Origin: Calditrichota bacterium
GTDB taxonomy: Bacteria; Calditrichota; Calditrichia; Calditrichales; J004
DNA: 32,835 nt
Reading direction: 5' to 3'
NCBI GenBank assembly: GCA_024277115.1
Contig: JAJRVW010000224.1
Coordinates: forward strand, 1 to 32,835
In this document: in pieces, positions 1 to 32,835 of the stretch
Numbering within the stretch: the first letter of the stretch is position 1
Layout: the number at the start of each line of letters is the position of its first letter
Translations under genes and position numbers: made by a program
The notes under the pieces: generated by a model
What the model was told of the DNA's origin: nothing
The model's input: the letters and a program-made list of their open reading frames with translations, nothing else
Databases searched by the model: none

Positions 1-13
1 ACCGCCCCCGCGC

Positions 14-75
14 CCCTGTTTTTGCTTCGCAAAACAGGGAAAACTGTTCGGTCCTTTCAGAACCAAACAGAAAGG
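14..75. repeat. overlapping inverted repeats at window start
   Basis: Positions 14-22 (CCCTGTTTT) pair perfectly with 31-39 (AAAACAGGG) around an 8-base loop. A second, imperfect hairpin (CTGTTCGGT with AACCAAACAG) lies at about 46-72, and CCTTTC/GAAAGG at 53-75 offers an alternative fold. The sequence resembles other hairpin-rich spacers in this window. It may be the tail of a preceding transcript or an intergenic repeat; the upstream gene is outside the window. Confidence 0.4.
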
Positions 76-133
76 ATAATTGGAGAGAAAAAGAACAATT
101 AGTAAATAAAATACTGTAAACCTATTTCAGGAC

Positions 134-163
134 TTGACATTCCGAAAACACTAAACACAATAT
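134..163 (+). promoter_or_regulatory. candidate promoter of the ABC-3C operon
   Basis: A perfect -35 hexamer TTGACA (134-139) is followed after 18 bases by CAATAT (158-163), a weak -10. It lies 55 bases before the ATG of the first operon gene. No other convincing promoter is seen between here and 3144, which fits one transcript for the three genes. Confidence 0.35.
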
Positions 164-217
164 GTGATAATGTAAAATATGTTAATAAAACCGGAAATAT
201 AGAAAAGAGAAAATGAA

Positions 218-1144
218 ATGAACTATCCATTAGAAGATCTTACAGATATAGAATTTGAAGAACTTGTTGCCTTAATTTGTGGGCAGATATTAGGAATGGG
301 AACTATTGTATTTTCTATAGGCAAAGATGGTGGAAAAGATGGTGGAAAAGATGCAAAATTTGAAGGTAAAGCAAACAGGTTTCCTAGTGAAAAAGAACCA
401 TGGGTTGGTAAAATTGTAATCCAAGCAAAACATACTTCGCGAACTAACTCAAGTTGCTCCGATAGTGATTTTAAAAAAATCATTAATAATGAGATACTCC
501 CGGCAATAAGCAAACTAGAGGAAAATAATGAAATTGACTTTTATTTACTATTTACAAACAGGAAATTAAGTGGAGTTCAAGATACAAAAATTGAAGATAT
601 TTTTAAAAATGAAATAAAAACTAAAAACAGATTAATTGCAATAGAAACAATACAGCTATGGCTAAAAGAATTTCCGAATGTTGCAAAAACACTAAACTTG
701 AACCGTTTATTGTTACCATTAAATTTTAATGAAAACGATATAAAAGACATTATACAATCTTTTAGCAAGATAGATATAAAAAAAAGTAAGCTATCAAAAA
801 TACCACAAAAGAGAGATATAGAATTGAAAAATCAACTAAATAATCTAAGTAAAGATTATTTTAATAACGCTATAAAGAAAAATTTAGTATACTTCAATCA
901 AATCAAAGAGTTTTTAGAAAATCAGATTAATAACGAATATCTTAATAAATATCAAAACACCATTGATGATATTAATGAAGAAATTATCATTCATCGAAAT
1001 GAATATGATAAGTTTGAATCAATAATTAATCATTTATATAAGTTCATATTAAACAATTCTCCAGTACTTGAAAGTAAAAGAGTTTTTTTACGTCTCTTTT
1101 TACACTATATGTATTATAATTGTGATATCGGAAAAAACGAATAG
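218..1144 (+). CDS. ABC-three-component (ABC-3C) system effector with nuclease-like N-terminal domain
   Basis: 308 aa. The N-terminal ~150 residues look like a PD-(D/E)xK restriction-endonuclease fold: an acidic helix (FEELV, 13-17), an Asp-containing loop (G36-K-D-G-G...D45-A), then strand IVIQAKH with the Q-x-K pair at 69-71. Residues ~190-308 are helical with an FLENQINN block and end in LFLHYMYYNCDIG, which I recognise as the C-terminal domain of ABC-3C effectors. In the family this domain is thought to link the effector to the ATPase. The neighbours are the middle component (1 base after the stop) and the ATPase, the expected set. The Asp loop carries an extra GGKD unit from a 12-bp tandem duplication (326-349), so activity is uncertain. 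The gene is very AT-rich, unlike the genes after 3190. The assignment rests on motif memory and gene order, without a search. Confidence 0.75.
   Translation: MNYPLEDLTDIEFEELVALICGQILGMGTIVFSIGKDGGKDGGKDAKFEGKANRFPSEKEPWVGKIVIQAKHTSRTNSSCSDSDFKKIINNEILPAISKLEENNEIDFYLLFTNRKLSGVQDTKIEDIFKNEIKTKNRLIAIETIQLWLKEFPNVAKTLNLNRLLLPLNFNENDIKDIIQSFSKIDIKKSKLSKIPQKRDIELKNQLNNLSKDYFNNAIKKNLVYFNQIKEFLENQINNEYLNKYQNTIDDINEEIIIHRNEYDKFESIINHLYKFILNNSPVLESKRVFLRLFLHYMYYNCDIGKNE
326..349 (+). repeat. two perfect 12-bp tandem copies inside the effector gene
   Basis: GATGGTGGAAAA occurs twice back to back (326-337 and 338-349) and is followed by GAT. It encodes an additional GGKD in the putative catalytic Asp loop. 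It keeps the frame and could expand or contract by slippage. Confidence 0.9.
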
Positions 1145-1145
1145 A

Positions 1146-1382
1146 ATGCTTACACCAAATAAACATACAAAAGTTAAATTCTCAGCTTTATATATATCTG
1201 GAATTATTCTTAGATATTTGCAAAAAGAAAGTGTCATGAAATATGATGATTTAAAAGAAATTCTTTCAAGCAATTTAGGCTTAGAAGCCAAAGCTATGCT
1301 GAATGAATCTTTAGTCTTTCTTTATTCAATTGGAAAGATAGAATATCTGAAGAACTTGGATGCCATAACAATTGTCAATTAG
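1146..1382 (+). CDS. ABC-3C system middle component (MC6-like)
   Basis: 78 aa. The open frame extends further upstream (from 1068), but the first sensible start is ATG 1146, one base after the effector stop. This gives the MLTPNKH... N-terminus typical of this family and avoids a 77-base overlap. The protein is a small helical, winged-helix-like domain (residues 12-75). It has no signal peptide or membrane segment. In ABC-3C systems the middle component is thought to bridge the ATPase and the effector. The next gene starts 7 bases downstream, so the three are probably co-transcribed and translationally coupled. Shine-Dalgarno signals are weak throughout the operon. The family assignment (MC6) is from resemblance and context; the length fits. 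Confidence 0.7.
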   Translation: MLTPNKHTKVKFSALYISGIILRYLQKESVMKYDDLKEILSSNLGLEAKAMLNESLVFLYSIGKIEYLKNLDAITIVN

Positions 1383-1389
1383 ATAGAAA

Positions 1390-3144
1390 ATGAAAATAAT
1401 TAAAATATACTCAAATAAAAACTTCAAAAATATTGAGTTTAATGAAAAATTTAATGCAGTAGTTGCCTTTATTAAAAGTAAAGAGAAAAAGGACACTCAT
1501 AATTTAGGCAAAACATCTCTTATTCGAGTAATTGATTTTTTGTTACTCGCAAATATTGACAAGAATAAAGATAAACTATTTGGAAAGAATCTCTTTATTG
1601 GTCAATCCTTTTTTGGTGAGTTCAAGCTAAATAATGGAAAATATTTAGTTATTAAGCGAAGTGTTGATACACCAACAAAAATATCATTTAAAATCAATAT
1701 AGATAAATTAATGATATTCCAAACCAATTTACTTTGGGATGTGGAAGACATTTCTTTTAAAAAAGCAAAAGAAAAATTAGATGAATATTTTTCGTTTAGT
1801 GTGTTAAATAATTGGTCATACAGAAAATCCATCACATATTATCTACGCAGCCAACAAGATTATTTAGATGTATTTAAATTGAATAAATTTAAAGGAAAAC
1901 ATAAAGATTGGAAGCCCCTTGTATTCGATCTCTTGGGATTTAATGGTGAGCTGATTAAGGAGAAACTAGAAACAGAAGAAATTGTTGATAAATTAAAGAA
2001 AAAGCTAAACACCTTAGAAATTGAAGCACAAGTCGATTCAAATGAAAAAGATAGACTTGAAGGGTTGCTCGAAATAAAAGTCAACGAATTAGAAGAAGTA
2101 AAAGAATTTATAAATAAATTCAATTTCTATAAATCAGACTTGGAACTTAATAAGAATATTGTAGAAAATATCGATCTAAAGTTACAAGCACTTAATACAG
2201 ATAGGTATCGAATATCATTTGAAATTAGTAAAACTGAAAAGTCATTAACGGATACTTTTGACAATATCGAAATAGAAAATATTAAAGAATTATTTGATGA
2301 AGTAAGTTTATTTTATCCAAAACAACTAAGTAAAAAATATGATGACTTAATTAATTTCCAAAAATCAATAACTATCGAAAGAAAACAATTCTTAAATGAC
2401 AATTTAAATGAATTAAGACAAGATTTTTCTCAAATCAATAAAAGTATAAATGAATTAGAGACTAAGAAAAGTTCATTATTATCAGTCTTAACTGAAAAAG
2501 ATAGTTACCAAAAATTCAAAGAATACCATAAAAATCTAACAGATACAGAAGTTGAGATAGAAAGGATAAAAGACAAATTAAAAGCAATTGATAGCTCTTT
2601 GATTATCGAGAATGAAATAGAGAAGAACAAAGAAATAGTTGATATCAAAATCAATGAACTTAAATCTGCTCTAAAAGAACGAAAACACTCTTCTATCAAT
2701 AAAATTTTCAATTCAATTATTAAAGATATTTTAAACACTAATGCTCTAATTTCCTTGAACATTAATAGACTAGGAAATATTGAATATAATGCAGATTACC
2801 AAAACCCAGCAGACTTAATTAAAACTTCTGAAGCACAAGGCACAACTTATAAGAAATTGTTATGTGTCGCTTTTGATTTATCAACATTAATAAATTATTC
2901 TGAAAAATCATTTTACAAATATGTTTACCACGATGGTGTTCTTGAAGGATTAGACGATAGAATAAAAGTTCGTTATATAAATTTAGTAAAAACTCTATGT
3001 GAGAAATATAACTTGCAGTACATTCTCACTTTAATTGATTCTGATATTCCCAAAGATACCCCGAACATTATTTCTGAAAGCGAGATTTGTTTAAAACTAA
3101 ACGATAAAGATAATAATGGTAAGTTATTTTTAAATAGCTTTTAA
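1390..3144 (+). CDS. ABC-3C system ATPase, DUF2326-type coiled-coil ABC protein
   Basis: 584 aa, SMC/Rad50-like layout. The N-terminal ATPase half has a Walker A variant HNLGKTSLIRVIDF (37-50). About 290 residues of Glu/Lys-rich coiled coil follow (~185-470). The C-terminal half contains YHDGVLEGLDDR (513-524), the diagnostic DUF2326 element that stands where Walker B and the D-loop lie. The strand LQYILTLIDSDIP follows and is expected to complete the nucleotide site. The family is known for large ATPases paired with a middle component and a variable effector in predicted defence systems. It would act in the cytosol, probably sensing nucleic acid through the coiled coil, which is inference. 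Base composition matches the two upstream genes and contrasts with the methyltransferase 46 bases downstream. Confidence 0.8.
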   Translation: MKIIKIYSNKNFKNIEFNEKFNAVVAFIKSKEKKDTHNLGKTSLIRVIDFLLLANIDKNKDKLFGKNLFIGQSFFGEFKLNNGKYLVIKRSVDTPTKISFKINIDKLMIFQTNLLWDVEDISFKKAKEKLDEYFSFSVLNNWSYRKSITYYLRSQQDYLDVFKLNKFKGKHKDWKPLVFDLLGFNGELIKEKLETEEIVDKLKKKLNTLEIEAQVDSNEKDRLEGLLEIKVNELEEVKEFINKFNFYKSDLELNKNIVENIDLKLQALNTDRYRISFEISKTEKSLTDTFDNIEIENIKELFDEVSLFYPKQLSKKYDDLINFQKSITIERKQFLNDNLNELRQDFSQINKSINELETKKSSLLSVLTEKDSYQKFKEYHKNLTDTEVEIERIKDKLKAIDSSLIIENEIEKNKEIVDIKINELKSALKERKHSSINKIFNSIIKDILNTNALISLNINRLGNIEYNADYQNPADLIKTSEAQGTTYKKLLCVAFDLSTLINYSEKSFYKYVYHDGVLEGLDDRIKVRYINLVKTLCEKYNLQYILTLIDSDIPKDTPNIISESEICLKLNDKDNNGKLFLNSF

Positions 3145-3190
3145 AAATCGTTGGATTAGATTTCTTAGAAATACCTGCAAAGTCAAATTA

Positions 3191-4492
3191 ATGCCCATAA
3201 AAACCACACACAAAATAATCCATGGCGACAGTCGCAACATGGCCGAGCTTGAAAACAATTCGGTTGACCTTGTTATCACATCACCGCCTTATTGGCAGTT
3301 AAAAGATTATGGCCCTGAAGAGCAAATCGGTTACCACAACAGCTATCAGGATTATATAAACAACCTCAACCTTGTCTGGAAAGAGTGCTACCGTGTTTTA
3401 AATAATGGCTGCCGTTTATGTGTAAATATAGGTGATCAATTTGCACGGGCCGCCTACTATGGTCGCTACAAGGTCATCCCCATCCGCAGTGAGATAATAA
3501 AATTTTGTGAGGCAATTGGTTTTGATTATATGGGCGCTATTATCTGGCAAAAGAAAACCACTACCAACACCTCCGGTGGCGCCTCATTAATGGGCAGTTA
3601 TCCCACGCCGCGTAATGGGATTTTATCCATCGATTATGAATTTATCCTGCTTTTTAAAAAACTGGGGAAGCCCCAAAAACCTAAAAAAGAACTCAAAGAA
3701 CAATCCAAAATGACCGTGGAAGAATGGAAGGAATATTTTTCCGGGCATTGGAATTTTGGCGGCGCCAGACAAGATGTCCACATCGCCATGTTTCCCGAAG
3801 AATTGCCTAAGAGGTTGATTAAAATGTTTGCATTTGTTGGGGACACGGTCCTTGATCCTTTTTTGGGGAGCGGAACAACCGCGTTAGCCGCCAGAAACCT
3901 GGAACGGAATTCTGCCGGATATGAAATGAACCCGGAGTTTATACCCTACATAAAGCATAAACTGGAAACCAGCGCAGAAAAAGAAATTGATTATACCTAT
4001 CAATTTATTGAACAGAAAAAAACAGAAACCGATTTTGAGAAAGAGATTGAAAAGCTGCCTTACATCTTTAAGGACTTTCACCAATTCGATAAAAAATCCG
4101 ACCCAAAGAAAAAACAATTCGGGTCCAAAATTGATAAAACCAAACCCAACCCCAAAGAAGAATATTTTTCCATTAAAGAAATAATCAGCCCGGAATTGGT
4201 AAAACTAGGTAATGATCAAATCGTACGGCTTATCGGCATCAAAGAAAAAAAAAATGTAAATGGCGAGGCCATCACTTTTTTAAAGCTTAAAACAAAAGGG
4301 CAGAAAGTTTTTTTAAAACAAGATAAAGCCTTAGGAGGAAAAAAGGAACCTGAGATGGTTTATTTATACTTAAAAAATAAAACATTTCTAAATGCCCACC
4401 TTCTAAAAAAGGAGCTGGCCGATGTTGACCTGGCTTATGAGTTTAAACACAAAAAACGGTTTATCCGCTATCGGGATAAAGATTATGAGTAG
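3191..4492 (+). CDS. beta-class DNA methyltransferase (m4C/m6A) with C-terminal SNase-like domain
   Basis: 433 aa. The N-terminal ~255 residues form an AdoMet-dependent amino-methyltransferase. Motif IV TSPPYW (30-35) precedes motif I DPFLGSGTT (222-230), the beta-class order. SPPY is commonest in N4-cytosine enzymes, but m6A cannot be excluded. After a charged linker (~265-335), residues 336-425 resemble a staphylococcal-nuclease fold: VRLIGI (345-350), KVFLKQD (372-378), MVYLYL (389-394) and LNAHLLKKELADVD (400-413). Aligned by eye, the SNase Arg35 is kept (R346), but Asp40, Glu43 and Arg87 become K351, K354 and P387, so a nuclease role is unlikely and a DNA-binding role likelier. GC content and codon use resemble the host genes. 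No dedicated restriction enzyme is adjacent; the nearest nuclease candidate is the ABC-3C effector. Confidence 0.85.
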   Translation: MPIKTTHKIIHGDSRNMAELENNSVDLVITSPPYWQLKDYGPEEQIGYHNSYQDYINNLNLVWKECYRVLNNGCRLCVNIGDQFARAAYYGRYKVIPIRSEIIKFCEAIGFDYMGAIIWQKKTTTNTSGGASLMGSYPTPRNGILSIDYEFILLFKKLGKPQKPKKELKEQSKMTVEEWKEYFSGHWNFGGARQDVHIAMFPEELPKRLIKMFAFVGDTVLDPFLGSGTTALAARNLERNSAGYEMNPEFIPYIKHKLETSAEKEIDYTYQFIEQKKTETDFEKEIEKLPYIFKDFHQFDKKSDPKKKQFGSKIDKTKPNPKEEYFSIKEIISPELVKLGNDQIVRLIGIKEKKNVNGEAITFLKLKTKGQKVFLKQDKALGGKKEPEMVYLYLKNKTFLNAHLLKKELADVDLAYEFKHKKRFIRYRDKDYE

Positions 4493-4550
4493 GGTAATGG
4501 ATAAGATTTTAAAAAAATACGAATAGTTTAAGTTATAAAATCGGGCTGCT

Positions 4551-5615
4551 TTATTTTACACCTTTTTCAGAGATTGGTTTGGTGGCACTTAGAAAGCGTT
4601 CGCTGTCAAATCCTTTTGCCTGAAAAACGTCTCTATTTTTATCAAAAAAGGACTCGATTTGCTCAATCGAAATGGCGTAAGTAATACCGTAAATTATTTG
4701 CCGCACAGAGCTTAAATAAATATCACCTGTATAAAGACGCTGTAATTCATCTTTAATCGGTTCTTCGTTTTGTGCCGGCCCAAGAAAACTAATACGTTCA
4801 CCCGCAACCGCAAAAACCATTCCCACCAATTCAAAATTGGGCACGCCATCACGCAGGGCCAAAACCAATCCCCCGCTAATGCCTTTATGCATCGGCGCAT
4901 CTAAAATAAAATCATGGTGCCTGTTCCGGTTTGCACGGCCCACAAGCGCGGAAGAAACCATCCGCTCACCACGGGGAAAGCCAAAAAGATAAACGAAAGT
5001 CCCCGCCTTTAACTCTTCTGCTTTTCCTTTGGGAAACTGAAATACATTATTCGTTAAGCGTTGCTTTTTCCTATAATTCTTACCCACAACCGCGATATCG
5101 GATTTTTCATCCATCGCAATAATCTCAAAACCTTTTACCTCCGGCAACCCGGAAATGGTTAAACTTTGGCGCACCTTGTAGTAAACGCTTTGCACAAAAG
5201 GAGTTTTGTCCCCACTTTTATTAGAATAATACGAAACGATTGTATCGGGCGAACTTACAATATGTGCGCAGGTAAGCAAAGCAATTTTGGCATTGTCGTG
5301 ATAAATAATCGTTGCCGTTCCCGAGGCCGGGTTATTGACATAAATTTCGTTTATGGCTCGCGCTTTGACAAGGGAATCTCTTAATTCCGATTCGATCAAT
5401 CCGCCCACCAAAGGAAACTCATACCCTTTATAGCTGGACATGGTATTTATAATTTTTATGGATTTATTTACTTCGTGCAGATAATCCGTGGTTGGCAAAT
5501 TGGGAAATTCCGAATCATATTGCCCATCAATAACACGCTTATTTTCCGTAACATAAACCGTTTTTGTACAACTTATTGCCAGCAGGCACAATATAAATAA
5601 GATTAATTTTTTCAT
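4551..5615 (-). CDS. lipoprotein trypsin-like serine protease
   Basis: 354 aa from ATG 5615. The frame opens earlier at a TTG (5648), but this start gives a clean lipoprotein signal (MKKLILFILC...AISC, lipid-modified Cys16). The chymotrypsin-fold triad is visible: TCAHIV (His118), SDIAVV (Asp173) and KGISGGLV (Ser247; GISGG instead of the usual GDSGG). It is probably membrane-anchored, facing the periplasm. It follows the MBL hydrolase gene on the same strand by 29 bases, so the two are probably one operon, although their products have no obvious common pathway. It could be a DegP-like quality-control protease, but no PDZ domain is seen. The substrate is unknown. No strong Shine-Dalgarno precedes the start. 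Confidence 0.8.
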   Translation of the reverse strand: MKKLILFILCLLAISCTKTVYVTENKRVIDGQYDSEFPNLPTTDYLHEVNKSIKIINTMSSYKGYEFPLVGGLIESELRDSLVKARAINEIYVNNPASGTATIIYHDNAKIALLTCAHIVSSPDTIVSYYSNKSGDKTPFVQSVYYKVRQSLTISGLPEVKGFEIIAMDEKSDIAVVGKNYRKKQRLTNNVFQFPKGKAEELKAGTFVYLFGFPRGERMVSSALVGRANRNRHHDFILDAPMHKGISGGLVLALRDGVPNFELVGMVFAVAGERISFLGPAQNEEPIKDELQRLYTGDIYLSSVRQIIYGITYAISIEQIESFFDKNRDVFQAKGFDSERFLSATKPISEKGVK

Positions 5616-5644
5616 TAGATGGCACAAACTAAAAGTTTTAATTA

Positions 5645-6265
5645 TCAACGTAAAAAAGAATTGTACTGTCTCTCACGGCCAATCGTTGTTGCAGGCCCAT
5701 GCCCCGGATAAACGGCAACATCATCATCCAAAGGCATTAGTTTTGTTTTGATTGATTCGATCAACCGCCCGTAATCGCCCATATACAAATCTGTCCGTCC
5801 AATGGAATCATAAAAAAGTACATCGCCCACAATTACATCCTTCTCAAAAAGAAAACACATACTGCCGGGGCTGTGGCCAGGCGCATGTAATACCGAAAAC
5901 GACAGCCCGGCGATGTTATACTTTTGGCCATCCTTCAGGTTAGCGGTCACCTTAGGCGCGGGCGCGGTTTCCAATCCGTACATTGCCCCCTGCTTTTGCA
6001 AGGCATCCAGCAAAGGCAGCTCTTCTTCGGCAAGATAAAATGGCAGGTTAAACTTTTCCTGCACCAAACTTAAAAAACGGATATGATCGATGTGTGCGTG
6101 TGTGTTAAAAATGGCTTTGGGCGTTAAATTATTTTTATCAAGATAGGCGTAAATTTTCTCAAGGTCATCACTCGGGTCTATTAAAATACATTCATCCGAA
6201 CCTTGCTGATGAATGACCGCAGCATTCATTTGAAATGGGCCAACCGCAATCTGGTTTATTATCAT
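5645..6265 (-). CDS. MBL-fold metallo-hydrolase, glyoxalase II-like
   Basis: 206 aa, the usual length for the short bacterial hydroxyacylglutathione-hydrolase-like family. Zinc ligands are all present: THAHIDH (His56, His58, Asp60, His61), APGHS (His131), GDVLF (Asp148) and YPGHGP (His189). The enzyme is cytosolic with no signal peptide. Family members hydrolyse thioesters such as S-lactoylglutathione or related persulfide/thiol compounds; the exact substrate cannot be read here. ATG 6265 is preceded by AAAGGTAG at a good distance. It is the first gene of a two-gene minus-strand unit with the serine protease. The barrel gene at 6405 is divergent, so the 139-base gap should hold both promoters. 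Confidence 0.88.
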   Translation of the reverse strand: MIINQIAVGPFQMNAAVIHQQGSDECILIDPSDDLEKIYAYLDKNNLTPKAIFNTHAHIDHIRFLSLVQEKFNLPFYLAEEELPLLDALQKQGAMYGLETAPAPKVTANLKDGQKYNIAGLSFSVLHAPGHSPGSMCFLFEKDVIVGDVLFYDSIGRTDLYMGDYGRLIESIKTKLMPLDDDVAVYPGHGPATTIGRERQYNSFLR

Positions 6266-6348
6266 CTAAAACTACCTTTGTTAATAACTGTTTTTTGAAT
6301 ATACAAAAGTCGTCCATAAAATAATCTAAAGAAAAATTTGGAACGGAA

Positions 6349-6354
6349 TATAAT
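6349..6354 (+). promoter_or_regulatory. candidate -10 element (TATAAT) for the barrel gene
   Basis: A perfect TATAAT lies 50 bases before the ATG at 6405. The -35 region 17 bases upstream (CTAAAG) is poor, so this is only a candidate. Confidence 0.25.
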
Positions 6355-6404
6355 TTCAAAATTTTGTAATTTGCAAAAAAAACAAAACCGGAGTTATTTT
6401 CTTT

Positions 6405-7505
6405 ATGCACGTTTTAAAATCTATTTTGTTACTAATAATTATCAGCACATCCTATGCCTCCGCAGATATTATTGAACTAACCGGCAATAAAAAAATCTAT
6501 GGCCAAATTATCTCTATAAACGATCAAACTATTTTTGTGGAAAGCATCTCTAAAAAAGAGGGGGGATTTCAATCCATCGCCCTGCCACGCAGCAAAGTGG
6601 TAAAAATTACCGATGAGACCGGCACTATCCTTTTTAGTGAAAACACCCAGCACATTTTAGTGCTCAAACGGTATTATCAGGAAATACCCAATAATTGGGA
6701 GGAGCTAAACAACCGTTTCTCTGCCCAAAACGATACCGTCCGTTTTAAAGATGGCACGCTTAAAGGCGGGAAAATAATCAGTGTTACCAAACGTTTTCTC
6801 TTCCTGCAGGAATCCGAACCAAAGAGGCCGGAACAATCAACATTAACCGTAAATAAAATCCCATTAACAAAAATTGCCAACGTTGGCAACGTAGCCGTTG
6901 TTTTTATCGATCCCCAAAAGGCAAAATCAATATTTGCAAAAAAAGTGCGCTATCCTGTTTATAGCCTTTACAGTGGTGTAGCCTATGCCCAAACAAATTA
7001 TAGCCAACTACGGCCGTTTTACCAGGAATTTTACGACAGGTCTGGCATCTCATTTTCTGCCCAAAATAGAAAAGACGGTTATTTGGGCATACAGGCAAAA
7101 TTTGAAATTTACATCCAGCCTTACCTCTCTTTTGGCCTAAGCGGATTCTTTTATAAAACAGCCGATATAAACTCTTTGGGCATGACTATGGCCGATCTTA
7201 AATATACATTTTACAAAACGCCATTACGCCCCTGGCTTAGCCTCGGTTTTGCCGGGCACGACTTTAGCAGCGCGGAAAAGGCGGGTGATAAAAAATATAT
7301 TTGGGAAACCAGTAAGGGGGCTGTGGCCCTTGGTGGGGGAATTGATTATGGCGATGAGTTGGGCACAGGGTATGTTTTATCCGTACATTATTTACCTTTT
7401 GGTACAGGCACAACAAAAATCAAAGATTCTGAAATCGCCATTGCAAAAAAAATAGATTTTAACATGCTTCTGTTTTCACTTGGAATTCGTTTTAATATGA
7501 ATTAG
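6405..7505 (+). CDS. putative outer-membrane beta-barrel protein with N-terminal SH3-like domain
   Basis: 366 aa. A signal peptide (residues 1-20, hydrophobic core LLLIIIS, cleavage near YASA-D) is followed by two similar segments: DIIELTGNKKIYGQIISI (~21-38), and a second one with FKDGTLKGGKIISV (~117-130). Both resemble small SH3/LSm-like beta barrels. From about residue 180 the sequence alternates hydrophobic and polar residues with many aromatics (YSLYSGVAYAQ, LSFGLSGFFY, RPWLSLGFAG, LLFSLGIRFNMN), as in an outer-membrane barrel of 8 or so strands. I do not recognise the family; the function is unknown. A GGAG lies 11 bases before the start. The convergent DinB gene ends 23 bases downstream. 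Confidence 0.7.
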   Translation: MHVLKSILLLIIISTSYASADIIELTGNKKIYGQIISINDQTIFVESISKKEGGFQSIALPRSKVVKITDETGTILFSENTQHILVLKRYYQEIPNNWEELNNRFSAQNDTVRFKDGTLKGGKIISVTKRFLFLQESEPKRPEQSTLTVNKIPLTKIANVGNVAVVFIDPQKAKSIFAKKVRYPVYSLYSGVAYAQTNYSQLRPFYQEFYDRSGISFSAQNRKDGYLGIQAKFEIYIQPYLSFGLSGFFYKTADINSLGMTMADLKYTFYKTPLRPWLSLGFAGHDFSSAEKAGDKKYIWETSKGAVALGGGIDYGDELGTGYVLSVHYLPFGTGTTKIKDSEIAIAKKIDFNMLLFSLGIRFNMN

Positions 7506-7528
7506 AGAATATTCCTGAATATTGGCGC

Positions 7529-8047
7529 TTAGGTCGTCTTTAAATATTTGGTGTGTATTACCTGCATGTGGTGGATAACATGGCCAACCATAATATGGGC
7601 AATAGCCCGCACCGACGCAGGATGCCCATTGGCCTTACCCTGTTTTGACCACATATCTTTGGAGAAAGAGCTTAACAAAGCATGCGATGCCTTGCGCATG
7701 TGATAAAACTGCTCTACAAGCTCGCTTAACGTTAGATGGGACTGATCGCTGTTTTTAATGTAATCATTCTGTTTAAAACCGGGTAATTCAGTGCTATCAT
7801 TACGACTAAAACGCAAAGCACGGTACATAAAAACCAACTCAACATCTATTAAATGGGCGATTACTTCTTTTATACTCCATTTTCCTTTGGCATAGCGGAA
7901 ACCGGCCTTCTCTTCGTTAACCTGTGCTAAAAAAGCACAAAACTGATCATTCTGCTTTTCAAATATTTTGAGTATATCGCCTTTAGGCACAAGGTCAATA
8001 TAGGATTGATAGTAATCTGCATACTCTGTTGCTGCCGGACGCTTCAT
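7529..8047 (-). CDS. DinB-family metal-binding four-helix protein
   Basis: 172 aa, typical DinB/DfsB length. The three conserved metal-binding histidines are present: AHLIDVE (His65), and GHVIHH (His156, His160, spaced H-x3-H). KGKWSIKEVIAHL (54-66) is the characteristic first-motif region of DinB_2 proteins. The family is cytosolic and includes thiol-dependent S-transferases (BSH, MSH or glutathione users) as well as many uncharacterised members; nothing here decides the substrate. ATG 8047 has a strong AGGAG signal. The gene is transcribed alone and convergent with the barrel gene. Confidence 0.85.
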   Translation of the reverse strand: MKRPAATEYADYYQSYIDLVPKGDILKIFEKQNDQFCAFLAQVNEEKAGFRYAKGKWSIKEVIAHLIDVELVFMYRALRFSRNDSTELPGFKQNDYIKNSDQSHLTLSELVEQFYHMRKASHALLSSFSKDMWSKQGKANGHPASVRAIAHIMVGHVIHHMQVIHTKYLKTT

Positions 8048-8222
8048 TATGCTTCTCCTGTAAAATTTATATTCCTTAAAAACTTTATCAATACTCGTGC
8101 CATTTTTCTTTTTATAAACTAATCATCATAATTTTTTATGAATAGGCCATTAAGAAAAAATTATCCATTTGGTCTTTACACGGCTTCTTTATAAATTCGC
8201 CTTTCAAAAAAATGAGTATGCC

Positions 8223-8771
8223 ATGTTTCTTTTTATAATCCTTCTTGGTGCCTTAACGGCCGTTTTCTCTGCTTTAACTGAGGTTGAAATGGGCAGGCCG
8301 GAAAATAAACCGCTTTATAAACAGCTATTATATAAGCTCCCGGCGGCATTGGTTTCGGCCATTTTATTTTTTCTGATTTTCACTTTCAGGAACATTCCGG
8401 CTTTAGCGTTGTTACTGGGGCTTAGTTTTATTGTTGTCAGCTTTATGCAACTTGGAATCCTGCCTGCAACATCCAAAAAGCCGGGTCTTTTTTCCATACA
8501 TTTTCTTTTGATCAGTACACTGGCGGCCTTAAGTGGCCTTGCCTGGCAAGAGGCTTTATGGGGACCGCTTGTGTTTTTAGCGCTGTTTCCGATCCTAACA
8601 ATGGCAACCAGGGCATTAAAAAAATTTAAAGGGAAAAGTCTTGAAAATGTGAATGAATTGTTAGAACTATCCGGAGTTGTAAACAGTATATTCATTTTTA
8701 TAATAGGATTACTAATTGCATCGGACCGGGTCCGGTTCTTAAAAAAGATAGCACAATGGTTATTTAATTAA
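8223..8771 (+). CDS. five-helix integral membrane protein, function unknown
   Basis: 182 aa from ATG 8223; an upstream TTG (8169) in the same frame has no support. Hydrophobic helices are visible at about residues 1-18, 40-57, 59-77, 91-110, 113-130 and 150-165, so five or six membrane segments. I do not recognise the family. It is followed after 12 bases by the thioredoxin-like gene in the same direction, so the two are probably one operon. This suggests a partner for a thiol-redox protein, but the membrane protein has no conserved Cys pair, and DsbD/CcdA-type function is therefore not supported. Confidence 0.65.
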   Translation: MFLFIILLGALTAVFSALTEVEMGRPENKPLYKQLLYKLPAALVSAILFFLIFTFRNIPALALLLGLSFIVVSFMQLGILPATSKKPGLFSIHFLLISTLAALSGLAWQEALWGPLVFLALFPILTMATRALKKFKGKSLENVNELLELSGVVNSIFIFIIGLLIASDRVRFLKKIAQWLFN

Positions 8772-8783
8772 AGAGGAGAAAGA

Positions 8784-9257
8784 ATGAACGCCAAAATAAG
8801 AGTTTACGCAATCATGCTAATAAGCCTGTTTTTAATAAGCCCGCTTTTTGCAAAGAAAGCGCCTGACTTTACATTTAAAAATTTAGAAGGAAAAGAAATT
8901 TCTTTGTCCGATTACAAAGGCAAGGTAATCATGGTAAATTTTTGGGCAACCTGGTGCGGCCCTTGCATCCACGAAATGCCCGATCTTGAGAAATTATACC
9001 AAACCTATAAAAAAGACGGTCTGCAAATTATTGGGTTAACCGTATCATCCAAAGCCAAGCAAATTCCGATCAAAATTAAAAAAACCGGCGTGACCTATCC
9101 CATCCTTTTAAATGCCGAGTCGGCCGTGGCCAGCTATGGCGGCTTTGGATCAATCCCGCACACATTTATTATTAACCGTGCCGGCGAGATTGTAAAAGTT
9201 ATTGAGGGTGGAAGGTCTTACAAAGATTTTGAAGCGATCATTAAAAAACTGCTTTAA
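8784..9257 (+). CDS. TlpA-like periplasmic thioredoxin-family protein
   Basis: 157 aa. A signal peptide (about 1-23, ending LFA-KK) exports it. The thioredoxin/AhpC-TSA fold follows: APDFTFKNLEGKEISLSDY (26-44), active site WCGPC (57-61), and the cis-proline loop SIPHTF near residue 134. Such proteins act as periplasmic thiol-disulfide reductases, for example in cytochrome c maturation. A strong AAGAGGAGAAAG Shine-Dalgarno precedes ATG 8784. It is probably co-transcribed with the membrane protein upstream. The specific partner is not visible in the window. The closest alternative is a ResA-type protein. Confidence 0.85.
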   Translation: MNAKIRVYAIMLISLFLISPLFAKKAPDFTFKNLEGKEISLSDYKGKVIMVNFWATWCGPCIHEMPDLEKLYQTYKKDGLQIIGLTVSSKAKQIPIKIKKTGVTYPILLNAESAVASYGGFGSIPHTFIINRAGEIVKVIEGGRSYKDFEAIIKKLL

Positions 9258-9267
9258 TTGCGATTAG

Positions 9268-9450
9268 TCGTCATTTTGAGCTTGCCTGCCCTGAATTTAT
9301 TTCAGGGTTTCAAAATCCCTCCAGTTGATAAAGTCCGTCATTCTGAATTTATTTCAGAATCCATCCCTGGTGTTAAGAAAACGTCATTTTGAACTCGTTT
9401 CAAAATCTATACATCGCAAGAGGACTGTCATCCTGCAAGGATCTTTTTAC
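9268..9450. repeat. cluster of four GTCAT-headed hairpin repeats
   Basis: The 330-base gap 9258-9587 contains no gene. Four units begin with GTCAT and fold as hairpins: ~9270-9318 (outer ATTTTGA/TTCAAAAT stem with an inner CCCTGAA/TTCAGGG hairpin), 9337-9361 (ATTCTGAA/TTCAGAAT), 9383-9407 (ATTTTGAA/TTCAAAAT) and ~9427-9442 (ATCCT/AGGAT). Each ends near AATC or GATC. Stems differ but stay paired, and related units occur at 28757 and 28799. They look like a dispersed intergenic palindromic repeat. Confidence 0.6.
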
Positions 9451-9509
9451 TAAAAGGTATAAAATATTTTCAACATGACAAGCCAAGAGTGACACGACTC
9501 AAAAATCCA

Positions 9510-9538
9510 AGCCGGTATAATTTTATGCCGGTTTTTTT
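9510..9538 (+). terminator. rho-independent terminator
   Basis: Stem CCGGTAT (9512-9518) pairs with ATGCCGG (9525-9531) with one G-U, 6-base loop, followed by a run of seven or eight T. It would end the thioredoxin transcript after the hairpin-repeat cluster and insulate the anhydromuropeptide kinase gene. Confidence 0.7.
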
Positions 9539-9587
9539 ATTATGTGAAAAAACTTAACTTAGGCGCATTCTAAAAATGGATTAAAAA

Positions 9588-10781
9588 ATGCCCACTCTAA
9601 AAATTTTTCCCGATGATAAACCTATCCACATTCTCGGGCTTATGTCTGGTACTTCCTGCGACGGCCTGGATATCGCCTTAGTAGAAACCAGTGGTGCGGG
9701 CCTGCAAACACGTTTTAATATAAAGGCCACGCAAAGCATCGCTTATGGCGCGGAACTAACCGATCAGCTGCTCCATTTTATTTCCAAAAAAGAACATAGT
9801 TTAAAAGAAATCAGCCAGTTCAACTTTTTTATGGCAAAAACTTGGGCCGGCCAAATTGAACATTTTTTAAAGAAACACAATCTTGACAAAGACCATATTG
9901 ACCTTATCGCCAGCCATGGCCAAACCCTTTGGCACCAGCCCGATCCAGAAAATTTTTTAAACAAAAAGATTTCATCCACTTTACAGCTTGGCGATCCTGC
10001 CGTACTGGCCAATCTGCTCAACATCCCGGTGGTGGGAAATTTCCGAGTGGCCGATATGGCGCTGGGCGGACAAGGCGCGCCGCTTATCCCCTATTTTGAT
10101 TGGGTCTTCTTTGCCCGTTTTAAGAAAAATATCCTTGCGCTCAATATTGGCGGAATTCCCAACATCACCTACATCACGGCCGATAGCAACTTTGAAAAAG
10201 TAACCGCCTTTGATTGTGGCCCCGGCAATATGCTGATCGATGGGGCCATGCAGCTTTTATACAACAAACCTTTTGATGCGAATGGCACGGTTGCCGCATC
10301 GGGAAAAAATGCCGAGATGCTGTTAAATCATATAAAAGGGCTGGATACATTTGCTAAGATAAAACCGCCCAAATCCACCGGGCGCGAGCTTTATAACCTA
10401 AACTTTATCCGGGATATAATACGCTTTGCCAAAAAAGAAAACATTGGTACGGCAGACATCATCCATACGATTACACGCTATACTGCCCAGGCTATTTTTG
10501 AGGGATATAAAAACTTTGTAACGCACAAGATTGATGCGCTGGCCATTGCCGGCGGTGGTGCAAAAAATAGTTTCCTGCAAAAAATGTTGCGGGAATATTT
10601 TGGGGAAATTGCCGTGAACCCAACATCTTTTTATGGGTTGGATGAAGATTTCAAAGAGGCGATCGGTTTTGCCATTTTGGCCAATGAAACCATCCGTGGC
10701 AATACTTCCAACGTACCATCGGCCACAGGTGCGCGGGGCAAAACCATTTTGGGCACAATTTGCTGGGTACAAAAATTTTAA
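9588..10781 (+). CDS. anmK: anhydro-N-acetylmuramic acid kinase
   Basis: 397 aa. It phosphorylates and opens 1,6-anhydro-MurNAc to MurNAc-6-phosphate in cell-wall recycling, with ATP, in the cytosol. The family signature GLMSGTSCDGLDIAL (17-31) is nearly canonical, with Cys where Leu or Met is usual. Further conserved blocks are DLIASHGQTLWHQP (~104-117), GNFRVADMALGGQGAPL (~149-165), NIGGIPNITYI (~185-195) and AFDCGPGNMLID (~207-218). The length fits the family (about 370-400). No murQ or other recycling gene is adjacent; the B3/4 gene downstream is separated by a strong hairpin, so anmK is probably a single transcription unit. The Shine-Dalgarno is weak (A-rich leader). Confidence 0.93.
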   Translation: MPTLKIFPDDKPIHILGLMSGTSCDGLDIALVETSGAGLQTRFNIKATQSIAYGAELTDQLLHFISKKEHSLKEISQFNFFMAKTWAGQIEHFLKKHNLDKDHIDLIASHGQTLWHQPDPENFLNKKISSTLQLGDPAVLANLLNIPVVGNFRVADMALGGQGAPLIPYFDWVFFARFKKNILALNIGGIPNITYITADSNFEKVTAFDCGPGNMLIDGAMQLLYNKPFDANGTVAASGKNAEMLLNHIKGLDTFAKIKPPKSTGRELYNLNFIRDIIRFAKKENIGTADIIHTITRYTAQAIFEGYKNFVTHKIDALAIAGGGAKNSFLQKMLREYFGEIAVNPTSFYGLDEDFKEAIGFAILANETIRGNTSNVPSATGARGKTILGTICWVQKF

Positions 10782-10797
10782 AAGAGAAATGTTATCG

Positions 10798-10830
10798 AAG
10801 GATACCATCGCTTTGAGCGATGGTATCCTT
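10798..10830. terminator. perfect 15-bp stem-loop after anmK
   Basis: Arms AAGGATACCATCGCT (10798-10812) and AGCGATGGTATCCTT (10816-10830) pair completely around a TTG loop. There is no long T tract, so it may be a weak terminator or a repeat. A related hairpin lies at 28951-28983. Confidence 0.55.
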
Positions 10831-10870
10831 TGAAATCAACAAAAACTAAAAATAATCGTCCAGAAAAAAT

Positions 10871-11548
10871 ATGCAAACAATCCATTTTAGCGAAACAATC
10901 AAAACCAAAATCCAGGCCATGCAATTTGGGCTGATCGAGACAAAAAATATTAACGTGCAGGTAATTGTGCAGGATTTTGAAGATGACCTGGCCCGCCTTG
11001 AAAACGATCTTGCTATAAAATTTAAAGATAAAATGCCCTCAGAGGATCCCATTGTTTCGGCCATCCGCCGTATGTACCGCGAGGTTGGCTGGGAGCCTAC
11101 AAAATACCGCCCCTCCTCCGAAGCGCTGATCCGCCGTTTGTTGAAGGGGAAAGGGCTTTACCGCATCAATAATTTGGTTGATTATGGCAACCTTGTTTCG
11201 GCGCGTTTTCACATCCCCATGGGTTTGTACGATTTGGATAAAATAAAAGGTCGGATTTTTATTGACACGGGCAAGGAGGGTGAATGCTATGAAGGGATCA
11301 GCAAGCCAAAAATTACGGCAAGTGGCAAGATTATTTTAAGGGACGATGAAGGGGTTTTTGGCAACCCAACTGCGGACTCTGCGCGCACGGCCATCCGTGA
11401 TGGGACCACTCATATTTTAGCCGTCTTTTTTTGCCCGGCCGTTTTAGAGGAGGTTTATATAAAAAAGACAATTGATACGCTTGCCGGATATTATGCCCAT
11501 TTTACAGCAGAGGAAAATATAAAAACAGATGTTCAGGTTGTAGGGTAA
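10871..11548 (+). CDS. B3/4 domain protein (PheRS beta-like)
   Basis: 225 aa, essentially a stand-alone B3/4 domain like that in phenylalanyl-tRNA synthetase beta. Recognised blocks are SAIRRMYREVGWEPTKYRPS (63-82), then EALIRRLLKGKGLYRINNLVD (~84-104) and a C-terminal stretch with GTTHILAVFFCPA. In PheRS this fold takes part in binding and editing of mischarged tRNA. Stand-alone homologues are widespread and presumed to bind aminoacyl-tRNA or amino acids; the function is not proven. It is cytosolic. It runs convergently into the subtilase gene, with only 3 bases between the stops, and no terminator is visible there. Confidence 0.8.
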   Translation: MQTIHFSETIKTKIQAMQFGLIETKNINVQVIVQDFEDDLARLENDLAIKFKDKMPSEDPIVSAIRRMYREVGWEPTKYRPSSEALIRRLLKGKGLYRINNLVDYGNLVSARFHIPMGLYDLDKIKGRIFIDTGKEGECYEGISKPKITASGKIILRDDEGVFGNPTADSARTAIRDGTTHILAVFFCPAVLEEVYIKKTIDTLAGYYAHFTAEENIKTDVQVVG

Positions 11549-11551
11549 TAA

Positions 11552-13276
11552 CTACTTCATAAAAATAAGCTTGCCGCTTTTATCCACCCTTTTGCCCGAT
11601 GCCAAATCCTTGCCAGTAATACGGTAAAAATAAATACCACTGGCCTTAAATAAAGAAGCATTGATTTCCTTAAAATCATCCGGGGAAACCGTAGTTTGTG
11701 GAAAAGCCACAACCCGCCGCCCCAGCACATCATAGATGGCCAGTTTTATTCGGCTAAGATTTTTCATATTATAATAAATGGCAGTCCCTACATTAAAGGG
11801 GTTGGATAAATTGGGCTTTGGTTTTGGAAGCGTATCATTTTTTATATACATGTAGGCCGCGTCAATATTAAGCACACCATAGCCCAAAAAATTATCCGGG
11901 CTGTCCGGCTGGCTGGCTGTTTTGCGAATGGCTTCACGCACTTTTGCGGGCGTAATATCCGGGAATGCCTCAACCAGAAGCCCAATCGCGCCGGCGGCCA
12001 GCGGGCTGGCAAATGACGTACCCGCCCCAATTGAAAAATTATTGTCATTGGAAGATGAAGCCCGGTAAACGCCTACGCCCTGCGCGCATACATCCGGTTT
12101 TATGCGGCCATCCACCGTTGGCCCAAAAGAAGATTGCGTCCAATATTGATCCACTTTATTAACGCCGCCCACGGTGATTACAAATTCACCGTCCGCCGGT
12201 GCATTTAAAGAATTTGGTGCATTGGAAAAGCCATTATTCCCGGCAGAATTTACAACAATCAGACCGTTGGCCTCGGCCACAATGGTTGCTTTGGTTATTA
12301 CCGCCGTATTACCGTCCATATCCTCCCAGGTGTAACCATAAAGCTCGCCACTATCAAATCCCTTGTATCCAAGCGAACTGTTCACGACATCGGTGCCCAT
12401 CCGTTCTGCGCGTTCCAGCCCGGCTACCCAGTGGTCTTCTTCAAGGTTTACTTCCTTGCTGTCAATCTCGGTTTTATATAAAAGATAAGAAGCATGGTAA
12501 GCCGAACCAATCAATTTACCCGGCTCGTTCCCGGCAATAACCGAAAGTGTTTGTGTGCCATGAAATCCTTGTGGCCCATAAGCCGAATATTTCCCATCGG
12601 GATCGTCCACACTGTCATCATCGTTGGTAAAATCCCAGGTATCGATAACCTGCAAGGAGTCAAAAACCGTATGGGTTTTGTAACGGTTAAACCCGTCATC
12701 CAGCATGGCGATGTATACGCCTGTGCCCGTGAATCCCCGCTGGTGCATGGCTATTGCACCAATCTGCTCAAGCTGGCCTTGCGATTCGCCATAAAAAAGT
12801 GAATCATCCCCGGACGAAACAGATTTTCCCAATACGGGTTCTCCTGCTTCCTCAACCCGCCTTTTATAACTATTTACCAAACGGATTTCTTTTATAAAAT
12901 TATAATTTTTTATTGTGTTGATTTGCTCGCGGGAAACTGTGGCGCTGATGGCATTTAGCCAGCGGGATTTACTGCGCAACTTTATGATTTTATCGTTGAG
13001 TTGATTGATGTAATCGCCATAGATAGGATAATCGCTCATTTTAATAATGGTCCCGCCTTGCACTTTTTGCCGCCGCTTAATGGCCCTCTCGCTTAGATAA
13101 TTTTCCACATCATAAAAAGGTAAATCTTTTTCCGGCCCTTTGTCCTTAAAAAATATCCACACATCAACCTTATCGCCCGGAGCATGGTTTAAATAATTAA
13201 TAAGTTTCGGGTGAATATCACCGGAATATAAACCGCTAAAAATGAATAGAACTAAGACAAAAATACGATTCAACAT
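11552..13276 (-). CDS. secreted subtilisin-like serine protease (S8) with T9SS-like sorting domain
   Basis: 574 aa from ATG 13276, chosen over an upstream in-frame start because AAAAGGAAAACC precedes it and the signal peptide MLNRIFVLVLFIFSGLYSG then lies at the N-terminus. A propeptide (~20-140) contains the fervidolysin-like stretch VWIFFKDKG. The peptidase S8 domain (~175-480) has the full triad: MLDDG (Asp193), FHGTQ (His239) and GTSFASP (Ser421), with NSAGNNG holding the oxyanion Asn347. The last ~80 residues (from NLSNPFNVGTAIYY) form a FlgD/Por-secretion-like beta-sandwich ending in GKLIFMK. This suggests export through a type IX-like route to the cell surface or medium. The gene stands alone. 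Confidence 0.92.
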   Translation of the reverse strand: MLNRIFVLVLFIFSGLYSGDIHPKLINYLNHAPGDKVDVWIFFKDKGPEKDLPFYDVENYLSERAIKRRQKVQGGTIIKMSDYPIYGDYINQLNDKIIKLRSKSRWLNAISATVSREQINTIKNYNFIKEIRLVNSYKRRVEEAGEPVLGKSVSSGDDSLFYGESQGQLEQIGAIAMHQRGFTGTGVYIAMLDDGFNRYKTHTVFDSLQVIDTWDFTNDDDSVDDPDGKYSAYGPQGFHGTQTLSVIAGNEPGKLIGSAYHASYLLYKTEIDSKEVNLEEDHWVAGLERAERMGTDVVNSSLGYKGFDSGELYGYTWEDMDGNTAVITKATIVAEANGLIVVNSAGNNGFSNAPNSLNAPADGEFVITVGGVNKVDQYWTQSSFGPTVDGRIKPDVCAQGVGVYRASSSNDNNFSIGAGTSFASPLAAGAIGLLVEAFPDITPAKVREAIRKTASQPDSPDNFLGYGVLNIDAAYMYIKNDTLPKPKPNLSNPFNVGTAIYYNMKNLSRIKLAIYDVLGRRVVAFPQTTVSPDDFKEINASLFKASGIYFYRITGKDLASGKRVDKSGKLIFMK

Positions 13277-13353
13277 GGTTTTCCTTTTGTAAATGGGATC
13301 AATCAAAATATAATAATTTGTTCAAGGACCAATAACAAATGAGTGAAGGGTTT

Positions 13354-13395
13354 AAAATAAAAAAAGTTCTGCTAACTTGCATCTTTTAGCAGAAC
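13354..13395 (-). terminator. rho-independent terminator of the small membrane protein gene
   Basis: Perfect 10-bp stem, GTTCTGCTAA (13366-13375) with TTAGCAGAAC (13386-13395). Read on the minus strand it is followed by eight or nine T. It ends the transcript coming from 13519 before the subtilase promoter. Confidence 0.75.
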
Positions 13396-13518
13396 AAATT
13401 GTAATACTTTACTTCTACAGGATTAAATCACCGGGAATATTGAAACACGAATGATCAAGGTCATGATAAAGATTATATGAATGATTTTTCCACTAACAAT
13501 GGGCCAACAGAACAACAA

Positions 13519-13896
13519 TCAATACGTTCCCAGCCAGGTTAAAAGCGAAAGGATAAAAAAGATAATCCATAAAAGATGACGGCCGTGGGACATAAAAACA
13601 GAGAGCAGCCCACTAAACAAATAAAAGTTGGACATCACACGCGCCACAATTATGATTGAATCGTCCAATGGGCGGAAGGCAAAAATAATCATTATAACAG
13701 CCGAGCTCCAACTGGCGATACTGGCCAAATGCCAGGCACCGCGCAGAGTCCGGTTTACAAACCTTTCCGTTCCAAAATCATCGATGGTTTCTTTTTGGCG
13801 TAAGCGTGGCAGGAAAAACTTTTCACCCAAAAAAGAATGGGCAAAACCAACTACTAACGCCAGGATGCCCGAAATAAAAAAGTACAGGTTCATCAT
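13519..13896 (-). CDS. small integral membrane protein, function unknown
   Basis: 125 aa with four hydrophobic helices, at about residues 3-21, 55-75, 80-100 and 105-123. A conserved-looking segment FVNRTLRGAWHLASIASWSS (46-65) links helix 1 to helix 2. Start ATG 13896 (a second ATG follows directly) is preceded by AAGGAATT. I do not recognise the family. It appears to be a single-gene unit, ended by the terminator at 13354-13395 and preceded by the repeat-rich gap. Confidence 0.6.
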   Translation of the reverse strand: MMNLYFFISGILALVVGFAHSFLGEKFFLPRLRQKETIDDFGTERFVNRTLRGAWHLASIASWSSAVIMIIFAFRPLDDSIIIVARVMSNFYLFSGLLSVFMSHGRHLLWIIFFILSLLTWLGTY

Positions 13897-13950
13897 AATA
13901 ATTCCTTGTTTTTAAAATCAAAACTGGGTATGAAGCTGTAGCAACTTCTA

Positions 13951-14235
13951 ATTATCACCCGTTGTGCGAATTAGAAAAAATAGAAACAAAATAATTCCAA
14001 CTAAATTTTTACAATAGGCCGCTCCGATGGAGCTTCTTGAAAGCTATTGTGATTTTTGTTCTACAAATAGAACGTCCTTACAGGACGAAATAAAAAATTC
14101 CGATAGGAATGGTCTATTTGTAGAAAAAATGAATTTCTATGTTAATAAAAGTTCCATAGGAACGACCTGCTTTTAAAGTTTTACAGCTATTATCAACAAA
14201 TATGCTATTCTAATTCGCACAACGGGTTATTATCA
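13951..14235. mobile_element. MITE-like element with 19-bp terminal inverted repeats
   Basis: CCCGTTGTGCGAATTAGAA (13958-13976) is repeated perfectly inverted at 14208-14226. The 270-bp interval has no ORF but nested palindromes: TTCTACAAATAGA (14060-14072) with its inverted copy at 14113-14125, CGTCCT/AGGACG (14074-14088), TTCCGATAGGAA and GTTCCATAGGAAC. ATTATCA abuts the left end (13951-13957) and recurs at 14229-14235, two bases beyond the right end, as a possible target duplication. No transposase is nearby, so it would be non-autonomous. Confidence 0.6.
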
Positions 14236-14248
14236 TACCAATCACCTC

Positions 14249-14300
14249 GTTCTGAATCTCCGATTCAGAACGTACTTGCACCGAAACTGCGTTTCGCAGA
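14249..14300. repeat. paired hairpins in the 13897-14571 gap
   Basis: GTTCTGAATC and GATTCAGAAC around TCC (14249-14271) form a perfect 10-bp stem. CTGCG/CGCAG around TTT follows at about 14287-14299. The rest of the gap to 14571 shows only a short degenerate reading frame. Confidence 0.5.
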
Positions 14301-14392
14301 ACAGAAGACCTTAATTTCTCCACCTTCCAGATCATCAAAAAAAAGATTTCCTACGCCCATTTATGGCTTAATATGAAATAGTGCGGTAGAAA

Positions 14393-14530
14393 TTATTGAT
14401 TTATAAATAACACTAAAGTCTTTTTGGATATATCACTTGGTTCATCCCCAATACCTTTCTCGTAATGTAAATCCACGATGATTTTAAAATCAGGTCCCAC
14501 TTTTATTTTAGAACCTAAAAGCGGGCAAGA
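14393..14530 (-). pseudogene. possible remnant of a coding sequence
   Basis: An open minus-strand frame of about 45 codons, with no plausible start, reads ...LLGSKIKVGPDFKIIVDLHY and then about 20 further residues to a TAA at 14393-14395. The amino-acid texture looks protein-like, but no family is recognised. It could be chance in AT-rich spacer. Confidence 0.2.
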
Positions 14531-14571
14531 GTATGAGCATGATTATGAGTTAAATTATTTACCATATTAAA

Positions 14572-15573
14572 TCATATAGAACCCAGCTTGTACACATCCT
14601 TTGCAATTTTCAGGTACACATTTTTTATAATCTCTTCATGTTTATTTTTGTCGTTCAACGCCGCTAAATTCCACCAGCCCGCCTTATGAAATTCATTCAA
14701 ATTCCACCAACCTGTTTGGTCAAAATGATCGGCATTTATAGGCAATTTTTTTTGACGGATTATTTTAACCCGGCCATTAAACCGCAGGTATTTTGTCCAT
14801 TTTTGCGAGGCTACTGAAACAAGGCCGTCATTATCTCCGGCATTTTTATTTATCAATTTCCAGGAGGGTTGAAAAGGGATGAACACGTCCTCATAATCTT
14901 TTTTGCTATAAAACACCTGGTAGATTACATCGTTGCAGGCTTCGGCTTCCCGGGCAAAAATATTAAAATTATTACAGGCGCGCGTTGTCAAACTATTTAC
15001 ACCTTCAAGGTTCATAAAACTGCCAACCAGCCCCAGCACTTTATCCAAGCCTTGCTCCACAGCATAATCGGCTACAATCGAACCCAAGTGCGGCGTACCG
15101 ATGGTTGTCAGGCTAAAAACGGCATCGGCCATTTTTTGGTTTACGATCATATAGCGCGCATCCAACCCGCCCATGCTATGTGCGATAATATGTACTTTTT
15201 CCTTGCCCGTCTCTTTTAAAATGCGCTCCACTTCCTGCTTTAAATCTTTGGCGCGGGTCTTAACATCTGCAGCCCAACTAACGCGGGAATGGTGCACATC
15301 GATATTATGTTTTTTCAAAAAACTGGCAATGCCTTTAAAATAATGGAAACGGTCAGAGACAAAACTAAAGTCGTAAATAGAAAAGTTGAGGGTGGTAAAG
15401 ATAGAATCGATTAGGTAATCCGGTCGAGCGAAGCCGTGGGCAAGAACAATCGGGTAATCATTTTGCCGGCCATTTTTTTCTTCTTTTGGCGGGTTGAAGG
15501 GCTCAAATAATTGTTGCAGGTCATCATCTTCAAACTCAAAATGATAATCCAGCATTACCTTTTTTTTTCGCAT
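14572..15573 (-). CDS. alpha/beta-hydrolase lipase (triacylglycerol lipase-like)
   Basis: 333 aa. The lipase signatures are clear: PIVLAHGFARPDYL (41-54, oxyanion-hole region), nucleophile elbow AHSMGG (Ser133), GTPHLGS (159-165), DNDGLVS (Asp249) and NADHFDQ (His283), giving a complete Ser-Asp-His triad like that of family I bacterial lipases. No signal peptide is seen, so it is cytosolic or exported by another route. Near the C-terminus GWWNLNEFHK is followed by GWWNLAALND (288-307), a small internal duplication. The start at 15573 lacks a Shine-Dalgarno; ATG 15555 (AAGGTA just upstream, spacing short) is an alternative. It is isolated between two repeat-rich gaps. Confidence 0.85.
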   Translation of the reverse strand: MRKKKVMLDYHFEFEDDDLQQLFEPFNPPKEEKNGRQNDYPIVLAHGFARPDYLIDSIFTTLNFSIYDFSFVSDRFHYFKGIASFLKKHNIDVHHSRVSWAADVKTRAKDLKQEVERILKETGKEKVHIIAHSMGGLDARYMIVNQKMADAVFSLTTIGTPHLGSIVADYAVEQGLDKVLGLVGSFMNLEGVNSLTTRACNNFNIFAREAEACNDVIYQVFYSKKDYEDVFIPFQPSWKLINKNAGDNDGLVSVASQKWTKYLRFNGRVKIIRQKKLPINADHFDQTGWWNLNEFHKAGWWNLAALNDKNKHEEIIKNVYLKIAKDVYKLGSI

Positions 15574-15611
15574 AAGGCCGAAGCTTATTCTAAGATTTCA
15601 AATTTCATTTA

Positions 15612-16153
15612 TCCTTGTTCGATCTTTCTTTTGAATCTTGAACAGGGAATACACACTAGCGATTTCTGATTTTTAATTCTTCAATCACCATTCGTTAATC
15701 CTTGTTCGATGTTCTTTTGATTTTTGAACAAGGAACACAGAGATAGTGAAAGTTCTTTCAAATTAACTTATAAGTTAAACGCGAAGCCGCGAAGGACGCA
15801 AAGGAAAACTGTAAAAAGCTTTTTATGTTCTTTGCCCAATATGAGCCGAAAAAAATTTACCCCGTACAGAACTGGGATTCAAAAGGTGCAGAGAACCTAA
15901 AAACTTTTTATTTTTTATAAACTAATAGTTTTTCTTTGCGTCCTTCGCGACTCTGCGTTTGAATATTTTCAAGATCGATCACTACCCTACATAACCCTAA
16001 AAAAGTTATTCCGTAAGAACCGGGATTCAAAAGACGAAGAGGCTTTCTCTAAGTTCTGGGTTGTAAGTGACTAACGATTTGTGTTCTTTTTATTCTTCAA
16101 TCGCCATGCGTTAATCCTTGTTCGATGTTCTTTTGATTTTTGAACAAGGAACA
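15612..16153. repeat. degenerate intergenic repeat cluster
   Basis: The 620-base gap 15574-16193 has no gene. A ~60-base sequence ending TTTTTGAACAAGGAACAC occurs at about 15680-15741 and again at about 16093-16153 with two differences. A shorter, diverged copy lies at 15612-15651. An inverted pair built on CGAAGGACGCAAAG lies at ~15779-15808 and ~15930-15959. GAACTGGGATTCAAAAG (~15878) and GAACCGGGATTCAAAAG (~16018) are another direct pair. The repeats contain inverted segments such as CCTTGTTC/GAACAAGG. Confidence 0.65.
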
Positions 16154-16193
16154 CTCAATTACTATTTTTGATATTACAACCTTATCATCATTC

Positions 16194-16493
16194 CTACGAT
16201 TTTCCGAAAACAGAAATGCCGATTCCAAAGCCAAATAACACAATCCACAGATAGGGATCAGAGCCCTGAACCAATGCAATAACCCCACCAACAATACAAG
16301 AGCCCGCAATCAAGCCGCTACGCAGCCCGGCCATCGGGTTAGAATTATTCGTATCATCAATGGTCGATTCCCAAAACCGTGTTGTATTGTGGATTATTTC
16401 CGGGAGGCGCATAACCAAATCGACCATCTCTGGCACGGCTTGTAAAACATGTTGACCTAAAAGTTTCGGGTTATAACGTTCCTTATAAATTTT
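16194..16493 (-). pseudogene. severed C-terminal part of the UbiB/ABC1-family gene
   Basis: Directly after the TAA that ends the upstream frame (16494-16496), the same frame stays open for 99 codons: KIYKERYNPKLLGQHVL..., then MPEMVDLVMRLPEII, ending after two hydrophobic helices (SGLIAGSCIVGGVIALV and LWIVLFGFGIGISVFG). UbiB-family proteins normally end with an R-Y-x-P segment, a helical stretch and two membrane helices, so this is the missing tail. A GTG at 16436 could start an 80-aa fragment, but it has no good ribosome site. Either the gene is broken by a point mutation (for example CAA to TAA) or the stop is read through, or the base is a sequence error. Confidence 0.75.
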
Positions 16494-17930
16494 TTAGATA
16501 TGTTTTTTTGAAACGGATGGAATATCCAAAGTGGGGTCAAGAAACAATCCAACACCTTCAAAAGTTACCAGGGCTTTTACCATCAAAGTCATTTCCACAG
16601 GGAAGAATACACGGTATTTAGCACCGATGGAAATGGATTCCAAAATAAGCTTGGCGATACTAAAATTACCATAGGCCGCCTGTAAAGCAAAGCGGTTGGC
16701 AAGGTCCGTAACCGCACGCTTAAAACCAATGCCATCGCCATTTTTGCCCAAGGTGGCCATGGAAAATAGAAATTTGGCTGCGTTTTCAATATCGCCATTT
16801 ACCAGATAATAAAAATAATAAAGCATGTTTCGTTTGATTTTATCATCAAAGCGTCCCACCATGCCCACATCGATAAATCCCACTTTCGGTCCGGGCAAAA
16901 CGATCAAATTACCGGCATGTAAATCAGCATGAAAAAAACCATCCTGGTACAACATTTTGATTATCGAGCCTGTGCCTAAATCAACAACTTTATGAATCTC
17001 CTCTTTGTCATAAAGCTCAAAAATTGTTGGATCATTGGGTTTTACACCGTCAAAAAACTCCATGCAAAGAACGTCTTCCGAGCTGTACTCACGATATATT
17101 TTCGTAAAAACAACATCTTGATAATCCACAAAATTTGCCGTAAACATATCGGAGTGGTCGGCCTCGTAGGTCAGGTCCACCTCTTTCTCGGTATAGCGGC
17201 AAAACTCGTTAATGATGGTTTTAGGCTGGTATTGGGGAATTATAATCGCCAGCACATTGCCCAAAATTTTTAGCAATTTTATATCCGATAAAATCGTTTC
17301 TCGGATGTGTGGCTTTATGACTTTTAAGACCACCTTTTCGGCATTGACTGTGGTTGCCAAATGAACCTGTGCGATGGATGCCGTCCCAACCGGGTGTTCA
17401 TCAATATAGACAAACATTTCACTTACAGGCCGTTTCAGGCTTTTTTCGATAATTCCCAAAATGTATTCAAAAGGGATTTCAGGCAGTTTATCCAAAAGCT
17501 GCTTGAGTTCATCAGTGATCAGGCGCGGTAAAATATCTTCGCGGATGGCCATAATCTGCCCAAGTTTTATATAGGTTGGGCCAAGTATTTCCAAACGGCG
17601 GCGGAGTTGTACCTCGAAGGGTTGTTTGCGTAGTTCTTTTTTGATAAATATTTTTAGGAAAAATGCGGTGGTGCGTGAAAACGGTGAATGTAACCCTTTA
17701 CGCTTATGTTCGGGCAGTGCATTTACCTGGGCAATTTGCCCGCCAACTATCAGGCCGATAACATGGCGGTATAAAATGAGAAAACGTTTAAAAACACCTT
17801 TATAAGATGCAAATGGGTTAAAGGATATTTTTGGGCGATCGTCTTCCTGCGGGGCGTCCAATTTTTTTTGAGAAGTTTCTGTTGTCTCCTTTTTCATTAC
17901 GCCCCTTTTATTTTCTTTAATTTCAGTCAT
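16494..17930 (-). CDS. AarF/ABC1/UbiB-family atypical kinase, prematurely stopped
   Basis: 478 aa to the in-frame TAA; 578 codons if read through. Family landmarks are present: the KxGQ motif (YIKLGQIMAIREDILP, 120-135), the Ala-rich loop ASIAQVH (184-190), invariant lysine VVLKVIKP (Lys203), HADLHAGN (334-341) and the DFG-equivalent IDVG (353-356). ABC1 kinases bind ATP unusually and support ubiquinone or other isoprenoid-lipid metabolism at the membrane. The region before the stop (TFEGVGLFLDPTLDIPSVSK) is where full-length relatives continue into the RYNP-helix-two-TM tail, found here beyond the stop. Start 17930 lacks a Shine-Dalgarno; ATG 17897, after AAAAGGGG, is a good alternative. No quinone genes are adjacent. 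Confidence 0.85.
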   Translation of the reverse strand: MTEIKENKRGVMKKETTETSQKKLDAPQEDDRPKISFNPFASYKGVFKRFLILYRHVIGLIVGGQIAQVNALPEHKRKGLHSPFSRTTAFFLKIFIKKELRKQPFEVQLRRRLEILGPTYIKLGQIMAIREDILPRLITDELKQLLDKLPEIPFEYILGIIEKSLKRPVSEMFVYIDEHPVGTASIAQVHLATTVNAEKVVLKVIKPHIRETILSDIKLLKILGNVLAIIIPQYQPKTIINEFCRYTEKEVDLTYEADHSDMFTANFVDYQDVVFTKIYREYSSEDVLCMEFFDGVKPNDPTIFELYDKEEIHKVVDLGTGSIIKMLYQDGFFHADLHAGNLIVLPGPKVGFIDVGMVGRFDDKIKRNMLYYFYYLVNGDIENAAKFLFSMATLGKNGDGIGFKRAVTDLANRFALQAAYGNFSIAKLILESISIGAKYRVFFPVEMTLMVKALVTFEGVGLFLDPTLDIPSVSKKHI

Positions 17931-18238
17931 AATCTTATTGGTTTATCAAAAAAGATCAAACACTAAACTTAGTAATAAGTATACATAAAATTTTATTCAG
18001 CAAAAAGCATTTTTTAATGATTGAAAACCAGAATCTGCCAATTTATTTACACAAAAGAAATTAAAATATTAACCGACCACCAATTCACAAATGCTTACAT
18101 AAATGGTCCGTTGTATTTAAAATTTTTGTTTTGGCCAGACCGATTAAATCAAGCAGCACAGCCGGTTCTTTCCACATCTTTTTTCATTAAGCTTAAAACC
18201 GCCACACTTATTTATCACCTAAAATATGATTTACAAAA
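17931..18238. other. gene-free spacer upstream of the UbiB-family gene
   Basis: 308 bases of AT-rich sequence between the hemolysin III stop and the UbiB-family start, both on the minus strand. It should carry the UbiB promoter. TTGCTG followed 14 bases later by TATACT (minus strand, around 17980-18005) is the nearest thing seen, with spacing too short to trust. A 73-codon plus-strand frame here looks non-coding. Confidence 0.4.
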
Positions 18239-18880
18239 TTAAATATATTTATAAACCATCCAAAAATGGGCAAAGCTGCCCGCTAAAATAAACAGATGAA
18301 AAATTTCGTGGAAACCAAAAAATCCGGGAAAAGGGTTTGGTTTTTTAAATGCATAAATCACCGCGCCCACAGAATAAAAAAATCCACCGGCAAACAGCCA
18401 TAATAACCCGGTAAAGTCCATCACCTGTGAAATTGGCCAAACACCGATCGCAATAATCCAGCCCATTACCAGGTAGATGGCCGTATATAATTTCCGTGGT
18501 GCGTTCATCCAAAATATTTTCATGAACAAACCGGCAATGGTTATAGCCCAAATAATGCCAATCATCGTCCAGCCCCAGCCACCGCGTAAAGTTACCAGGC
18601 ACATGGGCGTGTAGGATGCGGCGATAAAAACAAAAATCATCACATGGTCAATCTTACGGAACACCTCGAGCCGTTCTTCCGAAAGTGGCAACCAATGGTA
18701 CAAAGTGCTGGCGCTGTAAAGTAAAATCATCCCGGCGCCAAAAATGGAAAATGAAACCGTGTGCCAAATTGTTAATGGCGGCATTGGACGGTTTAATAAA
18801 AACACGAGGGCAAATATGGCAAAAATAATCCCGATAAAATGGGTCAGGCCGTTCATTGGCTCACGAAAATATTTATTCAT
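18239..18880 (-). CDS. hemolysin III / PAQR-family seven-helix membrane protein
   Basis: 213 aa, standard length. Seven hydrophobic helices run through the protein. Signature segments are FREPMNGLTHFIG (5-17), SASTLYHWLP (~56-65), KIDHVMIFVFIAASYTP (~76-92) and the C-terminal HEIFHLFILAGSFAHF with the conserved histidines. The family (HlyIII, YqfA/TrhA) is related to adiponectin-type receptors. Bacterial members have been linked to membrane-lipid homeostasis, and the haemolysin name is historical. It is in the inner membrane. It is the gene upstream of the UbiB-family kinase, but 308 bases separate them, so no operon is assumed. Confidence 0.9.
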   Translation of the reverse strand: MNKYFREPMNGLTHFIGIIFAIFALVFLLNRPMPPLTIWHTVSFSIFGAGMILLYSASTLYHWLPLSEERLEVFRKIDHVMIFVFIAASYTPMCLVTLRGGWGWTMIGIIWAITIAGLFMKIFWMNAPRKLYTAIYLVMGWIIAIGVWPISQVMDFTGLLWLFAGGFFYSVGAVIYAFKKPNPFPGFFGFHEIFHLFILAGSFAHFWMVYKYI

Positions 18881-18919
18881 ATAAGTTGTGGCTCATTTTA
18901 AATAAAAAGAATCCAAACA

Positions 18920-18956
18920 AAAAAAGAAAACGCCCCGGGTTACAAAAACCCGGAAC
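18920..18956 (-). terminator. rho-independent terminator of the phasin gene
   Basis: CCGGGTT and AACCCGG form the core stem (about 18934-18952), extended by ACGTT/GGCGT. Read on the minus strand a T-rich tract (TTTTCTTTTTTTG) follows. It lies 36 bases after the phasin stop codon. Confidence 0.75.
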
Positions 18957-18991
18957 GTCTCTCACTTAATTAACTCAATTATTTTTTAGTT

Positions 18992-19405
18992 TTAAGCTTT
19001 TTTTGCAGCTGGTTTTGAATCCAGTTTTTTTGCTAAAACTGCAACAATCTCGGTAAGCTTGTCTACTTTTTCCGTAAGGTCTTGCATTTCTTTGTGAGAA
19101 GCAACGCCAACTTTTTCAAAAGCTGTGGTCATCGCATCTTCAACATAATTAAAAAGATTGGGGATTTCATCCAATTTGGCTTTGGCTTTTTTCTCAAGTT
19201 TCTCGCCTTTGCCTTCAAGCTCCTGCCCTTTTTCTTTCATCTTATTGAAGAATTCTTCGCCTTTTTCTTCCAACTGCTTGCCCTGGTCTTTCATTTTATT
19301 AAACAGAACTTCGCCTTCTTCTTCGATCATTGAAAAAGCGCCTAAGCCGGCTAACCAGATTTCCCGTGCTTTATCTGTAACTGCGTTTGCATTTGTTGTT
19401 GCCAT
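18992..19405 (-). CDS. phasin-family protein (PHA granule-associated, PhaI-like)
   Basis: 137 aa. The N-terminal AREIWLAGLGAFSMIEEEGE (13-32) is the hallmark of poly(hydroxyalkanoate) granule-associated proteins. The middle is a Lys/Glu-rich amphipathic coiled coil with a near-repeat FNKMKDQGKQLEEKGE / FNKMKEKGQELEGKGE. The C-terminus has a leucine-heptad segment (LTEKVDKLTEIVAVLAKKL) and an Ala/Lys tail. Phasins coat storage granules and set their size. AGGAGAAATATC precedes the start. It lies 43 bases downstream of phaR on the same strand, so PhaR probably controls its own operon including this gene. No PHA synthase is in the window. Confidence 0.88.
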   Translation of the reverse strand: MATTNANAVTDKAREIWLAGLGAFSMIEEEGEVLFNKMKDQGKQLEEKGEEFFNKMKEKGQELEGKGEKLEKKAKAKLDEIPNLFNYVEDAMTTAFEKVGVASHKEMQDLTEKVDKLTEIVAVLAKKLDSKPAAKKA

Positions 19406-19448
19406 GATATTTCTCCTAAAATTAAATTATACTTTTGTTAAATTTCCT

Positions 19449-19889
19449 TTAATTGCCCGATTTTTCGGGCTCCTTATCTTTTGCTTTTTTACTTAGTGTA
19501 TCAATTGCATTTTCCAACGACTCAATCCGTTTTTTTAACTCGCCCATATCACTCTTGCTGCTTTTATCAAAAATCCGTGTTAAAGATTCCGGCATCAGGC
19601 TGTCAATTCCTTCCCGGACTTGTTTAATGCCATCATCGATCATGCTATTGCCCCAGCGGATCACATCGTGTAGCATTTCATTGGAAAGCGGGTTGCGCCC
19701 TTTTTTACCTTCTTCAAAAATTACCTGTGTAAGCGTGTGTGTTGTAATATCTTTTCCGGTCACATTGTCAATCACCTGAATATCAACATCATCGCGTATT
19801 AACTGTGCGATTGCTTCCAGTGAGATATAAGCACGTTTTTCAGTATCGTACATTTTACGGTTTTCATATCGTTTTATAACTCGGGCCAT
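19449..19889 (-). CDS. phaR: polyhydroxyalkanoate synthesis regulator PhaR
   Basis: 146 aa. The N-terminal DNA-binding domain is almost canonical: IKRYENRKMYDTEKRAYISL (5-24), then EAIAQLIRDDVDIQVIDN and GKDITTHTLTQVI. The second half is an amphipathic helix (ELKKRIESLENAIDTLSKKA), probably for oligomerisation or granule contact. In known systems PhaR represses phasin genes and leaves DNA when PHA granules form. GAGGAAAAAG gives a strong start at 19889. A near-consensus promoter lies upstream (19922-19950), with a palindrome just beyond it as a candidate operator. phaR and the phasin gene form a two-gene unit. Confidence 0.92.
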   Translation of the reverse strand: MARVIKRYENRKMYDTEKRAYISLEAIAQLIRDDVDIQVIDNVTGKDITTHTLTQVIFEEGKKGRNPLSNEMLHDVIRWGNSMIDDGIKQVREGIDSLMPESLTRIFDKSSKSDMGELKKRIESLENAIDTLSKKAKDKEPEKSGN

Positions 19890-19921
19890 CTTTTTCCTCT
19901 TTCATTATTGCGTTCGGGAAG

Positions 19922-19950
19922 AATATAACACAGCGCGTTAAGTTTGTCAA
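19922..19950 (-). promoter_or_regulatory. consensus-like promoter of phaR-phasin operon
   Basis: On the minus strand TTGACA (19945-19950) and TATATT (19922-19927) are separated by exactly 17 bases. This is the strongest promoter seen in the window, 33 bases from the phaR ATG. Confidence 0.8.
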
Positions 19951-19960
19951 CACTTTTTTG

Positions 19961-19971
19961 ACACAATGTGT
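19961..19971. promoter_or_regulatory. candidate operator palindrome ACACAATGTGT
   Basis: An 11-base palindrome (ACACA-ATGTGT) lies 10 bases upstream of the phaR -35 box. A partly similar, imperfect dyad (AACACAGCGCGTT) sits in the promoter spacer. It could bind PhaR itself; this is inference. The rest of the gap 19972-20210 is AT-rich and shows no gene. Confidence 0.35.
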
Positions 19972-20210
19972 TATTTTTTTAACGATTAATTTTGTTACTG
20001 ATTGTTTTTATTGCACTTGTGTGATTTTATTATTTCTATATGATGCGTTATATTTATTAAACCACTGCGTCATTAACCTAAAACTAAACCTATCCTGGTT
20101 CAATTTTATCACCCGCTGTTACAATCATTATTATCACATTTCCCACTTGTATTATATGCCTTAAATAACTATTCTTATTGATCACTTCTTTTAAACCCCG
20201 GGAAAATATT

Positions 20211-21341
20211 ATGGCAAAAAAGGCGCCGATTACCAAAGAACAAATCGAGCAAAATAAGCATATTTATTATGAACTTTTTAACAGCCATTATGCCGATGGC
20301 CTCGTTAAAAATTTAATCGATCATATCGACACCTATTATTTCCGCACACGTTATATCGGCTTTGACGATTATCCACAGCGCAATAAAGAAGGTCAGCCAC
20401 TGCTGTTTGTCAGCAACCATTCCGGTATGGCTTTCCCGTGGGATGCTATTTTATTTACAGCCGGCCTATACCGCCTGAATAATTATGAAATGAAAAATGC
20501 CGTGCGCACGTTAACTGCCCCGATGCTTTCCAAATCGAATTTGATGAACCCTTTTCTTATACCCGATTTCTGGAAAAAAGCCGGAGGGATTGACGCTACG
20601 TTTTTAAATTTTGAAACGATGATGCATTATAAAGAATCTAATTTGATGATGTACCCGGAAGGTGTGCCCGGCATCGGTAAAGGTTTTCCCAAGCGCTACC
20701 AACTGCAACGTTTTGCCACCTCTTTTATAAGGATCAGCATAAAATACAAGGCCGATGTAATCCCGGTGGCAACCGTGAATGGCGAATATATAAACCCCTA
20801 CGCCTTTAAATCCGAACCCTTGAACAAGCTGTCCCAACAACTGGGCATTCCATTTTTACCTATCGGGATTATGACTTTGTTGATTCCATTTCAGCCCTGG
20901 CTTTTTTATTTTGGCTTTCCCGCAAAACTGGTGTATGTAAAAGGGAAAAGGATAAGACCTTACGAGATGATCGACAAACCGTATGAAGAAATTACCGATG
21001 AAGAGTTTCGTGAAATAGCGGATAAAGTTAAAGAACAGATGCAGGCAGAATTAACGGCCGCTGTGGAGAAATATGGCAAAGTACATTATAAATATGGCGA
21101 GCTTTTTTCTTTGTGGATTAAAAACCTTAAAAAATTTCCGTACTTTTTACCATGTTGCTGGGCATCCATTTTTACAGAATACGATTCCCGTTTTAAATTG
21201 AAGGGAAAGATTGAAACCTTTAAGCTTCGTCTTTCAAGCATCATTACAATCATAAAACACAACCCGATAATAATTGCTTTTTTTATCCCGATTTTAGGCT
21301 GGATACCCATTTTAATGCGTGGAATGAAACGGCCAAAATAG
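20211..21341 (+). CDS. PlsC-like glycerol/lysophospholipid acyltransferase
   Basis: 376 aa from ATG 20211; an upstream TTG (20178) is in frame but unsupported. The acyltransferase motifs are visible: SNHSGMAFPWD (68-78, with His70 and Asp78), and YPEGVPGIGKGFPKRYQLQR (148-167, the PEG motif). The His-to-Asp spacing is wider than the classical H-x4-D, as in the glycerol-acyltransferase branch with NHSG/NHAG sequences. A hydrophobic C-terminus (IIIAFFIPILGWIPILM) suggests membrane attachment. It should move an acyl chain from acyl-CoA or acyl-ACP to a glycerol-phosphate or diglyceride acceptor. It is divergent from phaR; a link to storage-lipid metabolism is possible but unproven. Confidence 0.82.
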   Translation: MAKKAPITKEQIEQNKHIYYELFNSHYADGLVKNLIDHIDTYYFRTRYIGFDDYPQRNKEGQPLLFVSNHSGMAFPWDAILFTAGLYRLNNYEMKNAVRTLTAPMLSKSNLMNPFLIPDFWKKAGGIDATFLNFETMMHYKESNLMMYPEGVPGIGKGFPKRYQLQRFATSFIRISIKYKADVIPVATVNGEYINPYAFKSEPLNKLSQQLGIPFLPIGIMTLLIPFQPWLFYFGFPAKLVYVKGKRIRPYEMIDKPYEEITDEEFREIADKVKEQMQAELTAAVEKYGKVHYKYGELFSLWIKNLKKFPYFLPCCWASIFTEYDSRFKLKGKIETFKLRLSSIITIIKHNPIIIAFFIPILGWIPILMRGMKRPK

Positions 21342-21373
21342 TGAGAATTCCTAATCTCGTTACCCCCAAATCT

Positions 21374-21398
21374 CGTTCCCAAACTAAGTTTAGGAACG
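21374..21398. terminator. stem-loop after the acyltransferase gene
   Basis: CGTTCC-C-AAAC pairs with GTTT-A-GGAACG around TAA, with one C/A mismatch. No T tract follows. It lies between convergent genes and could serve as a weak terminator for either. Confidence 0.4.
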
Positions 21399-21431
21399 GG
21401 AGTTGGGCAGATATTTGGCCTAATCTAATTC

Positions 21432-21617
21432 TCATTCTTTTTCGATAATTATTGAAGCCTTTATGTTTTTTGATTGAAACACATCTTTCAATTGTTCAAC
21501 GATTGTTTCTTCAACTTTACGTTCAACATCAATTAAAAGGGGCGCTAAGCGGGAAACAAGCCGCCCTTTTTCCTGCTCAACAATTTCCTGAATATTATGA
21601 ATTTTTATTTTAATCAT
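21432..21617 (-). CDS. small hypothetical protein downstream of the GMC oxidoreductase
   Basis: 61 aa, charged and helical (EIVEQEKGRLVSRLAPLLID, then VERKVEETIVEQLKDVF), flanked by short strands KIKIHNI and IKASIIIEK. No family is recognised. It begins 16 bases after the GMC oxidoreductase stop on the same strand, with a modest ribosome site, so it is probably a translated operon member. There is no signal peptide. Confidence 0.5.
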   Translation of the reverse strand: MIKIKIHNIQEIVEQEKGRLVSRLAPLLIDVERKVEETIVEQLKDVFQSKNIKASIIIEKE

Positions 21618-21633
21618 TAAGGTTCATCTAATC

Positions 21634-23244
21634 TTAGTGTGCCAATTCCCTGCTTAAAGGTGCGCTGTTTTTTGCCTTCTCTGGGATTTTACTCATGGCC
21701 CGTTCGGTGATCGCTAAAATACTCAATGAGGGATTTACGCCAGGGTTAGCAGAGATGGCCGATCCATCACAAATATACATATTTTTATAGCCAAAAACGT
21801 GGTTGTCTTTATCGATCACACCCTCCGATATATCTTTGCCCATAACCGCGCCGCCCAAAATATGTGCCGTAGTTGGGATGCCCAGCATGGTTTCTGTAAG
21901 TAACGAGGTGGCCTTTCCGTTTACAATCTTAGCATATTTTTGTGCCAACTCCTCTGCTTCCGGGATAAACGAAGTTGGCCGTTTCCCTTTTGTTACCGAT
22001 GTTTTCATGCCAAACAAACCTTTGGAAAAACGTAAGGTGCTGTCAAGGCTTTGCATAAATAGCAAGATTTGTGTGTGCTTGGCCCAGTCTCTTACAAAAT
22101 AAGCGCGCAGATTATCCCACGGGTGCAGAATATAATCTTTAATAATTTTAAAAATCCGGGTAAAGATTGAACCGCCAAAAACCAGCGGGGTCATCAATAC
22201 ACGCCAAAAACCGGAACCGGCCGGATATCGGACAGGCTCGAGGTGGCTGTGCTCATCGGTATGTACGATGGAGCCAATGGCCACGCCTTCAGAGAAAACG
22301 GTTTCTTTGTCAAATGCCGTAATGCCAATCAGGCTTTCTGAGTTAGTACGAATGCCCATGCCCAACTGATCGGATAAATTTGGCAACGATTTCTTTTTTA
22401 GGCCAAGTAAAAGTTTAATCGAGCCCAGCGCGCCCCCGGCAAAAATAATATTGCGGGCCTTAATGCTGCCTTTTTTCTTTATGATTTTTGTAGACGATTT
22501 CCATTTTACCTCATAACCGGAATTGCCCGTATCACCATTTAAAGGCAACACATCATACACCAACGATTCGGCTTGTATTTTAACGCCATTTTTTTGCGCC
22601 AGATAAAGATAATTTTTATCCAACGTGTTTTTTGCATTATAACGGCAACCGACCATGCAACCTGCACACAAAGTACATCCTGCACGCTCCGGCCCTTCAC
22701 CGCCAAAATATGGATCGGGCACGGTAACTTCCGGCTCGCCGAAGAATACGGCCACATTGGTGGGCGAGTAGCTTTCGGATTTACCGATTTCCTCTGCCAG
22801 TTTTTTTAGGGCCAGGTCACCGGTTTTCAGGGCTTCGTTCTTTACCGCGCCCATCATTCTTAAAGCTGTTTGATAAAAAGGTTTTAACTCCTCTTCCCAG
22901 TCGGCTAGATGTGCCCAGGAATCACTTTTAAAAAAAGAGGATTTTGGAATGGGCAAGGTATTGGCATATACAAGTGAACCGCCGCCCACGCCCACGCCGG
23001 AAAGCGTTGCCACATGCCTGAAGAATGTAATTTTAAAAAAGCCGTGAAATTTTACAAAAGGCATCCACAACCAGCGTTTTAAATTCCAGTTGGTCTTCGG
23101 GAAATCTTCAGCCTTGTACCATTTCCCCTTTTCCATAACAAGGACTTTGTAGCCTTTTTCTGACAGGCGTAATGCCGAGGCCGCCCCACCAAACCCGGAA
23201 CCGATTATTATAAAATCATAGTCATACGTGTGCTCTGTACCCAT
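21634..23244 (-). CDS. GMC-family FAD oxidoreductase (cholesterol-oxidase-like)
   Basis: 536 aa. The FAD-binding Rossmann motif FIIIGSGFGGAASALRLSEK (11-30) opens the protein. GVGVGGGSLVYANTLP (83-98) is the second FAD motif. The C-terminal HILGGAVMGKD and CDGSAISANPGVNPSLSILA contain the conserved catalytic His and Asn/Pro blocks. Residues 190-200 hold four cysteines spaced C-x2-C-x2-C-x3-C just before RYNAKNTLDKNYL, as in the steroid/cholesterol-oxidase-like branch. The substrate is probably an alcohol of a sterol, terpenoid or fatty molecule. AAGGATAAATC precedes the ATG. It follows the HMG-CoA reductase gene by 50 bases on the same strand, so an isoprenoid connection is plausible. Confidence 0.88.
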   Translation of the reverse strand: MGTEHTYDYDFIIIGSGFGGAASALRLSEKGYKVLVMEKGKWYKAEDFPKTNWNLKRWLWMPFVKFHGFFKITFFRHVATLSGVGVGGGSLVYANTLPIPKSSFFKSDSWAHLADWEEELKPFYQTALRMMGAVKNEALKTGDLALKKLAEEIGKSESYSPTNVAVFFGEPEVTVPDPYFGGEGPERAGCTLCAGCMVGCRYNAKNTLDKNYLYLAQKNGVKIQAESLVYDVLPLNGDTGNSGYEVKWKSSTKIIKKKGSIKARNIIFAGGALGSIKLLLGLKKKSLPNLSDQLGMGIRTNSESLIGITAFDKETVFSEGVAIGSIVHTDEHSHLEPVRYPAGSGFWRVLMTPLVFGGSIFTRIFKIIKDYILHPWDNLRAYFVRDWAKHTQILLFMQSLDSTLRFSKGLFGMKTSVTKGKRPTSFIPEAEELAQKYAKIVNGKATSLLTETMLGIPTTAHILGGAVMGKDISEGVIDKDNHVFGYKNMYICDGSAISANPGVNPSLSILAITERAMSKIPEKAKNSAPLSRELAH

Positions 23245-23294
23245 TTTGATTTATCCTTAAACCCGGCAATTTTTAACTACTTTACCGAAAAAAT

Positions 23295-24839
23295 TTAGCG
23301 GTTCCGTCCATATTGTTCGTGGCTGGAAACCCAATCGAGGGATGAAATGGCCGATGCAAGGGAAATTTCTCCCGCCAACACAACACCCGCCACAATCTCT
23401 GCAAGTTTATTGACCGTGCCCCGCCCCGTACAGCCCAGTAAGTCGAGGCATTCACGCTGGGTGGCCAAATGTGTACCTCCGCCATACGTGGCCACAATCA
23501 ACGAAGGGATAGTCATGGAAATATACAAATCCTTCTCTTCGGTCAGCTCGGTATAAATCACCCCAGCAGAACTTTCTGCTACATTGGCCACATCCTGCCC
23601 GGTGGCAATAAACATGGCAGTAATGCCATTGGCCGAGTGCAAGCCGTTATTGTTCGCGCCCGAAAGAAAGGAACCGACATTGGAAATATTGGCATGGTGC
23701 GTAAGGCCTTCAGGCTTAACCCGCATTTGCTGTATCAACACATCGCGTGGGATGATCGCTTCGGCAACAACACGCTTGCCCCGGGTGCGCATAATATTTA
23801 TCTGTGATGCTTTTTTATCTGTGGCAAAATTGGATTCCAGAAAGAAATGATCGATGGTTTTATTATTTTCCATAATCAAGCTGCATGCTGCAAATGTTGC
23901 GCGTCCAACCATATTTTGTCCGGCGGCATCCCCGGTGGAAAAGTTAAAGCGCAGGTAAGCAAATTTATTGGCCAGATAGTGCTGGATGTACAATAGTTTT
24001 GCCACGCTTGAGGTAGCCTCGGCTTCCTCGCGAATTTTATCCATGTTTTCATTTATCCACTTTACAAACTCCCTGGCGCCACGGGCATCATCGAAAATAA
24101 ACACCGGGGCGCGTTGCATAGCATCGCCGACCACGGTGCACTTAACGCCACCGGCCAGGTTTAAAACTTTTATTCCACGATTATAAGAAGCGACCAAAGT
24201 GCCTTCGGCCGTGGCCATGGGGATTAAAAAATCGCCCATGGCATGCTCGCCATCCACATTTAGTGGCCCTGCAAAACCGATTGGGACTTGTGCCACCCCG
24301 GTAAAATGTTCACAATTTCCCTCGGTAATATGCGGATCAAACGAATACTTTCTAATATGGTTTAATTTCGATCCGGTAAACTTTTCCACAAAGTCCTGAC
24401 GTTTTTTTATGATAGCATCGGAATAATCGTCTTTGTTATCGCGAGGTAAACGGACAATATGCTCAGTAGGCTCAGAGACTGAATCGCGCACATCAATTTT
24501 TAACTTATCACCAAATTGATCGGCGCCAAAAACAATTTTGATAGCGTGCTTGCCAAGTTCTAATTTTTTTATAGAAATATGAAAATTTAAGGCTGTTTTG
24601 AGAGGAAAATTTATTATCCCTTCTTTTTGGAAACGCTCCACTCCAAATTTTTCGCCTTCGTCAATATCCATTTGTATGGTATCCAGAGGAATTTTTTTAT
24701 CATCTATTTCGAGAGAAGAAATACCGGTTATTTTAGTATCGCTCAAACGGTTTTTAAGGGAAAACTGCACGCCGTCTTTCCCATTTTGCAAGCTGCCGAA
24801 GGTGTAGAGTAGTTTTAAAAGTAGGCTGGGAATTTTCAT
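23295..24839 (-). CDS. hydroxymethylglutaryl-CoA reductase with extra N-terminal domain
   Basis: 514 aa from ATG 24839, chosen over an earlier in-frame start because AGGAGATTTAT precedes it. It makes mevalonate from HMG-CoA with NAD(P)H. The catalytic residues can be matched: Glu212 (ATAEGTLVAS), Lys342 (ATDKKASQIN), Asp416 (IATGQDVANV) and His507 (SSHEQYGRNR). GDAAGQNM (303-310) is the cofactor-binding DAMGMN equivalent. The arrangement and C-terminal His resemble class I enzymes. Residues ~15-120 form an additional beta-rich domain (GVQFSLKNRLSD, SLEIDDKKI, LELGKHAIKIVF) that resembles the small beta-sandwich of C-deglycosylase beta subunits; this is only resemblance by eye. The GMC oxidoreductase follows. 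The gene implies a mevalonate route to isoprenoids. Confidence 0.92.
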   Translation of the reverse strand: MKIPSLLLKLLYTFGSLQNGKDGVQFSLKNRLSDTKITGISSLEIDDKKIPLDTIQMDIDEGEKFGVERFQKEGIINFPLKTALNFHISIKKLELGKHAIKIVFGADQFGDKLKIDVRDSVSEPTEHIVRLPRDNKDDYSDAIIKKRQDFVEKFTGSKLNHIRKYSFDPHITEGNCEHFTGVAQVPIGFAGPLNVDGEHAMGDFLIPMATAEGTLVASYNRGIKVLNLAGGVKCTVVGDAMQRAPVFIFDDARGAREFVKWINENMDKIREEAEATSSVAKLLYIQHYLANKFAYLRFNFSTGDAAGQNMVGRATFAACSLIMENNKTIDHFFLESNFATDKKASQINIMRTRGKRVVAEAIIPRDVLIQQMRVKPEGLTHHANISNVGSFLSGANNNGLHSANGITAMFIATGQDVANVAESSAGVIYTELTEEKDLYISMTIPSLIVATYGGGTHLATQRECLDLLGCTGRGTVNKLAEIVAGVVLAGEISLASAISSLDWVSSHEQYGRNR

Positions 24840-24945
24840 TATAAATCTCCTAAAATAATGGATTGATAAATTTAAGGTTGGATTGCTAAGATATAAAAAA
24901 ATAACGGACTTGAAAAGGACGGAATGAATTATTTTAAGAAAAGAA

Positions 24946-24979
24946 GTGCCGGACAAAGCAATTAAGCAATCCCCGGCAC
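24946..24979 (-). terminator. terminator of the beta-helix protein gene
   Basis: GTGCCGG (24946-24952) pairs with CCGGCAC (24973-24979) around a 20-base loop. On the minus strand it is followed by TTCTTTTCTT. It lies just after the stop at 25000. Confidence 0.55.
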
Positions 24980-24999
24980 GGTGGGAGGTTTTTAAAACA

Positions 25000-26649
25000 C
25001 TAGGGGAGATACAACATTTTTTTTGTTTCGGATTTACCGGATGAAATGAGCTGGTAATGATACATCCCGGCTGCCACCTTTACGCCGAAATTGTTTGTCG
25101 CGTTCCAGCTAATCGTATATTTCCCGGGCAGATAAGAACCATTCACAAGCTCCCGTACAAGCTGTCCGGTTGATGAATAAATCAATAAACGGACGGTACC
25201 GGGTTCTATAATATTAAACTCAATGGTCGTCTGTGGATTAAACGGGTTGGGGTAATTTTGTGCTAAAACATAATCTTCCGGGCCTGCTAAACCAGCAGAT
25301 AGAATGCTGGTCGGGATGCTTTCAAACTCATACGCCCCAATATCAAATTGTGTGCCTTGTGGACGGGAAAGCCCATTTTTATCCGTTGTAACCAAGGCAA
25401 TTTCTGTCCCTCCATCAATTAAGAGCGACCCTTCCTTCAAACGGTAATCATGGTTATCGCTGTCTTCAAAATCGGATGTGCCGGCCGCTTGATTGCTGCC
25501 ATCTACCGCCAGGTCGGGCTTGGAACCCCAAAAAGCATTATTTAGAATTTCCCAGCTTCCAACGCCGCCATCGCCCCCGGCAAAGGTAAATGTATTTTGC
25601 AGGCCGCTGCCAAAAGTGCTGTTATATAATTTAAGGTTGGCTACATCATCCTCTGCCCGAAAGGCTTTTTCACAATTATAAACCACCGTATTCATGATTG
25701 TAACATTGGCATTGCCACGTGTGCCACGCATTCGAAAAGCAATTTCACAATCGTAAACCGTCACACCATCAAGCACCGCTTCAATTTTTTCTTTTAAATT
25801 AAAAGCAGCCATATTGTTGATATTTCCATTTTGAAAACCAAAAACCGTTGTATTTTTTATGGTGACCTGCATGCGGTCGATGGCATCCCAGTTGTCTTTT
25901 ACCAACTTTGTATCCAAGGCATTTTCTCCAGGGATATTTCCTATTTTCCAGCCACTGTTAAAATCCTCTGTCAATGGCCCGGTCCAAAATGTGCAATCTT
26001 CGATCCATAAACTATCAGGTGTGTTGGTATCCCTGTCCGGGTCTGTTTGGACACAATCGCCGGAGACCTGATAGATTTCCGTATTTTTTATGGTGATGCC
26101 TTTGGTGTCGGTAAGGACGATGCCATGCGCGTCTTTTTGGCTGGAATAAGTTCCGTTCAAAAAATGATGGATGGTACAGTTTTCCACAAGAAGGTTATTT
26201 GCCTTGTCCGCATCGATGGCATCACGTTCCCCATTGCGGATTTCCAGATTTCGCAGAATTACATTTTCGGATCTGGATAATTCTATACAATCACTTGGTT
26301 CCTGGTTATGGTCAATCAGAAGGTTTTCTACGATTATAAAGTCTGCGCTGATATCTATGCTAAAAATCTGTGGTTCATCGCCACTGCCGTATGCCCCAAA
26401 AAGTATCGGAGCAGAGGCATCGCCACTGGATGAAATATTTAACGTATTTGCCCAAACCTCGCCACGTTTTAACAAGATTTCATCACCGGGGACAAAATTT
26501 TTATTTTTAACAAGGCTCACATTCTGCCAGGCGGTGCCTTCTGTTTTACCATCACTATTGTCATTGCCAGAGCTTGCATCTATATAATACGTTTCAGCAT
26601 GCAGCAAAGAGGCGAGCATAATTAAAGCAATTAATGTAAACTTGTTCAT
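25000..26649 (-). CDS. secreted right-handed beta-helix protein with T9SS-like sorting domain
   Basis: 549 aa from ATG 26649; the frame stays open further upstream but AAAGGAAAAC and a clean signal peptide (MNKFTLIALIMLASLLHAE) mark this start. Residues ~20-440 have the parallel beta-helix pattern of polysaccharide-active or adhesive proteins: YYIDASSGNDNSDGKTEGTA, then repeated short strands such as VENCTIHHF, IKNTEIYQVSG, IEDCTFWTG and IKNTTVFGFQNG. A segment near 455-480 (LIDGGTEIALVTTDKNGLSR, then FDIGAYEFE) is the usual end of such proteins. The last ~85 residues contain NYPNPFNPQTTIEFNI and GKYTISWNATN, a FlgD-like/T9SS-type C-terminal domain. It could bind or cleave a polysaccharide; no catalytic residues are recognisable. 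Confidence 0.88.
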   Translation of the reverse strand: MNKFTLIALIMLASLLHAETYYIDASSGNDNSDGKTEGTAWQNVSLVKNKNFVPGDEILLKRGEVWANTLNISSSGDASAPILFGAYGSGDEPQIFSIDISADFIIVENLLIDHNQEPSDCIELSRSENVILRNLEIRNGERDAIDADKANNLLVENCTIHHFLNGTYSSQKDAHGIVLTDTKGITIKNTEIYQVSGDCVQTDPDRDTNTPDSLWIEDCTFWTGPLTEDFNSGWKIGNIPGENALDTKLVKDNWDAIDRMQVTIKNTTVFGFQNGNINNMAAFNLKEKIEAVLDGVTVYDCEIAFRMRGTRGNANVTIMNTVVYNCEKAFRAEDDVANLKLYNSTFGSGLQNTFTFAGGDGGVGSWEILNNAFWGSKPDLAVDGSNQAAGTSDFEDSDNHDYRLKEGSLLIDGGTEIALVTTDKNGLSRPQGTQFDIGAYEFESIPTSILSAGLAGPEDYVLAQNYPNPFNPQTTIEFNIIEPGTVRLLIYSSTGQLVRELVNGSYLPGKYTISWNATNNFGVKVAAGMYHYQLISSGKSETKKMLYLP

Positions 26650-26869
26650 GTTTTCCTTTCTAAACTTCCTTTTTGAGATAACCTCTTTGCAACCATTGTA
26701 CCAAAAATTCATTGGCAGCAAAATCAACAAAATGAAAAAAAAACTTATCTTAATATTATTAATACTGTGAAGAATTTTATCACTCTTTTGCGTGCAATTA
26801 ATATCTGTTTCTTGAAATCCCCAAGCTTTGGGCGTACATTGTTGGCAAGCTAAAACAGTGGAGCCACAG

Positions 26870-27433
26870 ATGGGTATGCCCGCAGAAAAAACGAACGTAT
26901 CGATTAAAGAATACCTGGAGTTGGAAGATGCAGCCATAGAAAAGCACGAGTTTATCAATGGTGAAATATTTGCATTTGCCGGCGCATCGTTTAACCATGC
27001 TGAAATAATATCAAATATTAGTTTCTGCATTAGAAGCAAAATGAAAAAAAAATGCAGGGTTCTGTCCAATGACATAAAAGTGACTGTGGAAAATTCCTTT
27101 TACTATCCTGATATCCTTGCCCTGTGCAATGAACCCCAATTTTACGAAGAGCGGAACGATACAATCACAAACCCTGTTTTGATAATTGAAGTTTTATCCA
27201 AATCTACAATGGATTTTGACCGCGGCAGTAAATTTGAAGCATACCGAAAAATAGCAACCTTGCAGGAATATGTTTTAATTGACCAATACCGCGTCCATGT
27301 TGAGCAGTATACGCGCAACAAGAAAGAATGGATTTTAAGGGAGTTTGATCTCGAAACGGACACGCTCACCTTTTCCTCTCTAGCAACTGGTGTAAAAATA
27401 AATGATTTTTACAAGAATATTTCTTTTAAATAA
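26870..27433 (+). CDS. Uma2-family (DUF820) restriction-endonuclease-fold protein
   Basis: 187 aa from ATG 26870, preceded by GTGGAG; a second ATG lies 6 bases on, and an upstream TTG is unsupported. The Uma2 pattern is complete: SIKEYLELED (11-20), KHEFINGEIF (25-34), FNHAEI (41-46), PDILAL (Asp81) and LIIEVLSKST (Glu107, Lys111), which together give the PD-(D/E)xK core. These proteins are common in FCB bacteria and cyanobacteria as single genes without known partners, and their role is not settled. It is cytosolic. The adjacent M19 dipeptidase gene begins 61 bases downstream but seems unrelated. Confidence 0.87.
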   Translation: MGMPAEKTNVSIKEYLELEDAAIEKHEFINGEIFAFAGASFNHAEIISNISFCIRSKMKKKCRVLSNDIKVTVENSFYYPDILALCNEPQFYEERNDTITNPVLIIEVLSKSTMDFDRGSKFEAYRKIATLQEYVLIDQYRVHVEQYTRNKKEWILREFDLETDTLTFSSLATGVKINDFYKNISFK

Positions 27434-27494
27434 TTTACCTGCCCTACCAATCTAAAATACAATGATCTACTTTTATTCTAAACGGAGAAATCTT

Positions 27495-28667
27495 GTGCCC
27501 AGACTATTTCATTTTTTCCTACTCTGCTTTTTGCCTTTTTCTTTAATGGCCCAAATCGATTCCAAACAACTTCATTTTGAATCGCTTGTCGTGGATATGC
27601 ACGCCGATGCGCTTTACAGCTCCTTCTCATCCGGAAGGAGCCTGGAAAAATTTTCCACAAAGGGTCATGTTGATTTAGTGCGTTTAAAACAAGGCGGGGT
27701 CGATGTGGAGTTTTTTGTCATCTGGCCCAATCCCGATAAAAAAGAAAAGAAATCGATGTACAGCCAATCCGTTGAAATGCTGGATACTTTGGATCAGATT
27801 TTAGCAAGAAATCTCGATAAAATTGAACTGGCCACATCCCCAAAATCGATAAGCCGGATTACAGCTAAAAATAAAATTGCCGCATGTATCGGATTGGAAA
27901 GTGGCACGGCCATTAATGACGATCTGAAAAACTTAGATTATTTTTATGACCGGGGTGTGCGCTATTTAAGCCTAACCTGGAACGACAGCCCAAGCTGGGC
28001 CAGCAGCGCCGCCGACGAGGTTAAAAAATCATGGAAAGGCCATCGGGGTTTAAATGATTTTGGCAGAAAGATTATAAAAAGGCTAAACCAGCTTGGCATG
28101 ATGATCGACGTCTCCCATTCCGGCGAAAACACTTTTTATAATGTTATCAGCACAAGTACCAAACCCATAATCGCCTCGCACTCGTCTGTTTATTCCATCT
28201 GCCCCAACCAGCGCAACCTAAAAGATGCCCAGATAAAGGCTTTGGCCAAAAACGGTGGCGTGATGTTTATTAATTTTTATCCCGGTTTTTTAGTTAAAGG
28301 TTTTGAAAAAATCTACAAAAAATCCCGTAAAGATGCGGATGCCATCCAGGATTCCTTAAAAGCTTTGGGCAAGATGGATTCGTTCGATCGCGCGGCGTTT
28401 ATCCATTCCAGGATTGACCCTGTCTATCCGTCAGTTAAAACTGTAGTTGATCACATCGATTATGTGGTTAATCTTGTAGGTGATGATTTTGTAGGGCTTG
28501 GTTCCGATTTTGATGGCATCAGTCTTACGCCAGCCGGATTGCGGGATGTCTCAAAAATGCCGGCCATTACAAAAGAGTTGGTAAAGCGGGGTTATAATAA
28601 AGAATCTATCCGGAAAATTTTAGGCGGTAATTTTATGCGCGTTTTTAAGGAAGTGACGGAGAAGTAA
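27495..28667 (+). CDS. membrane dipeptidase, peptidase family M19
   Basis: 390 aa from GTG 27495. GGAGAAATCTT lies at the ideal distance and the signal peptide MPRLFHFFLLCFLPFSLMAQ then starts cleanly; ATG 27462 in the same frame has no ribosome site. Zinc ligands match renal dipeptidase: VVDMHAD (His36, Asp38), IGLESG (Glu135), DVSHSG (His208), IASHSS (His229), and GLGSDFDG for the catalytic Asp. It hydrolyses dipeptides, including some with D-residues, in the periplasm or at the surface. The length fits the family. It stands alone downstream of Uma2, and a hairpin-rich spacer follows. Confidence 0.9.
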   Translation: MPRLFHFFLLCFLPFSLMAQIDSKQLHFESLVVDMHADALYSSFSSGRSLEKFSTKGHVDLVRLKQGGVDVEFFVIWPNPDKKEKKSMYSQSVEMLDTLDQILARNLDKIELATSPKSISRITAKNKIAACIGLESGTAINDDLKNLDYFYDRGVRYLSLTWNDSPSWASSAADEVKKSWKGHRGLNDFGRKIIKRLNQLGMMIDVSHSGENTFYNVISTSTKPIIASHSSVYSICPNQRNLKDAQIKALAKNGGVMFINFYPGFLVKGFEKIYKKSRKDADAIQDSLKALGKMDSFDRAAFIHSRIDPVYPSVKTVVDHIDYVVNLVGDDFVGLGSDFDGISLTPAGLRDVSKMPAITKELVKRGYNKESIRKILGGNFMRVFKEVTEK

Positions 28668-28674
28668 ATATCTA

Positions 28675-28990
28675 CCGGGTTTTAAAACCCGGCCGGTGGG
28701 ATCCTGCGCTTGTCTCAGGATTCCACCGGGAAAACTATTTGGGCTATCGTTTTACAGATGTTGAAACAAGTTCAACATGACGAATACGGCAGATTCTTGT
28801 CATTCTGACCCCGCCTCCTTTCCGGCGGGGGAAGAATCCCATCTTAACGGTTTTTCTTTTCGACTATGGAGGCACGGAGAACGCGGAGATTTTTAATAAC
28901 TTTCAAGGCCTGTAAGTCCTTGAAAGTAGTTCGAGGCGCTCGCACTTGAAACGGATACCATTACTTAGAGCGATAGTATCCGTTCTTTTT
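28675..28990. repeat. array of intergenic hairpins after the dipeptidase gene
   Basis: The gap 28668-29120 has no gene. In order it holds: a perfect palindrome CCGGGTTTTAAAACCCGG (28675-28692); a stem with GGTGGGATCCTG and CAGGATTCCACC (~28695-28728); an inverted GTCAT-type unit with ATGTTGAA/TTCAACAT (28758-28778); a second unit (28799-28838) with CCCCGCC/GGCGGGG inside ATTCT/AGAAT; ACTTTCAAGG/CCTTGAAAGT (28899-28927); and ACGGATACC... (28951-28983), related to the hairpin after anmK. The first may terminate the dipeptidase transcript. Confidence 0.6.
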
Positions 28991-29063
28991 CGAATGCTTC
29001 GGTAAAAGCGCCGCAGCATGACAAGTGTGACAAGTTGGATTGGAAAGGTAACGCTGTAAATAC

Positions 29064-29102
29064 AAAAAGCCGGATTCAAAACATACAGAATTCGGCTTTT
29101 TT
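29064..29102. terminator. bidirectional rho-independent terminator
   Basis: AAAAAGCCGGATT pairs with AATTCGGCTTTTTT (one G-U), with A and T tracts on both sides, so it works in both directions. It lies 19 bases after the stop of the minus-strand lipoprotein gene and would also stop transcription from the left. Confidence 0.8.
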
Positions 29103-29120
29103 CTATGGGGCAAATTAAAA

Positions 29121-30029
29121 TTATTTTATTGTCGCGCTTCCTGTTGGGAATGCCGCAGAGTTATTGCCCATATCATAGGTTACATGATCAGTGGCCGACG
29201 CATCAATCCCCTGCACCAATGGCTTTAACAAAAATGGCGCGGCGCTGTCATCCGGCTCCGGTTCGATGGAAATAACCGCTGTACCACCGGCTAAATCTGT
29301 TGGAAAAGTTAGCCCGGCAGGCGCGTTGTTAAGATAATCTTCTCCTGGGAATGGCGGTCCACCTTGTGTGCTGCTGTATGGATCGTCAAAATCTACCGCT
29401 GCCACGTCTGTGAAACGGCCACTGGTTACAGGTGTGCCATTAAGAACTGTCCAGCCTTCATAAACCCATCCGGCAGGTAAGGTTGGTAAATTTAATCCGG
29501 CTGCAGGCGAACCTGAGCTAAGGTCTAAAAACCATATTCCGCTATTTTCATTTGTCTCTGCACCATTTGTCGGCGTTGCCAGAATAAATTTTCCCGTTGC
29601 CGAGCTAAAATCACTGCCAAGTGTTGCACCATGCGCAGTTGTTAATGAAGCAGAAGCCCCGCTCACATCCCCGGCTATAATTTTTGTGGAAGCAGGCGTC
29701 GTATCCGTATCACCTGCCGGCTCGATAGTGATAATCACTGCCGTGGCATCGCCTAAGTCATCTTTGTTGGCCGTACTGAACTCGTTGGAAAGCGCATTGC
29801 CGTTTAAATCAACAATAGCACCGCTGGCATCAAGATTAAATTTGCCTGTCGAAATCGGCGCGCCATCTAAAATGACCCAACCCTCGTAATGAAAACCGTT
29901 ATTTAATGCTTCCAGCCCGCTAAATGATAAGGCAAGCTTTGTTGAACCATCATTTGAACTGGATGTATCGTCGCTACATGAGCTTATCAAAAATGTAAAG
30001 CCCACCAATAAAATTAAAAGTAACCGCAT
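29121..30029 (-). CDS. lipoprotein with two RskA-like domains
   Basis: 302 aa. A lipoprotein signal (MRLLLILLVGFTFLISSC, Cys18) is followed by a Ser/Asp-rich linker. Two related domains follow. The first (~48-155) has FHYEGWVILDGAPISTGKF, TAVIITIEPAGD and GKFILATPTNG. The second (~189-300) has VYEGWTVLNGTPVTSGRF and TAVISIEPEPD. The W-x-x-x-G-x-P-x-x-x-G-x-F plus IEP pattern is that of the extracytoplasmic C-terminal domain of RskA-type anti-sigma factors. No anti-sigma N-terminal region or transmembrane helix is present, so it is not itself an anti-sigma factor. It is anchored in a membrane; the function is unknown. TAAGGAGATTAG precedes the start. A bidirectional terminator follows. Confidence 0.72.
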   Translation of the reverse strand: MRLLLILLVGFTFLISSCSDDTSSSNDGSTKLALSFSGLEALNNGFHYEGWVILDGAPISTGKFNLDASGAIVDLNGNALSNEFSTANKDDLGDATAVIITIEPAGDTDTTPASTKIIAGDVSGASASLTTAHGATLGSDFSSATGKFILATPTNGAETNENSGIWFLDLSSGSPAAGLNLPTLPAGWVYEGWTVLNGTPVTSGRFTDVAAVDFDDPYSSTQGGPPFPGEDYLNNAPAGLTFPTDLAGGTAVISIEPEPDDSAAPFLLKPLVQGIDASATDHVTYDMGNNSAAFPTGSATIK

Positions 30030-30236
30030 CTCTAATCTCCTTAAATAAATATGAAAAATGAATTGTTTGTTTTGATGAAACGAAGTATAGAGGCGATTTT
30101 TAACAAAGAGTTCACAAAGAACTAATAATATTTTTACGAAGCCCTTGCATGGTTTTGGTCCTATCTGGCCGTAAGGCTACATATAGGTTGTTCCACAGAA
30201 ATAATAATTTTAAAAAGGGGATTTTATTTTAGGAAT

Positions 30237-31304
30237 TTATTGAACGGGGATTTGAAAATGAAAAGTCGTACCACCTTCACGATTATTATAAACGCCAATT
30301 TTACCGCCGTGTGCTTCAACAAATAATTTAGAAACATAGAGCCCGAGGCCAAATCCTTTTGCCGTTTTTAAGCGTCGGATACGGTAGAATTTGTCAAAAA
30401 TCAGGGCGGCATCCTCATCCTTAATACCCGGGCCACTATCTGTAATTTTCACTTTACAGCTCGCCGTTCCATCTGTTGCATGGGAACAAAGACAATCAAT
30501 ACGAACCGCGCCATCGTTGGGCGAAAAGCGGATTGCGTTGGAGAGGATATTAACAAAAACCCGGTTGAGCGCCAGCCTGTCCGCAAAAACAATTTGTTCC
30601 TCATCGGAGATCGAAATGCTGAATTTTATATTTTTTTTGTCCGCCTGCACCCATAAAGCCTGAACAACATCCTGTAAAAGGTCTTTCACTTTAAAGTTGG
30701 ATTTAACCAGTTTAAAGGTCTTGTTTTCAAAGCGCATCACATCGCCCAGCTCGTTGAGCATATCCAAAATTTTGTCCTGAAGGCGCAAACTGTTTTTGAT
30801 CATCTGTTGCTGGCCTTCGTTTATGGGGCCAAATGTATCGGTCTGCAAAAGCTCCAGATAGCTCATGATACTTTGCATAGGCGAGCGCATATCGTGGATA
30901 AGCATGCTGGAAAGTTCCGCCTGGTTTTTTACTTTTTGGGTAATTTCAAAAATACCTTGTAAAATGGGAAGAAGTGTGATAGAGTCTAACATTTCATCTT
31001 TTGAAATATAAAAATCAAAAAAAGGCGGTTTGGGGTCTGCTTTTGGCCCAACTCCAAAGAAGAGCAGTGTTTCCTTTTCACGGCCAATGCTGTCAAAAAA
31101 TGATTTTAATTCCGGCGCGTCTAAATTTTCCACAAAAAGGATTAACGTTTCAAACTTCTCCGTATACATGGCATCCAAAATTCCATCGATGGAATTTCTT
31201 TCTGTATAAGGGATGGCCAAATCATTTAAAACCTTCAGCAAATGATTGGCGACCTGTTCATCTTTCGATTGAAGAATGAGCGCTTTTTGTCTTTCGAGTT
31301 GCAT
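30237..31304 (-). CDS. cytosolic sensor histidine kinase
   Basis: 355 aa with no membrane segment. Residues 1-120 have a receiver-like alpha/beta pattern (ALILQSKDEQ, TLILFVENLD, TLLFFGVG), but an obvious phosphoacceptor Asp is not evident. The HisKA domain has MLIHDMRSPMQSIMSYLELL (134-153, His137). The ATPase domain has the N-box VNILSNAIRFSP (251-262), G1 DSGPGI (289-294), F-box FDKFYR and G2 GFGLGL (317-322). Signals must be cytosolic or come by protein contact. Its ATG overlaps the stop codon of the enoyl-CoA hydratase gene (TAATG), so translation is coupled. No response regulator is in the window. It may respond to a fatty-acid or acyl-CoA state, an inference from coupling only. Confidence 0.9.
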   Translation of the reverse strand: MQLERQKALILQSKDEQVANHLLKVLNDLAIPYTERNSIDGILDAMYTEKFETLILFVENLDAPELKSFFDSIGREKETLLFFGVGPKADPKPPFFDFYISKDEMLDSITLLPILQGIFEITQKVKNQAELSSMLIHDMRSPMQSIMSYLELLQTDTFGPINEGQQQMIKNSLRLQDKILDMLNELGDVMRFENKTFKLVKSNFKVKDLLQDVVQALWVQADKKNIKFSISISDEEQIVFADRLALNRVFVNILSNAIRFSPNDGAVRIDCLCSHATDGTASCKVKITDSGPGIKDEDAALIFDKFYRIRRLKTAKGFGLGLYVSKLFVEAHGGKIGVYNNREGGTTFHFQIPVQ

Positions 31305-32086
31305 TATTTTCCCTGAAACTGAGCTTTTCGTTTTTCAAGAAAGGCGGTGGTGCCTTCTTTTTTATCTTCGGTACCAAAGGCCATTCCAAAATAATTGGCC
31401 TCTATCTCCAGTCCGGTTTCCAACGAACTGTTTAATCCGTGATGCACTGCTTCGATACAAAACTTAACGGCAAGCGGCCCTTTTGATATAATTTTTGTGA
31501 GCATCTTTTTACCTTCATCCAGCAGCGTGTTTGCCGGAACAACTTTATTAACCAGCCCCAATTGGTAGGCGCGATCAGCAGAAATCATATCACCTGTAAG
31601 CAATAATTCCAGTGCAATGCCTCGTCCAACCAATCTTGGTAAACGCTGTGTTCCGCCGTATCCGGGTACAAGGCCCAGGTTTACTTCCGGCTGCCCAAAC
31701 CGCGCGGCTTCCGAAGCAATCCGAAAATGGCAGCACATGGCCAACTCGCAACCGCCACCAAGGGCAAAACCATTAACCAGTGCAACCACCGGCTTGGAAC
31801 ACATTTCAAACTGTGCAAAAATCCGCTGCCCTAAGCGCGAAGCCTCCGTCGCTTCCACCATCCCCAGCTTGCTTAACTCGCTAATATCGGCACCTGCCAC
31901 GAAAGCTTTCTCGCCTACGCCGGTTAAAATGGCCGCTTTAATTTCAGGATTATTTTGTACCTCGCCAATAGCTAAGCCAAGTTCTTTAATGGTTGCCTCG
32001 TTTAGTGCATTTAATTTTTGCGGCCTGTTTATACTAATTATGGCGATCGAATCTTTTATTTCGAATAATAAATTATTTAAGTCCAT
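31304..32086 (-). CDS. enoyl-CoA hydratase (crotonase family)
   Basis: 260 aa from ATG 32086, the usual crotonase length. GGAGAACTC precedes this start; the in-frame extension to 32134 is not supported. Family motifs: FVAGADISEL (62-71, CoA/oxyanion region), GFALGGGCELAMCC (Glu114) and FGQPEVNLGLVPGYGGTQRL (Glu134), so both catalytic glutamates of true hydratases are present. The reaction is hydration of trans-2-enoyl-CoA to 3-hydroxyacyl-CoA in beta-oxidation or butyrate/PHB-type routes. Its TAA overlaps the ATG of the histidine kinase. The phaR-phasin pair in the same region makes an indirect PHA link possible. Confidence 0.92.
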   Translation of the reverse strand: MDLNNLLFEIKDSIAIISINRPQKLNALNEATIKELGLAIGEVQNNPEIKAAILTGVGEKAFVAGADISELSKLGMVEATEASRLGQRIFAQFEMCSKPVVALVNGFALGGGCELAMCCHFRIASEAARFGQPEVNLGLVPGYGGTQRLPRLVGRGIALELLLTGDMISADRAYQLGLVNKVVPANTLLDEGKKMLTKIISKGPLAVKFCIEAVHHGLNSSLETGLEIEANYFGMAFGTEDKKEGTTAFLEKRKAQFQGK

Positions 32087-32261
32087 GAGTTCTCCAAAAA
32101 GGGGTTTGTAAATTAGGCAATTTGATTTGAACAATTAAATCAAATATCACAACTTTTTTTAAATTAAGTAAATTTAAACGTGGGTTTTGATAAGATAGGG
32201 ATGTAGAATGTCTTTTTACAAATGAAATGTAGAAATACTTTAGAAATAAAAATGGAGAGGC

Positions 32262-32305
32262 TGCAAGATTAAGGAGGCCTGATATAAAAATGCAACCCCT
32301 CCATT
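32262..32305. other. imperfect stem-loop in the groEL upstream region
   Basis: The gap 32087-32604 has no gene. ATGGAGAGGCTGCA pairs with TGCAACCCCTCCAT (two weak pairs) around an A-rich loop. No T tract follows. No complete CIRCE element is seen. Confidence 0.35.
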
Positions 32306-32430
32306 CAGTTCATAAATGCTATGTTATTATTTTAAAACAGGTCCATTACAAGATTGTTCCCCTTTTAAAGTATAGCTCCTTGAAAAGTGATATCAATGTA
32401 AAAACGCAAATCCGGTTTTGTATAACGATT

Positions 32431-32459
32431 TTGTATCCAATCGGTAAAGCATTTATATA
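32431..32459 (+). promoter_or_regulatory. candidate promoter of groEL
   Basis: TTGTAT (32431-32436) and TATATA (32454-32459) are 17 bases apart, about 145 bases before the groEL start. This would give a long leader. A heat-shock-type or CIRCE-controlled promoter was looked for but not found. Confidence 0.35.
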
Positions 32460-32604
32460 AAAGCAGGATTTATATAAAATTCCGAATTGTATTTAGCTAC
32501 TCTTGATAACAAATACTCTTGCACTTAAATTACCTGACTACACGAGATTTAATTTCTCAGAAACTTTAAAACACAAAAACATAAAAAACGAAAGGAACTA
32601 AAAG

Positions 32605-32835
32605 ATGTCCAAAGAGATCTTATTTGATGCCGACGCCTACGGCAAACTAAAAAAAGGGATAGATGTACTCGCCCGCACCGTAAAAACCACACTTGGCCCC
32701 AAAGGCAAAAACGTGGTGATCGATAAAAAATTTGGTGCACCGACCGTGACCAAAGACGGCGTGACCGTCGCCAAAGAAATTGAACTTGACGACCCATTTG
32801 AAAATATGGGCGCGCAGATGGTAAAAGAAGTTGCT
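32605..32835 (+). CDS. groEL: chaperonin GroEL, N-terminal part (cut by window end)
   Basis: The first 77 residues are present. [20 protein letters not shown] starts the protein; [19 protein letters not shown] (~27-45) and [20 protein letters not shown] (47-66) are the highly conserved GroEL N-terminal and ATP-binding segments. It forms the double-ring 60-kDa chaperonin that folds proteins with GroES. AAAGGAACTAAAAG is a good ribosome site. No groES gene lies immediately upstream: the preceding 518 bases are non-coding. This is therefore either a second, stand-alone groEL or a rearranged locus. Confidence 0.95.

Follow-up and report, generated by a model that had tools for sequence, protein, structure and literature searches.

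An in-frame TAA in a UbiB-like kinase gene of a Calditrichota draft genome is probably an assembly artefact

The UbiB-like gene and its neighbours

The window analysed here is a stretch of 32,835 nucleotides from the draft genome of a Calditrichota bacterium (4.97 Mb in 255 contigs). On its reverse strand lies a UbiB-like reading frame running from position 17930 to 16194 (Table 1). The frame starts with ATG at 17930 and continues for 478 codons to a TAA, after which another 99 codons follow before a second TAA at 16194-16196. The first-pass annotation had described a product of 478 residues ending in ...SKKHI and a tail that follows the stop without a frameshift. We found exactly this arrangement: codon 479 is the TAA at 16494-16496, the same frame then reads KIYKERYNPKLLGQHVL..., and no frameshift was seen between 17930 and 16194. 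If the stop were read through, the product would have 578 residues.

The protein matched the ABC1 profile PF03109 over residues 145-386 (E 4.6e-59; 199.9 bits, cut-off 22.9; profile positions 2-242 of 244). In an alignment of 26 sequences the KxGQ motif was intact, with K122, G124 and Q125 invariant, and the catalytic HxDxHxGN motif (334-HADLHAGN-341) and the metal-binding DxG residues D354 and G356 were likewise invariant; all the kinase motifs precede the TAA. Sequence relation could also be detected to the solved structures of ADCK3/COQ8A (5yjz, E 2.5e-16) and of bacterial ABC1 proteins (4ped/5i35, E 6e-9). The score against TIGR01982, the UbiB equivalog of the ubiquinone pathway, was below the NCBIfam cut-off (314.8 bits against 487.55), and the gene further differs from this equivalog in that it adjoins phasin and PhaR genes, not ubiE-ubiJ. 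It resembles the ABC1/AarF/ADCK/UbiB family (PF03109) in its complete kinase-like domain, in KxGQ and HADLHAGN and in its C-terminal helical hairpin, whereas its identity to the second ABC1 proteins of related genomes is only about 30%. Most likely it is an ordinary AarF/ABC1/UbiB-like atypical kinase of 578 codons with a C-terminal hairpin that would anchor it in the membrane. A search for a second intact paralogue, which the first-pass annotation had proposed, yielded no other ABC1 copy in the organism's own genome; across the whole genome there were only Ser/Thr-kinase-like matches.

Table 1. Features of the UbiB-like locus (window coordinates)
Feature	Position	Strand	Basis
5' part, 478 codons, ABC1/AarF/UbiB-like atypical kinase, core complete	16494..17930	-	ORF list, PF03109, alignment
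TAA stop, codon 479	16494..16496	-	sequence; sense in sister and in orthologues with a residue there
3' tail, 99 codons and terminal TAA, same frame	16194..16493	-	constraint, orthologue alignment
C-terminal helical hairpin, likely membrane anchor	16206..16337	-	AlphaFold model, hydropathy
Codon 276, Thr vs Pro, C>A type	17103..17105	-	orthologue alignment
TrhA/HlyIII (PAQR) neighbour	18239..18880	-	
Phasin-like neighbour, linkage to UbiB-like gene conserved	18992..19405	-	
PhaR-like regulator, linkage to UbiB-like gene conserved	19449..19889	-	

An esterase, a GMC oxidoreductase and an HMG-CoA reductase are also encoded nearby. Gene order at window positions 14572-24956 is conserved across Calditrichota, KSB1 and Balneolia/Rhodothermia (loci L010, L012, L016, L017, L042, L045, L093, L097 and others). 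The conserved set consists of the PhaR-like regulator, the phasin-like protein, the UbiB-like kinase, the esterase and an acyltransferase, sometimes joined by the GMC oxidoreductase and the HMG-CoA reductase; a role of this neighbourhood in lipids or storage granules is a guess.

Two further features of the window were noticed. The stretch separating the esterase gene from the UbiB-like gene holds an inverted repeat (15777-15810 and 15927-15960) with 34-nt arms that are 88% complementary and 116 nt apart; 1.2 Mb of this genome contain three occurrences of the arm, and 0.8 Mb of the sister genome described below contain none. Proteins with type IX secretion sorting domains are encoded at 25000-27075 and 11552-13306, one being a choice-of-anchor Q protein and the other a subtilase.

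Conservation and predicted structure of the tail

For comparison we used a sister genome of the same genus but a different species, which is syntenic with the window. Its orthologue is a single uninterrupted ORF of 578 codons, with a Gln codon at the position of the TAA. About 75 further orthologues, taken from genomes of Calditrichota, KSB1, Balneolia and Rhodothermia, have no stop at codon 479 or at any other aligned position. The column at codon 479 is variable (K, R, M, L, T, A, S, N or Q), and the tail is carried by 25 of the 26 aligned orthologues.

The tail had been said to look conserved, and the comparison with the sister species bears this out. The two tails align from end to end with 93% amino acid identity; they differ at 45 third, 10 first and one second codon position, and together with the end-to-end alignment this pattern identifies the 99 downstream codons as real coding sequence. 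The pN/pS ratio was 0.061 for the tail and 0.159 for the body of the gene, and every window of tail length within the body gave a higher value than the tail (0.071-0.325). Judged from these substitutions, strong purifying selection acts on the tail. With synonymous sites close to saturation, even a small part of the branch passed without selection would have left visible amino acid changes; as no relaxation was seen, the stop either arose very recently on this scale or does not exist in the organism. The description in the first-pass annotation, with its three options of a recent stop, read-through and a base error, therefore holds: the stop is unique to this genome and the tail behind it is unrelaxed.

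An AlphaFold model was built with 26 orthologues (mean pLDDT 78). In this model the TAA falls within a predicted helix (residues 470-485); beyond it come a long helix (488-524) and a hairpin (532-554/559-575); pLDDT in the hairpin region was about 51-84 in ten-residue blocks. Hydropathy windows above 1.6 were obtained at 535-557 only, so that hydropathy clearly supports the first helix of the hairpin and weakly the second. The claim that two helices form the normal end of the family agrees with the modelled hairpin and with the orthologues, which reach the same end. Truncation at the TAA would reasonably be expected to remove a membrane anchor, if the stop is real and the hairpin acts as one.

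It might also be thought that the gene ends naturally at codon 479, or that it is split into a kinase of 478 residues and a re-initiated membrane peptide of 80 residues, for which a short ORF beginning with GTG (GTG at 16436; 16194-16436) is available. We give this almost no weight: none of the approximately 75 orthologues ends at or near codon 479, an outcome that by the first-pass annotation's own account would have refuted it, the sister gene is one ORF of 578 codons, and the TAA interrupts a predicted helix.

Lone in-frame stops across the assembly

Whole-genome domain searches revealed about 14 lone in-frame stops in roughly 44,000 conserved-domain codons of the draft genome. They comprised four TAA and two TAG in response regulators (PF00072), three TAA and one TGA in histidine-kinase ATPase domains (PF02518), two TAA in ABC ATPases (PF00005), one TAA in a short-chain dehydrogenase (PF00106) and one TAA, in a weak match, in an RND-like protein (PF00873). 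In a LolD-like ABC ATPase the stop replaces the catalytic Walker-B Glu (LAD*PTGNLD, the asterisk marking the stop). One of the kinase cases proved on inspection to be a frameshift: at 17809-18110 of L125, on contig C6, the domain is spread over two frames with an apparent shift of one base, and by inspection this indicates that indel errors or mutations occur in the draft genome too.

In the sister genome, no conserved-domain stops were present among the listed matches to PF00005, PF00072 (for which part of its matches were listed), PF00106 and PF00873, and there were none in 109 matches to PF02518. A chimeric protein search of the sister genome gave a few stops, all in weak or edge matches, and none of these falls within the residue-level alignments around the sites compared. 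When 76 sister ORFs were compared with 1.2 Mb of the draft genome, four lone stops were detected in the latter (UbiB-like, TrxR-like, rhodanese and CcoP-like genes); in the reciprocal comparison, no lone stop in the sister genome survived inspection. DNA inspection added further stops in the draft genome, in genes for FabD, PlsX, GlgX, LeuA, a GAF protein, an Hdr-like protein, an M16 peptidase and others. The contigs with lone stops include C88, C18, C7, C28, C61, C67 and C70, and the stops on them are mostly TAA at Glu positions. No shared sequence motif around the stops was apparent by eye.

The argument is carried by these homology-based counts. A first codon-score scan for interrupted genes had thresholds that missed the UbiB-like gene itself. 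A dicodon scan turned up candidates at much the same density in the two genomes because adjacent genes in the same frame dominate its output, and it was used only to list candidates; a number of these lacked an orthologue in the sister genome and were left unclassified.

An excess of lone stops over the nearest relative, as seen here, is expected of pseudogenes caused by assembly error. Cooley and Wright found that pseudogenes with internal stops track assembly error with an R2 of 0.96, and that low-quality reads raise internal stops more than they raise frameshifts, with low coverage among the chief causes of spurious internal stops (PMC11017572). Our cases are like theirs in that lone stops sit in otherwise intact conserved genes, substitutions far outnumber indels and the stops are absent from the nearest relative; the published work used isolate assemblies with a ground truth, whereas the nearest genome available for comparison here belongs to another species.

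The stop could also be a real and very recent nonsense mutation, in which case the population would have a protein of 478 residues lacking the membrane hairpin and the tail would not yet have decayed. A stop confined to one genome, an intact tail without a frameshift and a plausible single-step change from a Gln codon all fit such a mutation. It would, however, require that a few per cent of the genes, including those for FabD, PlsX, LeuA and CcoP, had recently and simultaneously acquired nonsense mutations, a combined loss that a living cell could not tolerate, and there is no second ABC1 gene to cover the loss of this one. Many simultaneous recent nonsense mutations, several of them hitting fatty-acid synthesis or respiration genes, with intact constrained tails and few frameshifts, are unlike the decay of a living bacterial genome and resemble base miscalls; we consider a real mutation unlikely, though it is the chief competing reading. 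The genome-wide excess of lone stops, absent from the conserved domains of the sister, favours instead the base error, one of the options named at the outset. The TAA at codon 479 is thus probably a wrong base, or a minor variant that entered the consensus, of a draft metagenome assembly. The assembly carries many stop-creating substitutions genome-wide, of which this TAA would be one, and living cells most likely make the full protein of 578 residues. Low coverage or a damaged or oxidised template may be the source of error, with minor strains as another candidate. That the UbiB-like stop in particular is an error is the most likely reading of the sequences, which we infer and do not regard as proven.

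Substitution types and the reading of the stops

With the sister genome as a guide, the residues replaced by stops were Glu (10), Gln (3), Gly (2), Lys (2, uncertain), Ser (1) and Trp (1); the Walker-B stop was assigned to Glu from the family motif, not from the sister residue. Changes of the G>T/C>A type accounted for 13 of the 19, where uniform substitution would give 27% (P about 2e-4). This class is tied to oxidised guanine in library preparation and is a known class of damage and sequencing error (PMC5994075). The UbiB-like TAA itself would be a C>T change if the ancestor matched the sister, and would then fall outside the dominant class, a point against the error reading.

Most of the lone stops being TAA, about half of them at Glu positions, and the tails being constrained, read-through or suppression also has to be considered, by which an in-frame UAA would be tolerated or decoded as sense and the full protein made. 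Several observations make this very unlikely. TAA is still the main terminator (58%, against 61% in the sister), the lone stops include TGA and TAG, which stand at Gly and Trp positions, and TAA replaces Gln and Ser as well. The 34 distinct tRNAs read, a set short of six low-scoring genes, had no suppressor anticodon, ochre suppressors included. In a gene with conserved read-through, relatives would share the stop; it is missing from the sister and from about 75 orthologues, so there is no conserved recoding site. Reassignment of the single codon TAA was ruled out by its unchanged terminal use, by the TGA and TAG cases and by the several residue types replaced. We find it scarcely credible that the lineage tolerates in-frame UAA in hundreds of genes, essential ones included, often at former Glu or Gln codons; such tolerance would have to work through inefficient termination or an unrecognised suppressor, with UAA remaining the main terminator.

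Two tests of the error rate were less favourable to the assembly-error reading. An implied rate of about 1-2 errors per 1,000 bases predicts one or two mismatches in tRNA stems, and none was found in the 34 distinct tRNAs (2,604 nt; the six weakest tRNA genes left out), which argues mildly against a high uniform error rate. In conserved blocks, G>T missense changes gave no clear excess over the reverse in a test of low power. Both tests have low power at such an error rate, but on their account some probability has to be kept for a real mutation.

If the stop were accepted as it stands, the gene would be annotated as truncated or called a pseudogene, and the organism would be regarded as having lost a membrane-anchored kinase. 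We think it best to treat the UbiB-like stop as an assembly artefact and not as a real feature, and that single stop codons in this assembly are not trustworthy. Counting lone stops in large conserved families and comparing them with the nearest genome offers a cheap test for this. A second base error in the same gene is possible at codon 276, which in this sequence encodes Thr and in all 25 of the 25 aligned relatives Pro, a difference of the C>A type.
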